DNA of 56,145 bases from a virus. A program made the position numbers and the translations under genes. Below are positions 1-56,145 of this stretch, piece after piece. The stretch is from positions 1-56,145 of IMG/VR virus record IMGVR_UViG_3300017917_004309. One strand, written 5' to 3'. The notes beneath the pieces were generated by a model that worked only from the letters and a program-made list of their open reading frames with translations, did not search any database and was not told the DNA's origin. Within the stretch, counting starts at the first letter, position 1. The number at the start of each line of letters is the position of its first letter.

Positions 1-144
1 AGTTTGAGAACTGTGAATTATGGTGGAAAGTTTCCAGATGATGTAAGGGGAAGAACTATGAATAAGATTATGGATATTCTTGCTTATGCTGATATGGAAA
101 TCACATATGTAACTGCCGAAGAACCAGAGGGTGATGGAGTATGA
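1..144 (+). CDS. Partial CDS, unknown protein (C-terminal 47 residues)
   Basis: Reading frame 1 is open from the window edge to the TGA at 142-144, so only the C-terminal part is present. The tail is acidic and helical-looking, ending in EEPEGDGV. Its stop overlaps the ATG of the next small gene (ATGA), the spacing seen throughout this gene chain, which supports it as real. No family recognised. Confidence 0.5.
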   Translation, partial: SLRTVNYGGKFPDDVRGRTMNKIMDILAYADMEITYVTAEEPEGDGV

Positions 145-245
145 CTTACCCATCGTATTGTTGTCAAAAATGTGGAGCACAGATAGGATATATTGGAAGG
201 TTTTTTCAGTTTCTTCGTGTTCCATTACATCGGTGTGAGAAATGA
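141..245 (+). CDS. Small zinc-ribbon-like protein (34 aa)
   Basis: Starts at an ATG overlapping the previous stop and ends in TGA overlapping the next ATG. The peptide has CCQKCG near the start and HRCEK at the end, i.e. a CxxC knuckle plus a distant His/Cys pair, the layout of a minimal metal-binding knuckle. The coupling of start and stop codons on both sides is the main support. The function is unknown and metal binding is inferred only. Confidence 0.45.
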   Translation: MTYPSYCCQKCGAQIGYIGRFFQFLRVPLHRCEK

Positions 246-448
246 CTGATATAAGAAACCAACCATTCACAACTGACGCACTCACCATTCGGGAACTCAA
301 AGAAATCTTGAGTGTTCTTCCTGATACAAATGAGTATGGTGAGGATTTTGAGGTGTGGATGAGTGTTGGTAATAATCTATCAAATGTGGTAAAATCTGTG
401 TGGTCGTTGAACTTACGAAACGATGGTTGTGATATTATTTTAGAATGA
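242..448 (+). CDS. Hypothetical protein (68 aa)
   Basis: Starts MTDIRNQ, in the overlapping small-gene chain. Residues 17-30 (IRELKEILSVLPD) predict an amphipathic helix, followed by strands around FEVWMSVGN. It resembles small regulatory-sized phage proteins but no family is recognised. Its stop overlaps the next ATG. Confidence 0.55.
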   Translation: MTDIRNQPFTTDALTIRELKEILSVLPDTNEYGEDFEVWMSVGNNLSNVVKSVWSLNLRNDGCDIILE

Positions 449-501
449 TGAACCCTTTACTACAAAAATATGAGGAACTTTACGGAAAGATAAATGACTG
501 A
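445..501 (+). CDS. Possible micro-ORF (18 aa)
   Basis: An 18-codon frame (MMNPLLQKYEELYGKIND) starts over the preceding TGA and stops over the following ATG, so translational coupling would carry ribosomes through it. It fills what would otherwise be the only gap in this stretch. Very short, so it may be only a reinitiation spacer. Confidence 0.3.
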   Translation: MMNPLLQKYEELYGKIND

Positions 502-772
502 ATATCAACCAACACCACAAACACCAGAGCAAGTTGCTGATGGTCTCCGTAATGCTATGAAACAAGCAAAAGAAGATGGTGTATTCGCCATTAATAAAGT
601 AAAGTTTGTTTATGTAACTCGCACGATTGACCCTAAGACACGCATTCATTACTTGGATGCTGTTGATGAGAATGGATACCATTGGTCTGCTCAACAAGAA
701 ACCGGTGTAGAGCCGTGGATTACATATAAAGAAACTTGGAAAAAAGATCCACAGCAACCTTTGGACTTATGA
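494..772 (+). CDS. Hypothetical protein (92 aa)
   Basis: Begins MTEYQPTPQTPEQVADGL, with an N-terminal helix (EQVADGLRNAMKQAKEDG) followed by a beta-rich part with YVTRTIDPKTRIHYLDAVDE and a Trp-rich end. Overlaps both neighbours by a few bases. Ordinary codon use for the region. No known family recognised. Confidence 0.6.
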   Translation: MTEYQPTPQTPEQVADGLRNAMKQAKEDGVFAINKVKFVYVTRTIDPKTRIHYLDAVDENGYHWSAQQETGVEPWITYKETWKKDPQQPLDL

Positions 773-996
773 AACATCCTACATCAGAATGGGAGTGGGA
801 AGATACTGCCGAAGTCGCATTTCAGGAATGGTTCAACGGAGAGTATGGCAATTTTACATTCCGTTGTGAATGGTTTTTTGGCGATTGTGAAGTAGAAGAT
901 GTGAAGACCCGTAAGGATTTGATGACCAAGTGGTTGCATTCTGCCTTCTTGACGGGTTATAATACTGGGAGATGCTCTAAGACCGATGAGAGTTGA
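769..996 (+). CDS. Hypothetical protein (75 aa)
   Basis: I take the ATG at 769 (MKHPTSEWEW) because it overlaps the previous stop; an upstream in-frame start at 736 would lie deep in the preceding gene. The protein is rich in Trp, Phe and acidic residues, with two Cys (CEWFFGDCE). Function unknown. Confidence 0.55.
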   Translation: MKHPTSEWEWEDTAEVAFQEWFNGEYGNFTFRCEWFFGDCEVEDVKTRKDLMTKWLHSAFLTGYNTGRCSKTDES

Positions 997-1168
997 AATT
1001 AACTACAGCCCATCTACGGAACATTATGTCTGGAAACTCTGGACTGGCCCTGATGGTATTGATGATTATGAAGGCGTTGCAATCTCACTTGGAGAATGCT
1101 TTGAAGAACTGATTAAATACGAAACTCTGAACGGACTTCATTACTTTGGTGGAACAAAAGATGACTGA
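986..1168 (+). CDS. Hypothetical protein (60 aa)
   Basis: Starts MRVEINYSPS, overlapping the end of the preceding gene. A compact mixed fold is suggested (strands at VEINY and HYVWKLW, helix at LGECFEELIKY). No family recognised. Its TGA lies inside the next gene's ATGACTGA junction. Confidence 0.55.
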   Translation: MRVEINYSPSTEHYVWKLWTGPDGIDDYEGVAISLGECFEELIKYETLNGLHYFGGTKDD

Positions 1169-1436
1169 AATTGAAAAACTAGAAGTTGAGATCAAAACTC
1201 TTCAAGATAAACTCGTAATCCTCAAACAAGTTGAGAAATTTAAGTCGCAAAAGCTTTGGTATATTATGAGAGACAAACTTGGTTTCTCTATTGATATGTG
1301 TGATGAGATTGTAGATGCCGTTGAAGAATGGTTGCCTGAACCACAATCTGCTGCTGGTTCTCAAAATGTAGATGTTGAATTGCTTGTTGATGGTTTCAAC
1401 GATTGTTTGCGTAAAATGAAGGAGATGTTACGATGA
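1161..1436 (+). CDS. Coiled-coil hypothetical protein (91 aa)
   Basis: Start chosen at the ATG at 1161, which overlaps the previous stop. Residues 1-30 form a heptad-like helix (IEKLEVEIKTLQDKLVILK), then a helical domain ends in DCLRKMKEMLR. Probably a small oligomeric protein. The stop overlaps the next ATG. Confidence 0.55.
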   Translation: MTEIEKLEVEIKTLQDKLVILKQVEKFKSQKLWYIMRDKLGFSIDMCDEIVDAVEEWLPEPQSAAGSQNVDVELLVDGFNDCLRKMKEMLR

Positions 1437-1615
1437 CTGAAGACATTCAAATGACTAATGGAGACTTCCTAAAGAACTATCCAGATGTGACCCGTGTTGA
1501 AGTCATTACTGGTGAAGGAAGAGAGTTTGTTCGTTATGAATGTTCTAATGTTCAGGTAAGTCTTCAAAATGACGGACAAACACTTAAAGTATTTCTTTTT
1601 ACGACTTATGAATGA
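1433..1615 (+). CDS. Hypothetical protein (60 aa)
   Basis: Starts MTEDIQMTNGDFLKNY. The alternating pattern (RVEVITGEGREFVRYECS and VQVSLQNDGQTLKVFLF) predicts an antiparallel beta sheet. It belongs to the overlapping chain, and no function can be assigned. Confidence 0.55.
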   Translation: MTEDIQMTNGDFLKNYPDVTRVEVITGEGREFVRYECSNVQVSLQNDGQTLKVFLFTTYE

Positions 1616-2042
1616 AGATATGCCGTGGGTCAATCTCACACAAGAAGAAGTAGAAGAACTCCGCAACAAAAAACACGAACTCACTGAATACGGCAAAGAC
1701 AAAATCCGAGAACTTATGAGAAATCAAGAACCATACCCTGATGCAATGTTTGAGGAAGCTGAGCGTCGTGAGAAGAGTAATCGTGTTCTTCAAAGGTATA
1801 ATGACTTCTACAACTTGGAGTGTTCTGGACTCCCTCACGGCACACCAATCACTCCAGAGCAACAACAAATGATTACTCTACAATCTATGATTGATGCTAT
1901 TCGTTGTGAATATCTCAATCGTGAGTATAATGAGATTGCGATTAGTGATATTGAGAACTTGATTGAGGCACTTTATCAACAATCAATTACATTTCTTGAA
2001 CGAGTAAAAGAATTCAAAGATAGTGCGAATGGTGTAGCATGA
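1608..2042 (+). CDS. Hypothetical helical protein (144 aa)
   Basis: The ATG at 1608 (MNEDMPWVNLTQEEVEEL) overlaps the previous stop and is preferred to the longer frame from 1569. The protein is mostly charged and helical, with LRNKKHELTEYGKDKIREL and a second helical half ending FLERVKEFKDS. It is the largest gene of the first 2.5 kb. No catalytic motif seen. Confidence 0.6.
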   Translation: MNEDMPWVNLTQEEVEELRNKKHELTEYGKDKIRELMRNQEPYPDAMFEEAERREKSNRVLQRYNDFYNLECSGLPHGTPITPEQQQMITLQSMIDAIRCEYLNREYNEIAISDIENLIEALYQQSITFLERVKEFKDSANGVA

Positions 2043-2191
2043 TGAACCTCACATACAGACAACTGATTCTCTTGACAACGGCTATCACTCTGTTCTATGA
2101 TGAGGTCGCAAAGACTTCTACACCCGAAATGAAACGGGAACTGATGGAACTTGGTGAGATTATTCAAGCTGCTGCACTGAAAGCAAAATGA
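2039..2191 (+). CDS. Small helical protein (50 aa)
   Basis: ATGATG start over the previous stop; the stop overlaps the next ATG. One hydrophobic helix (YRQLILLTTAITLFYDEV) is followed by a charged helix (EMKRELMELGEIIQAAALK). It could be peripheral to the membrane. No family recognised. Confidence 0.5.
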   Translation: MMNLTYRQLILLTTAITLFYDEVAKTSTPEMKRELMELGEIIQAAALKAK

Positions 2192-2370
2192 ACGATGAAA
2201 AGAACCCTGATGAGATTGTCATCAAGGATATAGATATGATACACTTTGAGATGATGGATGATGGATTCCTCTGGTGTGGAATCTATCATAAGAATGGTCA
2301 GATTGATCACTTCAACATCACTGCAAAGAAAAACAAACTCTCTACACTCTGGATGCCCAACTGCGGATAA
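2188..2370 (+). CDS. Hypothetical protein (60 aa)
   Basis: Starts MNDEKNPDEIVIKDIDMIHF. Predicted beta strands around MIHFEMMDDGFLWCGIYHKN suggest a small beta sandwich or sheet. Coupled to the preceding gene by ATGA. No function assigned. Confidence 0.55.
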   Translation: MNDEKNPDEIVIKDIDMIHFEMMDDGFLWCGIYHKNGQIDHFNITAKKNKLSTLWMPNCG

Positions 2371-2374
2371 TACT

Positions 2375-2605
2375 ATGGCCTGGAAAGAATACTGGCAGAT
2401 GACCAAATGGGAATGGTTTATTGAGGGTTTTCGTAATATTGAGTATATCATTGATTGTTACACTACCCAATATCCTTATGGGGATGATGACTTCTGGGAG
2501 GCATTATCGTGGGGTTGGTGTTGCGAATACATCTATCCTTATGATGATCCTTATGATCCTCGTATGTCACCTGAACGCAAACTGAGACTGGGAAGATGGT
2601 CTTAA
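2375..2605 (+). CDS. Aromatic-rich hypothetical protein (76 aa)
   Basis: The ATG at 2375 (MAWKEYWQMTKWEWF) starts just after the previous stop and is preferred to the frame extended to 2258. It is very rich in Trp and Tyr (GWCCEYIYPYDDPYDP). Function unknown. Confidence 0.55.
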   Translation: MAWKEYWQMTKWEWFIEGFRNIEYIIDCYTTQYPYGDDDFWEALSWGWCCEYIYPYDDPYDPRMSPERKLRLGRWS

Positions 2606-2928
2606 TTAACAAATGGATTATATCAAATAGATTTCTTCGTTATACTCCATTTTGGTGGTGGTATCGTCTTATGAGTCATCAAGGCTTTCGTTTTGATGAT
2701 TATCATGTATGGGGAGAGTTTTGGAGTTCTCTGAATGGTGGATGGTTGGATATGAACTATCAATGGGAGTTTGAGAAGTTCTGGGGTAAAGGTGCAAAAG
2801 CTGAAAAGATTGTATTACCTGCGAAGGACTTTGATGCTCTTGTAGAACGCTTGAATGAACCTCCAGATCCTGTTATAGTAGAACGAACTAGAGAAATTAT
2901 GAATCGTAAACCACCTTGGGGGGAATGA
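2596..2928 (+). CDS. Hypothetical protein with antitoxin-like C-terminus (110 aa)
   Basis: The N-terminal 60 residues are Trp/Phe/Tyr-rich (YTPFWWWYRLMSHQ). The C-terminal 40 residues (KIVLPAKDFDALVERLNE, then PPDP and RKPPW) resemble the tail of DUF1778/TacA-like antitoxins, where such a segment binds the partner toxin. No DNA-binding ribbon-helix-helix is obvious and no toxin is identified next to it, so antitoxin function is only a possibility. Confidence 0.5.
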   Translation: MVLINKWIISNRFLRYTPFWWWYRLMSHQGFRFDDYHVWGEFWSSLNGGWLDMNYQWEFEKFWGKGAKAEKIVLPAKDFDALVERLNEPPDPVIVERTREIMNRKPPWGE

Positions 2929-3113
2929 TTATGAAAAGCTTTGTGACTGGTATTATTTGGGGATTTGCATTGATTGGTGTGTCTGCATCTATCACTTATT
3001 TGTATGCAGCAAATCAAGACATGAAGACCCCACAACATACATCTACGGTCTCTGGGTCTTCTGGTGATCTTAAGTGTTCTTATTCATCTTGCGTAGTTAA
3101 GGAACAACAATGA
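2925..3113 (+). CDS. Single-pass membrane or exported small protein (62 aa)
   Basis: Starts at ATG 2925 over the previous stop (an ATG at 2931 is equally possible) after a G-rich stretch. Residues about 6-27 (FVTGIIWGFALIGVSASITY) form one transmembrane helix or signal anchor, followed by a polar Ser/Thr tail with two Cys (CSYSSC). Probably sits in the host membrane with the tail outside. No family recognised. Confidence 0.55.
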   Translation: MIMKSFVTGIIWGFALIGVSASITYLYAANQDMKTPQHTSTVSGSSGDLKCSYSSCVVKEQQ

Positions 3114-3298
3114 CTATCGAAGTAACAGAAAGAGAAGATGGTTCATTTGATATTTCATGGGATGAAAATGATCCCACCGAGAGTATCTTAAACACCTGGA
3201 CGGAACAAGACTTTATTGATTGCATCAAGAAAGAGTGTGAGAGGACACTTGCAGGGCTGTCCACTGATGACGCCATAGGACTCACTGATGCGTCATAG
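3110..3298 (+). CDS. Small conserved-type phage protein (62 aa), C-terminus inside a repeat
   Basis: Begins MTIEVTEREDGSFDISWDEN and continues to a helical WTEQDFIDCIKKEC segment; this looks like a small family I have seen in cyanophages, function unknown. The last 17 or so codons (after ERTLAGLST) are read from DNA homologous to the intergenic cassette found after other genes. The original stop may therefore have been lost and the C-terminus extended by readthrough into the cassette. Confidence 0.6.
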   Translation: MTIEVTEREDGSFDISWDENDPTESILNTWTEQDFIDCIKKECERTLAGLSTDDAIGLTDAS

Positions 3299-3321
3299 TA
3301 ACCTCATAATCAATTTACATC
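3244..3321 (+). repeat. Intergenic cassette copy A (hairpin plus leader)
   Basis: Contains GACACTTGCAGGGCTGTCCAC and then TGATGACGCCA, matching copy B at 3946. A leader ending AATCAATTTACATCATGG resembles copy B's leader. Unlike other copies its first half is read as coding sequence of the gene ending at 3298. A promoter or RNA-processing role is inferred. Confidence 0.5.
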
Positions 3322-3948
3322 ATGGCTCTCACAGCTGAACAAGGTTACAAGATCAGAGAAGAATACTCCGATGTAAAAGAAAAACAGATCTGTGAGAAAC
3401 ATAATCTTCAACAGATTGGTGGTAGCCGTACTAAGATTGATGGATCAAATGGTGACATCAATAAAAGTATTAAGAACGCAAGTGGCAGTAGCACCCAAGT
3501 TCACTTAACTACTCAGAATCACTTCATCAAAACTCTTGGTATTGTTGGAAATGCCGCTGAGTTTATTCGTTTGTTCTGTGGTAACAAGGATCTCAACAAC
3601 AATGGAAAGGATCGTTATACAATCAAACAAATTGATTCGGAATGTGTTGAGGAGTTCAAAACCTTTCTGACTCAGAATAAAAAAGAAGTTGTGGATCTTG
3701 TTGTTCGCAACGGATTCAACATCACTCATGTTATCTACAACGACATCAAAAATGATGTTGAATATGAGTTGACTTACCAAGAAATCATTGATAAGTTGGA
3801 TGATTGTGAGTGGGTTTTCCTGCGTGGTGGCATTCATCTGAAAAATTCGCAAGGAAAAAGTTACTTTCATTTCCAGAGAGAAGGTAAAAAGAACCCTAGT
3901 AATCGGTATAATGTTTTGTTTCACATTCACAAGAACTTGTTCCTGTGA
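3322..3948 (+). CDS. Unknown protein, restriction-endonuclease-like C-terminus (208 aa)
   Basis: Starts MALTAEQGYKIREEYSDVKE after the intergenic cassette. The central part is charged and helical. The C-terminal 40 residues, with IHLKNSQGKSYFHFQREGKK and later NVLFHIHKNLFL, are reminiscent of the end of some type II restriction endonucleases. I cannot place a convincing PD-(D/E)xK active site. No methyltransferase gene lies next to it. A free-standing phage nuclease is possible but unproven. Confidence 0.55.
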   Translation: MALTAEQGYKIREEYSDVKEKQICEKHNLQQIGGSRTKIDGSNGDINKSIKNASGSSTQVHLTTQNHFIKTLGIVGNAAEFIRLFCGNKDLNNNGKDRYTIKQIDSECVEEFKTFLTQNKKEVVDLVVRNGFNITHVIYNDIKNDVEYELTYQEIIDKLDDCEWVFLRGGIHLKNSQGKSYFHFQREGKKNPSNRYNVLFHIHKNLFL

Positions 3949-4024
3949 CACTTCTCGGGCTGTCCACTAAACCCGCCAATGACCCTTCCCATACATCATA
4001 CTAGCCAAGTAATCAATCAAACCC
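3946..4024 (+). promoter_or_regulatory. Intergenic cassette copy B
   Basis: The TGA of the upstream gene is embedded in TGTGACACTTCTCGGGCTGT, a stem-loop (GTGACA pairs with TGT-C-CAC). It is followed by ACTAAACCCGCCA, a TACTAG -10-like hexamer and the leader TAGCCAAGTAATCA (4002-4015), which is identical to copy C. Likely a promoter/leader module for the gene at 4025. Confidence 0.5.
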
Positions 4025-4408
4025 ATGGCAACTCGTTCTCGCATTGGTGTTCAACTCAAAGATGGTTCTGTTCTCTCGGTGTATTGTCACTGGGACGGCT
4101 ATCCCGAGTGGAATGGTAAGAAACTCAAAGAACATTTCAACTCTTACGAACAAGCTGCAGAGTTGATTGATGGCGGTGACATCAGTTCTCTGTGGACTGA
4201 TAAAGATTGGGAACAGAAAGAAATGAAATCCCGCACTCTGTATTATGCTGAGCGTGGTGAAACTGACACCGAACCTAATCTTGACAACTCCTTCCAAGCT
4301 TTCATCAGTGGTGTAAATGATTCGTGGGCAGACTATGCCTACCTCTTTGCCGATGGTGAATGGAAGTGTTATACTCCTAAAGGTAATGAAGAACAAATCC
4401 CTGCGTGA
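4025..4408 (+). CDS. Conserved phage hypothetical protein, MATRSRIG family (127 aa)
   Basis: The N-terminus MATRSRIGVQLKDGSVLSVY followed by CHWDGYP is characteristic of a widespread phage family of unknown function in which a beta-rich start is followed by an H-DGYP motif. The rest is acidic with many aromatic residues. Start supported by the cassette leader just upstream. Probably early, since a promoter-like cassette precedes it. Confidence 0.7.
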   Translation: MATRSRIGVQLKDGSVLSVYCHWDGYPEWNGKKLKEHFNSYEQAAELIDGGDISSLWTDKDWEQKEMKSRTLYYAERGETDTEPNLDNSFQAFISGVNDSWADYAYLFADGEWKCYTPKGNEEQIPA

Positions 4409-4409
4409 T

Positions 4410-4547
4410 ATGGAAAACCTTATTCAAGTGAAGTATTACTTCAAGGAACATCCGAACACCACACTTTCGGTGTTCCTCAAAACTGAAGAACAGGTACAGG
4501 CTTTCAAAGCCAAACACCCAGACTATGTTTATGTTGAAAGTAAATGA
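4410..4547 (+). CDS. Hypothetical protein (45 aa)
   Basis: ATG at 4410 (MENLIQVKYYFKEHPNTTLS) just after the preceding TGA; the stop overlaps the next ATG. A strand-helix pattern ends in KTEEQVQAFKAKHPDYVYVE. No function recognised. Confidence 0.55.
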   Translation: MENLIQVKYYFKEHPNTTLSVFLKTEEQVQAFKAKHPDYVYVESK

Positions 4548-4921
4548 AAAAGTTTCTGATTCTCGCAGCAATTTTTCTCTCTTCTCCTGCGTTTGCACAG
4601 ACTGCACCTGCACCAAAACCACCAAAGGTCTACAAACCATTTAGGTATGAAACTCCTTGTCAATTAGAGACAAATAGTAACATTTACGAGGACACTTGTA
4701 TTGTTATTGAAACCCGTGAGACTGGTGGAGCACTGAGAACTCGTAACATTTACTCTAATAAGTGGAAACTTACTATCAAAGGTAGGTTTGATCCCAAACA
4801 GGGTTATCTGACTTGGGATAACTATAACAAACGCGAATACAAATGGGAGTATCAAGTCGGTGGAGCTGGGTGGACTTATGTTATGCCTGGTGTCCTACTT
4901 CAAAATGTATCCTGGGACTAA
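4544..4921 (+). CDS. Secreted/periplasmic small protein with signal peptide (125 aa)
   Basis: The N-terminus MKKFLILAAIFLSSPAFAQT is a textbook Sec signal peptide: KK, a hydrophobic core and an AFA-Q cleavage site after about residue 18. The mature protein starts with a Pro-rich stretch (APAPKPPKVYKPF), then a beta-rich domain with two Cys (PCQLET and EDTCIV) that could form a disulfide. Export to the host periplasm is inferred; its role there is unknown. Confidence 0.7.
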   Translation: MKKFLILAAIFLSSPAFAQTAPAPKPPKVYKPFRYETPCQLETNSNIYEDTCIVIETRETGGALRTRNIYSNKWKLTIKGRFDPKQGYLTWDNYNKREYKWEYQVGGAGWTYVMPGVLLQNVSWD

Positions 4922-4924
4922 ATA
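4917..4924 (+). promoter_or_regulatory. T4-late-like promoter box (ACTAAATA)
   Basis: ACTAAATA overlaps the stop of the exported protein and lies about 20 bases before the acyltransferase ATG at 4945. T4 late promoters need only a TATAAATA-like -10, and cyanophage versions often read CTAAATA. Inferred from motif and position. Confidence 0.35.
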
Positions 4925-4944
4925 TGTAAGTTTTATCATTTAAA

Positions 4945-5565
4945 ATGTTTATCAAAAACAACAAACCCGTTAGAATACTTGGATACAAACAATCTTCAAT
5001 CGCTGAACAATACTGCCAAGTTTTTTCTAAAGAAGGTCTTGTTGATTTTGAGTTAATGCTTCCAGAAGATTTCAAATCCTTGGAAGATAAGAATCAATAC
5101 CAGTATGCAATCGCTTTCTATCTCGACATGGAGCTTAGAAAAGAGATTTGTGATCTATTGGATGATCTAAATCTAGATTGTGTCACATACATTGATGACT
5201 CAGTTTATATGTTCCCTTCCTCACATGTGGGGAAGGGATGTTTTATTGGTCATTTAGTAGAAATCTGTTGGAATGCTTCTGTAGGAGATTATTGTTACTT
5301 TGACAATCAATCTGGTGTTGGACATGATGTGATTCTAGGTAGAAATAGTATTGTAAGCTCAAGAGTTTATGTTGGAGGTAGAACAAAGATAGGAGAAAAC
5401 TGCCTATTTTACCTTAATGGCACAATTATGAATAACCTAAACATCTGCAACAATGTTATTCTATGTACCCATAGCAACATCACCAAAGACATTGCAATTC
5501 CTGGAAAGTATGTAGGAAGAAATGCAAGACTTATGAAACCAGAGACCACCGATAAGGATCTTTAA
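4945..5565 (+). CDS. Left-handed beta-helix acyltransferase, NeuD/PglD-like (206 aa)
   Basis: Residues 1-85 form a small alpha/beta N-domain (RILGYKQSSIAEQY...). From about residue 95 there are hexapeptide-like repeats: VGKGCFIGHLVEICWNASVG, then VILGRNSIVSSRVYVGG, TKIGENCLFYLN and a C-terminal IPGKYVGRNARLMK. This matches sugar O/N-acetyltransferases that modify surface polysaccharide precursors. HDVILG supplies the His usually used as base. Such genes are common in cyanophages and may alter host surface sugars; substrate unknown. Confidence 0.75.
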   Translation: MFIKNNKPVRILGYKQSSIAEQYCQVFSKEGLVDFELMLPEDFKSLEDKNQYQYAIAFYLDMELRKEICDLLDDLNLDCVTYIDDSVYMFPSSHVGKGCFIGHLVEICWNASVGDYCYFDNQSGVGHDVILGRNSIVSSRVYVGGRTKIGENCLFYLNGTIMNNLNICNNVILCTHSNITKDIAIPGKYVGRNARLMKPETTDKDL

Positions 5566-5580
5566 TCGTTTAGCCCCTTG
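5552..5580 (+). repeat. 29-bp intergenic repeat, copy 1
   Basis: This 29-bp stretch matches 7525-7553 at 26 of 29 positions, both starting ATAAGGATCT and ending AGCCCCTTG. Each copy overlaps a gene's end and runs into a -35-like TTG. It is a second intergenic cassette type distinct from the 3946/12932 family. Confidence 0.6.
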
Positions 5581-5606
5581 ACTCCTTCCCCAATCCACAT
5601 TATTTT
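5578..5606 (+). promoter_or_regulatory. Sigma70-like promoter
   Basis: TTGACT (5578-5583), a 17-base spacer and TATTTT (5601-5606) lie 24 bases before the ATG at 5630. Good match to a host housekeeping-sigma promoter for the small gene at 5630. Confidence 0.6.
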
Positions 5607-5629
5607 GGCCTTGTTCAACTGATTCACTT

Positions 5630-5776
5630 ATGAACGACGATTTCAACTACGATTACATGGACGAGAACGATCTGTACGAATCCATGATGGAAACTGGTCC
5701 CGAAGATTGGCTTCCTATTGGTGGTGTTCAGGAACAATTTGATCCTGAAACTCTTGCCCTTCTGAAATCTTTTTGA
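5630..5776 (+). CDS. Small acidic protein (48 aa)
   Basis: ATG at 5630 follows a good promoter. The peptide is strongly acidic (MNDDFNYDYMDENDLYESMM) and ends DPETLALLKSF. Acidic small phage proteins often act by mimicry or by binding host factors, but nothing here identifies a target. Confidence 0.55.
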   Translation: MNDDFNYDYMDENDLYESMMETGPEDWLPIGGVQEQFDPETLALLKSF

Positions 5777-5809
5777 TACAATAAGTATGGTAATGGTTTA
5801 GAGGTTTGG

Positions 5810-6325
5810 ATGAAGATTGTCGTAAGACATTCTTACAAAGATGGAGAGATCTCAGAGACTCGTACTCTGAGGTTTCTCCCTTTTTATTATACTGAGAAGA
5901 TTACTGAATCCGTTATGAATGTGATTCGTATTCAACTCAGTCCAGATCTTCTTACCAAGAAATACCGAGAAGAAAATGTAACAAACCCAATGTACGGGCA
6001 TTGTTACCATTCTACTCAAGCTTTATTCCACCTATTGGATACTGATAGGTTAGTTCCCATGAGTGGAATTGACTATCGGAATGATACTCACTGGTGGTTA
6101 CAAGATGGTGAAACCATCTACGATGTAACTGCGGATCAGTATTACTCTGTGGGGCAAGTTCCTCCCTATGCAACAGGAAAGAAAACAGCTTGGTATGGTT
6201 GGAAACAGAGACCACATCAAAGATCACTGAATCTTATGATGAAGGTTCTCTACGATTGTAACATTGAGTATTGTTACGAAACCCTGAAACCCCAGACAGG
6301 GGCCTTGACAGAGTTCTTTGACTGA
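5810..6325 (+). CDS. Unknown protein with conserved Cys/His/Asp motifs (171 aa)
   Basis: Contains NPMYGHCYHSTQALFHLL, then GIDYRNDTHWWLQDGETIYD and VTADQYY. The spacing of Cys, His and Asp resembles a cysteine hydrolase or transglutaminase-like triad (Cys in GHCYH, His in THWW, Asp in IYDVTA). I know similar unnamed proteins from cyanophages. A catalytic role is inferred only. The stop overlaps an ATG at 6325, but the next gene more likely starts at 6397. Confidence 0.6.
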   Translation: MKIVVRHSYKDGEISETRTLRFLPFYYTEKITESVMNVIRIQLSPDLLTKKYREENVTNPMYGHCYHSTQALFHLLDTDRLVPMSGIDYRNDTHWWLQDGETIYDVTADQYYSVGQVPPYATGKKTAWYGWKQRPHQRSLNLMMKVLYDCNIEYCYETLKPQTGALTEFFD

Positions 6326-6396
6326 TGTATTCTGGCCTCATGATGAACAAAGACAAAAGTTCATCCCGTTCCAAGACTAACAACGGAGTTTATTTT

Positions 6397-7521
6397 ATGA
6401 CCCTGAAAAACATTGTGCAGCTTTACAATGATAAAGTTGACACCAAAACAAAAACCAAACTTTCAAACCTTGGGCCTATTGATAGTCCCCCTAAAGGTAT
6501 TCTTCCATACGAGCAAGCACTGGAAGTTTTCAAACCGAAAAAGGGTGATACTATTGTAGCCCTAGTTAAAGTAAAAAACATCTATACTGACACAACTTAT
6601 AACCGAGGTGATCGTATTCACTACGGAAATGTGGCAAAAAACTTGCAAGGTATGGGTGGTTTTTCCTACAAAGCTTCAGGCCTCATTTCTCTCTTCGCAA
6701 GACCCAATAAAGACAAACTTGTTACCACGAAAGGAAATCATCGTGTAACTAAGAGATTTGCAGCTGGTCTTGACCCCGAGGCAGAAGTTCCAGCGGAAAT
6801 TACATTTCACGGAGATGATGATGACTACTCCGAGATTATTCGCACTGAAGCTGCAGATCACAATGTAGACTGTAACTATCGCACATCACAGAACACTGAT
6901 GACCGATTTAAGGCTGCATACCATGCAAAAGAAACTTGGGCTGTAAATCTTTACAACTATCTCAATCGTTTCAAGATTAGTGTTGCAGAAACAAATCGCA
7001 CTGCAAACTATGAAGCAACTTCTTATCGTTCAATTACCAAATCTCGTGAGTTGGATGAAGATTCTTGCAGTCGTTATCTGAAAGCTTTTACTGATGTTGT
7101 ATCAGAAAGAGAAGTTGGCGGTATTGCTACTTATGCTGCAACATCTTTTCTCAACTCTTTCAAGAACTCCATCAAGTATGTTGATGATAACACTGTTGTT
7201 GATGGTAACAATGTGGATTCAGTTACTGGATTCTTGAATTACATCTACAATGAACGCAGCAATCGTTCTCTGGGTTACTTAAACGATGTAACTCAAGCTG
7301 TATTGACAGCTGGTAATGGTAAGTTCAAAGGTGAAGAGGTTAATGTTGCTCGGTTGATTTCACTTTACAATGAGTATTGTGAGAAAGTTATCCACGCAAA
7401 GATTCCGACCTGCAACAATCATGCAATCGGATATTCTTCTACTGAATACCTTGATTTTATCAAGAATGCTGATGAAACTGTTCGGTCTCGTGTTGATGAA
7501 ATCGCACGAACGAGAGTCTGA
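6397..7521 (+). CDS. ParB-like domain protein (374 aa)
   Basis: I choose the ATG at 6397 (MTLKNIVQLYND), which has GGAG ten bases upstream; the frame is open to 6325 but that segment is low-complexity. The N-terminal half has GILPYEQALEVFKPKKGDT and LVTTKGNHRVTKRFAAG, the latter close to the G-H-R box of ParB/sulfiredoxin-fold proteins. The C-terminal half is helical. ParB-fold phage proteins can be nucleases, CTPases or DNA binders; no partner ParA is visible. Function uncertain. Confidence 0.6.
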   Translation: MTLKNIVQLYNDKVDTKTKTKLSNLGPIDSPPKGILPYEQALEVFKPKKGDTIVALVKVKNIYTDTTYNRGDRIHYGNVAKNLQGMGGFSYKASGLISLFARPNKDKLVTTKGNHRVTKRFAAGLDPEAEVPAEITFHGDDDDYSEIIRTEAADHNVDCNYRTSQNTDDRFKAAYHAKETWAVNLYNYLNRFKISVAETNRTANYEATSYRSITKSRELDEDSCSRYLKAFTDVVSEREVGGIATYAATSFLNSFKNSIKYVDDNTVVDGNNVDSVTGFLNYIYNERSNRSLGYLNDVTQAVLTAGNGKFKGEEVNVARLISLYNEYCEKVIHAKIPTCNNHAIGYSSTEYLDFIKNADETVRSRVDEIARTRV

Positions 7522-7524
7522 TCC

Positions 7525-7574
7525 ATAAGGATCTCTGATCGTTCAGCCCCTTGCCGCACCCTGCGGTCAAGGGG
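7525..7574 (+). promoter_or_regulatory. 29-bp repeat copy 2 with strong hairpin and overlapping promoter
   Basis: Repeat copy 2 (7525-7553) leads into a hairpin: CCCCTTG+CCGCA (7547-7558), loop ccc, TGCGG, a bulged T, CAAGGGG (ends 7574). A -35-like TTGCCG (7551) and a -10-like TATTCT (7575-7580) flank and overlap the stem. Followed within 20 bases by the split helicase start. No U-tract, so it is not a clear terminator. Confidence 0.5.
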
Positions 7575-7597
7575 TATTCTAGCTATGTTGAAACGCA

Positions 7598-7759
7598 ATG
7601 ATGAATCTCCGACCACACCAACAACGCGCAGTTGATCTTATGCAACTGCATAACAAAGGTCAGATAATCGTTCCCACTGGTGGCGGGAAAACGATGAAAA
7701 TGATCAAAGATGCAATGATTCAATTCCAACAAAATGATGCAACCGCAAATGCAAACTGA
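7598..7759 (+). CDS. DEAH helicase, N-terminal fragment with Walker A (53 aa)
   Basis: ATGATG at 7598 opens a frame encoding MMNLRPHQQRAVDLMQLHN and then IIVPTGGGKT, i.e. the Q-like motif and Walker A of a superfamily 2 helicase. The frame stops at 7757-7759 just after FQQNDATANAN. The remaining helicase motifs lie in the +1 frame from 7734. In intact relatives both parts are one protein, so this is either a programmed +1 frameshift, a split gene or a mutation/assembly error. Confidence 0.7.
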   Translation: MMNLRPHQQRAVDLMQLHNKGQIIVPTGGGKTMKMIKDAMIQFQQNDATANAN

Positions 7760-8843
7760 AAAGACTATTGTAGTTTGTGCTCCCCGCATCCTCCTGGCCA
7801 GCCAGCTGTGTTCTGAGTTTCTAGAGTTTATCACCAACGCAAGTGTTCTGCATGTTCACTCTGGTGAAACGCATCACTATTCTACTACCAAACCCCAAGA
7901 AATTGTGGACTGGTGGGTGAACACTCGTGGCCACAAACTGATCTTCACCACCTACAACTCTCTGGAGAGACTGCAACAATCTCGTATCAAAGTTGATACC
8001 ATTTACTTTGACGAAGCTCACAACTCTGTCAAACGCAACTTCTTCCCTGCAACTGAATACTTCAGTCACGAAGCTGACCGTTGTTACTTCTTCACTGCGA
8101 CTCCCAAACATTCTCTCGCAGTCGGTAAGCCTGGGATGAATGATCCTGAGGTTTATGGTCAGGTCATTTGTAATGTTCCTGCACCTGAACTTGTGCAAGG
8201 TGGTTACATTCTCCCTCCGAAAGTTCTTGCGAAACAACTTCCGATGGTGAAGTCTGGTAAGATTCCTGCGGATCGGGATTGTACTAACCTGATTGAGACT
8301 CTGGATGAATGTGGTAAGGACAAAGTGTTGATCTGTGCGAAAGCTACCAAACAGATCTCTGCACTGATGTCTGAGACTGATTTCATTCAACAGTTGCAAG
8401 ATCGTGGGTTCTCGTATCTCTACATCACCGCAAAGACTGGTGCAATTATCAACGGTCAGAAGGTGAATCGTGAGGTATTCTTTGAGACCCTAAGTGCATG
8501 GGGTAAGGATGACTCTAAGAAGTTTGTTGTGTTACACCATTCTATCCTCTCCGAGGGTATCAATGTGAGTGGTTTGGAAGGTGTGATCTTTATGCGATCC
8601 ATGGATTACATTGGTATCTCCCAAACCATCGGCCGTGTGATTCGGATGCACCACGATGATGCAGCTCGTATCCGTAGTGGTGAACTGATCCCTGGTGATG
8701 TGAACAACTACACCAAATCTTTTGGTCTGGTTGTTGTTCCCGTCTTCAACAAAGTCGGTATCTCCACTCACCAGAAGATCCAAGCTGTGGTGGATACGAT
8801 CTTCCAACAAGGACAGCCTGCAATCTCGGTGGTGAAGCGATGA
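7734..8843 (+). CDS. DEAH-box helicase, main part without Walker A (369 aa)
   Basis: Frame from ATG 7734 begins MMQPQMQTEKTIVVCAPRIL (motif Ia). It continues with DEAH at residues 93-96 (YFDEAHNS), FFTATPKHSL (motif III), and a C-terminal RecA domain with EGINVSGLEGVIFMRS and QTIGRVIRM (motif VI, residues about 297-305). Together with the +1-frame Walker A fragment at 7598 it makes a complete SF2 helicase of about 420 residues. Probable role in phage DNA recombination or replication. Alone it could not bind ATP normally. The overlap with the N-fragment is 26 bases. Confidence 0.75.
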   Translation: MMQPQMQTEKTIVVCAPRILLASQLCSEFLEFITNASVLHVHSGETHHYSTTKPQEIVDWWVNTRGHKLIFTTYNSLERLQQSRIKVDTIYFDEAHNSVKRNFFPATEYFSHEADRCYFFTATPKHSLAVGKPGMNDPEVYGQVICNVPAPELVQGGYILPPKVLAKQLPMVKSGKIPADRDCTNLIETLDECGKDKVLICAKATKQISALMSETDFIQQLQDRGFSYLYITAKTGAIINGQKVNREVFFETLSAWGKDDSKKFVVLHHSILSEGINVSGLEGVIFMRSMDYIGISQTIGRVIRMHHDDAARIRSGELIPGDVNNYTKSFGLVVVPVFNKVGISTHQKIQAVVDTIFQQGQPAISVVKR

Positions 8844-8873
8844 CTACATACTATTATAAGATAGATTGGTAAA

Positions 8874-9911
8874 ATGAAAACAAGATCACTAAAAAATTAT
8901 AGTGCCAGTGTTGGTGTTGAAGTTTATGACATCGACTGGAATTGCGAAGAAGAGCTGTTGGAACTCGGCAGACTTTGTGCATCTCAATGTATTGTTTTCT
9001 TGAATGAGAATCTCTCTGTTGAGAAACTATTTGATACGATGGGTAAATGGGGAGATCCAAGTCGAGCTTTCACACATGAATACATCTGTGACAAGAAACT
9101 CACAGGCAGACATTGGAGAGAAATCCTTGCTAACCTGGGATACATTAGTAATGCAGCTGGAAACTATTTGAGTCAAGCAGTTGCGTATGTCAGTTACAAA
9201 CAAGAAGAGAAAGGCCGCCCTGCAGGAATGTTCCAGAACGGAGAATTGAACTGGCATTGTGATCAGTGTGCTCTAGAAGATGGTCAGAGAGTGATCGGAC
9301 TCAAGAGTGTTAGTGACACTGAAAACAGCCAAACTCAGTTCCTATGCACTCACGATGCCTATGAATCTCTGAGTTCAGACATGCAGAGTATGGTCAAAGA
9401 ATTGGTGGTAAAAAATAAGTGGTTCGACAATGTTATGGCTCCTGTCCTGAACGACATTCAGGCAGATCTATTGCGTTACAACATGGTTCCGCTTGACGGA
9501 ATGGAGACTTCTCTTTATACTGAGACCGCATCTGGATTACCTGGAATGAAGATTCCAAATTGCTCTTTTGATGGTTTCGTCGGTATGTCAAGAGAGGAAA
9601 GTGATAAGGTGATGAATGAAATCAAGGAGGTCGTATTCCAAGACAAGTATGTTTATACACAGGATTGGAATGATGGTCAAGTTGTTTTCATGGATCAAGA
9701 AATCACCCTACACAAAAGACCTACCAACATTGAATCTGGAAACAAAAGGACAATGGCTAGGTCGATCTTCTATGTCAACAAACTCTATGACACTGCAAAG
9801 GCTCAAAGAGTTACAAAGGTTCGTTACGATGGATCTTTCTACGATGTAGACGAGTTTATTAAACTTGTTGATGGAGATCGCAAACAAAGGTATTACGCAA
9901 CCGCAAACTGA
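8874..9911 (+). CDS. TauD/TfdA-like 2-oxoglutarate Fe(II) dioxygenase (345 aa)
   Basis: Shows the family's facial triad: HCD at residues 128-130 (NWHCDQC, the H-x-D) and distal His280 (ITLHKRP), with Arg292/296 (RTMARSIFY) as 2-oxoglutarate ligand. The N-terminal CIVFLNENLSVEKLFDTMGK also fits TauD. Length is somewhat above bacterial TauD. Catalyses hydroxylation of a small substrate with O2 and 2-oxoglutarate; substrate unknown. 2OG dioxygenases are frequent cyanophage auxiliary genes. Confidence 0.75.
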   Translation: MKTRSLKNYSASVGVEVYDIDWNCEEELLELGRLCASQCIVFLNENLSVEKLFDTMGKWGDPSRAFTHEYICDKKLTGRHWREILANLGYISNAAGNYLSQAVAYVSYKQEEKGRPAGMFQNGELNWHCDQCALEDGQRVIGLKSVSDTENSQTQFLCTHDAYESLSSDMQSMVKELVVKNKWFDNVMAPVLNDIQADLLRYNMVPLDGMETSLYTETASGLPGMKIPNCSFDGFVGMSREESDKVMNEIKEVVFQDKYVYTQDWNDGQVVFMDQEITLHKRPTNIESGNKRTMARSIFYVNKLYDTAKAQRVTKVRYDGSFYDVDEFIKLVDGDRKQRYYATAN

Positions 9912-9925
9912 TTCAAACTATCATT

Positions 9926-10477
9926 ATGGAAAAGTGGGAAGTCTACGCTGAAGGCACCTTCAACAACATGAGGGCCAATGCACACAACTGGGACAGATCT
10001 TTTGACGACAAACGAAAGATCTCCCGTGATTTTTACTATGGAGTTTTTGACTCTGGTAATCCCAATCCTACAGGGTTGATCAGTGAACAAGCTTTGGAAA
10101 ATCAACTTGAAAAGAATTATCGGTTGAACACTCTGGATCATTATCATTCCCCGCAATTTGTTGGTCGAATGATCATGGAGAATCGGGAAAAGTATTTGCA
10201 AGATTATGAGGAGTTCAAGAGGATCTTTCTGATCTGCACACAACAAATTGTTGTGACTAAAAAGGAGAACGAGAACCTCTCTTTTCTCACTGCACCTGAT
10301 AAGGAGGATTACAAAGTTCTTGTACCCACTAACCTCAAATACAACCATCTTGGTATCAAATTGTATCAGAGAGAAGAAGGTAGAGTAAGGTGGAAACATT
10401 CCTATCCCGTTGACACCAACATCCTTGACATTCCTGAAGATCTGTTAGAATACGAAAAGAGGTATCTAGTCTCATGA
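9926..10477 (+). CDS. Hypothetical protein (183 aa)
   Basis: Begins MEKWEVYAEGTFNNMRANAH, close behind the dioxygenase gene (14-base gap). Mixed alpha/beta with no known catalytic motif; YHSPQFVGRMIMENREKYLQ predicts a helix. Its stop overlaps the next ATG, so it is probably cotranscribed with the flanking genes. It could work with the dioxygenase, but only position suggests this. Confidence 0.55.
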   Translation: MEKWEVYAEGTFNNMRANAHNWDRSFDDKRKISRDFYYGVFDSGNPNPTGLISEQALENQLEKNYRLNTLDHYHSPQFVGRMIMENREKYLQDYEEFKRIFLICTQQIVVTKKENENLSFLTAPDKEDYKVLVPTNLKYNHLGIKLYQREEGRVRWKHSYPVDTNILDIPEDLLEYEKRYLVS

Positions 10478-10863
10478 TGTTCCCCAACACAAGTATCTTG
10501 GATCCAGATAATGGCCCTACAGGATTCACCACACCAGACTTCCAGTTTGCTGCTGTACCCTTTGGTAATCAATACATGATTATCGCAGAGGGTCAACAGC
10601 TTGAAGTAGTGGATACCCGTCAGCTTGCAGAGATTCGGCTTGAACAATTAAAAAACTCGCATCGGGTTCGCAAGACGGGTAGTAAGACCCCTGTGCAGCC
10701 AAAATCACAGAAAAAGGCGAAAACCGCACCTGGCCAACAGGGTTCTCGGGGATCAAAACCTAAGGCCACCAAGGGTTCCCCCACAAAACCGAAATCCAAG
10801 GGTGTGACAATCCGCAAACCGCACACTCTTGACCCAAATCCCCTCCTTGACGCATTAAGTTAG
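10474..10863 (+). CDS. Hypothetical protein with basic Lys/Pro-rich tail (129 aa)
   Basis: The N-terminal 70 residues look folded (FAAVPFGNQYMIIAEGQQLE, then TRQLAEIRLEQLKNSH). Residues about 70-115 are low-complexity and strongly basic (KTPVQPKSQKKAKTAPGQQG...), typical of nucleic-acid-binding tails. The end of the coding region overlaps possible promoter elements (TTGACC near 10830). Confidence 0.5.
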   Translation: MMFPNTSILDPDNGPTGFTTPDFQFAAVPFGNQYMIIAEGQQLEVVDTRQLAEIRLEQLKNSHRVRKTGSKTPVQPKSQKKAKTAPGQQGSRGSKPKATKGSPTKPKSKGVTIRKPHTLDPNPLLDALS

Positions 10864-10865
10864 CC

Positions 10866-11093
10866 ATGTTGGTAAAGACTATGACTACTAAAACAAAACG
10901 GGTTTCCGTTGTTCCTCTGTCCAGTAAAGCTAAAAACCGATTCCATAACATTATGGAACAGTTCCACATGTGTACGGTGGAACAGGAAAAGGTGATTGAT
11001 GGTGTACCTCACTTCTTTCTGGTGTCAATGAACAGAATGTATTGTTTTTGGGTTCCTGTCAAAGGTAACGAACACTGGAAGATTGAGAAGTGA
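10866..11093 (+). CDS. Hypothetical protein, paralogue of the gene at 17062 (75 aa)
   Basis: Shares with the protein at 17062 the pattern P-S-KAKNRF-N-ME, C-VEQ, FWV, G and W-IE in the same order. It is basic at the start and beta-rich later. A start at 10881 is also possible. This is a duplicated small family; function unknown. Confidence 0.6.
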   Translation: MLVKTMTTKTKRVSVVPLSSKAKNRFHNIMEQFHMCTVEQEKVIDGVPHFFLVSMNRMYCFWVPVKGNEHWKIEK

Positions 11094-11374
11094 CGGTTGA
11101 ACTATTCCACAAAGCTCCCGATGGTTATTCTTACGAACAAGAAAAAGATTTTAAGCGTAATGTTACTGCTATCTGGTTGTGTCATCATAAACAGTATGAC
11201 TACAACCTCGGAAAACCAGTTAAAACCATCTGGGGCTTTTACAATACAAAGACAAGGCAATTTCATGCACCAATCAATAGTAAGACAGTGGGAAGTGTAG
11301 TTGACATTCAACGCACAACACCTTATACTGCAATGCCATTAAAAATCACCCCACTTGAGGCTGCATTTGGATGA
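11090..11374 (+). CDS. Hypothetical protein, GTG start (94 aa)
   Basis: Starts at GTG 11090 overlapping the previous TGA (MTVELFHKAPDGYSYEQEKD). Beta-rich with IWLCHHKQYDYNLGKPVKT and IWGFYNTKTRQFHAP. The stop overlaps the next ATG (GGATGA). No family recognised. Confidence 0.55.
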   Translation: MTVELFHKAPDGYSYEQEKDFKRNVTAIWLCHHKQYDYNLGKPVKTIWGFYNTKTRQFHAPINSKTVGSVVDIQRTTPYTAMPLKITPLEAAFG

Positions 11375-11556
11375 GTAAAAATCACAAACAACTTATCAGA
11401 AACCTTGAGAATTATCATGAATCAAGGTGTGCTGATCTTGCAGAAGAGGGTCGGAAAAAAGATGCACAATCCATCTACTATGAGATTGTAGTAGATGAAA
11501 AAGACCCAGAAGATTACCTCTTTATTTCACTTCACCGAACTCGTTTTAACCCATGA
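11371..11556 (+). CDS. Hypothetical protein (61 aa)
   Basis: MSKNHKQLIRNLENYHESRC, a charged helical start followed by a short beta part (IYYEIVVDEKDPEDYLFI). Coupled to both neighbours by overlapping codons. Function unknown. Confidence 0.55.
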   Translation: MSKNHKQLIRNLENYHESRCADLAEEGRKKDAQSIYYEIVVDEKDPEDYLFISLHRTRFNP

Positions 11557-11942
11557 AATACAAAGTTGCTTGGAGTTCTCCTCGTCAGGGGATCAAATCT
11601 ACCATCGTGGATGCTCTTGGGCCTATGCAGGCTCAAGAACAAGTTGAATCAATGTATGCACACATTGAAGGGTTTAGTTTTATCTCTGCGTCTCCTGTGT
11701 TTGAGAAAAAAGAATACTCTGAACCTGAACAATCGTATAGTTCCGAATCATCCTACAGCGAATCTGATGGTGATGATGACTTTAGCGTCAGTATTGGTGG
11801 TGCTGGATTGTTTGTAGCTGCATGTTTCATTCTGTTCGGATTGTTCACACTTCCTACTGGTATTGGTGCTATGCTTCTTGGTGGAGCTATTGGTTGGTTG
11901 TCATGGAAAGTGGCTTGTTGGTTGGGTGATCGGGGTTGGTGA
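11553..11942 (+). CDS. Membrane protein with two C-terminal transmembrane helices (129 aa)
   Basis: Residues 1-50 are soluble (MKYKVAWSSPRQGIKSTIVD...), then a Ser/Glu-rich linker (SYSSESSYSESDGDDD). Two hydrophobic segments follow: AGLFVAACFILFGLFTL and IGAMLLGGAIGWLSWKVACW, a helical hairpin. Likely inserted in the host membrane; role unknown. Confidence 0.6.
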   Translation: MKYKVAWSSPRQGIKSTIVDALGPMQAQEQVESMYAHIEGFSFISASPVFEKKEYSEPEQSYSSESSYSESDGDDDFSVSIGGAGLFVAACFILFGLFTLPTGIGAMLLGGAIGWLSWKVACWLGDRGW

Positions 11943-12322
11943 TGGAATACTTGACTCCAACTCATCAGGAGATTCTTGATGTCCTGCTACAGGCCAATGT
12001 TGCAGTGATTGTCAACAATCATAAGGTCTGCAAAAAAGATCAGTTTGATGGCTATGCACTGACTTGGAGAGATCCTCAAAACACATTTGGTAAGAATGTG
12101 TTGGTCATGTGCAACAATACCATCAAAAAAAACTATACTGATTGGGTTGGAGAGATTAACCGAACTTTCGCACATGAGGCAGTTCATGTAGCACAAATGT
12201 GCAAAGAGGGTAAGGGTTATGTTGAACCTCTTGGATTCCGAAAGGATGTTGAGAAGGAAGCTTTTGCCATTCAAGATCAACCCAGAGAGGTTCTCCGTAT
12301 CGTCCGAAAGTATTGTCTTTGA
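11942..12322 (+). CDS. Putative zinc metallopeptidase, HEAVH motif (126 aa)
   Basis: ATG at 11942 overlaps the previous stop. Residues 78-82 read HEAVH (RTFAHEAVHVAQMC), the HExxH zinc-binding and catalytic motif. About 22 residues later EKEAF (Glu104/106) can serve as the third ligand, as in gluzincin-type proteases. No signal peptide, so cytosolic. Small compared with most families, similar to minimal phage or toxin-like metallopeptidases. Activity inferred from motif only. Confidence 0.6.
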   Translation: MEYLTPTHQEILDVLLQANVAVIVNNHKVCKKDQFDGYALTWRDPQNTFGKNVLVMCNNTIKKNYTDWVGEINRTFAHEAVHVAQMCKEGKGYVEPLGFRKDVEKEAFAIQDQPREVLRIVRKYCL

Positions 12323-12323
12323 C

Positions 12324-12352
12324 TTGACAAATCCAAACAAAACATTTACACT
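12324..12352 (+). promoter_or_regulatory. Sigma70-like promoter
   Basis: TTGACA (12324-12329), a 17-base spacer and TACACT (12347-12352) are followed by AAAGGAG and the ATG at 12376. A near-consensus host promoter for the gene at 12376. Confidence 0.7.
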
Positions 12353-12375
12353 AAAGGAGTAGTTTAACACTGAAA

Positions 12376-12609
12376 ATGAAGTATCTTTATCTCGTTGATT
12401 ATTGGGTTCCGTTTCCTTCTTCTGAATACGGTGGCGTCGTAAGTGTCATCGCAGAGAATGACAATGAGTGTCACGATGTTCTTCTAGAATGGCGTACTGA
12501 ATACGAAAATGTTCACGACGCTCGTATCATGGAACGAGTCGTGAATGCTCACAAGTTTGCTCTTGTAGATGAAGAACCTTCCCGAGTCGTTGATAGTTTT
12601 ACAACCTGA
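12376..12609 (+). CDS. Hypothetical protein (77 aa)
   Basis: MKYLYLVDYWVPFPSSEYGG: beta-strand start, then a central helix (ENDNECHDVLLEWRTEY) and a final strand (KFALVDEEPSRVVDSF). It looks like small cyanophage proteins with the pattern YLVDYWVPFP, function unknown. It has its own strong promoter. Confidence 0.6.
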   Translation: MKYLYLVDYWVPFPSSEYGGVVSVIAENDNECHDVLLEWRTEYENVHDARIMERVVNAHKFALVDEEPSRVVDSFTT

Positions 12610-12636
12610 TACATACTGTTAGAGTTTAGTCTTACA

Positions 12637-12840
12637 ATGATTGATCCAAACTTTAAGAGCCCAGAACAATTACAAAGATTGCATCAACAAAAGATGGAAG
12701 CCATGAAAGTTCTTATGAGCGAAATCATTGACAATCCATCTATGAGTAATGCTAGTGAACTTAAAAAAGTTATAGATTATTTAGATAAAGATCCCAACAA
12801 CTCTAAACAAAATGACAGAAGATCAAATGATTCTGATTGA
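12637..12840 (+). CDS. Hypothetical helical protein (67 aa)
   Basis: MIDPNFKSPEQLQRLHQQKM and VLMSEIIDNPSMSNASELKK predict two helices, followed by a polar basic tail. Overlaps the start of the next small gene. Function unknown. Confidence 0.55.
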   Translation: MIDPNFKSPEQLQRLHQQKMEAMKVLMSEIIDNPSMSNASELKKVIDYLDKDPNNSKQNDRRSNDSD

Positions 12841-12934
12841 GTGCCTTGCTGATGATGAAGAATGGCAAGAATGGCAACAAAAGGCACAAGAATACAATGT
12901 GACAATAAGTTACTACATCGCTGAGTTCGTGTGA
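12812..12934 (+). CDS. Small acidic protein (40 aa)
   Basis: ATG at 12812 lies in the tail of the preceding gene; the frame encodes MTEDQMILIECLADDEEWQE... and ends EFV. Its stop codon is inside the hairpin of the following cassette, as for neighbouring genes, which supports it. Confidence 0.45.
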   Translation: MTEDQMILIECLADDEEWQEWQQKAQEYNVTISYYIAEFV

Positions 12935-13011
12935 CAGTTGCCGAACTGTCCATTACCCCCTTGATTCTTCCTTTGGTTTCTGTATTATAGCCAAGTAATC
13001 AGGAACTTCTC
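12932..13011 (+). promoter_or_regulatory. Intergenic cassette copy C with hairpin and promoter
   Basis: A perfect 7-bp hairpin GACAGTT-gccg-AACTGTC (12933-12950) overlaps the upstream stop. It is followed by TTGATT (12961-12966), a 16-base spacer, TATTAT (12983-12988) and the leader TAGCCAAGTAATCA, identical to copy B. The clearest member of the cassette family. Confidence 0.65.
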
Positions 13012-13185
13012 ATGGTTTTCAACTACACCGAAGATCACATTGAAGAATCGCGTATTGCGGTCATTTATGCAAAACAAGGTAAAATGACTGATGAACAAAC
13101 TGTAAAGTATTTGATTGAAGCTTGGGATTTGGACATCAGCACCGCAATTTATTTGGTGAATGAGTATCACACTTCCTATGTGTGA
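13012..13185 (+). CDS. Hypothetical protein (57 aa)
   Basis: Starts MVFNYTEDHIEESRIAVIYA. The second half (MTDEQTVKYLIEAWDLDIST) is helical. It has its own cassette promoter and is followed by an intrinsic terminator, so it may be a monocistronic transcript. Function unknown. Confidence 0.55.
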   Translation: MVFNYTEDHIEESRIAVIYAKQGKMTDEQTVKYLIEAWDLDISTAIYLVNEYHTSYV

Positions 13186-13230
13186 CAATTAAACAACTGT
13201 CACAAGCCCCCTTTACAAGGGGGTTTTTTT
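13182..13230 (+). terminator. Hairpin at stop plus intrinsic terminator
   Basis: GTGACA...TGTCAC (13182-13203) forms a stem over the upstream stop. Then CCCCCTT-tac-AAGGGGG (13207-13223) is followed by seven T (13224-13230), a classic rho-independent terminator and the clearest in the window. Confidence 0.85.
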
Positions 13231-13246
13231 GTGTCATCATGGCCAC

Positions 13247-14137
13247 ATGAAGAACACTCACCTGGAACATCCTGAAGACGCGATCCTGAACGATGGTCGG
13301 GATGGTGCAAAGAATGTCCTGCGATTCCTGAGGGATCGCAACAGCAAACTCTCCGTAAAGTATGATGGTGCCCCTGCAATCGTGTGGGGTACTTGTCCCT
13401 TCACGGGTAGATTTTTTGTTGGTACGAAAAGTGTATTCAACAAGAAAAAGATCAAGATCAATTATTCTCACTATGACATTTCTGTCAATCATGACGGAAA
13501 TGTTGCGTCGATTCTGCATGTTTGTTTCGACAATCTTCCTCGCATCAAAGGTATTGTGCAGGGTGATTTCATCGGTTTCGGTGGTAATGACTTCTACAAG
13601 CCTAACACGATTGAATACAACTTCAGTCGTCTTGTGGAAGAGAATGTGATCATTGCTGCACATACTTCCTACACCAGTTCTACTCATCTGAAAGACGCAG
13701 TTGCATCGTTCGGTATTGATGAGGAACTGCAATCTCCTAATGTTAAGTTCCTGAAAACTGATGCACACTTTACCTCCCGTCGTCGTAGAATTGATCTCCT
13801 TCTTGGTCTTGCAAGTGTGGCTATCAATTTTGTTAAGTTCCCTTCGCAAAAAGAAGGACAAGAACTCAAAGTAGCTGTGAACAAGTGCATCCGCGAACAA
13901 CGCGACATTGCAGAGTCGGGTATGGACAACAACCTGATGATTCTTTACAAACTCATCATTGAGATCAAAGAGCTTCTCATGGAAGGTATCACCTCTGTTG
14001 AGGAAGTATTTTGTTATCTTGGTGATGATGAATGTGATCATGAAGGTTATGTGATGACCAACAAGTTTGGTACTTTCAAGTTAATCAATCGTCGTCAGTT
14101 CAGTTATGCAAACTTCACCATGAAAAAGGAATGGTGA
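13247..14137 (+). CDS. DUF6267-type protein with ligase-like KYDG motif (296 aa)
   Basis: ATG at 13247 is the natural start (MKNTHLEHPEDAILNDG). Residues 36-48 read SVKYDGAPAIVWG: Lys38-x-Asp40-Gly41 is motif I of the covalent nucleotidyltransferase (DNA/RNA ligase, capping enzyme) superfamily. Downstream GRFFVGTKSVFNKKKIKINY matches a family common in cyanophages that I know as DUF6267. If the motif is active it would carry AMP or GMP on Lys38; no ligase activity is established to my knowledge. Follows a strong terminator. Confidence 0.7.
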   Translation: MKNTHLEHPEDAILNDGRDGAKNVLRFLRDRNSKLSVKYDGAPAIVWGTCPFTGRFFVGTKSVFNKKKIKINYSHYDISVNHDGNVASILHVCFDNLPRIKGIVQGDFIGFGGNDFYKPNTIEYNFSRLVEENVIIAAHTSYTSSTHLKDAVASFGIDEELQSPNVKFLKTDAHFTSRRRRIDLLLGLASVAINFVKFPSQKEGQELKVAVNKCIREQRDIAESGMDNNLMILYKLIIEIKELLMEGITSVEEVFCYLGDDECDHEGYVMTNKFGTFKLINRRQFSYANFTMKKEW

Positions 14138-14139
14138 CC

Positions 14140-14168
14140 CTTGTGCCAGTCGTCAGACTGGCCACAAG
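14140..14168 (+). promoter_or_regulatory. Strong hairpin after the DUF6267-type gene (cassette copy E)
   Basis: CTTGTGCCAGTC-gtca-GACTGGCCACAAG forms a 12-bp stem with one bulged base, directly after the stop. Downstream come GACCCGCCAG, TATTGT (about 14193) and a leader GCCATGTTGAGAGG shared with 15390. No U-run. Probably a transcript-end or processing hairpin plus promoter. Confidence 0.55.
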
Positions 14169-14221
14169 ACCCGCCAGGGATCGCCAGGCAGTGTATTGTA
14201 GCCATGTTGAGAGGTTTCCCC

Positions 14222-14455
14222 ATGACTCACATCATCTCCGAACGCACCACGATGTCACAAGGTATGCCAATCACCGTCACTACGGTGAACGGAATGGATC
14301 GCATTGAGATCAACAACAAACTGCACGAGATTGGTGACCAGTTGCTGAAACTCAAAATGCAACAGCAAGCACTCGTTGAGATGCGAAACCAGATTGATCG
14401 TCAGAACGAAATGCGTGAGATGGACAATCTGTTTGATGAAATCTTCGGAGGCTAA
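14222..14455 (+). CDS. Coiled-coil protein (77 aa)
   Basis: The ATG at 14222 (MTHIISERTTMSQGMPITVT) is preceded by GAGAGG in the shared leader. Residues 30-70 are a long heptad helix (EINNKLHEIGDQLLKLKMQQ...). Likely an oligomeric small protein. Function unknown. Confidence 0.55.
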   Translation: MTHIISERTTMSQGMPITVTTVNGMDRIEINNKLHEIGDQLLKLKMQQQALVEMRNQIDRQNEMREMDNLFDEIFGG

Positions 14456-14457
14456 TC

Positions 14458-14574
14458 ATGACACCGAACTGGCAACACAATTCTGGTAAGCATAAGCGAA
14501 CCAAAGGATTGTGTAAGGGTAAAGTAAAAGCCCGCAAACAAGCTCTTCAATCACTCAAACTCAAACTCAAATGA
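14458..14574 (+). CDS. Very basic small protein (38 aa)
   Basis: MTPNWQHNSGKHKRTKGLCK... with about a third Lys/Arg, ending LKLKLK. Likely binds nucleic acid. Its stop overlaps the next ATG. Confidence 0.45.
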   Translation: MTPNWQHNSGKHKRTKGLCKGKVKARKQALQSLKLKLK

Positions 14575-14741
14575 CTTCTAAAATGTATTGGACTACGAAA
14601 ATGAACGACGCAACTGCTCGTCGTCTTGATAAACTTGCTGAACAAGGTGTAAAGATTGACACCGAAACTCATGCAGGGCGGCAACAAATTAACTATTGTT
14701 ATCTTGAACTCGTAAAAGAAGAGGAGGAATCTAATGCCTGA
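14571..14741 (+). CDS. Hypothetical protein (56 aa)
   Basis: MTSKMYWTTKMNDATARRLD, then KLAEQGVKIDTETHAGRQQI. Helical start; the stop region contains an AGGAGG-like site for the next gene, with which it overlaps. Function unknown. Confidence 0.5.
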   Translation: MTSKMYWTTKMNDATARRLDKLAEQGVKIDTETHAGRQQINYCYLELVKEEEESNA

Positions 14742-14859
14742 TACTTACGGCTTTTCTGGTGATGCTGTTACCTTCCTTGGTTTGGTTGGTGTTATTTCAA
14801 CGGGCATCATTGTTCTTACTGCTTTCCGTCGTTACTACAATTCTCCTCTTCGGAAATAA
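14734..14859 (+). CDS. Single-pass membrane peptide (41 aa)
   Basis: Preceded by GAGGAGG. MPDTYGFSGD is followed by one hydrophobic helix (VTFLGLVGVISTGIIVLTAF) and a basic end (RRYYNSPLRK), the layout of a small inner- or thylakoid-membrane peptide. I compared it with small photosystem and cytochrome subunits from memory and saw no clear match. Confidence 0.55.
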   Translation: MPDTYGFSGDAVTFLGLVGVISTGIIVLTAFRRYYNSPLRK

Positions 14860-15119
14860 TGCACTCAAACCTGTCTAAGATCCGCCCTAAGTTGCGAACT
14901 CAAGGTAACATCACTGGCAACTTTGGCCGTCCTAAAAGTAAAGCTGGATCACCCCTAAATGATCTGGGAGTTACTAAAGCCGAAGTGGTTAAATGTATGA
15001 AACAAGATGAGTACCTGAATCGGCTTTGGTACGCATTTGATAACACAGATGATGCCAAACTGAAACAATTCATTTACACTGAAATTAAAAAGATTCACAT
15101 TCAACGAGGTACATGGTAA
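14859..15119 (+). CDS. Hypothetical basic protein (86 aa)
   Basis: Start overlaps the previous stop (TAATG). MHSNLSKIRPKLRTQGNITG, basic N-terminus, then a helical C-terminal half (EYLNRLWYAFDNTDDAKLKQ). Possibly nucleic-acid binding; no known family. Confidence 0.5.
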   Translation: MHSNLSKIRPKLRTQGNITGNFGRPKSKAGSPLNDLGVTKAEVVKCMKQDEYLNRLWYAFDNTDDAKLKQFIYTEIKKIHIQRGTW

Positions 15120-15322
15120 TGAGGTACAACGAAAAGTCCCGAAGCTACCTTATTGGAGCAACTCTAGGTATTATCATTTTTGCGTTTCTTATTTTAAGTT
15201 TCCAATCTTGGTTACTTGGATTGATTCTATCTTGGTTCGGAGTTCAGTTCACTTTCTGGCAATGTTTTGCTATTGTGTTTCTTCTCGGTTGTATCTTTGG
15301 TGGTTCTCGGAGCAGCAAATGA
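15119..15322 (+). CDS. Two-helix membrane protein (67 aa)
   Basis: The ATG at 15119 overlaps the previous stop. Two hydrophobic segments (YLIGATLGIIIFAFLILSF and FWQCFAIVFLLGCIFGG) with short charged ends. A holin-like size and topology is possible, but it lies far from lysis genes, so I only call it a membrane protein. Confidence 0.55.
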   Translation: MRYNEKSRSYLIGATLGIIIFAFLILSFQSWLLGLILSWFGVQFTFWQCFAIVFLLGCIFGGSRSSK

Positions 15323-15412
15323 CCTAGTGTGCCAGTCTGCGGGCTGTCCACCGATCACGCCAGAGGGGGGCCCTGGCCTGGTATCTTGGCCATGTTGAGA
15401 GGAATCCACCCC
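15321..15412 (+). promoter_or_regulatory. Intergenic cassette copy F
   Basis: GTGCCAGTCTGCGGGCTGTC then CACCGATCACGCCAG, a TATCTT -10-like element and the leader GCCATGTTGAGAGG that is identical to the one at 14198. Promoter role inferred from repetition at gene boundaries. Confidence 0.45.
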
Positions 15413-15577
15413 ATGCGAATTGATGTTAAGTGTTATGGTGCTCCCTGGGAGAACACTACCACTGACATGGACAAAGCTTATGACCTCGCATACAATTTGA
15501 GCGAGGAATACCAGTGTGATGTTGACCTTCGTTACAACGAAACTGGTATCATCTTCACCACCATTTCTAACTACTGA
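15413..15577 (+). CDS. Hypothetical protein (54 aa)
   Basis: ATG at 15413 (MRIDVKCYGAPWENTTTDMD) just after the shared leader. A strand-helix-strand pattern ends GIIFTTISNY. Function unknown. Confidence 0.55.
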   Translation: MRIDVKCYGAPWENTTTDMDKAYDLAYNLSEEYQCDVDLRYNETGIIFTTISNY

Positions 15578-15580
15578 ATC

Positions 15581-15829
15581 ATGGCACGAACACTTCAACA
15601 ACTCAAAGAATCTGTTGAGCGTATGATTGCTGAACAGGGTGCAGATGCTCCTGTTGCTGCATTTATCTTCACCAATCCCGATGTATTTGTGATGGATGAA
15701 GATGGAGAACAAGTGACACAATCCCGTGAGATTGCAGAGCAAGTTCTCAACAATGTGGAAGACGATTATGATTACCTCTATGAGGAAATCTTCAACTGTA
15801 TTGAAAACGAACTCCGAGAACTGAACTGA
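15581..15829 (+). CDS. Hypothetical acidic protein (82 aa)
   Basis: MARTLQQLKESVERMIAEQG: a helical start, a central strand segment (PVAAFIFTNPDVFVMDEDGE) and a long acidic helix (NNVEDDYDYLYEEIFNCIEN). Closely follows the previous gene. Function unknown. Confidence 0.55.
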   Translation: MARTLQQLKESVERMIAEQGADAPVAAFIFTNPDVFVMDEDGEQVTQSREIAEQVLNNVEDDYDYLYEEIFNCIENELRELN

Positions 15830-15831
15830 TC

Positions 15832-15987
15832 ATGTCTTACACTGTCTTCGTTACTGAAACTAACGTCACCACTGTTGTCTTCGACACCAAAGAAGAAGCA
15901 GAGGAATGGATCAACGAACCCGACTACGATTTGTGTCGTGATTGGGAATGTGTTGATTCTAAGTTTGATCTTGTGGAGGACAAATGA
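15832..15987 (+). CDS. Hypothetical protein (51 aa)
   Basis: MSYTVFVTETNVTTVVFDTK then EEAEEWINEPD; a beta-beta-alpha pattern with a conserved-looking Asp/Trp end. Coupled to the next gene by ATGATGA. Function unknown. Confidence 0.5.
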   Translation: MSYTVFVTETNVTTVVFDTKEEAEEWINEPDYDLCRDWECVDSKFDLVEDK

Positions 15988-16145
15988 TGACTGAAACCGA
16001 CATTATTTCAGTTCGTGAACAAATTCAGGAGGACATTCTCTCCTATGCTAGTTTGATTGATGATGAGCAAATCTTCCTGAACGATGATGTTCTGGATGCT
16101 CTTTGCAACATCGTTTGTGACAACTTTACCACACTCCTCAAATGA
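15984..16145 (+). CDS. Hypothetical protein (53 aa)
   Basis: Starts over the previous stop (MMTETDIISVREQIQEDILS), all-helical, with two Cys near the end (LCNIVCDNF). The stop overlaps the next ATG. Function unknown. Confidence 0.5.
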   Translation: MMTETDIISVREQIQEDILSYASLIDDEQIFLNDDVLDALCNIVCDNFTTLLK

Positions 16146-16333
16146 CACCTAACTCTTTTGATCGTCAGGCACTGGTTGAAGCATACATCGACCGTTTGCT
16201 TGACAACATGAGCACCAAAGATTTGCTCCGTATTGTTGGTGACCAGATGGAAGAAAATCTCACCAGTTATACTGATGAGGAACTGATTTCGGAGGTTGAA
16301 TCTTACTATCCCGACCTGCTGGAGGACAGTTGA
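16142..16333 (+). CDS. Hypothetical helical acidic protein (63 aa)
   Basis: MTPNSFDRQALVEAYIDRLL, then DNMSTKDLLRIVGDQMEENL and a DEELISEVESYYPDLLED end. This last element resembles the short C-terminal motif of several small cyanophage proteins. Function unknown. Confidence 0.5.
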   Translation: MTPNSFDRQALVEAYIDRLLDNMSTKDLLRIVGDQMEENLTSYTDEELISEVESYYPDLLEDS

Positions 16334-16407
16334 GGAACTGGCACAAAGGGAGGTCACACTGGCCCCCCTGTGCCCCTACAATAAGCACAGTTCACACAAC
16401 CCGAGCA
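16324..16407 (+). promoter_or_regulatory. Intergenic cassette copy G
   Basis: GGACAGTTGAGGAACTGGCA overlaps the upstream stop and is close to GGACACTTCAAGAACTGGCA at 17628 and to the related element at 17921. A TACAAT -10 (16377-16382) with a weak -35 (TCACAC, 17-base spacer) lies before the ATG at 16408. Confidence 0.5.
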
Positions 16408-16869
16408 ATGGCCCTCAGCATCCGCAAACCGAGCTTTCAGCTCCAGCAAACTCACTTCAATGAAGTGGCTGATGCAGCTATCAAAACCGCTGTTGAACAT
16501 GGTCGAGTAATTTGTGAAATCGCCCCTGTAAAGTTTTGGGTACAAACAGATACCCGACAAGATGAATGGGCCGATTATGTTACCTGCAAGGGTAAGATCA
16601 TTTGGTCAAAGGATCGAATCAATGACATTCTGTCAAAAGCCGATGTTCGTGATTCGTTCAATCAGGTTACTTTCCTCACATCGTATGAGGGTATCAAGTG
16701 GATGATCTCCAAAGATACTGCACAATTCATTATTGAAAAAACTGCAAAGGAGTCAGACATCAACCTGAACGGTTCATTCTATCATGGCCCAGGGTATTCT
16801 TCATCCACTGATGTATCAATCTCCTGGGACACAATCACCTCAGATTCACGTTATGGTATCGGAAACTGA
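16408..16869 (+). CDS. Hypothetical protein (153 aa)
   Basis: The ATG at 16408 (MALSIRKPSFQLQQTHFNEV) follows the cassette and is preferred to the longer frame. Mixed alpha/beta with EHGRVICEIAPVKFWVQTDT and SFYHGPGYSSSTDVSISWD. No motif recognised. Confidence 0.55.
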   Translation: MALSIRKPSFQLQQTHFNEVADAAIKTAVEHGRVICEIAPVKFWVQTDTRQDEWADYVTCKGKIIWSKDRINDILSKADVRDSFNQVTFLTSYEGIKWMISKDTAQFIIEKTAKESDINLNGSFYHGPGYSSSTDVSISWDTITSDSRYGIGN

Positions 16870-16870
16870 C

Positions 16871-17065
16871 ATGAACACCATCAAACTCACCAAAACACAA
16901 ATCGAAGTTCTAATTGAAACTCTACAGTCAGCAGTAAATGTTTGCGATTCTGTAGATCCAACACAAAAGGATGATGCTGAAAAAACTTATCCTTTTGCTT
17001 GTGGGTATTCTAGGGCTGCAATGCTTCATGCCTTGAACTCTCTCAACATTTACCTAGACCAATGA
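16871..17065 (+). CDS. Hypothetical helical protein (64 aa)
   Basis: The ATG at 16871 follows the previous stop directly. MNTIKLTKTQIEVLIETLQS, mostly helical, with ACGYSRAAMLHALNSLNIYL at the end. The stop overlaps the next ATG. Function unknown. Confidence 0.55.
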   Translation: MNTIKLTKTQIEVLIETLQSAVNVCDSVDPTQKDDAEKTYPFACGYSRAAMLHALNSLNIYLDQ

Positions 17066-17286
17066 ACAACTTAAAAAAACCACGAGCAATCATAGCACCA
17101 AAATCAAAGAAGGCCAAAAACCGATTCTGTAATCAGATGGAATCAAATCCTGTGTGTATTGTTGAGCAATCTAACTCACAACGACTCTTTCTTGCATCGT
17201 CCAATGACAAATACTTTTTTTGGGTTGATCTGGTTGGAGATGACAACTGGTCCATCGAAACCATCCTGGATGCGGAAAATCCGTAA
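17062..17286 (+). CDS. Hypothetical protein, paralogue of the gene at 10866 (74 aa)
   Basis: Has the same ordered motif as the protein at 10866: KSKKAKNRFCNQMES, C-IVEQS, YFFWVDLVGDDNW and SIE. It ends the left-hand gene block; a terminator follows. The duplicated small family is of unknown function. Confidence 0.6.
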   Translation: MNNLKKPRAIIAPKSKKAKNRFCNQMESNPVCIVEQSNSQRLFLASSNDKYFFWVDLVGDDNWSIETILDAENP

Positions 17287-17317
17287 AGTGTAGATTAGAA
17301 CTGAAATCTTGTTGGAT

Positions 17318-17345
17318 AAGCCGTAGGATCACCTGCGGCTTTTTT
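17318..17345 (+). terminator. Intrinsic terminator
   Basis: AAGCCGTAGG-atca-CCTGCGGCTT forms a 10-bp stem (one G-U pair) followed by a T run. It closes the left gene block and separates it from the origin-like island. Confidence 0.8.
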
Positions 17346-17374
17346 GTGTGGTTTTATGGTTAAATGGTGGTGGT

Positions 17375-17395
17375 TGTGGAAAAACCTGTGGAAAA
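17375..17395 (-). repeat. DnaA boxes 1 and 2 (TTTTCCACA on minus strand)
   Basis: TGTGGAAAA occurs at 17375-17383 and 17387-17395, i.e. TTTTCCACA on the minus strand, the form reported for cyanobacterial origins. They flank the AT-rich tract that starts at about 17402. Confidence 0.65.
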
Positions 17396-17457
17396 CGTTG
17401 GGTAGAATAAATGTATTAAAAAACATTGAATTATCTTTTTTATGTTACGGAAATAGT

Positions 17458-17517
17458 GGGTAAATGTGAGACTTTATGGGTAAATGTGAGATGTTATGAG
17501 TAAATGTAGAATCTTAT
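17458..17517 (+). repeat. Three tandem 20-bp repeats (iteron-like)
   Basis: The units are GGGTAAATGTGAGACTTTAT (17458-17477), GGGTAAATGTGAGATGTTAT (17478-17497) and a diverged third starting GAGTAAATGT (17498-17517). They are head-to-tail with no spacer, about two helical turns per unit, as in plasmid iterons that bind a replication or partition protein. Confidence 0.8.
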
Positions 17518-17763
17518 AGCTGTCTAGGGCCGCATTGTACCATAAGACCTCCGATTTGTCAACCGACCGGGGACAGTAAAAAAAGTGGCACACCCCCACT
17601 TGACATAAGGCCGTCAAGCCCTCATAGGACACTTCAAGAACTGGCACTGGGGGGTTGACACCTATCGCAGGTTTCAGTAGCCTTATAGGGCCGGGGGGGA
17701 GGGAATCAGAGCGATCTAGTTCAGATCTAGTTGTGGACAGATCATAAAGTGTCACACAAGGAC

Positions 17764-17793
17764 TTGACAAGTGGCCCAGGTATGAGGTATTAT
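17764..17793 (+). promoter_or_regulatory. Sigma70-like promoter firing into the DnaA-box hairpins
   Basis: TTGACA (17764-17769), an 18-base spacer and TATTAT (17788-17793). A transcript would start near 17800 and run at once into the hairpins at 17811-17860. There is no gene within 200 bases downstream, so a small RNA or origin primer is possible. Confidence 0.6.
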
Positions 17794-17810
17794 AGGGGTA
17801 GACTCTTATA

Positions 17811-17860
17811 GTTTTCCACAGCCCCTGTGGAAAACCTGTGGAAAAAAAGTTTTCCACAGG
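17811..17860. repeat. Two perfect 11-bp hairpins made of four DnaA boxes
   Basis: GTTTTCCACAG-ccc-CTGTGGAAAAC (17811-17835) and CCTGTGGAAAA-aaag-TTTTCCACAGG (17835-17860) are perfect inverted repeats. Each arm contains one TTTTCCACA box (17812, 17826, 17837, 17850). Confidence 0.8.
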
Positions 17861-17947
17861 GAGATCCCTCCCTCCCGCCCTATAGGCTAAGCCCCCATGA
17901 GACCTTATAGGTTAAGAATGGACACTTTAAGAACTGGCACAATCTAG

Positions 17948-17976
17948 TTGACAGTGGGGAATCTAGTTGGTAAATT
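17948..17976 (+). promoter_or_regulatory. Sigma70-like promoter
   Basis: TTGACA (17948-17953), a 17-base spacer and TAAATT (17971-17976), 25 bases before the ATG at 18002. It probably drives the 52-residue orphan gene. Confidence 0.6.
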
Positions 17977-18001
17977 ATGAGGGTCAATCAAATCTAGTTC
18001 A

Positions 18002-18160
18002 ATGATCTTTCATTCAGCATCAGATCTTAAAACAAAACAACAGATCTGGGTTCTAAGGAAAGAGAACCAAGAGGTTGAGTGTTACGATACTGTTACCCTA
18101 GCGGGTATGTACGCCAGAGAGTACCACAAAGACGTGAAGCCGATACATTGGGATACCTGA
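18002..18160 (+). CDS. Orphan small protein (52 aa)
   Basis: ATG at 18002, open to the TGA at 18158. It starts MIFHSASDLKTKQQIWVLRK and ends HKDVKPIHWDT. The upstream TTGACA-17-TAAATT promoter is the main support; a GAGG-like ribosome site is not obvious. The two halves predict a strand-turn-helix. No family recognised. Confidence 0.5.
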   Translation: MIFHSASDLKTKQQIWVLRKENQEVECYDTVTLAGMYAREYHKDVKPIHWDT

Positions 18161-18163
18161 TGA

Positions 18164-18230
18164 GTCCAACTGAGACCCATAAGGATTCCTATTATTTGGA
18201 GTTCTTATGGGTCCAACTGAGACCCATAAG
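18164..18230. repeat. Direct and inverted repeats before the GP88-like gene
   Basis: GTCCAACTGAGACCCATAAG occurs at 18164-18183 and again at 18211-18230. The second copy also forms a perfect hairpin CTTATGGGTC-caactga-GACCCATAAG (18204-18230). Possibly an operator or transcript-end structure between the two island genes. Confidence 0.75.
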
Positions 18231-18251
18231 ATACGCTGATCAGTCAGGTGG

Positions 18252-18281
18252 TTGACAGGCTGGCGGATTCGTTGGTACCTT
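18252..18281 (+). promoter_or_regulatory. Sigma70-like promoter for the GP88-like gene
   Basis: TTGACA (18252-18257), an 18-base spacer and TACCTT (18276-18281), 23 bases before the ATG at 18305. The -10 is weak but well placed. Confidence 0.5.
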
Positions 18282-18304
18282 ATGGGAGTCGCTGAGGCAA
18301 TCCA

Positions 18305-19051
18305 ATGCTCACCTTTTCCCACGGCAACGCAAAGCTGACCGATCGGCTGATCTTCAGCCTGCCCGCTGGCAAGACCTGCCCGGGTGCTCTGTTCTGCCTG
18401 AGCTTTGCTGCCGTTGATGATAACGGCAAGCGTCACGTTGTTGATGGCCCACAAACACAATTTAGGTGCTTTGCTGCTACCAGTGAGGCACAATACGATG
18501 GCCCATTTTATAGTCGGGCTCGCAATCTGCAGCTGATTGTTGATGCTATCAAGTCCAACACTGCAGTCGAATTGTTGAACACCAGCCTGCAAAAAGCTCG
18601 CAAAAAGAATAGCAAGCTGGTGAGGATTCACGAGTCTGGTGATTTCTTTTCTGGTGCTTATCTGGATGCTTGGTTAACAGTGGCCCGGTTAAATCCTGAC
18701 CTTAAGTTCTATTGCTATAGCAAGAATCTGCCCCTGTTCGTTGAGGCTAACTTGCCGGATAACTTCTACCTAACTGCTAGCTATGGTGGCAAGTTCGACT
18801 CTATGATCGACGCAGGTATGTTCCCACGTTATAGCAAGGTGGTTCACAATGATGAGGAAGCTGATGCTTTGGGCCTAGAAGTGGATCACGATGATTCACA
18901 CTGTTTTGGTGAGAATCCGTTTGCTTTGTTGGTGCATTCAACGCAGCCAAAAGGATCATCCTATGGCAAGGCTGTTTGGGCACGTCGCAAGGCTGGTAAA
19001 TTCAGCGGCTACCGGAAGGAACTGCGGCCTATTCTGGCCGCCAGTGTATAG
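18305..19051 (+). CDS. GP88-like protein (248 aa)
   Basis: Begins MLTFSHGNAKLTDRLIFSLP, followed by AGKTCPGALFC (CPG-x(3)-C). It continues with FRCFAATSEAQYDGPFYSRAR, LVRIHESGDFFSGAYLDAWL and a LKFYCYSKN segment. This order matches the GP88 family known from mycobacteriophages and mobile DNA, function unknown. Codon use and GC are higher than in flanking phage genes, suggesting recent transfer from a host replicon. No operon partner. Confidence 0.7.
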   Translation: MLTFSHGNAKLTDRLIFSLPAGKTCPGALFCLSFAAVDDNGKRHVVDGPQTQFRCFAATSEAQYDGPFYSRARNLQLIVDAIKSNTAVELLNTSLQKARKKNSKLVRIHESGDFFSGAYLDAWLTVARLNPDLKFYCYSKNLPLFVEANLPDNFYLTASYGGKFDSMIDAGMFPRYSKVVHNDEEADALGLEVDHDDSHCFGENPFALLVHSTQPKGSSYGKAVWARRKAGKFSGYRKELRPILAASV

Positions 19052-19073
19052 CCATCAGCAATCCTAATGGGTC

Positions 19074-19090
19074 GGGGGCTTCACGCCCCC
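19074..19090. terminator. GC-rich hairpin after the GP88-like gene
   Basis: GGGGGC-ttcac-GCCCCC, 22 bases after the stop, followed by C/G rather than T, so a weak or non-canonical terminator. Confidence 0.45.
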
Positions 19091-19145
19091 CCCGGGATGA
19101 GCTACTATTAGAGCAAGCCGGAAGACCGGCACACCCAATAAGATC

Positions 19146-19433
19146 ATGAACGACCGCCTCACCCGCACCAGCATCCCCGCCATTCTGGCTATTGCCGTGG
19201 CAAGGGCCACCATCAAGAACCCCAGCCCCATCGGTCGCCACAGGGCCCAGTGGCTCTGCGACCTGGCCCTGAGCCAGGACCCTCAGGCTGGCCTAGGTCG
19301 GCAAGCCCTGCAGGCCGCCTGCAAGGCCGCCGGTAGGCACACCGGGGCCAACCTACCCGCTGACCGGGTATTCAACCGGGCCAGCAACAGGCGGTTGCGT
19401 AACTGGAGCCAGGACCGGAACAGCCCGGTCTGA
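19146..19433 (+). CDS. GC-rich orphan protein (95 aa)
   Basis: Starts MNDRLTRTSIPAILAIAVAR. Ala/Arg/Gln-rich with many GC-ending codons, quite unlike the AT-rich genes on both sides. The composition fits a high-GC marine Synechococcus-like donor. A helical repeat-like middle (GLGRQALQAACKAAGRHTGA) has no known motif. Low codon constraint elsewhere in the island keeps confidence moderate. Confidence 0.5.
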   Translation: MNDRLTRTSIPAILAIAVARATIKNPSPIGRHRAQWLCDLALSQDPQAGLGRQALQAACKAAGRHTGANLPADRVFNRASNRRLRNWSQDRNSPV

Positions 19434-19441
19434 TCAGCAGA

Positions 19442-19470
19442 CCTTATGGGGGCTTCGGCCCCCTATAAGG
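19442..19470. terminator. UUCG-tetraloop hairpin
   Basis: CCTTATGGGGGC-ttcg-GCCCCCTATAAGG is a 12-bp stem with one bulged base and the extra-stable TTCG loop. No T run follows. Likely protects or ends the transcript of the gene at 19146; it also contains two copies of the CCTTAT/ATAAGG word typical of this island. Confidence 0.6.
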
Positions 19471-19655
19471 ATCTGTGATGGATCAGAATGCCTTATAGGT
19501 CACCTGGGGACAGATAAGCGGCCCTTATGTGTGCCCCCCCTCGGCCCCCCTTACCTAAAAACGATGGGTCCCTCCAAGCTATAAGACCTTGAAATCGACC
19601 TCTAAATACCTTTCAATTCAAAAAATTTTTGCCCAAAAAAATTTCCCAGGGGGGT

Positions 19656-19684
19656 TGACAACTCATAAGGTTTCTGATACTCTA
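19656..19684 (+). promoter_or_regulatory. Sigma70-like promoter
   Basis: TTGACA (19656-19661), a 17-base spacer and TACTCT (19679-19684), 22 bases before the ATG at 19707. The preceding 19471-19655 stretch holds A/T runs and CCTTATAGG words but no gene. Confidence 0.6.
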
Positions 19685-19706
19685 TAAAAAGTTTCTTAAC
19701 AAACAC

Positions 19707-20183
19707 ATGAACATTGAATTTATTGCCCGTCGAACACCCGAGTATTGGGTCTTTGATCATGAGCACGAGAACACCATCGATGAAGCTCTATGCAATGGCA
19801 CAGATGCTGTGATGGATGAGTACTACAAGATCTTCACTAAAAAGGATGCCAATGTTGGCGATCTTATGAGGATTGTTGCAAGCACAGAAGATTTTGAGGG
19901 AGCAACAACAGTATTGGAATTTGCAAAGTCTGATTGTGGTGGAAGTGTATACCTGGACATGGTACTCTTTGAAGAAGTATGGCTGTGCCCGTGGTTACAA
20001 TCATACTTTGGTGAAGTTCCCAAGTATCTGTTTGTTAAAGTGGATCCAGTAAATGTGGCACTGGAAAACTTCCAAAAGAATTATGCACATCCATTTAAGA
20101 AGTTTCAGCAGGTTGAAGAAGACCTTTTGTCAGAATATTCAGATGAAGAAGTTGTAGACTTTGTGAATTCGATTTCAAAATAA
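19707..20183 (+). CDS. Conserved cyanophage-type protein, possibly DUF6717 (158 aa)
   Basis: MNIEFIARRTPEYWVFDHEH, followed by ENTIDEALCNGTDAVMDEYY and the stretch VYLDMVLFEEVWLCPWLQSY. This combination (W-FDHEH-NT, ALCNGT, VWLCP-LQ) matches a cyanophage family I recall as DUF6717. Function unknown. It restarts ordinary phage-like AT-rich coding after the island and has its own promoter. Confidence 0.65.
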   Translation: MNIEFIARRTPEYWVFDHEHENTIDEALCNGTDAVMDEYYKIFTKKDANVGDLMRIVASTEDFEGATTVLEFAKSDCGGSVYLDMVLFEEVWLCPWLQSYFGEVPKYLFVKVDPVNVALENFQKNYAHPFKKFQQVEEDLLSEYSDEEVVDFVNSISK

Positions 20184-20207
20184 TCGGAGTTGGATCTGGA
20201 GGAATCT

Positions 20208-20215
20208 GATAAATA
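20208..20215 (+). promoter_or_regulatory. T4-late-like promoter box (GATAAATA)
   Basis: GATAAATA lies 20 bases before the ATG at 20236, close to the T4 late consensus TATAAATA. It suggests the block 20236-22771 is expressed late, which fits capsid-targeted products. Confidence 0.45.
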
Positions 20216-20235
20216 AACTGAGAGTTATAAAAAAA

Positions 20236-20730
20236 ATGATTCCCCCAGATCCAACAAGACTTCTAACTGAAACATATTATAATGATGTGTATGAGCAGAG
20301 AGATGCTACTGATCGTTATGAAGTAACCGCAAGACGAATGATGGCGGATCATTATGATTTTTTATTGGGATATTTGGTTGCAGAAAATTTTGCCGACAAT
20401 ATTGAATCTGCTGCGGCAATTATAGAAAACATGAGTGAATCTTGGTTCGAATCCGTATTTAATGAAAATTTAAATGAGGTTACAGGACTTGGAAGAGTTG
20501 CTTTTAGAAGTTTTAGGGATGCCCTTAAAAGGGGTATGAGAGTTGATCCAGAAACCAAAGCATTCACAAAACAATCAGATCTTGAAAATGCTCGTGAGAT
20601 TTTAGCAACAAAATATCATAAAAGCATAAGAGGTGTAAAAAACGCACCAATATTTGTTAATACTCCACAGGCAACACGGTTAGACGCTAGAATAGATAGA
20701 ATAAATGCAGTTAGACGTAATACCCCATAG
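20236..20730 (+). CDS. Protein with a small helical module shared with the gene at 22866 (164 aa)
   Basis: Residues about 38-70 (HYDFLLGYLVAENFADNIES, then AAAIIENMSESW) form a helical module common in cyanophage proteins, with the pattern YD-LL-YL, FA, ESA-I, MSE-W. A basic C-terminal half (RDALKRGMRVDPETKAF...) follows. Probably a virion-associated or scaffold-linked protein, given the late promoter and the downstream capsid-targeted neighbours; unproven. Confidence 0.6.
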   Translation: MIPPDPTRLLTETYYNDVYEQRDATDRYEVTARRMMADHYDFLLGYLVAENFADNIESAAAIIENMSESWFESVFNENLNEVTGLGRVAFRSFRDALKRGMRVDPETKAFTKQSDLENAREILATKYHKSIRGVKNAPIFVNTPQATRLDARIDRINAVRRNTP

Positions 20731-20735
20731 AAGCA

Positions 20736-21755
20736 ATGAAAACATTTAAAGAGTTCATTCTAGAACGATATTATGAACCAGATGAACCCTTACCATCAGG
20801 AAAGACTCCTTATGGTAAGGCGACTTCTTCGTATTATAGACAGAAGGGTGAATTTAAGAGAAATCCAAACAGAACGTCGGATCAAGCTTTTAAAGTTGCT
20901 AGACAAGGCAGCAGAAGAAGCAATGAAGTCAGTCGAGGTGCAGATAATCCTGACTTTGATGCAAGACCAGATAAGAGTGGTCGTTATGATGTGCAGGCAG
21001 ATTCAAACTATCGCATGTCAGTCCGAGATACCAAGAACGATCTTGAGATGAGAGTTCGTCAAAAGGATATGATTGCTCCAGGCAACAAGCCTGTTTATGA
21101 TATTGAATGGAATAATCTTTCAGGAAAGGGTAAACATAATCCTGGAGAAGCAAGAAGAGTTGTAAGAAACGTTACAGATATGTGGAGAAACCAAGTTGCT
21201 CCACGTATTCCAAGTAATTCGGTTATAACTAACTTCCCGATTAGTAACGATACAAGTGAGCGTAATACAAGATCAAAACTGTATTCTAAGGTTGCAGGAT
21301 TTGGTAGACCTGGAATGACAGGAAGACAATACGCCAATGTTGGTCGCAATCCATCCCCCAAACAAGCTGCTAAGGGTGCCCAACGTATTACTCCTCTGTC
21401 TGGTAATCTAAATCCACCATGGGTTGACAACCGTGCAATGATTGATCTAGATGCTGAGAGAATGCATCTACCAAGAGACGCTCGAATTAAATTAGATAAA
21501 GAAATCGGCAAGCCAAGACAGATTGCTCCAGCAAAACCATCCAGACCTTTATTAAATCAGGGGAGGAAGGCACTACAATCAACTCAACCAATGAGTGCCC
21601 CAGCTTTGCCAAGACCACCTAGAGCATCACAACCGCTTGTAACTCCTAAAGTACCAAAGATTAGAATTCGAGGTGGTAAAGCTGCTCTTGCTGCTGGTTT
21701 GGTTTCTGCTGGAGTGGGTGCTCTTGCAAATGCGATGAATCGACCAAAGAAATGA
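20736..21755 (+). CDS. Basic protein with capsid-targeting N-terminus (339 aa)
   Basis: The N-terminus MKTFKEFILE-R closely matches the T4 internal-protein capsid-targeting sequence (MKTYQEFIAE), which prohead protease cuts after Glu; Glu10 is the predicted site here. The rest is disordered and strongly basic (Arg/Lys/Pro/Ser), as expected for a DNA-bound internal head protein. The last 40 residues contain a small-residue hydrophobic helix (AALAAGLVSAGVGALANAM). Possibly packed with DNA and ejected into the host. Stop overlaps the next gene's start. Confidence 0.65.
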   Translation: MKTFKEFILERYYEPDEPLPSGKTPYGKATSSYYRQKGEFKRNPNRTSDQAFKVARQGSRRSNEVSRGADNPDFDARPDKSGRYDVQADSNYRMSVRDTKNDLEMRVRQKDMIAPGNKPVYDIEWNNLSGKGKHNPGEARRVVRNVTDMWRNQVAPRIPSNSVITNFPISNDTSERNTRSKLYSKVAGFGRPGMTGRQYANVGRNPSPKQAAKGAQRITPLSGNLNPPWVDNRAMIDLDAERMHLPRDARIKLDKEIGKPRQIAPAKPSRPLLNQGRKALQSTQPMSAPALPRPPRASQPLVTPKVPKIRIRGGKAALAAGLVSAGVGALANAMNRPKK

Positions 21756-22771
21756 AAACATTTGCGGAATTTCTGGAGGAAAGTGTTGCAGCTAGAGCAG
21801 CACTTAAATTACTTAAGGCATCCTCAAGAGCAGGTCGAACTGTAAGAACTGCTGATGGTGGCCGTAGAGTTACTTCTTCCGCAAGATCTGCAAGAACCTC
21901 AAAACCAAATGCGGTAATGTCTCGGGTCGAAAGAGGTGAAGATCAATATTCTTTAGCCGCAAAGGCAAATATCGCAACAAAGATCAATCCACGGTCTAGA
22001 TTTTTTGATCCATCCATAAGAACGGGTTATCTACGAAACGTTCGATTAGATAGGGGCAAAACCGTAATCAGCGGAGCAGATCCAAGAAGTAAAAATATTA
22101 CTATCGCCCGCTCTGCAGCTAAGAAGGCAGGATTCAAAGGTGGTGCTGCAAAGAACCGTTTTGATTATGATGACAAAGGAAAGTTTTATACCACTTATCC
22201 CCAAGATAAGTATCCAGATGGGTTTGAACATCCAAAACATAATACTCAAGTTGATACACAAATTGATACTTATGCATCAGGGAGAAAGGCAGCAGCAATA
22301 GCCAGTGGAACAAAAAGACCAGCTCCAGTTCAAAGACCTCCAGGGTCTAATGCTCGCTCAACTTATCGTGTTCCTTCAACCAATGAGATTGCAAGGAAGA
22401 TGAAAGAATTCCGCAGACGTGTGGTGCAAACTGGCGGCCAAGAAAGAAACCCAGTTCATATGGTAGATTTTCTACCGAGAAGAGATGATTATGGATACAA
22501 GGGAGATCTTGATAAACACTCAATGAGAGTTGGTAGAAACTTTGTCAAGGCACAAAAAGATTTACCAAAAGAATTAAAGGCAGCGGGTGCTAAGCAGGGA
22601 GATGTTGTTGTTGGTGGTCCAGCTCACATGAGAAAGGGTGAGAATCCAAAACTCGGAAGAGAAAAGAGAGCAGCAATGTATCAAAGAACCTTTGGAAAGC
22701 GAGTCAAAGGTCTCGATCCAACTGGTCGTACTCGTTATATGATTGGAGCTGTTGGAGGGGATGTGAAGTGA
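21752..22771 (+). CDS. Second basic protein with capsid-targeting N-terminus (339 aa)
   Basis: Starts MKTFAEFLEE-S, again the capsid-targeting pattern with a predicted prohead-protease site after Glu10. Next come an amphipathic helix (ARAALKLLKASSRAG) and a long basic, low-hydrophobicity body. It is coupled to the previous gene by ATGA; both are 339 residues, though clearly different in sequence after the N-terminus. Predicted internal head protein, function after injection unknown. Confidence 0.65.
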   Translation: MKTFAEFLEESVAARAALKLLKASSRAGRTVRTADGGRRVTSSARSARTSKPNAVMSRVERGEDQYSLAAKANIATKINPRSRFFDPSIRTGYLRNVRLDRGKTVISGADPRSKNITIARSAAKKAGFKGGAAKNRFDYDDKGKFYTTYPQDKYPDGFEHPKHNTQVDTQIDTYASGRKAAAIASGTKRPAPVQRPPGSNARSTYRVPSTNEIARKMKEFRRRVVQTGGQERNPVHMVDFLPRRDDYGYKGDLDKHSMRVGRNFVKAQKDLPKELKAAGAKQGDVVVGGPAHMRKGENPKLGREKRAAMYQRTFGKRVKGLDPTGRTRYMIGAVGGDVK

Positions 22772-22865
22772 AAATCCTATACGATTTTATAGAAATACGA
22801 TATCAGGAAATATCTTATATTATTTTAACTGTTTCTGAGCTGATTAAGTTTTTATTTACAGTCAA

Positions 22866-23171
22866 TCAATCACCTATTGTGTGATTTGATACAATCTCTT
22901 GAATCTTATTTTGAGACATTACTGACATTATGGTGTCTGCAGACTCAGTATCTTTGGCGTATCCTTCCCGGATAAGATAGTCAAGAACAATGTCATAGGC
23001 TTCGACTTCTTCCTTTGGTACGCAGTTAGGAACCATCTTTCCACCCTTCTTCTTCATGCCTTCTTGCTTATGAGTATCCCAGCAAGGATCTTTATCCTCA
23101 GTAATAGTATCCTCTTTAGCATACATTTTGGCGTATGTTTCTAGCATTAATTTGAGAGTTGGGTCGTCCAT
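22866..23171 (-). CDS. Conserved cyanophage protein, KKGGK-VPNCVP family (101 aa)
   Basis: The only minus-strand gene. It reads MDDPTLKLMLETYAKMYAKE, then DPCWDTHKQEGMKKKGGKMV and PNCVPKEEVEAYDIVLDYLI, with EGYAKDTESADTIMSVMS near the end. The CW-GMKKKGGK-VPNCVP block is a recurrent cyanophage motif and the end repeats the helical module of the gene at 20236. It is convergent with 21752 and divergent from 23258. Function unknown; probably virion-related. Confidence 0.7.
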   Translation of the reverse strand: MDDPTLKLMLETYAKMYAKEDTITEDKDPCWDTHKQEGMKKKGGKMVPNCVPKEEVEAYDIVLDYLIREGYAKDTESADTIMSVMSQNKIQEIVSNHTIGD

Positions 23172-23193
23172 TGGGGTTTTACGGTCTTCTAAT

Positions 23194-23234
23194 TATTTAG
23201 TGCCCTTGACATCTCTAAATAATCGTGTTAAACT
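23194..23234. promoter_or_regulatory. Divergent promoter region
   Basis: On the minus strand ACTAAATA (23194-23201) is a late-type box for the gene ending at 22866. On the plus strand TCTAAATA (23214-23221) and TTGACA-17-TAAACT (23206-23234) point to the glycosyltransferase. Late boxes on both strands are arranged back to back. Confidence 0.55.
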
Positions 23235-23257
23235 TAGTTTGTAGTTTTTGAATAGTC

Positions 23258-24001
23258 ATGGCAAAAGGATTTACTGTAAAAGCAACTGAGCCCGTGAATC
23301 AAGATGAATTCGATCTTGATGCGGCAAAACAAATGGTACAAGGCAAATCAATTGTGTTTTGCCTTCCGGGAAGAGGATGTTCTTATACCTTTCTTAAGAA
23401 CTTTGTTCAACTATGTTTCGATCTTGTCCAATGTGGGGCAAGTATTCAAATCTCACAAGATTATTCTTCAATGGTCAACTTTGCCCGATGCAAGTGCCTC
23501 GGTGCAAACGTTCTAAGGGGTCCAAACCAAGTTCCCTGGGACGGAAAACTGAATTACGATTATCAGCTTTGGATCGATAACGATATTGTCTTTAACACTG
23601 AAGGTTTCTTCAGGCTCCTGGTAATGGATAAAGATATCGCTGCTGGTTGGTATGCTACAGAAGATGGTCATACGACTTCGGTTGCTCACTGGCTCTCGGA
23701 AGAAGAGTTCAGAAAGAACCGTGGTGTTATGAATCATGAAACTGTAGAATCCATGGCCAAGCGCAAAAAGCCTTTCACTGTTGATTATACAGGGTTTGGT
23801 TGGGTTCTTATTAAGAAGGGTGTTTTTGAATCCCTCACCTATCCCTGGTTTGCTCCACAGATGCAAGTTTTTGAATCTGGTGAAGTTCAAGATATGTGTG
23901 GAGAAGATGTATCCTTCTGTCTTGATGCAAAGAAAGCTGGGTTTGAAATTTGGTGCAATCCCATCATTCGTGTTGGCCATGAAAAAACCCGAGTTATCTG
24001 A
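23258..24001 (+). CDS. GT-A-type glycosyltransferase (247 aa)
   Basis: The fold pattern is clear: residues 28-40 give the first strand (SIVFCLPGRGCSY), DND at 107-109 (LWIDNDIVF) is the metal/nucleotide-sugar DxD motif, and CGEDVSFCLDAKKAG near residue 215 is the typical acceptor-side ED-DFC motif, followed by RVGHEK. Similar genes occur in many cyanophages, annotated as glycosyltransferase (Anp1-like). It may decorate virion proteins or host surface sugars. The end overlaps the next gene by 23 bases. Confidence 0.75.
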   Translation: MAKGFTVKATEPVNQDEFDLDAAKQMVQGKSIVFCLPGRGCSYTFLKNFVQLCFDLVQCGASIQISQDYSSMVNFARCKCLGANVLRGPNQVPWDGKLNYDYQLWIDNDIVFNTEGFFRLLVMDKDIAAGWYATEDGHTTSVAHWLSEEEFRKNRGVMNHETVESMAKRKKPFTVDYTGFGWVLIKKGVFESLTYPWFAPQMQVFESGEVQDMCGEDVSFCLDAKKAGFEIWCNPIIRVGHEKTRVI

Positions 24002-24194
24002 TCGTTTTTCGATCCTTATAAAAGATAAACTCCATGCTCAGGACCTCAACTATGAGGAAATGGGCAACATGTTACTCGATCTGGCTCAAGATTTTTATGA
24101 AAATGGCGAGCCAGACCCCAAAGATATTGAAGTTCGTTTAGTAGGAGAAAATTATGGCAAAGAGACCATCACCAACCGGGTCAAAGACAATTGA
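23979..24194 (+). CDS. Hypothetical helical protein (71 aa)
   Basis: The ATG at 23979 (MKKPELSDRFSILIKDKLHA) overlaps the glycosyltransferase end. Helical, acidic, with YEEMGNMLLDLAQDFYENGE. It overlaps the next gene too. Function unknown; position suggests cotranscription with the glycosyltransferase. Confidence 0.6.
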   Translation: MKKPELSDRFSILIKDKLHAQDLNYEEMGNMLLDLAQDFYENGEPDPKDIEVRLVGENYGKETITNRVKDN

Positions 24195-24294
24195 TTCCAC
24201 ACCCAAAAAGAGTCGCCAAGGGCAAGGGAAGCATACTAAATATAGTTGTACTTCCAGAAATGGGGCTAAAAAGCCCTATCGTGGCCAAGGATGA
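24154..24294 (+). CDS. Conserved small basic protein (46 aa)
   Basis: MAKRPSPTGSKTIDSTPKKS, then RQGQGKHTKYSCTSRNGAKK and a C-terminal YRGQG. I recognise it as a small very conserved cyanophage protein of unknown function. Lys/Arg/Ser/Gly-rich, so probably nucleic-acid or capsid associated. Overlaps both neighbours. Confidence 0.65.
   Translation: MAKRPSPTGSKTIDSTPKKSRQGQGKHTKYSCTSRNGAKKPYRGQG
24235..24242 (+). promoter_or_regulatory. T4-late-like box (ACTAAATA)
   Basis: ACTAAATA inside the gene at 24154, 49 bases before the ATG at 24291. Candidate late promoter for the run into the tail genes. Confidence 0.35.
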
Positions 24295-24743
24295 CCGAAA
24301 AAGAAGCACACATTTACAAATGGATCGCTGAAATATCAAAAATTAGGCCAGAATTAAGCAATTTTGCCATTTGTCCGTTTGCTTCTCAAGCCAAAATTAC
24401 AATCATAGAGACAACCATTAACGATATTGAACCCATAAGTGGGTTTGATGTCGTTATTTTTGTTGTGGAAGACAAACTAACACTCAAAGAGATTACTCAA
24501 TGGGTGGATATTTATAATAGAGTCTATCCCAAACAGCAATTTTTTGAAGACTGTAAGTCTTATGACACTTATCTTCAGGGAATACAGACAAATAATGCTC
24601 GTTATAATCTCGTTTTATGTCAATCTAGAGAAAAATTACGAAAATACAGAAACCAATTAGCAAATACCGAGTATTATTCCAATTGGGAAGAGTCTTTCCT
24701 TCAGGAAATTCTCGGAAATGACTATGACCTTATAAAAAACTAG
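24291..24743 (+). CDS. Hypothetical protein (150 aa)
   Basis: MTEKEAHIYKWIAEISKIRP; mixed alpha/beta with FDVVIFVVEDKLTLKEITQW and a helical C-terminus (CQSREKLRKYRNQLANTEYY). It sits directly before the baseplate genes and is followed by AGGAG for the next gene. I do not recognise it as a T4 core protein. Confidence 0.6.
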   Translation: MTEKEAHIYKWIAEISKIRPELSNFAICPFASQAKITIIETTINDIEPISGFDVVIFVVEDKLTLKEITQWVDIYNRVYPKQQFFEDCKSYDTYLQGIQTNNARYNLVLCQSREKLRKYRNQLANTEYYSNWEESFLQEILGNDYDLIKN

Positions 24744-24753
24744 GAGAATTCTT

Positions 24754-24927
24754 ATGGCAAAGTATCATGTAGATAGAGATGTATCTTATATGAGGCAAAT
24801 GTGGGGAACTACGAGCCTTATAACGGATTATAAAAGTTTAAACTTTGGGCGCTTTACCGCCGCTCTTAAAGCCCCTGAAAGAAAAAAACCCGAAGCAAAG
24901 GAAAGCGATGCAAATGCCGGAAAATAA
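24754..24927 (+). CDS. Hypothetical small protein (57 aa)
   Basis: ATG at 24754 preceded by AGGAG. MAKYHVDRDVSYMRQMWGTT, then LNFGRFTAALKAPERKKPEA. Basic/acidic tail. Stop directly before the late promoter of gp25. Function unknown. Confidence 0.55.
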   Translation: MAKYHVDRDVSYMRQMWGTTSLITDYKSLNFGRFTAALKAPERKKPEAKESDANAGK

Positions 24928-24930
24928 TAC

Positions 24931-24938
24931 TATAAATA
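24931..24938 (+). promoter_or_regulatory. Consensus T4 late promoter box (TATAAATA)
   Basis: Exact TATAAATA, 15 bases before the gp25 ATG. This is the strongest late-promoter match and suggests the structural operon starts here. Confidence 0.7.
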
Positions 24939-24953
24939 ATCAAAAAACTATAG

Positions 24954-25358
24954 ATGTCAGTTAAAATCTCTAGAGCTTTTAAGGATTTTAGCTTATCCTT
25001 CAAAAAGCACCCATTAACTAATGATATTATTGCACTTAACAATGAGGCCGCAATCAAAAATGCGGTTATTAATTTGATACGCACTAGAATTGGAGAGAGA
25101 TTTTTCAATACGAATGTTGGAACTAGTGTTAATGATTCTATTTTTGAATTACAATCCAATGCAATTGGCATTCAATTAGAAAATGAAATCAATCAGGTTC
25201 TTAATACGTATGAACCGAGAATTTTTGTAAATGACGTAAGAGTTGTGTTTTCTTTGGATGAAAATGAAGCCTCTGTTACTATAAATTATAATATTATTGG
25301 CATTCCAGTGACAGGTCAACAAGAATTAACGACAATTTTAACACCGACTAGAGTATAA
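24954..25358 (+). CDS. gp25: gp25-like baseplate wedge protein (134 aa)
   Basis: The size (T4 gp25 is 132 residues) and motifs fit: AAIKNAVINLIRTRIGERFF, NTNVGTSVNDSIFE and the final EASVTINYNIIGIPVTGQQ. gp25 is part of the inner baseplate wedge and primes sheath assembly with gp6 and gp53; it resembles the T6SS gp25/lysozyme-like core protein. It is followed immediately by gp6, as in cyanophages. Confidence 0.9.
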   Translation: MSVKISRAFKDFSLSFKKHPLTNDIIALNNEAAIKNAVINLIRTRIGERFFNTNVGTSVNDSIFELQSNAIGIQLENEINQVLNTYEPRIFVNDVRVVFSLDENEASVTINYNIIGIPVTGQQELTTILTPTRV

Positions 25359-25360
25359 TA

Positions 25361-27250
25361 ATGGCCCTTACTCAATTTACAACTTTAGATTTTGATCAAA
25401 TCAAGCAGTCAATTCGTGATTATTTACGAGCGAATAGTAATTTTACGGATTATGACTTTGAAGGATCAAATTTTTCTATTTTAATTGACATTTTAGCTTA
25501 TAATACTTACATTACCGCATATAATACGAATGCTGTTGTTAATGAGGCATTTCTTGATAGTGCCCTAATACGTCAAAATGTAGTTTCTCTTGCTAGGAAT
25601 ATTGGATATGTTCCAAAGTCAAAAAAAGCGGCACGAATGAGGGTTACTATATTGGTGGTTTTGCCGGATGGAACTAATCCTCAAGTTCTTCGATTAAAGG
25701 CTGGTTTAGTAGCAACTGCAACTACGAATGAAGTTAGCTATGTGTTTTCTATTCCAGAAGATATTACCGTAAATGTTGTTAATGGGTTGGCATCATTTAA
25801 TAATATTGAGATTTATGAGGGAACTTATGCACTTTCTACATTTATAGTAGACACTTCGCAATCAAGTCAAAACTATATCATCGATAATGTTGGCGTTGAT
25901 ATAAGCACGTTATCGGTTCGTGTAAGTCCAAATCAACAAACTGTGGCATACGATTCATATAATCAAATCAATTCAATTGTAGGCGTTACAACTTCATCAA
26001 ATGTATACTTAGTTCAAGAAGTTGCTAATGAAAAATATCAACTGATCTTTGGTGATGGAATCATTAGTAAAAAATTAAACAATAATAACTATATTCAAGC
26101 AAGTTATATTATCACAAACGGTACTCTTGGAAATGGTGTAAGAAGTGCATCATTTAATGGAATTATCGTTGATGGTACAGAGGAAATAGTAACTGGGGCA
26201 ACTATTTCTATGACAATTGATTCGCCATCCAAAGATGGTGCTGATATCGAATCAATAAATTCAATAAAGTATTATGCTCCTAGAAGATATGCATCTCAGG
26301 GAAGAGCAGTTTCTTCTCAAGATTTTGAAACAATAGTTCCAGAAATATATCCTAACACAGAATCAATCATTGCATATGGTGGAGAAGAATTAGATCCTCC
26401 ACAATACGGAAAAGTATTTTTAGTTATTAAGCCAAAAAGTGGTGATACTTTGTCGCAATTTACCAAAGATTCCATATTGCGACAATTGAAATCTTATACT
26501 ATTGCAGGAATAGTTCCACAAATTATTGATATGAAATATTTGTATGTTGAACTTACATCATCAATTTATTATAATCCGTCATTCACCACAAGTTCAGATG
26601 TATTGAAAAATAATGTGATCGATTGTTTAAACACCTATGTACTCGAAGGAGAGTCTGTGGGATTTAACGGAAGAGTTAAGTATAGTAAAATTGTTGGCCT
26701 TATCGATGATGTAAGTATGGCCATTACATCAAATATCACTAAAATCAAAATTAGAAGAAATTTAATTGCTCAAATTGGTGCAGTTGCTCAATATGAAATT
26801 TGTTATGGAAACAAGTTTCACAAAAAAGAAGGTGGGTATTCAATTAAATCTACCGGATTTAATATAAGTACCAGTGTGAAAACAGTATATCTTTCAGATA
26901 TTCCAAATTTAAGCAATGATAGACTTGGGAATATTATATTTTTTGAACTAGATTCTCAGAATAATCCCATCATAATAAAAAATAATGCTGGAACTGTAGA
27001 CTATTTGACCGGTGAAATTCGTATAGATAATGTTATTATTACATCAACAGACTTATCTGATAATATTATTGAAATTGAAGCAATACCAGAATCAAATGAT
27101 ATTGTAGGACTTAAAGATTTGTACCTAAAAGTAGATATCTCAAAAAGTTCATTTGAAATGATCAATGATACTATTAGTTCTGGGGCAAATCAATCCGGAA
27201 CAACATTCGTTTCAACCTCAAGTTATTCAAACGGCAAGTATACTCGTTAA
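25361..27250 (+). CDS. gp6: gp6-like baseplate wedge protein (629 aa)
   Basis: Baseplate_J family: MALTQFTTLDFDQIKQSIRD, then a segment around IDILAYNTYITAYNTNAVVN and AFLDSALIRQNVVSLARNIG. The middle has KYYAPRRYASQGRAVSSQDF, the classic gp6/gpJ signature, followed by YPNTESIIAYGGEELDPPQY. Length is close to T4 gp6 (660). gp6 dimers form the ring linking baseplate wedges. It lies between gp25 and the gp7-like gene. Confidence 0.9.
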   Translation: MALTQFTTLDFDQIKQSIRDYLRANSNFTDYDFEGSNFSILIDILAYNTYITAYNTNAVVNEAFLDSALIRQNVVSLARNIGYVPKSKKAARMRVTILVVLPDGTNPQVLRLKAGLVATATTNEVSYVFSIPEDITVNVVNGLASFNNIEIYEGTYALSTFIVDTSQSSQNYIIDNVGVDISTLSVRVSPNQQTVAYDSYNQINSIVGVTTSSNVYLVQEVANEKYQLIFGDGIISKKLNNNNYIQASYIITNGTLGNGVRSASFNGIIVDGTEEIVTGATISMTIDSPSKDGADIESINSIKYYAPRRYASQGRAVSSQDFETIVPEIYPNTESIIAYGGEELDPPQYGKVFLVIKPKSGDTLSQFTKDSILRQLKSYTIAGIVPQIIDMKYLYVELTSSIYYNPSFTTSSDVLKNNVIDCLNTYVLEGESVGFNGRVKYSKIVGLIDDVSMAITSNITKIKIRRNLIAQIGAVAQYEICYGNKFHKKEGGYSIKSTGFNISTSVKTVYLSDIPNLSNDRLGNIIFFELDSQNNPIIIKNNAGTVDYLTGEIRIDNVIITSTDLSDNIIEIEAIPESNDIVGLKDLYLKVDISKSSFEMINDTISSGANQSGTTFVSTSSYSNGKYTR

Positions 27251-27255
27251 AAATA

Positions 27256-30200
27256 ATGTTAAATAGAGATCTTCAGCGTGTAAAAATTCATCAAGTAATT
27301 GAATCACAATTACCTAGTTTTGTTGTCAATGAAAATCCACTTTTTGTAGATTTTTTAAAGCAATACTATATTTCTCAAGATTACACTGGGTCTGTAGTCG
27401 ATTTATGCGAAAATATTGATAGATTTATTAATTTAGAAAATTTTGACGGAAATAGCTTTTCTGACACATCCACTACACTAACAGCAGATATAGATTATGC
27501 AGATTCCACAATTGAAGTTGAGTCAACATCATCTTGGCCAAAATCTTATGGATTATTAAAAATTAATAATGAAATCATTACTTACACCAGTAAAGATGAT
27601 ACTCATTTTTATGGAGCAGTTCGTGGATTTAGTGGAATTGAGTCATTTCATAAAGAAATTTCTCCTAATGAATTGGTATTTTCAGCCACAGAATCAGACT
27701 CACATATTTCTGGAGATACTGTACAGAATTTAAGCAATATAATTTTCGTTGAGATATGGAAAAAGTTAAAGTATCAGTTTCTTCCGGGATTTGAAAATAA
27801 TGAATTATTCTCCGGAATAGATAAAGCTGCATTTTTGTCTAGAGCAAATGATTTTTATAGGACAAAGGGAACTCCAGAAGCTTTAGACATTCTTTTTAAA
27901 TCTTTATACGGAGAATCGGATTTAAAAGTAATAAAACCATCTGAAAGTTTAATTAAGCCTTCCGATGCCAGTTGGAACGTTGCTGATACTTTAGTTGTTG
28001 AGGGGATTAGTGGTGATGTTAATGCTATAGATGGATTTCCAATTACCCAACAAAATCCATATGCATACGGAAATGTATACATTTCGACATTAATTTCTGT
28101 TGGTGAATCTTCTTATTATCAAATTGTGCTGAGTAATGAATCTAAAGTTGGAAAATTTAAGGCATGTCCAACAACCAAAGTAACTAGTGCAGCATTATCA
28201 ACAGATAATTCAATAACCGTAGATTCCACGATTGGCTTTGATGAAATTGGTGAGCTTCTGATTAATGGCAATTATATTTCATATAATGGAAAATCGAGCA
28301 CCCAATTTTTAAATTGCGTTTTAATTGATGACATAGAATTATATTCCACGGTAAGACAAAACTATTTTGTCGTTTCTTATGAAAATGGAGATTTAACTAA
28401 GCCCGTATATATGAGGGTTTCTGCAGTTATTTCAAATACTGATGATATATTAAACAACGCTCGATATATGGTAGTTGGTGATGAAATTAATGTTCGTACT
28501 ATCGGAGAAGATATTGGAGCAAATTTTGAAATTTATAATAATCGAGCTGAAAATTGGCTGTACAATATTAATTATGAGCTTGAGTTAGTAAATTCTCCAG
28601 GAGGAATTACTAAAACAACGAGTCCAGCCATAATCAATACAAAAATTCCACATAATTTCCGTTTAAATGATTCAGTAACATTAATTGATGTTGATATATT
28701 TGACACTTTTACTAATTCCCCTATAACTGGAAGAGTAATTCAAATATTGTCTCCAACGTCGTTTATATTTGAATTTTTCTCCGGCCAATTATTTGAAAAT
28801 TTAGAGTACGTTGTTAGAAAAAATATTAAATTTTACCAATTTTCGGACAATAAGTACGTTACAGACATACAAAACACTTACGTAGACAAAAATAGAGAAT
28901 ACTTGTATGTTTCTACTTCGAGCATCCCATCATATATCACTTCAGAGATAGACTATAAAAAATATTTTTCAGTCACAAATCAGTCAGATTTAATCTCAAC
29001 GGTAAATAAATTTGGCCAACCAGTTAATCATAATTTTTATACTGGAGACAAAGTATATTTTAATTATTCTGGGGAAAACATTGGAATTGATACTGGAACA
29101 TATTTTGTTAAAAAAGTATCCGACCAAACATTAAAGTTAGCTTATAACTTAGCTAAAATTTATCAGAACGATTATATTATACTTTCGTCTGTTGGCATTT
29201 CTTCATATTCAAATACTTTGTCTTTATCCAACCTAAAGGATAAAGTTGTAACAGATCAGAAGCTTTTAAAACGAGTTAAAATAAATCCAGAATCTAAGAT
29301 ATCAAGTTTTAGATTAAAGGATAAAAGCTTAGAAGTTCCTGTTGGCATTTTTCTGAATGGAACAGAAATAGTATATTCAAAGTCCCCGGATAAAATTTAT
29401 TATGGTCAATTGACTAAAATAAATGTAAATTCAAAAGGTAGAGGGTATGATATAATTAACAGACCAAATGTAATCATTGATGATTCTGAGGTTGGATATG
29501 GGGCATCTGCTATTGCACATATTACTGGTGGTTTACATGAAATTAAGCTCACAAACAAAGGATATGATTACTTAGATGCTCCAACTATAAAAATTTCTGG
29601 AGGAAACGGAAGAAATGCCGTAGCAGAGGCCATAATGAAGGATGAGCTTACGGTCATTAATTTTATTGGTTCTCAAATTGGAGTGAATACAAGTTCAAAT
29701 ACAATTGGATTTACAACATTTCACAATTTACTTAGTGGCGAGGAAGTTATATACAAGTGCTATAATAACGCTGCAATTGGTATTGGAACTTCCGGAACTC
29801 CTGCTGCTGGAGAATCAGACACAAAAAGATTTTTAGTAGATTCAGCTCGATATTTTGCTATTAAAGTTGATGATTTTAGAATAAAATTATCAGAAAAATA
29901 TACAGATGCATCGTTAGGAATAAACGAACTTAATTTAACACAGACAAGTAAGGGAAATCACACACTCATATCAACAAAACGCAGAAAAGTTGTAGACCGA
30001 ATTGCCATAATCAATTCCGGAGAAAATTATTCAAATAAAAAAATAATTATAAACTCGGTATTATATCCCAAAGAAATAGTAGATAAACAAAATGCTTTGG
30101 TTGGAATCAATACTCATGAAAGTTACATTTATGCTAAAAATCACGGGTTTAGTTCTGGGGATTTAGTCACATATTCTACAAATGGATCTTCAATTTCCGG

Positions 30201-33200
30201 ACTATCTACAACTCAAAATTATTATGTTATAAAATTAGATAACGATAGAATTCGTCTTGCTTCAGCTGGAATTGGAACGACTCTATCGGATTCAAATTAT
30301 AAAAACAACAATTATACAAAGCTTTATGGGAAAGGATCTGGTGAACATATTTTTGAGTTTCCTCCAATTGTCGTAGAAATTAAAGGAACACCACGTTCTC
30401 CAGGAGTATCTGGAATATCTACAGATAATCCAGCAAATCAAATATCAGCTCAAGCATCTGGGATTCCGGTTTTTCTTGGAGAAGTAAGTAATATTTTCTT
30501 ATATTCTGGAGGATCTAATTATGGATCTCCACAAATACTAAATCATAACAGAACTCCAGTAGTTACTCTTAATAGTGGATCTGGTGCAATTTTAGTTCCA
30601 ATTATACTTAATGGCGGAATTGTTGAAGTTAGGGTTATTAAAAAGGGTTCTGGGTATGTTGCTCCCCCGGAACTAATAGTTACTGGAAGCGGCTCATATG
30701 CTTCTCTTGAGCCGGTTATTTTAAATGGACAAATAGTGTCAGTAAAAATATTAGATTCTGGAAAAGATTATTTGTTGTCAGATACTGAAATAACTATTAA
30801 AACTAAAGGAAATGGTGCATCTTTAAGTGCAGACATTCAAAATTGGCAACTAAACGTATATGAAAAATATAAAAATATAATAGAAGATGAGTTAATTAAA
30901 TCAGATTCGTTTGCATCGAATTCTTTTGATAAAAATATTGATACTGTTCAATTAGTTTCTCCAACAGCCCCAAGAAAATTACGCTATTTGCTTGGAGATA
31001 ATCTAACAGAAAATTTAACTCCATCTCAAAATATAACACATTCTCCAATTTTGGGGTGGGCGTATGATGGAAATCCAATTTATGGTTGTTTTGGCTCATC
31101 TAGTCCGGATAAGCTGGAAAACATTAAAAGGATGGCAAGTGGATATGAAAAGATTTTAAAACCAAATAGACCCCCAGACTATAATTTGGGATTTTTCATA
31201 AACGATTATGAATATGTTTCTGGAGGAGATCTAGATGAGTATAATGGAAGATTCTGCGTAACTCCGGAATTTCCAAATGGGACCTATGCATATTTCGTAA
31301 CTATTGATATACAAAATAACAAAGAAGTCCCAGTTTATCCTTATGTAATATATGATTTTTTTGGAGAACCAGATTTATACAATTACGATACTACAAATAG
31401 TCAAACAAGTAAAACATTTGATGAATATAATTTAATTAGAAATTCTACCCCATACAATATTAATGAACAATTTTCATATTATGGCGGAATAAATTTAAAC
31501 TACAGTAAAAATGCCAAGTCTTTAGTTCGTTCCATTTATAAAACTGGAATAGATTCTATAGATGTAAAGGATGGAGGACAAAACTATAAAGTTGACGATA
31601 GATTAATATTTGATAATACCTCCACTAATGGGAGAGGGTTATCTGCGGCAGTTTCCGAAGTTGTGGGTAAAGGTGTAAGTTTTGTAAGTTACACAAAGCA
31701 ATTTTTAGATAATATAGAATTTATCGAAAGTGGAAATTTAATAATTGGAATTGCATCTACGGCTCACAATTTATCCAACAACCAAATAATAACTATTACC
31801 GGAATTAATACGTCTTCATATAAATTTATAGAAGGAATTCATACGGTTTCAGTAAGCACTTCATTTACTGAACTTTCCTTAGGAATAGGATTAACTGCAT
31901 CTACAGGAATTACTACGGCAATACGGTTATCTGAACCTACGAGTAGCGGAAAAATTAATGTCAATGATGTGCTGCAAATAGACTCCGAAAAAGTTTTAGT
32001 TTTACAGGTTAACAAATCAAATAATACGTATAAAATTCTTCGTGGTTATAACTCTACATTAGCCGGAATACATACTGCAGGAGCTTCTGTAGAACTTATT
32101 CCGAGGACATTTTCATTTAGAACTCCTTCAGGCATAAGGACAAATAGCAGCACAGAATTAAATACGATAAAGTATTTTAATCCCCAAGTAGAAGTTGGAA
32201 TTGGAACAACTGCTACAATTAAGTATGTTGGCATTGGAGTCACTTTTGTTCCCATTGGAATTCAAACTGGGCAAGGATCTTATACAAAAATTAGCTTTTA
32301 TAGGCATTCATTTAAAATTGGAGATATTATTGAGTTAAGTGGGGCAACAAACATAGGGATCTCTTCTGCCATTGTTGTATCAACAACTGCCACTAGTATT
32401 ACTGTAGATTATAACAGCTCCTCAGTTTCTTCTGTTGGAATTGGAACTACAACAATAGTAAAGCAAAGGGCATATAATAAAATTGAGCCTCAAAACATAT
32501 ACATGCCTGGGCATGGATACAATTCTGGCCAAAAATTGAAATATTATCCGATTTCTGGAGTTGGACTAACTTGTTCAAAAAATCCATCTTTAACCCCAGA
32601 ATTTACATTGCAGAATGGAGATATTGTCTATATTGTAAAAACTGATAATGATAACTTCGGAATTTCTACAACATTTGTTGGAATTGGAAGCACTTCTAAA
32701 TTATATTTCAAAGATATTAGTAATAGCACAGGAGAATCTCATGGCCTCGAAACAACAAACTTAAACCCAATTGGGGAATTTACAACAATAAAGGGAACAC
32801 TAACTACCTTCAATGAGCATAATTTAAAAGTTTCCGACGACTTTACATTTAAGATTACTCCAAATTTAATAGAATCTGTAACATTAAAATTTGATGACTC
32901 TAGTGCTAGACTAATTGCAAATCCAATTTCTGTCGCATCGACATATTTTTCAGTTTCTAAAGACGTTATTTCGATTTCAAACCACTCATTCAAAACTGGA
33001 GATAAAATAGTTTATTCTGCTGCATCTTCAGCATCTCCTTTAATTTCCGGAGAAGAATATTTTGTAATTAAGGTTGATAATAATAATATAAAATTAGCTC
33101 AATATTATAATGATGCAATTAATTTAAATTATAATTCTATAGGATTTACTACTACTGGGTCAGGAAATCATACTTTAGGGTTAATTAATCCCCCATTAAA

Positions 33201-36200
33201 ATTTATCAGAGGAAATACTGTAAACTTTAATGTTTCCGACAGTTCGATGAAAAATCTAGTTTTAGATTTTTATCTAGACAGTTCCTTTACCACTAAAATA
33301 GCACAAAAAGATATTACTAGAATTGGAAGTCCTGGAGATCAAAGTGCAACTACTTCAGTTCAACTCAAGTTATCCGAAGAAATTCCAAATGTATTTTATT
33401 ATAAGTTAACTCCAGTCGGGATTAGTTCGATAACTAATAATGCAATAGCATATAATGTAGACTATGATGTAATATCAAATTCAAGAATTGAAGTTGAAAC
33501 TAGTGGATATGATTCTAGCTATAGTGTAATTTCTGTCGGAAATACTACCATAGAATTTAATTTACCAAAAGTTCCAGAAGTTTCAACATACAACTTAAGC
33601 GGAATTAGTACTTTTTATTATTATACGTCATCAAAAACTGCTCTTGGGCCAATAAAATCAATTTCTATTGGATTTACCGGAACCGGATATCAAACTTTAC
33701 CAGGAATAACTACAATAACTACAGAAAGTGGTTTCGGTGCAGTGGTAAGTCCAGTATCAGAAAAGATTGGAAGCATTAAAAATATTTCAATTCTAAATTC
33801 TGGATATGATTTTCCAACTGATCCAACTCTTGCACCAAAAGCAGATGTTCCATTTACTGTTAGATTATCTAACAATTACGAATTAGATCAAATTGTAGTT
33901 ACATTTGGAGGAAAAAATTATCTAGTTCCTCCTAAGATCATTTCTCCAGATCATCCAGAACTTAAATTCACTACAGTTATTGAGGGAAGCATTTTAACTG
34001 GCGCATCTATTGATGTCAATAAAACTGGACTATCAGAAATTCCACCAAGATTATTGTGCGTAAATAATTCTAACGGAGTTAGTATTTCAAATGCAACTTC
34101 AGATGGCCAAACAAATACCTTAGAAATTTTACCAAAAAGTGGAAACTATATCGAATTTCCATTTAAGGTTGGTGATGAAATTTTTGTTGAGGGAGTTAAA
34201 TTATTAAATCCATCATCTCAAGATACTGGATATAATTCCGAAGACTACAATTATAGAACATTTACTGTTACAAGTATAAATGACGCCTCTGGATTTGAAT
34301 CAATTAGCTATTCAATTGTTGGATATGGAATAACGGGAGGATATTTTGATGCAGATAATAGTGTTGGTAGAGTAATAAAGAATGAAGAAATTGCAAAAGT
34401 TACCTCAACTATGAGAAAAAGTGATTTTATTGAGAACGAGATCATCTATAATGATGGTGATATTTTTAAAGTTCAAAAAAATGGATGGAACAAAGAAAAG
34501 AGTATTTTAAAATTATCTGGAAATGAAACATTTTTAGATATTGGAACCATTGTTGTTGGAAATAGTTCTAACTCTAAAGGAACCATTGAAGAAATAACTT
34601 TGACAGAATCTTCATACAAAGTTGATGGAGAGTGTAAAAAAGAACTCGGATGGCTTACTCAGACTGGGTTTTTAAATAACACCGATCAAAGAATTCATGA
34701 TAGTGAATATTATCAATATTTTTCATACGCAATTAATAGTAAAATTTATAAAGAGGACTGGACTGATCCAGTTTTATCATTGGCACACCCATCCGGATTT
34801 AAAGTTTTTGGGGATTTAATTTTAAATTCTGTTCCTAGTACTGGAATTGGTAGAAGCAATAATCTTGCAGTAAGAATTGATAATCTATCAGATTTAACAA
34901 TAGCTATAGAAAATACGTTATCGTTTGATACTGTACAAAATTTTGATACTAGTTATGAAGTTACTACAAACGATAATACATCTAAAACTGTAGGATTTTT
35001 AACCAAAAAATTAATTAATTTTTCTGTTTGCAAAACAAATAAAGTATTAAAAATTGATGATATTAGTTCCCAATTTAACGGAACTAGTATTGGAACAGAT
35101 GCAAAGGGTGGGCGTATTGTTGGCCTTTCAACGTTTAGACTGACATCAAAGGGTCTTGGAGTTCTTTCAAATTATTTTATAGCTCAGAATGTCTGTGGAG
35201 TTGGAGGAAGCGTTGTAAACTTACCGGGGCACAACTTTAGTACAGGAGAAGAAGCAATTTATGATGCAGGCGCAGGAGGAACTCGAATTGCAATAGCTTC
35301 AACCAATCGAGTACTTGGGGGCATAACCACAGATTTCTTACCGGAAAGAGTATTCATATACAAAGTTGATAATAACAGATTTAAGATTTCTGGAATTAAA
35401 ACTGATGCAGTAGCAAATGGCCACTATTTAACCTTTAGAGATTTGGGGGGAGGATTAGGAGTTGGTGCTGGTTCTTCACATAGTTTATCTGTTCCATCAG
35501 ATTTAGCTAATGCCAGATCTTTAATTACTATTGATAATATTATTCAAAGTCCACTGCATAAAAAGAAAATAAGCACTTCATTATCAAGTTCAGTTTCTGT
35601 TGGAGATACTACTATAACTTTAACCGGAATAACTTCAATATCAGCAAATTTATTGTTTAGAATTGATAATGAAATACTTAAAATTGGAGTTGTTGGTTTA
35701 GGATCAACTAATGTCATTTCGGTTGTTCGAGGCTCAATGGGAACTGTAGCTGCTGCTCATACTGTTGGGGCTGCTGTTACTGTTTTGGGGGGCGATTATA
35801 ATATCAGTAAAGGATATATCCATTTTACAACTCCACCATATGGAAAAGTTGGTCCAGTTGGATTAACTACTGGATCAACTTTTGCCGGAAGAGCATTTTA
35901 TAGATTTAATTATGATAATGCTTATATATTTGATGATATTTCAAATCAATTTAATGGGTCAAATACAGAATATGAATTATCCAGTTACAATAATGATGTC
36001 ACTGGAATTGTTACAAATGTAGGAAACAATGTCCTTGGGCCAAATTACGGAATAATATTGATTAATAATATTCTCCAAAAACCAGTAATTGATTATAGCA
36101 TGAAAGAACGAGCTGCAATAGGAATTGGAGCTTCTATTCAATTTACAGGCACAGATGTACTATCATTGCCCAAGGGGGGATATATTAATGAGGTGCTGGC

Positions 36201-39099
36201 AGGTTTGGGATCCGGATATCAGCCATTAACTAGAGCATTTGCTATTCCAGTAATCTCTGGGGCAGGAACAGTTCAATCTTTAATTTTACAGAGTAGTGGT
36301 TCTGGATATCGTTCTAATTCTGGCGTAGAAATTTTAGGGATGGTTGGCTCTGGTGCATCTATAGTTGCTTTAGTTGGCACTGGAAACTCCGTTGGACTAA
36401 TTACCGGATTTAATATTATTTCCGGCGGTTCTGGATACGCATCAACAAATCCTCCAACTATATCTGTAGGAGTTCCAACTGCATATTCCAATCTTACACT
36501 TATAGGTGGATCTGGTTCTGGAGGAAAGATCGATATTACTGTTGGGGTTGGAGGAAGTGTCACTGAATTTGAAATTACAAATCGTGGATTGGGTTACAAG
36601 CCAAATGACGTTTTAACAATAAGCGGTGTCCCGACTGCAGTTGGAGTGGGAACCAGTGCATTTAACATTACAATTAAAAATATTATAACGGACAAATTTT
36701 CGGGATGGTCTTTTGGCAACTTAACACTTCTCGATGATATTTCATCTCAATTCAATGGACGTTCAAGATCATTTGTTATTACAATAACTGACATTATCAC
36801 AGAACGTTATAATATTAGTGCTCTTCCCGGATCAGGAATAAACCCAGAAGAAACACTAATAATCATATTGAATGATGTTCTACAGTCTCCAGGAGAAAAC
36901 TATAGTTTAGTTGGAGGAGAACGAATCGTATTTACTACTCCACCACCAGTAGGAAGCAAGTGTTTAATATTCTTCTATAAAGCATCTCCTGCTGACGTTG
37001 ATGACATTGATAGTTTAAAGCAAGTTAAAATTGGGGATAGTTTAGTATTGAATAAAAAGGATCAGTATGTTGAGCAATTAAAGCGAGTTGTAACTGAAAT
37101 ATCTTCATTGACAGAAACTAGAACTACCAACTATATTGATGTTGGTATTAACACTGACCCAACATTCTACAGAACACTAAATCACACGAAGCAAAGAACC
37201 GATTTAATCGTCAATAATTCATATGTATCTAAAGCAAGAATACCATTGGAGGGAAGAATTTCTCCAGTATCTAGAATAATTAAGCCAGTAAGTACTAGTG
37301 ATATTGTAATATTTGTGGAAAATGCATTTCCAATTTTTAGACAATTAGATAATTTACCGCAAATAAAAAATTCAGTAAATTTAATTGATGAGAAGCAAAC
37401 AGTATCAGCTAGAGTAAATGCTGTTGTTTCTGCCGCTGGTACAATAACAGACTTTACAATATTAAGTGGTGGAGAAAATTATTCAACTGCTCCAGAAATT
37501 ACAATTTCGACAACTAAGCCAATTTTACCACAATATGGAAAAACTTGGGTATCTGGAACAATAGAGTCTGCCACAGTTGAAAATTACAATGACTTTGATT
37601 TTGGAAACGGAATTTTTGTTGCTTGTAGAAATGTTGGTGGTATTTCTACTTCACTGAATTTTACTATTTGGGACAATCAAACAACCATATCTGCTCAAGA
37701 TTTAAATTCAATTTCTTATGGCAATGGGAGTTGGGTCATTGTTGGTAATGGAGCAACAATATTTTCATCATTAAATGCAACATCTTGGACTGGAGTTGGA
37801 ACATTTTTCTCTAGAGTATATGCGGGAGGAATTATTCCCTTTGAATATCCAACAGCATCATATACTGGAAATCTCAATTCAGTAACTTATGGAAATAATA
37901 AGTTTATAGCTGTTGGTGCAGGGGGGAGCGCCTTAGTTTCTGAAGTATATTCTGGAATTTCCACATCTTGGGTTGTTCGCTCAACACCTTCTTCAAATGA
38001 ATTGAATTCTGTTATTTTTGGAGTGGACAACTATGTTGCCGTTGGAAATGGTGGATATATAACTAGATCTTCTGATGGATTTGTTTGGTCTTCTCAAGTT
38101 TCAGGAACTTCAAATAATCTAACCTCTGTAAAATATTTAAATGGCATTCACTTTGCCGTTGGAGATAGTGCGACTTTAATAAAATCAACCGATGGCGGTG
38201 GAATTTGGACATATAATAGCACACTATCCCAATATGCAGCCTATGATTTATTTGATATAATTTATAAGAATGGCGTTTATTTAATTTCCGGATCAAATGG
38301 GCTTGTTTTAGTTTCTTCTGATGGAGATAACTGGATACGAACAACAAATTCAAGTGGAAATATTAATTCATTGGGAACTGATACTTTTAGAATAATTGGA
38401 GTTGGGCAAACAGCTAAATATTCAGTAACAGACTCTGAAGTAGTTAAAGCAACAGCCACAACTGTTATTTCTGCGGGAGGAACAGTTCAATCTATATCAA
38501 TAGTTGAACCCGGATTTGGCTATAATGAATCTGTTGGGGTAAACGTATTAGTTGCCCCTCAGCCCCTATACTTTGAAAGATTAGATAATGTAAATGCAAC
38601 CGGTGACTTTGGAACAATAGTTGGAATAGCAACAAGTGCTACTGGAATTTCAACAACTAGTCCCATGATTATATTGCAATTTGATTGCGATGAAGCTTTA
38701 AGCTCAACTTCATATGGAAGTATTACTAGAAGTGGAATTCAAACTGGTTACTATTATGTTTTAAGTCAGACGTATGTTGGATCTGGAGTAACTTCCATAG
38801 ATGCATCAAACGGATTTAATGTTCTTGGTATTGGATCCACATTCATTGATAATGTATATCGAGCGGATCATCTTGTTTCGGATGTCAATTCTGGAATAGT
38901 TACAGTATACTCAAATGTAATTTCAGTTTCAGGAATAGCTCAAACAAGTCAAAATAGGTGTGGATATTACAGTTGGGGAAGATTAACATTTAATAGTAGA
39001 CAAGAACCAAAACAATTTACATTAAGTAATACTGGTCTTCTCGGAATTTCCACAGCACCAATAATAGTAAGATTACGACCTCTCTTAGAGAGTTACTAA
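27256..39099 (+). CDS. Giant gp7-locus baseplate protein (3947 aa)
   Basis: Occupies the T4 gene-7 position between gp6 and gp8. The N-terminal 250 residues (MLNRDLQRVKIHQVIESQLP, then FVDFLKQYYISQDYTGSVVD and FYRTKGTPEALDILFKSLYG) match the cyanophage protein annotated as baseplate wedge initiator. The rest is beta-rich: many GY-PP-x-GG repeats (SGGSGYASTNPPTISV), SVGIGTT-type segments, and at residues about 3436-3716 a run of GNG-FVAVG/SSDG-W repeats like an Asp-box/BNR propeller. T4 gp7 has 1032 residues, so this is almost four times larger; long beta arms may form baseplate extensions or receptor-binding parts. Confidence 0.8.
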   Translation: MLNRDLQRVKIHQVIESQLPSFVVNENPLFVDFLKQYYISQDYTGSVVDLCENIDRFINLENFDGNSFSDTSTTLTADIDYADSTIEVESTSSWPKSYGLLKINNEIITYTSKDDTHFYGAVRGFSGIESFHKEISPNELVFSATESDSHISGDTVQNLSNIIFVEIWKKLKYQFLPGFENNELFSGIDKAAFLSRANDFYRTKGTPEALDILFKSLYGESDLKVIKPSESLIKPSDASWNVADTLVVEGISGDVNAIDGFPITQQNPYAYGNVYISTLISVGESSYYQIVLSNESKVGKFKACPTTKVTSAALSTDNSITVDSTIGFDEIGELLINGNYISYNGKSSTQFLNCVLIDDIELYSTVRQNYFVVSYENGDLTKPVYMRVSAVISNTDDILNNARYMVVGDEINVRTIGEDIGANFEIYNNRAENWLYNINYELELVNSPGGITKTTSPAIINTKIPHNFRLNDSVTLIDVDIFDTFTNSPITGRVIQILSPTSFIFEFFSGQLFENLEYVVRKNIKFYQFSDNKYVTDIQNTYVDKNREYLYVSTSSIPSYITSEIDYKKYFSVTNQSDLISTVNKFGQPVNHNFYTGDKVYFNYSGENIGIDTGTYFVKKVSDQTLKLAYNLAKIYQNDYIILSSVGISSYSNTLSLSNLKDKVVTDQKLLKRVKINPESKISSFRLKDKSLEVPVGIFLNGTEIVYSKSPDKIYYGQLTKINVNSKGRGYDIINRPNVIIDDSEVGYGASAIAHITGGLHEIKLTNKGYDYLDAPTIKISGGNGRNAVAEAIMKDELTVINFIGSQIGVNTSSNTIGFTTFHNLLSGEEVIYKCYNNAAIGIGTSGTPAAGESDTKRFLVDSARYFAIKVDDFRIKLSEKYTDASLGINELNLTQTSKGNHTLISTKRRKVVDRIAIINSGENYSNKKIIINSVLYPKEIVDKQNALVGINTHESYIYAKNHGFSSGDLVTYSTNGSSISGLSTTQNYYVIKLDNDRIRLASAGIGTTLSDSNYKNNNYTKLYGKGSGEHIFEFPPIVVEIKGTPRSPGVSGISTDNPANQISAQASGIPVFLGEVSNIFLYSGGSNYGSPQILNHNRTPVVTLNSGSGAILVPIILNGGIVEVRVIKKGSGYVAPPELIVTGSGSYASLEPVILNGQIVSVKILDSGKDYLLSDTEITIKTKGNGASLSADIQNWQLNVYEKYKNIIEDELIKSDSFASNSFDKNIDTVQLVSPTAPRKLRYLLGDNLTENLTPSQNITHSPILGWAYDGNPIYGCFGSSSPDKLENIKRMASGYEKILKPNRPPDYNLGFFINDYEYVSGGDLDEYNGRFCVTPEFPNGTYAYFVTIDIQNNKEVPVYPYVIYDFFGEPDLYNYDTTNSQTSKTFDEYNLIRNSTPYNINEQFSYYGGINLNYSKNAKSLVRSIYKTGIDSIDVKDGGQNYKVDDRLIFDNTSTNGRGLSAAVSEVVGKGVSFVSYTKQFLDNIEFIESGNLIIGIASTAHNLSNNQIITITGINTSSYKFIEGIHTVSVSTSFTELSLGIGLTASTGITTAIRLSEPTSSGKINVNDVLQIDSEKVLVLQVNKSNNTYKILRGYNSTLAGIHTAGASVELIPRTFSFRTPSGIRTNSSTELNTIKYFNPQVEVGIGTTATIKYVGIGVTFVPIGIQTGQGSYTKISFYRHSFKIGDIIELSGATNIGISSAIVVSTTATSITVDYNSSSVSSVGIGTTTIVKQRAYNKIEPQNIYMPGHGYNSGQKLKYYPISGVGLTCSKNPSLTPEFTLQNGDIVYIVKTDNDNFGISTTFVGIGSTSKLYFKDISNSTGESHGLETTNLNPIGEFTTIKGTLTTFNEHNLKVSDDFTFKITPNLIESVTLKFDDSSARLIANPISVASTYFSVSKDVISISNHSFKTGDKIVYSAASSASPLISGEEYFVIKVDNNNIKLAQYYNDAINLNYNSIGFTTTGSGNHTLGLINPPLKFIRGNTVNFNVSDSSMKNLVLDFYLDSSFTTKIAQKDITRIGSPGDQSATTSVQLKLSEEIPNVFYYKLTPVGISSITNNAIAYNVDYDVISNSRIEVETSGYDSSYSVISVGNTTIEFNLPKVPEVSTYNLSGISTFYYYTSSKTALGPIKSISIGFTGTGYQTLPGITTITTESGFGAVVSPVSEKIGSIKNISILNSGYDFPTDPTLAPKADVPFTVRLSNNYELDQIVVTFGGKNYLVPPKIISPDHPELKFTTVIEGSILTGASIDVNKTGLSEIPPRLLCVNNSNGVSISNATSDGQTNTLEILPKSGNYIEFPFKVGDEIFVEGVKLLNPSSQDTGYNSEDYNYRTFTVTSINDASGFESISYSIVGYGITGGYFDADNSVGRVIKNEEIAKVTSTMRKSDFIENEIIYNDGDIFKVQKNGWNKEKSILKLSGNETFLDIGTIVVGNSSNSKGTIEEITLTESSYKVDGECKKELGWLTQTGFLNNTDQRIHDSEYYQYFSYAINSKIYKEDWTDPVLSLAHPSGFKVFGDLILNSVPSTGIGRSNNLAVRIDNLSDLTIAIENTLSFDTVQNFDTSYEVTTNDNTSKTVGFLTKKLINFSVCKTNKVLKIDDISSQFNGTSIGTDAKGGRIVGLSTFRLTSKGLGVLSNYFIAQNVCGVGGSVVNLPGHNFSTGEEAIYDAGAGGTRIAIASTNRVLGGITTDFLPERVFIYKVDNNRFKISGIKTDAVANGHYLTFRDLGGGLGVGAGSSHSLSVPSDLANARSLITIDNIIQSPLHKKKISTSLSSSVSVGDTTITLTGITSISANLLFRIDNEILKIGVVGLGSTNVISVVRGSMGTVAAAHTVGAAVTVLGGDYNISKGYIHFTTPPYGKVGPVGLTTGSTFAGRAFYRFNYDNAYIFDDISNQFNGSNTEYELSSYNNDVTGIVTNVGNNVLGPNYGIILINNILQKPVIDYSMKERAAIGIGASIQFTGTDVLSLPKGGYINEVLAGLGSGYQPLTRAFAIPVISGAGTVQSLILQSSGSGYRSNSGVEILGMVGSGASIVALVGTGNSVGLITGFNIISGGSGYASTNPPTISVGVPTAYSNLTLIGGSGSGGKIDITVGVGGSVTEFEITNRGLGYKPNDVLTISGVPTAVGVGTSAFNITIKNIITDKFSGWSFGNLTLLDDISSQFNGRSRSFVITITDIITERYNISALPGSGINPEETLIIILNDVLQSPGENYSLVGGERIVFTTPPPVGSKCLIFFYKASPADVDDIDSLKQVKIGDSLVLNKKDQYVEQLKRVVTEISSLTETRTTNYIDVGINTDPTFYRTLNHTKQRTDLIVNNSYVSKARIPLEGRISPVSRIIKPVSTSDIVIFVENAFPIFRQLDNLPQIKNSVNLIDEKQTVSARVNAVVSAAGTITDFTILSGGENYSTAPEITISTTKPILPQYGKTWVSGTIESATVENYNDFDFGNGIFVACRNVGGISTSLNFTIWDNQTTISAQDLNSISYGNGSWVIVGNGATIFSSLNATSWTGVGTFFSRVYAGGIIPFEYPTASYTGNLNSVTYGNNKFIAVGAGGSALVSEVYSGISTSWVVRSTPSSNELNSVIFGVDNYVAVGNGGYITRSSDGFVWSSQVSGTSNNLTSVKYLNGIHFAVGDSATLIKSTDGGGIWTYNSTLSQYAAYDLFDIIYKNGVYLISGSNGLVLVSSDGDNWIRTTNSSGNINSLGTDTFRIIGVGQTAKYSVTDSEVVKATATTVISAGGTVQSISIVEPGFGYNESVGVNVLVAPQPLYFERLDNVNATGDFGTIVGIATSATGISTTSPMIILQFDCDEALSSTSYGSITRSGIQTGYYYVLSQTYVGSGVTSIDASNGFNVLGIGSTFIDNVYRADHLVSDVNSGIVTVYSNVISVSGIAQTSQNRCGYYSWGRLTFNSRQEPKQFTLSNTGLLGISTAPIIVRLRPLLESY

Positions 39100-39102
39100 A
39101 TA
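39095..39102 (+). promoter_or_regulatory. T4-late-like box (ACTAAATA)
   Basis: ACTAAATA overlaps the giant gene's stop and lies 20 bases before the gp8 ATG. Likely an internal late promoter that boosts gp8 and later genes. Confidence 0.45.
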
Positions 39103-39122
39103 GTACAAACATTTATAATAAC

Positions 39123-40754
39123 ATGTCCGCAATAATTACAGATCAATTTAGGATATTGAATGCTCAATCATTTGTTGAGACTTTTGCTGGTATTGGATCC
39201 ACAAATTATTCATATTATACATTCATAGGACTTCCAAATCCATATGATACGGCAACAGGATCAGGAACTACTGATTGGAACGATAATCCCCCATCTCCTC
39301 AAGATATGTTTAGGGGATTAAATGATTGTCACGACACCATGATTTCATTGAAAAGATTTAATTCTTTAGATTTGAGGAGAGTTATTCGAAAACTCGAATG
39401 GAGTGCAGGAACCACCTATGAAATGTATAGAAATGATTATAATGTTCTAAATCCTTCACCAATCACATTTTCAAACAGTTTATATGACTCAAATTATTAT
39501 GTTCTTAATAGTGATTATAGAGTTTATATTTGTCTTAATAATGGAACTACTCCAGAAAATCCAACGGGAAGTCCTTCAATTGATGAGCCATTATTTACAG
39601 ATCTTGAACCAAGGGCTGCTGGTACTTCCGGTGATGGATATGTATGGAAATATCTATACACAATTTCCCCAAGAGACATTATTAAATTTGATTCCAGTGA
39701 ATATATACCAGTTCCGAATGGTTGGGGAACTGGAGAGTCTGAAGAAATAAAAAATAATGCGGTTGATGGAAAAATAGAAGTAATTATTATAGAAAATCGT
39801 GGAGATGGATATGAGCCAATAAGTACATCCATCAAAAATGTTCCCATTTTAGGAGATGGAACTGGAGGAAAGGCCACTATAACTGTAGATTCTTCGGGAA
39901 AAGTTTCAGATGTGTTTATTACTGAAGGTGGTAGTGGGTATACAAAAGCAGTTTTACAATTTTATCCAGGTGCTCCTGGATCTGAAATTGGCGGACCAAT
40001 AAGCGGCTTAAATAATGTTGGAGTTGCTACAACTTCAATTGCACAATTTGATGTCATAATTCCACCTCCAGGGGGACATGGATTTGACATTTATCGTGAA
40101 CTTGGTGCAAATCGCCTTATGATATATTCCCGATTTGAAAATGATGAGAATAATCCAGATACAATTATTGGGAATGATTTTGCTAGAATTGGAATTATAA
40201 AAAATCCTTTGGCGTATGGTAGTGAAAATCAACTACTTACTGCATCGGAATATAGTGCTTTATATTCATTAAAACTTAAAAGTTCAACAGGGGCTAGCAT
40301 TTCGAATGTTGAATATGATGTAGATAGCACTATTGAACAAACTATTGGAATTGGTTCAACTGCTATTGGTGTTGTTGCTTCTTGGGACAACACAACGGGA
40401 ATATTGAAATATTATCAGCCCGTTGGACTTGCTTCAACTACAGTTGGATATAGAATTGTAAAATTTACTTCGGAAATTGGAGTTGGAGGAACTCATTTAA
40501 TAACTGGAGCAACAGCAGGAACAAATTTAGTAGTTGATACCACATTTGGATCTTCAGCATCTCCAGCAAATTCAGTAACTATTGGATCTGGAGTAAATAC
40601 CAGAACTATTAAATTGGGCCAATCATATATTGGAGGATGCGCTAATCCCGAGATTAAAAAATACTCAGGAGAAATTCTCTATATAGATAACAGAGCAGCG
40701 ATTATTCGTTCCCCGAATCAAAAAGAAGACGTTAAAATTGTATTAGAGTTTTAA
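39123..40754 (+). CDS. gp8: gp8-like baseplate wedge protein (543 aa)
   Basis: The N-terminus aligns with T4 gp8 (QFRILNAQSFVETF..., FIGLPNPY..., DMFRGLNDCHDTMISLKRF). A central GDGYVWKYLYTISPRDIIKF matches the T4 GDGYVWEYLFEIPP block, and the C-terminus GEILYIDNRAAIIRSPNQKE matches T4 GEMIYMENRPPIIMAMDQTE. T4 gp8 has 334 residues; the extra 200 are a beta-repeat insertion (residues about 215-300, ENRGDGYEPISTS and GGSGYTKAVL) plus later segments. gp8 joins gp7 and gp10 in the wedge. Confidence 0.92.
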   Translation: MSAIITDQFRILNAQSFVETFAGIGSTNYSYYTFIGLPNPYDTATGSGTTDWNDNPPSPQDMFRGLNDCHDTMISLKRFNSLDLRRVIRKLEWSAGTTYEMYRNDYNVLNPSPITFSNSLYDSNYYVLNSDYRVYICLNNGTTPENPTGSPSIDEPLFTDLEPRAAGTSGDGYVWKYLYTISPRDIIKFDSSEYIPVPNGWGTGESEEIKNNAVDGKIEVIIIENRGDGYEPISTSIKNVPILGDGTGGKATITVDSSGKVSDVFITEGGSGYTKAVLQFYPGAPGSEIGGPISGLNNVGVATTSIAQFDVIIPPPGGHGFDIYRELGANRLMIYSRFENDENNPDTIIGNDFARIGIIKNPLAYGSENQLLTASEYSALYSLKLKSSTGASISNVEYDVDSTIEQTIGIGSTAIGVVASWDNTTGILKYYQPVGLASTTVGYRIVKFTSEIGVGGTHLITGATAGTNLVVDTTFGSSASPANSVTIGSGVNTRTIKLGQSYIGGCANPEIKKYSGEILYIDNRAAIIRSPNQKEDVKIVLEF

Positions 40755-40757
40755 ACA

Positions 40758-43700
40758 ATGCCACAAAATACTAATCTAAACATAAGTCCATATTTTGACG
40801 ACTTTAATGAAGATAAAAACTACAAAAGAGTTCTTTTTAAGCCAGGATATCCAGTTCAGGCTAGAGAATTAAGTACATTACAGTCAATATTACAGAATCA
40901 AATCGAGTCATTTGGAAATCATTTTTTTAAAGAGGGAACGAAAGTAATTCCTGGACAAACTTCATATGATAATCGTATAGATTATGTTTGTTTAGATTCA
41001 GTTTATTTTGGTGCAAATATTAATTCATATTTAGACAAGCTCATTGGAGTTACAATTACTGGACAAACAACCGGAATTAGCGCAAAGGTGGAGTTGGTTC
41101 TTACAAATTCGGAATCAACTTTAGGATTAAATACCCTATATTTCAGATACGCATCTTCAGATACTACAGATTTTACGGGCAATAAATTTCAACCCGGAGA
41201 AATTTTAATTACAAATACAAGCATTGAATTAAATGGAACTACAATTATTCGTGAAAATTCTCCATTTGCCACAGTAGTTGCAGAAAATGCCACAGGAAAT
41301 GCATCTATAGCTGCAATAAATGATGGTATCTATTTTATTCGTGGACATTTTGTAAAAGTTTTGAAGCAAACGATAATTATAGATCAGTATTCAATTACCC
41401 CTAGCGCAAGAATTGGCCTTTTAATTGAAGAAGATTTAATAAATTCCTTTGACGATGAATCTCTAAATGATAATGCTCAAGGGTATTCTAATTTTGCAGC
41501 TCCAGGTGCGGATAGACTAAAAATATCTACAAGATTAATAAAAAAAGATATTGAAGACTTTAATGATGAGAATTTCATTGAATTAATGAGAGTTTTAAAT
41601 GGCTCTCTTCAAGAATTTACTCCACCTAAATCAAATGAAACTTATTTTAAAGATTTACTTGCAAAAAGAACGTATGATGAATCTGGAAATTATTCAGTAA
41701 AGGATTTTGAAATTTTTGCAAAAGAAAATTTAAATGACTATAAGGGAAATAATGGAGTTTATGCTGAAGATCAAACTACATTATCCGGACAAAAGCCATC
41801 AGAAGAATTATTAACTTTAGATATAAGTCCAGGAAAAGCTTATGTTGAAGGATATGATATTGAAAAAATATCATCAACACTTATCGATATTCCCAAAGCA
41901 AGAACAACAAAGAGTGTAGAAAATTCTGCAATAAATTTTGTCTCATGCTCCAGTATTTTAGTTAATAATGTATATGGTTCCCCTAGAGTTGGATTTGCAT
42001 ATACGGATACTGTTGTCTTAACAGATAGTAGAGTAAATAATTCTAGTCCAAATACTATTTCGGGAAATCAAATTGGTTTAGCAAGAATTTATGATTTTCA
42101 TCAGACAAATTCGGTTCATTTAAATGATACAACCGAATATGAACTTTTAATTTATGATATTACAACATTTACCAGTTTAACTTTGGGAAGTAGTGTAACT
42201 ATATCTGCCCCCGCTAAAATAGAAGGTTCAAATAGTGGTGCTACAGGATTTTTAAGGCAATCTGTTTCAGGATCATCCTCAGTAACTTTATATGACACTA
42301 AGGGAACTTTTATAGTTGGGGAGCAATTAATTGTTAATGAAGTAAGAATTCCCCAAACAATAACCACAGTAAGAGATTATGGATTTGATGATGTAAAATC
42401 TATTTTTGGAACAGATTCTGTAACTGCATCTGTTTTTTCTGCAGATTTAATTTTAAGCAAATCTAAGCAAATTGCTCCTACTTCTACTGCGTTTACAATT
42501 ACGAGTGGCGGTAGTGTAACTATTGGAATAACAACATCATCAGTTAATCCACCAAAAGTTGGGGACGTAATTCGATATACTAAACCATCCGGGACAGATT
42601 CCACATATAATAAAGTTACTGCGGTAGCCTCTAATTTAAAATCATTTACGGTTTCTGGAATTAGTAGCACAACAAATATTAACGATGGAACTCTTCCAGG
42701 ATCGACAATAACTGTAAATGATCTTGTTATTGTCTCGGGAGAGTTAAAAAATAAAGCAGCTAGAGATTTATATGAGACACTTCCACATCCAAACATTGCG
42801 ACAGTAAATTTAACTAAAACTAGATTATCCATTAAAAAATCTTACACTAGTAATGTATCTTCATCCACATTTACTGTAACGGAATCGGATTCAAATTTAT
42901 TTTTCAAAGATTTTAGTCCAACGGATTACAATCTAACATATAGCGATGGAACAATAGAAACTTTGTCTCCAGGAAAAATTGTACTGTCAAATTCCGCAAA
43001 GACTATAACAATTTCACAACTATCAAAATCTACAAGTTCTAATGCAATTTTAACTGCTACATTAGAAAAAATAAATCCTAAGCCTCAGGAGAGAATTTTA
43101 ATTAGTTCTGCTGCACTAACCATCAATAGATCAAATAAGCAACAATCATCAGCAGCAATAGATGGATTAACGTATAATACAATATATGGAACTAGAGTGC
43201 AAGACTCAGAAATTTGCTTAAATGTGGCTGATGTTATAAGAATAAATGGAATTTATGAATCTTCAAATTTAAATGATCCGATTTTACCTAAGATTGATTT
43301 ATCGGAAATTAATGGAAGTATTTTATCGCTACTTCCTGGTCAATATGTTAATGGAAGAACATCAAAGGCAATTGGAAAAATTGTATCAGTAACTGCATCG
43401 TCAATTACATTTACGTATGAAAATGATTCAATTTTTGTTCAAGATGAAAATATTTTTATCCCAAATTCGAATATTTCTGCTAAAATTTCTAGCGTGAATG
43501 TTCCATCAAAAAACATTTCAAGCCTTTATTCATTTGATAGCGGAAACCTTCCTGAATATGTCGATTATGGAAAAATTATTAGAAAAATTGGTGCTGAAGT
43601 TCCTACAAGAAAGATAACAATTGTTTATGATTATTATACTAGTGCTTCAGGGAATACTGGAGATTTTATTTGCGTTTCCAGTTTTTCATCGGAAAATTAT

Positions 43701-46700
43701 AAAAACAACCTTCCATCAATTTCCGGCAATTTAAAAGCTTCAGATATTATCGATATAAGACCAAGAGTTAGTGATTACAATCCAGCTTCTGCAACTTTAT
43801 CCCCATTTGAATTTGGCTCAAGAAACTTTACATCCTCTGGAACAAACGTAACAAACCCAATAAAAAATGCATCTTCGATACTATTAGACTATTCATTCTA
43901 TCTCGGAAGAATTGATAAAGTTTACTTATCTAAAGATGGTATTTTTGTTGTTAGAAGTGGAGTTCCTTCAGAAAATCCAGTCCAGCCAATTGATACTACA
44001 CGATCATTGGAAATTGCAACAGTTAAAGTAAATCCATATGTATATGTTGTAAAGCAAGATGTAAAAATAACGACTTCGAAACATAAGCGTTATACAATGA
44101 AAGATATTGAAAAACTTGAAAATAGAATTACTGAAGTTGAAAAATTAACTTCACTATCTTTGCTTGAAACTAATACTAAAAATTTATCAATAAAAGATGC
44201 CGTTACTGGATTAGATAGATTCAAAAGTGGATTTTTCGTTGATAATTTTAATAGTCATTCTAGCCACACTATCTCTCATCCGGATTTTAATGCGAGTATA
44301 GATCCCGTTGAAGGAGTTTTAAGACCGTCACACTATACAACTTCACTAGATTTATATCCAGATTTTACTGGGGAATACAGTTCAAATATTGTTAAGTCTG
44401 GCAAACTTGCAATGTTGAAATATACTGAAGTTGAAAAAATTAAACAAAGATTTGCTACTCGGGTTGAAAATGTAAATCCATTTTCAGTTGTTACGTGGAC
44501 AGGAACTCTTACTCTCAATCCAAATTCAGACACATGGTTTGAAGAAAAAAAATTAGAAGTTAAAAATGTAAAGCAAGAAGGAAATTATGATGCCTTAATG
44601 AACGTTTTGGGCATAGATCCAAATACTGGAATGAGTCCTGTCGATTGGGGTGCATGGGAAACACAGTGGACGGGAAGAGAATTAATTGGTTCGGCAGAAA
44701 GAGTAACTAATGTTAGACTTGATACTGAGACTGGTCCAGAAGTTAGAGCAGGAACTGCCGAAAGAGATGAATGGCCATTTATAGCTCCAACATTTTCAAG
44801 TACAACAACAAGAACCTTAACTTCGGAAAGAGTTTTAGAGGAAACATATAGGACCATAGGTTCTGAATCTAGAACAGGGGTTCAATTTAAAGTCACTGAA
44901 GATGTGAATACTGTCAGTTTAGGCGACAGATTAGTTGGAAGAGAAATAATTCCATTCATGAGGGAACGTAACATTGAATTGATTGCAAAACGAGTAAAAC
45001 CAAGTACATTATTTTATCCTTTCTTTAATAATGTAGATGTATTTGAATATACGATGCCAAAACTAGTTGAGATTTCAATGGTTTCTGGAATTTTTGTTCC
45101 AGGAGAAACTGTTCGTGCCTTTTCGGGCCGATGGTCTGGAGAATCTGCAATTTTTAGTGGGAAAATAGCAAAGGCTAATCACAAGTATGGTGATGTTCTT
45201 AATCCAACTGAAGTTTACCAAAGAAATCCATATAATGTCAATGAAACCTTGCCATCAAACTACTCAGCATCAACAACAATTTTGAATATTGATACCAGCT
45301 CATTAGAAATTAAATCAGAATCTCAATATTATGGATATTTTATTACTGGATCAAGACTTGTAGGGCAAACAAGTGGTGCAATTGCTGTCGTATCAAGAAA
45401 AAGGTTTGTTTCAGATGAAGCTGGAACATTTATAGGATCATTTTATATTCCAAATCCAAATATAACATCAAGTCCTAAATTCCAAACAGGAACAAAAACA
45501 TTCTTGTTAATCTCAGATAAGGACAATAAGTATATACCGGGAGAAGTAATAAGTCAAGTAGAATCATCATTTACTGCTGCCGGTGAATTAAACATTTCTC
45601 AAGAAGTGACATTATCCACAAGAAATGCTGAGGTTCAAAGAATTCCCGCTTCTGAATCCAGGGTTATTGAGGGAAGAGTAACCGAAACTAGAGATTTATC
45701 TCCGGTTTCCACCATACTAGATCAAACAACTACAACTAGAATCGGAAATTGGTATGATCCGCTTGCCGAATCATTCATAGTTGATTCTGCCGGTGGATTT
45801 TTCTTAACTTCCGCTGAAGTATATTTTTATAGCAAAGATACCACATTGCCGGTTTCGTGCCAAATACGTTCTTTGTCCGGAGGAGTTCCAACTTCAACAA
45901 TTTTACCATTTGCGGAAGTTACTCTTCAGCCTAGTGATGTTAGTACTTCTAATGATGCATCTATTCCAACTAAATTTACTTTCCCATCTCCAATTTACTT
46001 AAAGGATGGCGGTGAATATGCTCTAGTTTTAGTAACTGATTCTTCAAATTATTTGACTTGGATTTCTAGAATGGGAGAGGTTGATATCTCTTCAGCCAAC
46101 CTATCAGAATCTCAACGAGTAATTGTTTCACAGCAACCTTATTTGGGATCACTATTCAAATCACAAAATGGAGCTACTTGGGATCCAAGTCAATTAGAAG
46201 ATCTTAAGTTTACAATTTATGGTGCAAAATTTAGTAGAGAGCCCGGAACATTTACAGTATATAATCCAAGTTTAAATTTGGGTAATAATCAAATTGCGAA
46301 ATTAAAGCCAGAACCAATTAAAACTATATCAAATCAAGTAATAATTGGATTAGCAAATACCATATCAACTCCACTTGGAATTGGTACTATTATAACACAA
46401 AATAATAATACAAATGCAACTGGAAGACTAGTAAATACTCTGGGGGCGATTGGAATTGGCAGCACACTAGCGTTAACAATCAATAACGTCGGATCTGGAG
46501 TAACTCCATCCTCGGGACAATATACGTTTACAAACGTAAATATAGTTTCAGTAACTGGATTTGGAACTGGAGGAGTGGCTCAAGTAACAGTAAATAATGG
46601 GAATATTGGAGTTGCTACAGTCACTGCAGGAGGAAGAGGTTATGCAGTTGGTGATGTTGTTCAACTTAAACTTGGAGCTTTAAGTGAAAATGTTAGGTTT

Positions 46701-48182
46701 AATGTTGGAATTGTATCAGCGTACAATTCCATCATTGTTGAAGATGTTCAGGGAACATTCGATCTCGCAAATTCTCTCAGGTGGGTAGATGCTGGAGTTG
46801 CGAAAACATTTTTCTATAATGCAACTTCGGATCCCACGATTCCGGTAAGTTTGGTTTCAAATTCAGATTCAGATGGATTGCATTTTAAAGTAAATCACAG
46901 AAATCATGGAATGCATTCAAAATCAAATCTAGTAGTTATAAGTAATGTAACTTCGGATTTACCTCCAGAAAAATTAACACAGGTTTATCTGGCAACAGCA
47001 TCTTCGTCCATACCAGTTTCTTCAGTTGGGATATTTACAAGTTTTGAAAATGTTTCTGTTTCTGCTTCCAATCCAGGATATGTTATAATAAATTCAGAAA
47101 TTATTGGATATACTGGAGTTGATGCGGGAAGTAGTTCTTTAACCGGAATTATTAGAAAAGTTGATTCTACGATTGCGAATCAACATGAAATTGGTGATTT
47201 AGTTTATAAGTATGAACTATCCGGAGTTTCCTTGAGAAGGATTAATAAAACACACTCCTTATCGAGTAGTAATCAAATCTTAAACAATTCTATTGATGAG
47301 TATTATTTAAAACTTGATACCGCAAATTCATCTGTCGGAATCGTTAGAGATGGAAGTGTTGCTAATGGATTTCCAATTTTGAGGTTTGCAAAAACAAAAC
47401 AAGTTGGTGGAATAAATGCTACCGCAACTCAAAATATTGCATTTGAAACAATAAGGCCAAATATAAAATTCTTGGCTTTAGATAAAACCCAGGTTTCAGC
47501 TAGACTAAGAACAGTATCAGGAACTAGCGTAAATGGAACAGAATCCTCATTTGCAGATCAGGGATTTGATGAAATATCATTAAATCAAATTAATTATTTT
47601 AACTCCCCAAGAATAATATGTTCCGACGTAAACGAAACTGCATTTTTAACAAATATACCAAAAAATAAATCCATGTTTATGGAACTATTTTTAACAACGG
47701 CAAATGAAAATGTAAGCCCAATTATCGATTTAGATAGAGTTAATGTCATAACTACTACTAACAGAATCGATAAACCGATAGATGATGTGATTTCAGATCC
47801 TAGAGTTAATCAAACCGGATTAGATCCTCATGCCGCAACTTATGTTAGTCAAAAAGTTATTCTTGAAAATCCTGCTACTTCTTTGGACGTAAGGTTTACT
47901 GCAATAAAATATGACTCTAATGATATAAGGGTGATGTATAAAGTTTTTAGAGCAGATTCTCCTGATACTACTCAACCGTATACATTTTTCCCAGGGTCAA
48001 ATCAAATAGATGATGGCACTGGAAACAATTTGGAAGTAAATTCTTCAAAATTTTTAGATTATTCTTATAAAGTTGATAACTTACAACCATTTACGGGATT
48101 TATGATAAAAGTGATTATGGCGGGAACTAACCAAGCAACGCCTCCATTAATATCAAATCTATCTGCAATAGCATTAGCATGA
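40758..48182 (+). CDS. DUF4815-type baseplate/tail-fibre protein (2474 aa)
   Basis: The N-terminus MPQNTNLNISPYFDDFNEDK, then KRVLFKPGYPVQARELSTLQ and SILQNQIESFGNHFFKEGTK is the hallmark of DUF4815 virion proteins of marine T4-like phages. It occupies the region of T4 genes 9-12 (gp10/gp11/short fibres). A helical stretch near residues 1110-1150 (TMKDIEKLENRITEVEKLTS) suggests a trimeric coiled coil, and long beta-rich parts follow. The C-terminal domains may contact the cell. One of the two largest genes in the window; function as a fibre or outer wedge inferred from family and position. Confidence 0.85.
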   Translation: MPQNTNLNISPYFDDFNEDKNYKRVLFKPGYPVQARELSTLQSILQNQIESFGNHFFKEGTKVIPGQTSYDNRIDYVCLDSVYFGANINSYLDKLIGVTITGQTTGISAKVELVLTNSESTLGLNTLYFRYASSDTTDFTGNKFQPGEILITNTSIELNGTTIIRENSPFATVVAENATGNASIAAINDGIYFIRGHFVKVLKQTIIIDQYSITPSARIGLLIEEDLINSFDDESLNDNAQGYSNFAAPGADRLKISTRLIKKDIEDFNDENFIELMRVLNGSLQEFTPPKSNETYFKDLLAKRTYDESGNYSVKDFEIFAKENLNDYKGNNGVYAEDQTTLSGQKPSEELLTLDISPGKAYVEGYDIEKISSTLIDIPKARTTKSVENSAINFVSCSSILVNNVYGSPRVGFAYTDTVVLTDSRVNNSSPNTISGNQIGLARIYDFHQTNSVHLNDTTEYELLIYDITTFTSLTLGSSVTISAPAKIEGSNSGATGFLRQSVSGSSSVTLYDTKGTFIVGEQLIVNEVRIPQTITTVRDYGFDDVKSIFGTDSVTASVFSADLILSKSKQIAPTSTAFTITSGGSVTIGITTSSVNPPKVGDVIRYTKPSGTDSTYNKVTAVASNLKSFTVSGISSTTNINDGTLPGSTITVNDLVIVSGELKNKAARDLYETLPHPNIATVNLTKTRLSIKKSYTSNVSSSTFTVTESDSNLFFKDFSPTDYNLTYSDGTIETLSPGKIVLSNSAKTITISQLSKSTSSNAILTATLEKINPKPQERILISSAALTINRSNKQQSSAAIDGLTYNTIYGTRVQDSEICLNVADVIRINGIYESSNLNDPILPKIDLSEINGSILSLLPGQYVNGRTSKAIGKIVSVTASSITFTYENDSIFVQDENIFIPNSNISAKISSVNVPSKNISSLYSFDSGNLPEYVDYGKIIRKIGAEVPTRKITIVYDYYTSASGNTGDFICVSSFSSENYKNNLPSISGNLKASDIIDIRPRVSDYNPASATLSPFEFGSRNFTSSGTNVTNPIKNASSILLDYSFYLGRIDKVYLSKDGIFVVRSGVPSENPVQPIDTTRSLEIATVKVNPYVYVVKQDVKITTSKHKRYTMKDIEKLENRITEVEKLTSLSLLETNTKNLSIKDAVTGLDRFKSGFFVDNFNSHSSHTISHPDFNASIDPVEGVLRPSHYTTSLDLYPDFTGEYSSNIVKSGKLAMLKYTEVEKIKQRFATRVENVNPFSVVTWTGTLTLNPNSDTWFEEKKLEVKNVKQEGNYDALMNVLGIDPNTGMSPVDWGAWETQWTGRELIGSAERVTNVRLDTETGPEVRAGTAERDEWPFIAPTFSSTTTRTLTSERVLEETYRTIGSESRTGVQFKVTEDVNTVSLGDRLVGREIIPFMRERNIELIAKRVKPSTLFYPFFNNVDVFEYTMPKLVEISMVSGIFVPGETVRAFSGRWSGESAIFSGKIAKANHKYGDVLNPTEVYQRNPYNVNETLPSNYSASTTILNIDTSSLEIKSESQYYGYFITGSRLVGQTSGAIAVVSRKRFVSDEAGTFIGSFYIPNPNITSSPKFQTGTKTFLLISDKDNKYIPGEVISQVESSFTAAGELNISQEVTLSTRNAEVQRIPASESRVIEGRVTETRDLSPVSTILDQTTTTRIGNWYDPLAESFIVDSAGGFFLTSAEVYFYSKDTTLPVSCQIRSLSGGVPTSTILPFAEVTLQPSDVSTSNDASIPTKFTFPSPIYLKDGGEYALVLVTDSSNYLTWISRMGEVDISSANLSESQRVIVSQQPYLGSLFKSQNGATWDPSQLEDLKFTIYGAKFSREPGTFTVYNPSLNLGNNQIAKLKPEPIKTISNQVIIGLANTISTPLGIGTIITQNNNTNATGRLVNTLGAIGIGSTLALTINNVGSGVTPSSGQYTFTNVNIVSVTGFGTGGVAQVTVNNGNIGVATVTAGGRGYAVGDVVQLKLGALSENVRFNVGIVSAYNSIIVEDVQGTFDLANSLRWVDAGVAKTFFYNATSDPTIPVSLVSNSDSDGLHFKVNHRNHGMHSKSNLVVISNVTSDLPPEKLTQVYLATASSSIPVSSVGIFTSFENVSVSASNPGYVIINSEIIGYTGVDAGSSSLTGIIRKVDSTIANQHEIGDLVYKYELSGVSLRRINKTHSLSSSNQILNNSIDEYYLKLDTANSSVGIVRDGSVANGFPILRFAKTKQVGGINATATQNIAFETIRPNIKFLALDKTQVSARLRTVSGTSVNGTESSFADQGFDEISLNQINYFNSPRIICSDVNETAFLTNIPKNKSMFMELFLTTANENVSPIIDLDRVNVITTTNRIDKPIDDVISDPRVNQTGLDPHAATYVSQKVILENPATSLDVRFTAIKYDSNDIRVMYKVFRADSPDTTQPYTFFPGSNQIDDGTGNNLEVNSSKFLDYSYKVDNLQPFTGFMIKVIMAGTNQATPPLISNLSAIALA

Positions 48183-48382
48183 ATTTAGTACGAGTTGAGG
48201 GGGAGTCTCATCTGTACCGAGATGAGACTTCTATGGCTATAATTAACAAAGATAAAAGTGCATATAATGCATACATTGAATCCCGAAATAGAAAACTTCA
48301 AGAAAAAAACGAAATTGAAGATTTGAAAAAAGATGTGTCTGAGCTTAAAGAATTAGTATACAAGTTAATTGAAAAGTTATAA
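48179..48382 (+). CDS. Small coiled-coil tail-region protein (67 aa)
   Basis: Starts over the previous stop. MNLVRVEGESHLYRDETSMA, then IINKDKSAYNAYIESRNRKL and a leucine-heptad C-terminus (EIEDLKKDVSELKELVYKLI). I recall this VEGH-LYRDE-S-AI(I)N pattern as a conserved cyanophage small protein always near tail genes. Likely oligomeric and virion-linked. Confidence 0.7.
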   Translation: MNLVRVEGESHLYRDETSMAIINKDKSAYNAYIESRNRKLQEKNEIEDLKKDVSELKELVYKLIEKL

Positions 48383-48385
48383 ATA
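48378..48385 (+). promoter_or_regulatory. Consensus T4 late promoter box (TATAAATA)
   Basis: Exact TATAAATA overlapping the preceding stop and 30 bases before the ATG at 48415. Marks a likely second late operon (48415-53.8 kb). Confidence 0.65.
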
Positions 48386-48414
48386 TTTAACAAATGCTAG
48401 TTCTGTAACCAAAG

Positions 48415-48753
48415 ATGATAGCCAGAGTTGTAAATTTAGTTATTCCTCAGGGAGCAGACTACACAAATTTATTTTTACTCGAAGATAGTAATAATAGCCC
48501 GATTAATATGTCGGGATATTCTGGAATTTGTCATATTAAAAAACATCCAACAAGTAGAACAAAAGTTGGCCTTGGAGTTTCGTTTCCAGCTCCTCCTGTA
48601 GGACAGGTGAGAATTTCTTTGGGGTCTACGATAACTTCGACAATGAAGCCTGGAAAATATGTATATGATCTATTACTTACTGATGGAAATAATGTTAAAA
48701 CACGGGTCGTTGAGGGAATAGTTACAGTAACAGCAGGAGTTTCTACCACATGA
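48415..48753 (+). CDS. Beta-rich tail protein (112 aa)
   Basis: MIARVVNLVIPQGADYTNLF, then NMSGYSGICHIKKHPTSRTK, ending KPGKYVYDLLLTDGNNVKTR. The pattern (a linking strand, PGKYVYDL, VKTR-VEG) resembles the N-terminal domain of BppU-like or baseplate upper proteins. Stop overlaps the next ATG. Virion role inferred from position. Confidence 0.6.
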   Translation: MIARVVNLVIPQGADYTNLFLLEDSNNSPINMSGYSGICHIKKHPTSRTKVGLGVSFPAPPVGQVRISLGSTITSTMKPGKYVYDLLLTDGNNVKTRVVEGIVTVTAGVSTT

Positions 48754-50075
48754 CTTCTGAAATAAGAGTAAGATTAGCAGATCAAAGCGCAATTAAAGTT
48801 GTAGGAAGTTTAAATACTTCAGTTAATGATATTCCTGGGTTTGATGTTAGTGGTGCAGTAGAGGGGTCATATCTTCGTTATAATTTTACTGAGGGTAAAT
48901 GGAAAGTTACTAATACGCTAGATGTAAATCAAAGCACAAAATTAAGAATTAAAAGAACTTCTTTAGCAACTACTTCATTTTCTTTAGAATTTGGAGAGCC
49001 TGCAGTTTCAACCGGAGTTGGAACTGCAGGAGATACTGGAGGGAGACTTTGGGTTGGTAACAGCACCGGAAATGCCGTTCAAGTTGGCGGAGAATACTAT
49101 ACTTCAATGCTCGACCAAGAGCATGGAATTTTAACTGCAGATTCTGCAGTCATTGTGGATCAAAATAAATATATTGATTTTTTTAATGTAATTAATGGAG
49201 TTGTTGTTGGGGGTGGAATTACAGCTTCAACAATAAATGTAACGACTGGGGGAATTATTAGTGGCGATTTAGTTATAGATTCTGTTGGAATTGGATCAAA
49301 TAGAATTTATACCAAATCCACTTCGGATATTTTATACTTAGATCCAAGTCCAGAGGGACTTGATAGTGGGGGAACAGTAATAATTAAGGGAAATCTTCAA
49401 GTTGATGGTACATCTTCAATTATAAATTCTACGATTTTATCTAGCAATGAAGCTATATTTAATTTAGGCGATTCAACGACAACTAGAACAATTATCGGAA
49501 ATGTTTCTGTAGGATCTAGCATTCTTACATTAGATTCTGTTGTAGGGATTAATACCGGAGATGTTTTAAGTCATGTTTCCGGCCTTAGCCCCGTTACAGA
49601 AAATAGAAGTGTAGTGAGTTATAGTACGGTATTTAAAACTATAACAATATCTGGAATTACTACTGCAGGAATTTCTTCAGGATTTCAATTACCAATAACT
49701 CATGCATACGATACAAATACAGATAGAGGAATTTCATTTGATTACAATGACTCTTCTGCGGGAATAGGATACACTGTCAATAAAAAAGGATTTTTTGGTT
49801 ATGATGATTCGTCTAAAAAATGGACTTACATTCCAGAAGTTACCGTAACAAATAGTGTTGTTAGTGGTACTAGAGGATATATAGATATTAGGGGCATTTA
49901 TCTGCAACCAGCTGAAGTAAATCAATATGGAATTGCATATTTAGATTCTGATGGTTATGTTAATCATACCGGATCTCCAGGAACAGGTATAAGTACTTCT
50001 AGCTATATACTTACAACAACACTGGGATCAAATGTTCCAGTATGGACAGATACAATCGATGGGGGGAGTTACTAA
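48750..50075 (+). CDS. Fibre-like virion protein (441 aa)
   Basis: MTSEIRVRLADQSAIKVVGS; contains VIIKGNLQVDGTSSIINSTI, the NLQVDG-TT-INSTT repeat typical of phage fibre and fibritin proteins, then many short beta repeats (SVGIGSNRIYTKST). It lies immediately before gp13, where T4 has wac (fibritin), so a neck/tail fibre role is likely. Overlaps the next gene by one base. Confidence 0.65.
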   Translation: MTSEIRVRLADQSAIKVVGSLNTSVNDIPGFDVSGAVEGSYLRYNFTEGKWKVTNTLDVNQSTKLRIKRTSLATTSFSLEFGEPAVSTGVGTAGDTGGRLWVGNSTGNAVQVGGEYYTSMLDQEHGILTADSAVIVDQNKYIDFFNVINGVVVGGGITASTINVTTGGIISGDLVIDSVGIGSNRIYTKSTSDILYLDPSPEGLDSGGTVIIKGNLQVDGTSSIINSTILSSNEAIFNLGDSTTTRTIIGNVSVGSSILTLDSVVGINTGDVLSHVSGLSPVTENRSVVSYSTVFKTITISGITTAGISSGFQLPITHAYDTNTDRGISFDYNDSSAGIGYTVNKKGFFGYDDSSKKWTYIPEVTVTNSVVSGTRGYIDIRGIYLQPAEVNQYGIAYLDSDGYVNHTGSPGTGISTSSYILTTTLGSNVPVWTDTIDGGSY

Positions 50076-50245
50076 TGGAAGCTGAAATTGATATTAATTT
50101 ATTAATTAATATTTTTGTACAAAAAAATGCATTACTTCAAAAGGAAAATGCAATTTTAGAAGCAAAGTATCAATCACTTTTAAGTGATTACATGGAACTA
50201 AAAGAAAATAATAATGAACTTCAAAAAGAGATAAGTCAAAAATGA
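50075..50245 (+). CDS. Coiled-coil small protein (56 aa)
   Basis: The ATG at 50075 overlaps the previous stop (TAATG). MEAEIDINLLINIFVQKNAL, then a heptad helix (LLQKENAILEAKYQSLLSDY). The stop overlaps the start of gp13. Likely structural or assembly-related in the neck region. Confidence 0.6.
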   Translation: MEAEIDINLLINIFVQKNALLQKENAILEAKYQSLLSDYMELKENNNELQKEISQK

Positions 50246-51045
50246 AACCATCAAGTAGACAAGAACTAATCGATTATTGTTTAAGAAAGCTGGGATATCC
50301 GGTTTTAGAAATTAATGTTGATGATGATCAAATTGACGATTTAGTTGATGATGCTTTGCAATATTTCAATGAAAGGCATTTTGATGGTGTTGAAAAAATG
50401 TATTTGAAGTATAAAATTACTCAAGACGATATCGATAGAGCAAAAGATAATGAAACATCATCAAAAACTGTTGGAATAACAACATATACTTATTACGAGG
50501 GAAAAAATTATATTGAGATACCGGATAGTGTAATAGGTATTGAAGGTATCTTTAGGTTTGATGATAGTACATTTTCTAGCGGAATGTTTAATATAGCATA
50601 TCAAATTTTCTTGAATGATGTATATAATTTTACTTCCATAGAACTGTTAAATTATAGCATGGTGAAGGAGTATTTGGAGACTATTCAATTCTTAATTAGC
50701 CCCAATAAAAAAATTCGATACACAAAGAGGCAAAATAGACTTTATGTTGATATGAATTGGTCAAGTGTTGCTGTAGATAGTTATATTATAATTGATTGTT
50801 ATAGAATTTTAGATCCATCAGATTTTCCAAAAATTTGGAATGATTCCTTTTTAAAATTGTATCTTACAGCTTTAATTAAAAAGCAATGGGGGCAAAATCT
50901 AATGAAATTTAGGGGAGTAAAACTCCCAGGTGGTGTTGAATTAAATGGAAGAGAACTTTATGATGATGCGGTGAATGAACTTTCAGATATTAAAACCAGA
51001 ATGTCAACAGATTATGAGCTTCCCCCATTAGATATGATCGGATAA
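50242..51045 (+). CDS. gp13: gp13-like neck protein (267 aa)
   Basis: MKPSSRQELIDYCLRKLGYP, then DDQIDDLVDDALQYFNERHF and the signature FDDSTFSSGMFNIAYQIFLN, ending DAVNELSDIKTRMSTDYELP. This matches the neck protein gp13 of T4-like phages (T4 309 residues). gp13 and gp14 close the filled head and form the connector for tail attachment. Confidence 0.9.
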   Translation: MKPSSRQELIDYCLRKLGYPVLEINVDDDQIDDLVDDALQYFNERHFDGVEKMYLKYKITQDDIDRAKDNETSSKTVGITTYTYYEGKNYIEIPDSVIGIEGIFRFDDSTFSSGMFNIAYQIFLNDVYNFTSIELLNYSMVKEYLETIQFLISPNKKIRYTKRQNRLYVDMNWSSVAVDSYIIIDCYRILDPSDFPKIWNDSFLKLYLTALIKKQWGQNLMKFRGVKLPGGVELNGRELYDDAVNELSDIKTRMSTDYELPPLDMIG

Positions 51046-51047
51046 TT

Positions 51048-52448
51048 ATGGCAACCAATCAGTTCTTTACTCATGGAAATTCTGCTGAGCAAAAATTAAT
51101 ACAGGAATTAATCAATGAACAGCTTAAGATGTATGGTCTTGATGTTTATTATCTACCAAGAAGTTTTGTTAAAAATGATGAAATAATTAAAGAAAATTTA
51201 ATTGGAAAATTTACTGACGATTATATAATAGAAGCATACATAAACTCATATTCTGGATTTGCAAACAACGGAGATATTTTAGGCAAATTTGGAGTGCAAG
51301 TTACAGATACACTCTCATTAATAATATCAAGAGAACGATTTGAAGATTTTATAACGCCATACATAGAAGGAACTGTTTCAAATTCAGAGTTAAGCACTAG
51401 GCCAAAAGAAGGCGATTTAATATATTTTCCTCTTAATGATACAATTTATGAAATTAAATTTGTTGAGCATGAATCTCAGTTTTATCAACTTGGAAAATTA
51501 TATGTGTATGAGTTAAGCTGTGAGCCATTTATGTTTGAAGATGAGGTTATTGATACTGGCCATGAAGACATTGACAACAATTTTGTTGATCGTGGATATA
51601 ATGTAACTTTATCTTTATCTGGAATTGGAGCAACTGTTGGTGGAGCAACCAGTATTGCAGATGGAGTTGTTCAACGGATATATTTGATTAATGATGGGTT
51701 CAAATATACTTCGGCTCCTACCGTAGCAATTTCCTCAGCTCCAATTGGAGGAAAAAATGCTGCGGCGGTGGCCATTATGACATCATATCCAGGAAGTGAT
51801 ACATTATCAGTAGAAAAAGTTGTTTTAATAGATCCTGGTGGAGGATACTCAACTCCACCAACAGTATCATTTATTGGTGGAGGTGGCTCCGGTGCTGCTG
51901 CTACTGCCGGAATATCATCTGGAGGAATAGGAATTATCGGCATCAATACTTATGGAGCATTTTATTCATCTCCACCAACAGTATCATTTACAAGCCCCCC
52001 TGGAGCCGGTATAACCGCCACTGCGGAAGCATCTATAGGCGCTGGTGGAACTGTATTGGCGGTGTATATAACGAATGCTGGAAGTGGCTATACCGTTGCT
52101 CCAAATATAGAATTTAGCGTCCCTGGAATTTCAACAGGAAACTTTAAATTGAATGAAATTATAACCGGAAGTGTAACGAATAATACGGCGGTAGTTAAGC
52201 ATTGGGATCGTGATACTAGAGAACTAAAAGTTTATCAAACTACTGGAAGATTTTCAGTTGGAGAAATTGTCGTTGGATCGGCAAATACAATATATAACTC
52301 TGGGATTGGAAATACCGGAAATTATAAAATTATGTCAGTGGATTATTATGGAGATTCTTCAAATGACTATGCTCAAAATAAAAAAATTGAAGAAGAATCG
52401 GATTTAATTTTAGATTTTACAGAAAGAAACCCATTTGGTGATTACTAA
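51048..52448 (+). CDS. gp14: gp14-like neck protein with beta-repeat insertion (466 aa)
   Basis: The N-terminus MATNQFFTHGNSAEQKLIQE, LINEQLKMYGLDVYYLPRSF and GKFGVQVTDTLSLIISRERF is typical gp14, as is the C-terminus (DYYGDSSNDYAQNKKIEEES, DLILDFTERNPFGDY). T4 gp14 has 256 residues; the extra 200 lie in the middle as GY-PP-V-GG repeats (PGGGYSTPPTVSF, AGSGYTVAPNIEF). The insertion probably forms a decoration on the neck. Confidence 0.9.
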   Translation: MATNQFFTHGNSAEQKLIQELINEQLKMYGLDVYYLPRSFVKNDEIIKENLIGKFTDDYIIEAYINSYSGFANNGDILGKFGVQVTDTLSLIISRERFEDFITPYIEGTVSNSELSTRPKEGDLIYFPLNDTIYEIKFVEHESQFYQLGKLYVYELSCEPFMFEDEVIDTGHEDIDNNFVDRGYNVTLSLSGIGATVGGATSIADGVVQRIYLINDGFKYTSAPTVAISSAPIGGKNAAAVAIMTSYPGSDTLSVEKVVLIDPGGGYSTPPTVSFIGGGGSGAAATAGISSGGIGIIGINTYGAFYSSPPTVSFTSPPGAGITATAEASIGAGGTVLAVYITNAGSGYTVAPNIEFSVPGISTGNFKLNEIITGSVTNNTAVVKHWDRDTRELKVYQTTGRFSVGEIVVGSANTIYNSGIGNTGNYKIMSVDYYGDSSNDYAQNKKIEEESDLILDFTERNPFGDY

Positions 52449-53296
52449 TGTTAGGAACTTATTTTTACCACGGAATTATAAAAAAATTAGTAGTTGGATT
52501 TGGAACACTATTTAATGATATCAATATTGTTCGAACTGATGCAAATGGTAATCAAGTTTCAACCATAAAAGTTCCTATTTCTTATGGGCCAATACAGAAA
52601 TTTTTGGCCAAAATAAAACAACAACCAGATTTAGAAGCGAAAGGAAACATAACTTTACCTAGATTATCTTTTGAAATTGTTGGATTTTCATATGATTCAA
52701 CTAGAAAGTGTGCAGTAACTCAGACATTTAAAGCTGTTGGGGATGATAACAAAATCAGAAAAGTTTATATGCCAGTTCCATATAATGTAACATTTGATTT
52801 AAATTTAATGTCAAAATATAATGAAGATTCACTTCAAGTAATGGAACAAATTCTTCCATTTTTTCAACCCGCATTAACCCTAACAATTGATTTAGTAGAA
52901 TCTATCGGAGAAAAAAAAGATATTCCGTTTGTTTTAGATAATATAGTATTCAACGACAATTATGATAAAACAAACTTTGAAGATACTAGAATTATTGTTC
53001 ATACCTTTAGATTTACTGCAAAGGCATATCTATTTGGTCCAGTTGTAGATAGTTCAGATGAACTAATTAAGAAAGTTCAAGTTGATTATTATTCATCTAC
53101 CGATAGAGTTAATGCTAAGAGAGAGCTTAGATATACAGCGACTCCAAAAGCACTTAATGACTATAACCAAGACGGATTAATTAATTCTGCGGATGATCCT
53201 TTGGTTATTCCAGGAGATGATTTTGGATTTAATGAAGCCATAGAAGATTTTACTGACTTTAAGACATATAGTCCTTCTCAGCAAAGAGATATATAA
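52448..53296 (+). CDS. gp15: gp15-like tail terminator (282 aa)
   Basis: MLGTYFYHGIIKKLVVGFGT, then IKVPISYGPIQKFLAKIKQQ, RLSFEIVGFSYDSTRKCAVT and MPVPYNVTFDLNLMSKYNED. This is the proximal tail sheath stabiliser that caps the tail tube and docks to the neck; T4 gp15 is 272 residues. Starts one base before the gp14 stop ends. Confidence 0.92.
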   Translation: MLGTYFYHGIIKKLVVGFGTLFNDINIVRTDANGNQVSTIKVPISYGPIQKFLAKIKQQPDLEAKGNITLPRLSFEIVGFSYDSTRKCAVTQTFKAVGDDNKIRKVYMPVPYNVTFDLNLMSKYNEDSLQVMEQILPFFQPALTLTIDLVESIGEKKDIPFVLDNIVFNDNYDKTNFEDTRIIVHTFRFTAKAYLFGPVVDSSDELIKKVQVDYYSSTDRVNAKRELRYTATPKALNDYNQDGLINSADDPLVIPGDDFGFNEAIEDFTDFKTYSPSQQRDI

Positions 53297-53311
53297 ACGG
53301 AGGAGGATATA

Positions 53312-53764
53312 ATGGAAACATTCAATAAACTAAGCGAAGTATTTAATGTTAATACTGAAATTGTCAGCACTTCTATAGATTCTGCAGAGATAGAAAAATT
53401 TGAAGTTGAAGATTCAATAGAAGATTCTACTGTCTCAGATTCTACAAGAGATTATGAATATACAAGAACACAACTATATTCTTTAATTGAAAAGGGCCAA
53501 TCTGCAGTTAATGGAATATTAGACGTTGCATCTAATACAGATCATCCTAGGGCATATGAAGTTGCCGGTCAGTTAATTAAAAATGTTGCTGACATGACAG
53601 ACAAATTAATAGATCTTCAGAAAAAGATGAAAGATTTGGACGATAAGTATAAAGTAGGTCCAAAAAATGTTACTAATGCGCTTTTTGTTGGTTCAACTGC
53701 TGAGCTTTCTAAATTATTAAAAGAAGGAATTCTAAATAGTAAAGAAGAAAATATGAACATATGA
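53312..53764 (+). CDS. gp16: gp16-like small terminase subunit (150 aa)
   Basis: Preceded by GGAGGAGG, a strong ribosome site. METFNKLSEVFNVNTEIVST, then the core YTRTQLYSLIEKGQSAVNGI and AYEVAGQLIKNVADMTDKLI, ending DLQKKMKDLDDKY, matches gp16 (T4 164 residues). It recognises DNA and regulates the gp17 packaging motor. The next gene is not gp17. Confidence 0.9.
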   Translation: METFNKLSEVFNVNTEIVSTSIDSAEIEKFEVEDSIEDSTVSDSTRDYEYTRTQLYSLIEKGQSAVNGILDVASNTDHPRAYEVAGQLIKNVADMTDKLIDLQKKMKDLDDKYKVGPKNVTNALFVGSTAELSKLLKEGILNSKEENMNI

Positions 53765-55623
53765 ATTTGCAGCATTCTTTAGTTTCCGAGCAACTTAAAT
53801 CATCAAAAACCCCAGAAGAAATTGCATCAAAGCATGGTGTTAAAGTTTCTGACATCAGAAGGCAATTAAAGATGGGGCAAAAAGTTGAGCGTGAGCACAC
53901 GAAGAATAGAGAGATGGCAAGAAAAATTGCTCTTCAACATTTAGATGAACGTCCAGATTATTATACTAAATTAAAAAAAGTAGAATTTTCTGAGGGAAAT
54001 TTGCATAAGTGGTTTAAAGATTCCAAATCAAAGGATGGAACTGCTGGGTGGGTAAATGTAGTAACTGGTGGAACTTGTGCAAGTGATGAACCTGGGGAAG
54101 GAACTCCAAAATGCGTTTCTTCATCAAAAAGAGCAAGTATGACAAAATCTGAAAGATTGTCTGCAGCAAGAAGAAAAAAAGCAGCAGATCCACATCAACA
54201 ACAAAAAACTGGAGCATCAAAACCAACTTACGTTTCTACAGATAAACCAAAAAGAAAAATGAAAAAAGAAGAATTTGTACTAGAGTCTGATGTTAAGGGT
54301 AAAGGTAGTGGTAAAAAAGACGCTTGCTACCATAAAGTAAAAGCCAGATATAAAGTTTGGCCTAGTGCATATGCATCTGGGGCTCTTGTTAAGTGTCGTA
54401 AAGCAGGAGCATCAAATTGGGGAGAGTCCGCAGAAACACCTCAAGCAAAATTTGATAGATTGGTAAGCGCATCTAGTTTACTTTCGCCTTCATCAAAAAT
54501 AAAAATGTTAAAGTATGCTTCATCAAAACATCCGTCTAAATTAGTAAAGTTTGTAGACGAAAATCATATTGATATTGCTATGGGAAAAATGTTAGACGAT
54601 GAGGGAAGTATGGTTATGAGTCAACTTGATCAAATTGAAATGGCAGTTGCAAAACTTCGTAACATCGTAAAGGATTCGAACATGCAGCTTCCTGCATGGG
54701 TTCAATCTAAAATTACAATGGCTACAGATTATATTGATACAGCTTCTGATTATATGAGCAGTAAAAATGAAGAATTTCAATCGGAATCCTTTAAAGTAAT
54801 TAGATCTACGGGTCAATTATATACTATCATGTTAGCGTTTATGGGAAAAATTTATTCAATCAAAATTTTCTTCCCGTCTTTGGATAAACCTTCATTAGAT
54901 CAAGTAGATTCGGCGGTTCAGAAAATATATCCGGGAGGAAAGACTCTATCATACTATCCTTGCCCAATGCCATCAGATTCAAATTATGTAATTGCTAATG
55001 AGCAAATGCTTCCTCCTATTGATCCTGAAGCCCATAGAAGGGCACAAAAAACTCAAAAACTGTATAATAAGGGATCACAAACAGATAATCCAAATGAAAA
55101 AGAAATATTTTTAAAAAGAACTGGCCCTCAACTTCCGTTAGCAAGTAGAGGCAAAGGAGGAAGTCCTTATGAACCATATACGCCAGAAAAAAAAGGTCCA
55201 TATGTTCCAGCTCCGCCAAGACCAAAAATGCAATTGGCACATTACGATTTACAAAGTGATATTGTAGAATCCGATGATATTGAAAATCTTGAATTGCAAA
55301 CAGAAAGAAAAAAAAGATCTAAAAATTATTTGATAAATATTGGTGTGATAGGAGAATCTTCTCCGGCTTGGCAAAGAAAGGAAGGTAAAAATCCTGAAGG
55401 GGGATTGAATCGAAAGGGGATTGAATCTTATCGGAAAGAGAACCCAGGTTCAAAATTATCTTTAGCTGTAACAACTCCACCATCAAAATTAAAGCCAGGT
55501 TCTAAATCGGCCAAAAGGAGAAAATCATTTTGTGCCAGAATGTCTGGAATGCCGGGTCCTATGAAAGATGAAAAAGGTCGTCCAACAAGAAAAGCATTAT
55601 CATTGAGAAAATGGAATTGCTAG
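53761..55623 (+). CDS. Mosaic virion/prohead protein (620 aa)
   Basis: Starts over the gp16 stop. In order: residues 1-75 a DUF5661-like HTH-type helical domain (EIASKHGVKVSDIRRQLKMG); 80-160 a DUF6321-like Gly/Cys/basic unit (GTAGWVNVVTGGTCASDEPG); 176-222 DUF5872-like (DACYHKVKARYKVWPSAYAS); 225-340 a helical domain (PAWVQSKITMATDYIDTASD); 345-410 a YPG domain (MGKIYSIKIFFPSLDKPSLD); 515-620 a second DUF6321-like unit (KRRKSFCARMSGMPGPMKDE). Glu175 (EEFVLE-S) and Glu342 (EFQSE-S) look like prohead-protease sites between domains, so it may be a polyprotein packed into the head. Family names are from memory. Confidence 0.7.
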   Translation: MNLQHSLVSEQLKSSKTPEEIASKHGVKVSDIRRQLKMGQKVEREHTKNREMARKIALQHLDERPDYYTKLKKVEFSEGNLHKWFKDSKSKDGTAGWVNVVTGGTCASDEPGEGTPKCVSSSKRASMTKSERLSAARRKKAADPHQQQKTGASKPTYVSTDKPKRKMKKEEFVLESDVKGKGSGKKDACYHKVKARYKVWPSAYASGALVKCRKAGASNWGESAETPQAKFDRLVSASSLLSPSSKIKMLKYASSKHPSKLVKFVDENHIDIAMGKMLDDEGSMVMSQLDQIEMAVAKLRNIVKDSNMQLPAWVQSKITMATDYIDTASDYMSSKNEEFQSESFKVIRSTGQLYTIMLAFMGKIYSIKIFFPSLDKPSLDQVDSAVQKIYPGGKTLSYYPCPMPSDSNYVIANEQMLPPIDPEAHRRAQKTQKLYNKGSQTDNPNEKEIFLKRTGPQLPLASRGKGGSPYEPYTPEKKGPYVPAPPRPKMQLAHYDLQSDIVESDDIENLELQTERKKRSKNYLINIGVIGESSPAWQRKEGKNPEGGLNRKGIESYRKENPGSKLSLAVTTPPSKLKPGSKSAKRRKSFCARMSGMPGPMKDEKGRPTRKALSLRKWNC

Positions 55624-55624
55624 T

Positions 55625-55939
55625 ATGAAAAATTTTAATCAATTTCTTTCTGAAAGTATTAACATATCAGGAGACTTTAATGGAACCTTGAATATTGGAT
55701 CACAATCTTCCTTACAACAAGTGGGAGAAGAATTTTCTGTGGATTTTGTATGGCAAGGGAGTATTTACAGAATTGAAATGATTTCAGAAACTGGAATTCC
55801 TTCAAAAGGAAAACTTGCAGAACATCTTCAACGTGAATATCCTGGGGCAATTATACATAATATCTATCCAGCATCTCAAAAAGTAGAAAACGTAAATAAA
55901 GTTAGTAGGTATCATCCATCAAAATTAGATTGGGTTTAA
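55625..55939 (+). CDS. Capsid-targeted small protein with YPG domain (104 aa)
   Basis: The N-terminus MKNFNQFLSE-S fits the capsid-targeting/prohead-protease site pattern. The body (WQGSIYRIEMISETGIPSKG, then LQREYPGAIIHNIYP) resembles the YPG domain inside the preceding 620-residue protein (FMGKIYSIKIFFPSLDKPSL, QKIYPGGKTLSYYP). Two bases separate the genes. Predicted to enter the prohead. Confidence 0.65.
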   Translation: MKNFNQFLSESINISGDFNGTLNIGSQSSLQQVGEEFSVDFVWQGSIYRIEMISETGIPSKGKLAEHLQREYPGAIIHNIYPASQKVENVNKVSRYHPSKLDWV

Positions 55940-55942
55940 TTT

Positions 55943-56145
55943 ATGGCTATTTGGAATAAGAATACACAAGATTATCTGGATCAAGAAAGATCTTTATTTG
56001 AAGTTTATAATGTTGCGACAAAAGATGGAGTACAGGTAAGTTCTTCTAATCCATTTCCAGTCACAGGAACACTTGGAATTTCTACAACAGCAGTCGTATC
56101 AACCACTTTACCATCTACTCAAACTGATGCATTTGGTCGTTTAAG
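55943..56145 (+). CDS. Partial virion structural protein (N-terminal 67 residues)
   Basis: Begins MAIWNKNTQDYLDQERSLFE and runs off the window at ...QTDAFGRL. Cyanophage structural proteins commonly start with this WNKNTQDYL pattern and carry a QTDAFGRLRVS linker, often followed by a decoration or fibre domain. Truncated by the window edge, so its full function is open. Confidence 0.65.
   Translation, partial: MAIWNKNTQDYLDQERSLFEVYNVATKDGVQVSSSNPFPVTGTLGISTTAVVSTTLPSTQTDAFGRL

Follow-up and report, generated by a model that had tools for sequence, protein, structure and literature searches.

A conserved locus of host-type DnaA boxes upstream of gene 25 is a candidate replication origin in T4-like cyanophages

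Introduction

Why would a T4-like phage carry a tight group of cyanobacterial DnaA boxes in a non-coding part of its genome? We know of no involvement of DnaA at the origins of T4 itself. In open-access papers, we found neither a report of DnaA boxes in cyanophages nor a description of the replication start sites of T4-like cyanophages, and the control locus described here is apparently new to the literature.

Results

A six-box cluster between two genes

The window analyzed here is the complete IMG/VR record IMGVR_UViG_3300017917_004309 (56,145 nucleotides; sequence identical). The original prediction placed six exact copies of one DnaA-type 9-mer at 17375 to 17858, and these positions were confirmed:

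17375–17383, minus strand: DnaA-type box, left group, exact TTTTCCACA
17387–17395, minus strand: DnaA-type box, left group, exact TTTTCCACA, 12 bp from the 17375 box, head to tail
17812–17820, plus strand: DnaA-type box, right group, exact TTTTCCACA
17826–17834, minus strand: DnaA-type box, right group, exact TTTTCCACA
17837–17845, minus strand: DnaA-type box, right group, exact TTTTCCACA
17850–17858, plus strand: DnaA-type box, right group, exact TTTTCCACA

A seventh exact copy at 37314 (minus strand) is the sole one outside this cluster, and shuffling predicts 1.5 copies in the whole window. A count of all 9-mers ranked TTTTCCACA as the most clustered, with 6 copies in 484 bp; across 60 Markov-simulated windows, the densest 9-mers did not exceed 3 copies per 500 bp. 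The E. coli-type box TTATCCACA is scattered and forms no clusters.

Matches to gp25, gp6, gp8, neck, and tail-sheath-stabiliser proteins bear out the assignment of the contig to the T4-like phages. All six boxes lie between the stop of an open reading frame (ORF) at 17062–17286 and the start of the GP88 gene at 18305, within a non-coding region of ∼1 kb (17287–18304). The sole overlapping ORF of at least 60 amino acids, a GTG-start frame on the minus strand (17474–17857), is probably not a gene. Three genes served as flank and anchors for comparison with other phages:

7734–8843, plus strand: phrog_16 DNA helicase, anchor upstream of the locus (PHROGs E 1e-48)
18305–19051, plus strand: GP88 gene (PF17338), right flank of the locus (Pfam E 7e-43)
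24954–25358, plus strand: baseplate wedge gene 25 (gp25), anchor downstream of the locus (Pfam and PHROGs matches)

The helicase is referred to by its PHROGs family because no PDB match establishes it as UvsW. Directly right of the locus, GC content reaches 53% (19001–20000), compared to ∼30 to 35% beyond 25 kb; this segment may hold recently acquired genes.

Box sequence and flanks match the host type

The 9-mer TTTTCCACA is a published cyanobacterial DnaA box (PMC4674748). For comparison with hosts, 78 picocyanobacterial dnaN loci were retrieved as database sequence, using a dnaN bait query. Both TTTTCCACA and the 9-mers one base away from it show strong enrichment in the 500 bp preceding dnaN, in line with the cyanobacterial type first assigned to the phage boxes. 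For an extended 11-mer, GTTTTCC[AC]CAG, the counts are 27 in the 39 kb preceding host dnaN and 2 in 446 kb elsewhere. In freshwater Synechococcus and Cyanobium, the exact 9-mer is often replaced by a variant such as TTTTCCCCA. One locus in this material (L318) is titled as a Bifidobacterium breve metagenome-assembled genome; it is probably misbinned, because its dnaN is picocyanobacterial and its DnaA boxes are cyanobacterial.

The phage boxes also favor the flanking bases of the host boxes (aGTTTTCCACAGg), such that box plus flanks, GTTTTCCACAG, is common to the phage locus and the region upstream of host dnaN. As expected of a bacterial oriC-type origin, boxes of the species type are clustered: the window holds six exact boxes, with the same 11-mer as the host dnaN regions. 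Spacings between phage boxes are 11 to 13 and 19 to 23 bp, near whole helical turns; the search pattern favored the convergent spacings of 13 and 23 bp but not the head-to-tail spacings, and head-to-tail pairs are common among the phages.

The cluster occupies a fixed position in T4-like cyanophages

In complete genomes, a cluster was defined as two or more boxes within 60 bp. By this measure, 7 of 23 complete T4-like cyanophages contain one, always at the same locus upstream of gp25 and nowhere else in the genome: DSL-LC03 has seven boxes there, S-PM2 (array at 19231–19264) and Sf-FR1 have three each, and Syn9, S-SM2, P-TIM68, and DSL-LC02 have two each. A genome-wide count, proposed earlier as a check, shows that boxes are concentrated at the locus; in Synechococcus phage DSL-LC03, the complete genome contains 10 boxes, of which 7 fall within 457 bp at the equivalent place. 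Distances were measured in six genomes, where the locus precedes gp25 by ∼2 to 8 kb; in Sf-FR1, the GP88 gene lies 2 kb downstream of the cluster. The T4 genome has no box cluster.

Contigs retrieved by a box pair place the cluster upstream of gp25 (39/39), upstream of phrog_1574 (34/34), and downstream of the phrog_16 helicase (6/6), in counts that include related contigs and come from contigs selected for boxes. A further sample was picked by neighboring gene rather than by boxes, and here 63 boxes were found in 281 kb upstream versus 4 in 570 kb downstream. A cluster is present in 5 of the 21 contigs of this sample that have at least 5 kb upstream, and the boxes are therefore a minority trait. 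Since exact boxes are missing from most sampled relatives, they are not universally required. Among box-less relatives searched for degenerate boxes, three were not above expectation and S-RSM4 was slightly above it; such members may rely on other repeats.

An A+T-rich element and a conserved promoter-like motif adjoin the boxes

When distant phages were compared, both visually and in alignments, two further components of the locus were recognized, an A+T-rich element and a motif here called E2. The window contains the following:

17403–17462, no strand assigned: A+T-rich element with AAATGTATTAAAAAACAT core, a candidate for DNA unwinding and the least stable 60-bp stretch within 5 kb
17457–17496, plus strand: two direct repeats of TGGGTAAATGTGAGA
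17514–17550, minus strand: conserved non-coding motif E2 (profile match), plus-strand consensus GTCTTAGCRCGCANNCTATCA
17534–17562, minus strand: leftward sigma-70-type promoter overlapping E2, TTGACA-17-TACAAT, 11 of 12 consensus positions, TG before the -10
17764–17793, plus strand: rightward sigma-70-type promoter, TTGACA-18-TATTAT, 11 of 12 consensus positions

The A+T element directly adjoins the left boxes, and the earlier description of the cluster as non-coding and next to AT-rich DNA is accurate. Comparable elements lie beside the boxes in DSL-LC03, S-PM2, and DSL-LC02; the core sequence itself shows a weak, ∼2-fold enrichment near boxes, measured over an A+T-rich background.

E2 lies ∼50 to 150 bp from the left boxes in the distant phages compared. 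A profile derived from seven phages matches the window and 59 non-redundant loci, 39 of which have boxes on both sides of E2. Among box-bearing contigs, E2 is a single copy beside the boxes, with 63 of 65 profile matches at most 500 bp from a box (0.06 per locus expected). In S-CAM9, S-RSM4, and two further contigs (L238 and L241), E2 stands without exact boxes, again upstream of gp25 or phrog_1574.

The leftward promoter scores at least 10 of 12 in 44% of the 59 non-redundant E2 loci, compared to 3% after shuffling and 7% on the opposite strand. Several E2 loci have a perfect TTGACA-17-TATAAT; many others keep the -35 and have merely TAAGAC at the -10 position. Across the 1.7 kb scanned, sigma-70-type promoter matches number 9 at the locus versus 2.6 expected. 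In the window, the leftward promoter (17562–17534) points through the A+T element downstream of it (17403–17462) and then through the left boxes, and there is little coding sequence in the leftward direction.

Other repeats and contigs were noted during these comparisons. A block, GGACACTT(C/T)AAGAACTGGCAC, is repeated at 17627–17660 and 17920–17953, ending in TTGACA; relatives have copies right of E2, and the block is possibly a recurring upstream promoter element. The box-less contig L241 has, left of E2, a tandem array of a ∼22-bp unit, AAATAGTGCTAGAAATATTATG, in seven or eight copies (∼4075–4265), which may substitute for DnaA boxes. Palindromic repeats (TCTCGTCGAGA / TCTCGACGAGA) occur upstream of phrog_1574 in ∼10 viral contigs, and in S-SRM01 (L132) they lie near 5320–5484, right of the GP88 gene. 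Of the 118 box-pair viral contigs, 46 (L018, L021, L026, L028, L041, and others) show no E2 and no anchor genes; these could be short fragments or unrelated phages that have their own DnaA-box clusters.

Discussion

Capture of a host or plasmid origin is not supported, and known phage origins offer parallels

The original prediction also considered that a host or plasmid origin had been captured, and this part is not supported. A blastn search of 72,556 plasmids returned no match, and plasmid capture was rejected. DnaA-trios are unwinding elements of the basal system of bacterial origins (PMC8287927). A run of at least three [CT]T[AT] trios was found beside 0 of 378 phage boxes, and CTAC[TG]AC is present in 62 of the 78 host loci. 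Because the host DnaA-trios are absent in the phages, the locus is not a transplanted host oriC; unlike picocyanobacterial oriC, it also lacks dnaN and has the phage-specific E2. The non-coding module around the boxes is a property of the phage lineage, and some relatives have it without boxes. Complete genomes have no GC-skew switch or extreme at the locus, and the cumulative curve mostly tracks strand-biased coding. Many phages lack a GC-skew switch at their origin.

Parallels are found among phage and plasmid origins. T4 oriF and oriG each span about 100 bp and consist of a promoter and a downstream A+T-rich unwinding element, and T4 oriE is apparently dependent on an early promoter (PMC3016281). 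Like oriF (ori uvsY) and oriG, the cyanophage locus fires a promoter into an A+T-rich unwinding element. The promoter of oriF and oriG is a MotA-dependent middle promoter; the leftward promoter of the cyanophage locus carries a -35-like TTGACA and is probably of the host sigma-70 type, and DnaA-type boxes flank it. The shared neighborhood of gene 25 is not synteny: oriF lies beyond the 3′ end of the gene and the cyanophage locus upstream of it, that is, on opposite sides, and the parallel is therefore loose. Phage lambda and plasmid P1 encode their own initiators (O and RepA), unlike the cyanophage locus, for which no initiator of its own was identified. What they share with it is the placement of host DnaA boxes close to a promoter or unwinding element, with DnaA sites beside the origin promoter in the lambda origin region (pO) (PMC3985674) and boxes in two arrays in the P1 origin (PMC4980987).

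A transcription-primed origin with DnaA input

Because the locus joins the layout of oriF and oriG to host DnaA sites, we propose a T4-style, transcription-primed replication origin with input from host DnaA, an explanation that we regard as on balance probable. The host-type promoter at E2 would yield a short leftward non-coding transcript across the A+T element, and DNA synthesis would be primed from the resulting R-loop, in the manner of T4 oriF. On the box groups either side of E2, host DnaA would help to open or stabilize the duplex or tune the E2 promoter; put as alternatives, it may melt the A+T element, load helicase, or regulate the leftward promoter. The boxes, their fixed position, the A+T element, and the conserved promoter-like motif are observed, and from this sequence arrangement we infer DnaA binding, R-loop formation, and initiation at the locus. 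The fixed locus, host-type boxes, spacing near whole helical turns, least stable 60 bp, E2 beside the boxes with its leftward promoter, and the shared plan of oriF and oriG all argue for an origin; the lack of exact boxes in most sampled relatives, the four phages with E2 and no boxes, the missing GC-skew switch and DnaA-trio, and the weak enrichment of the A+T core argue against it.

The same sites could serve DnaA as a transcription factor that activates or represses divergent early promoters, with replication not starting at the locus. The concentration of promoter matches fits such a role, as does the placement of the right box group just 3′ of the rightward promoter and of the left group 3′ of the leftward one. 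Taken alone, however, transcriptional control accounts neither for the conservation of a readily melted element next to the left boxes nor for that of a promoter with little coding sequence ahead of it, and we consider it unlikely. Titration is another possible use: the sites are strong and clustered, and they carry the complete host consensus with its flanks. With two to seven boxes on every copy, the many copies of a phage genome would act as a datA-like sink for DnaA, such that host replication stops or resources are freed for the phage. The upper end of that range suits a sink, but many phages have just two or three boxes, and titration needs neither a fixed position by E2 nor the A+T element. 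We rate a sink as improbable.

The inverted boxes might instead act as RNA hairpins or terminators and not as protein sites. The right group is able to form two strong hairpins (z = -5.2 on the plus strand and -4.0 on the minus strand), yet folding of the left group does not surpass that of shuffled sequence, head-to-tail pairs are common, and box plus flanks equals the host origin box. No consensus RNA fold emerged for E2 and its flanks, Rfam returned no match, and an RNA element was rejected. We regard the hairpin explanation as very unlikely.

Implications for cyanophage replication

The initial observation is confirmed and is larger than first reported, as the host-type boxes belong to a conserved and positionally fixed locus in phages that include the models S-PM2 and Syn9. 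The locus is a conserved non-coding region of T4-like cyanophages that most likely controls replication, as an origin. That many of these phages start replication from a hybrid origin, with host DnaA in control of a T4-style promoter and unwinding element, is a plausible extension that falls just short of probable.

For S-PM2 and Syn9, the locus provides a precise candidate origin, and its sequence motif can be used to locate such loci elsewhere. Because DnaA-type sites cluster beside a promoter and DNA that melts readily, a host protein may start the copying of phage DNA. If the hybrid origin is real, the start of phage replication would be coupled to the host initiator; use of host DnaA would tie phage replication to the cell cycle and growth state of the host in abundant marine and freshwater cyanobacteria.
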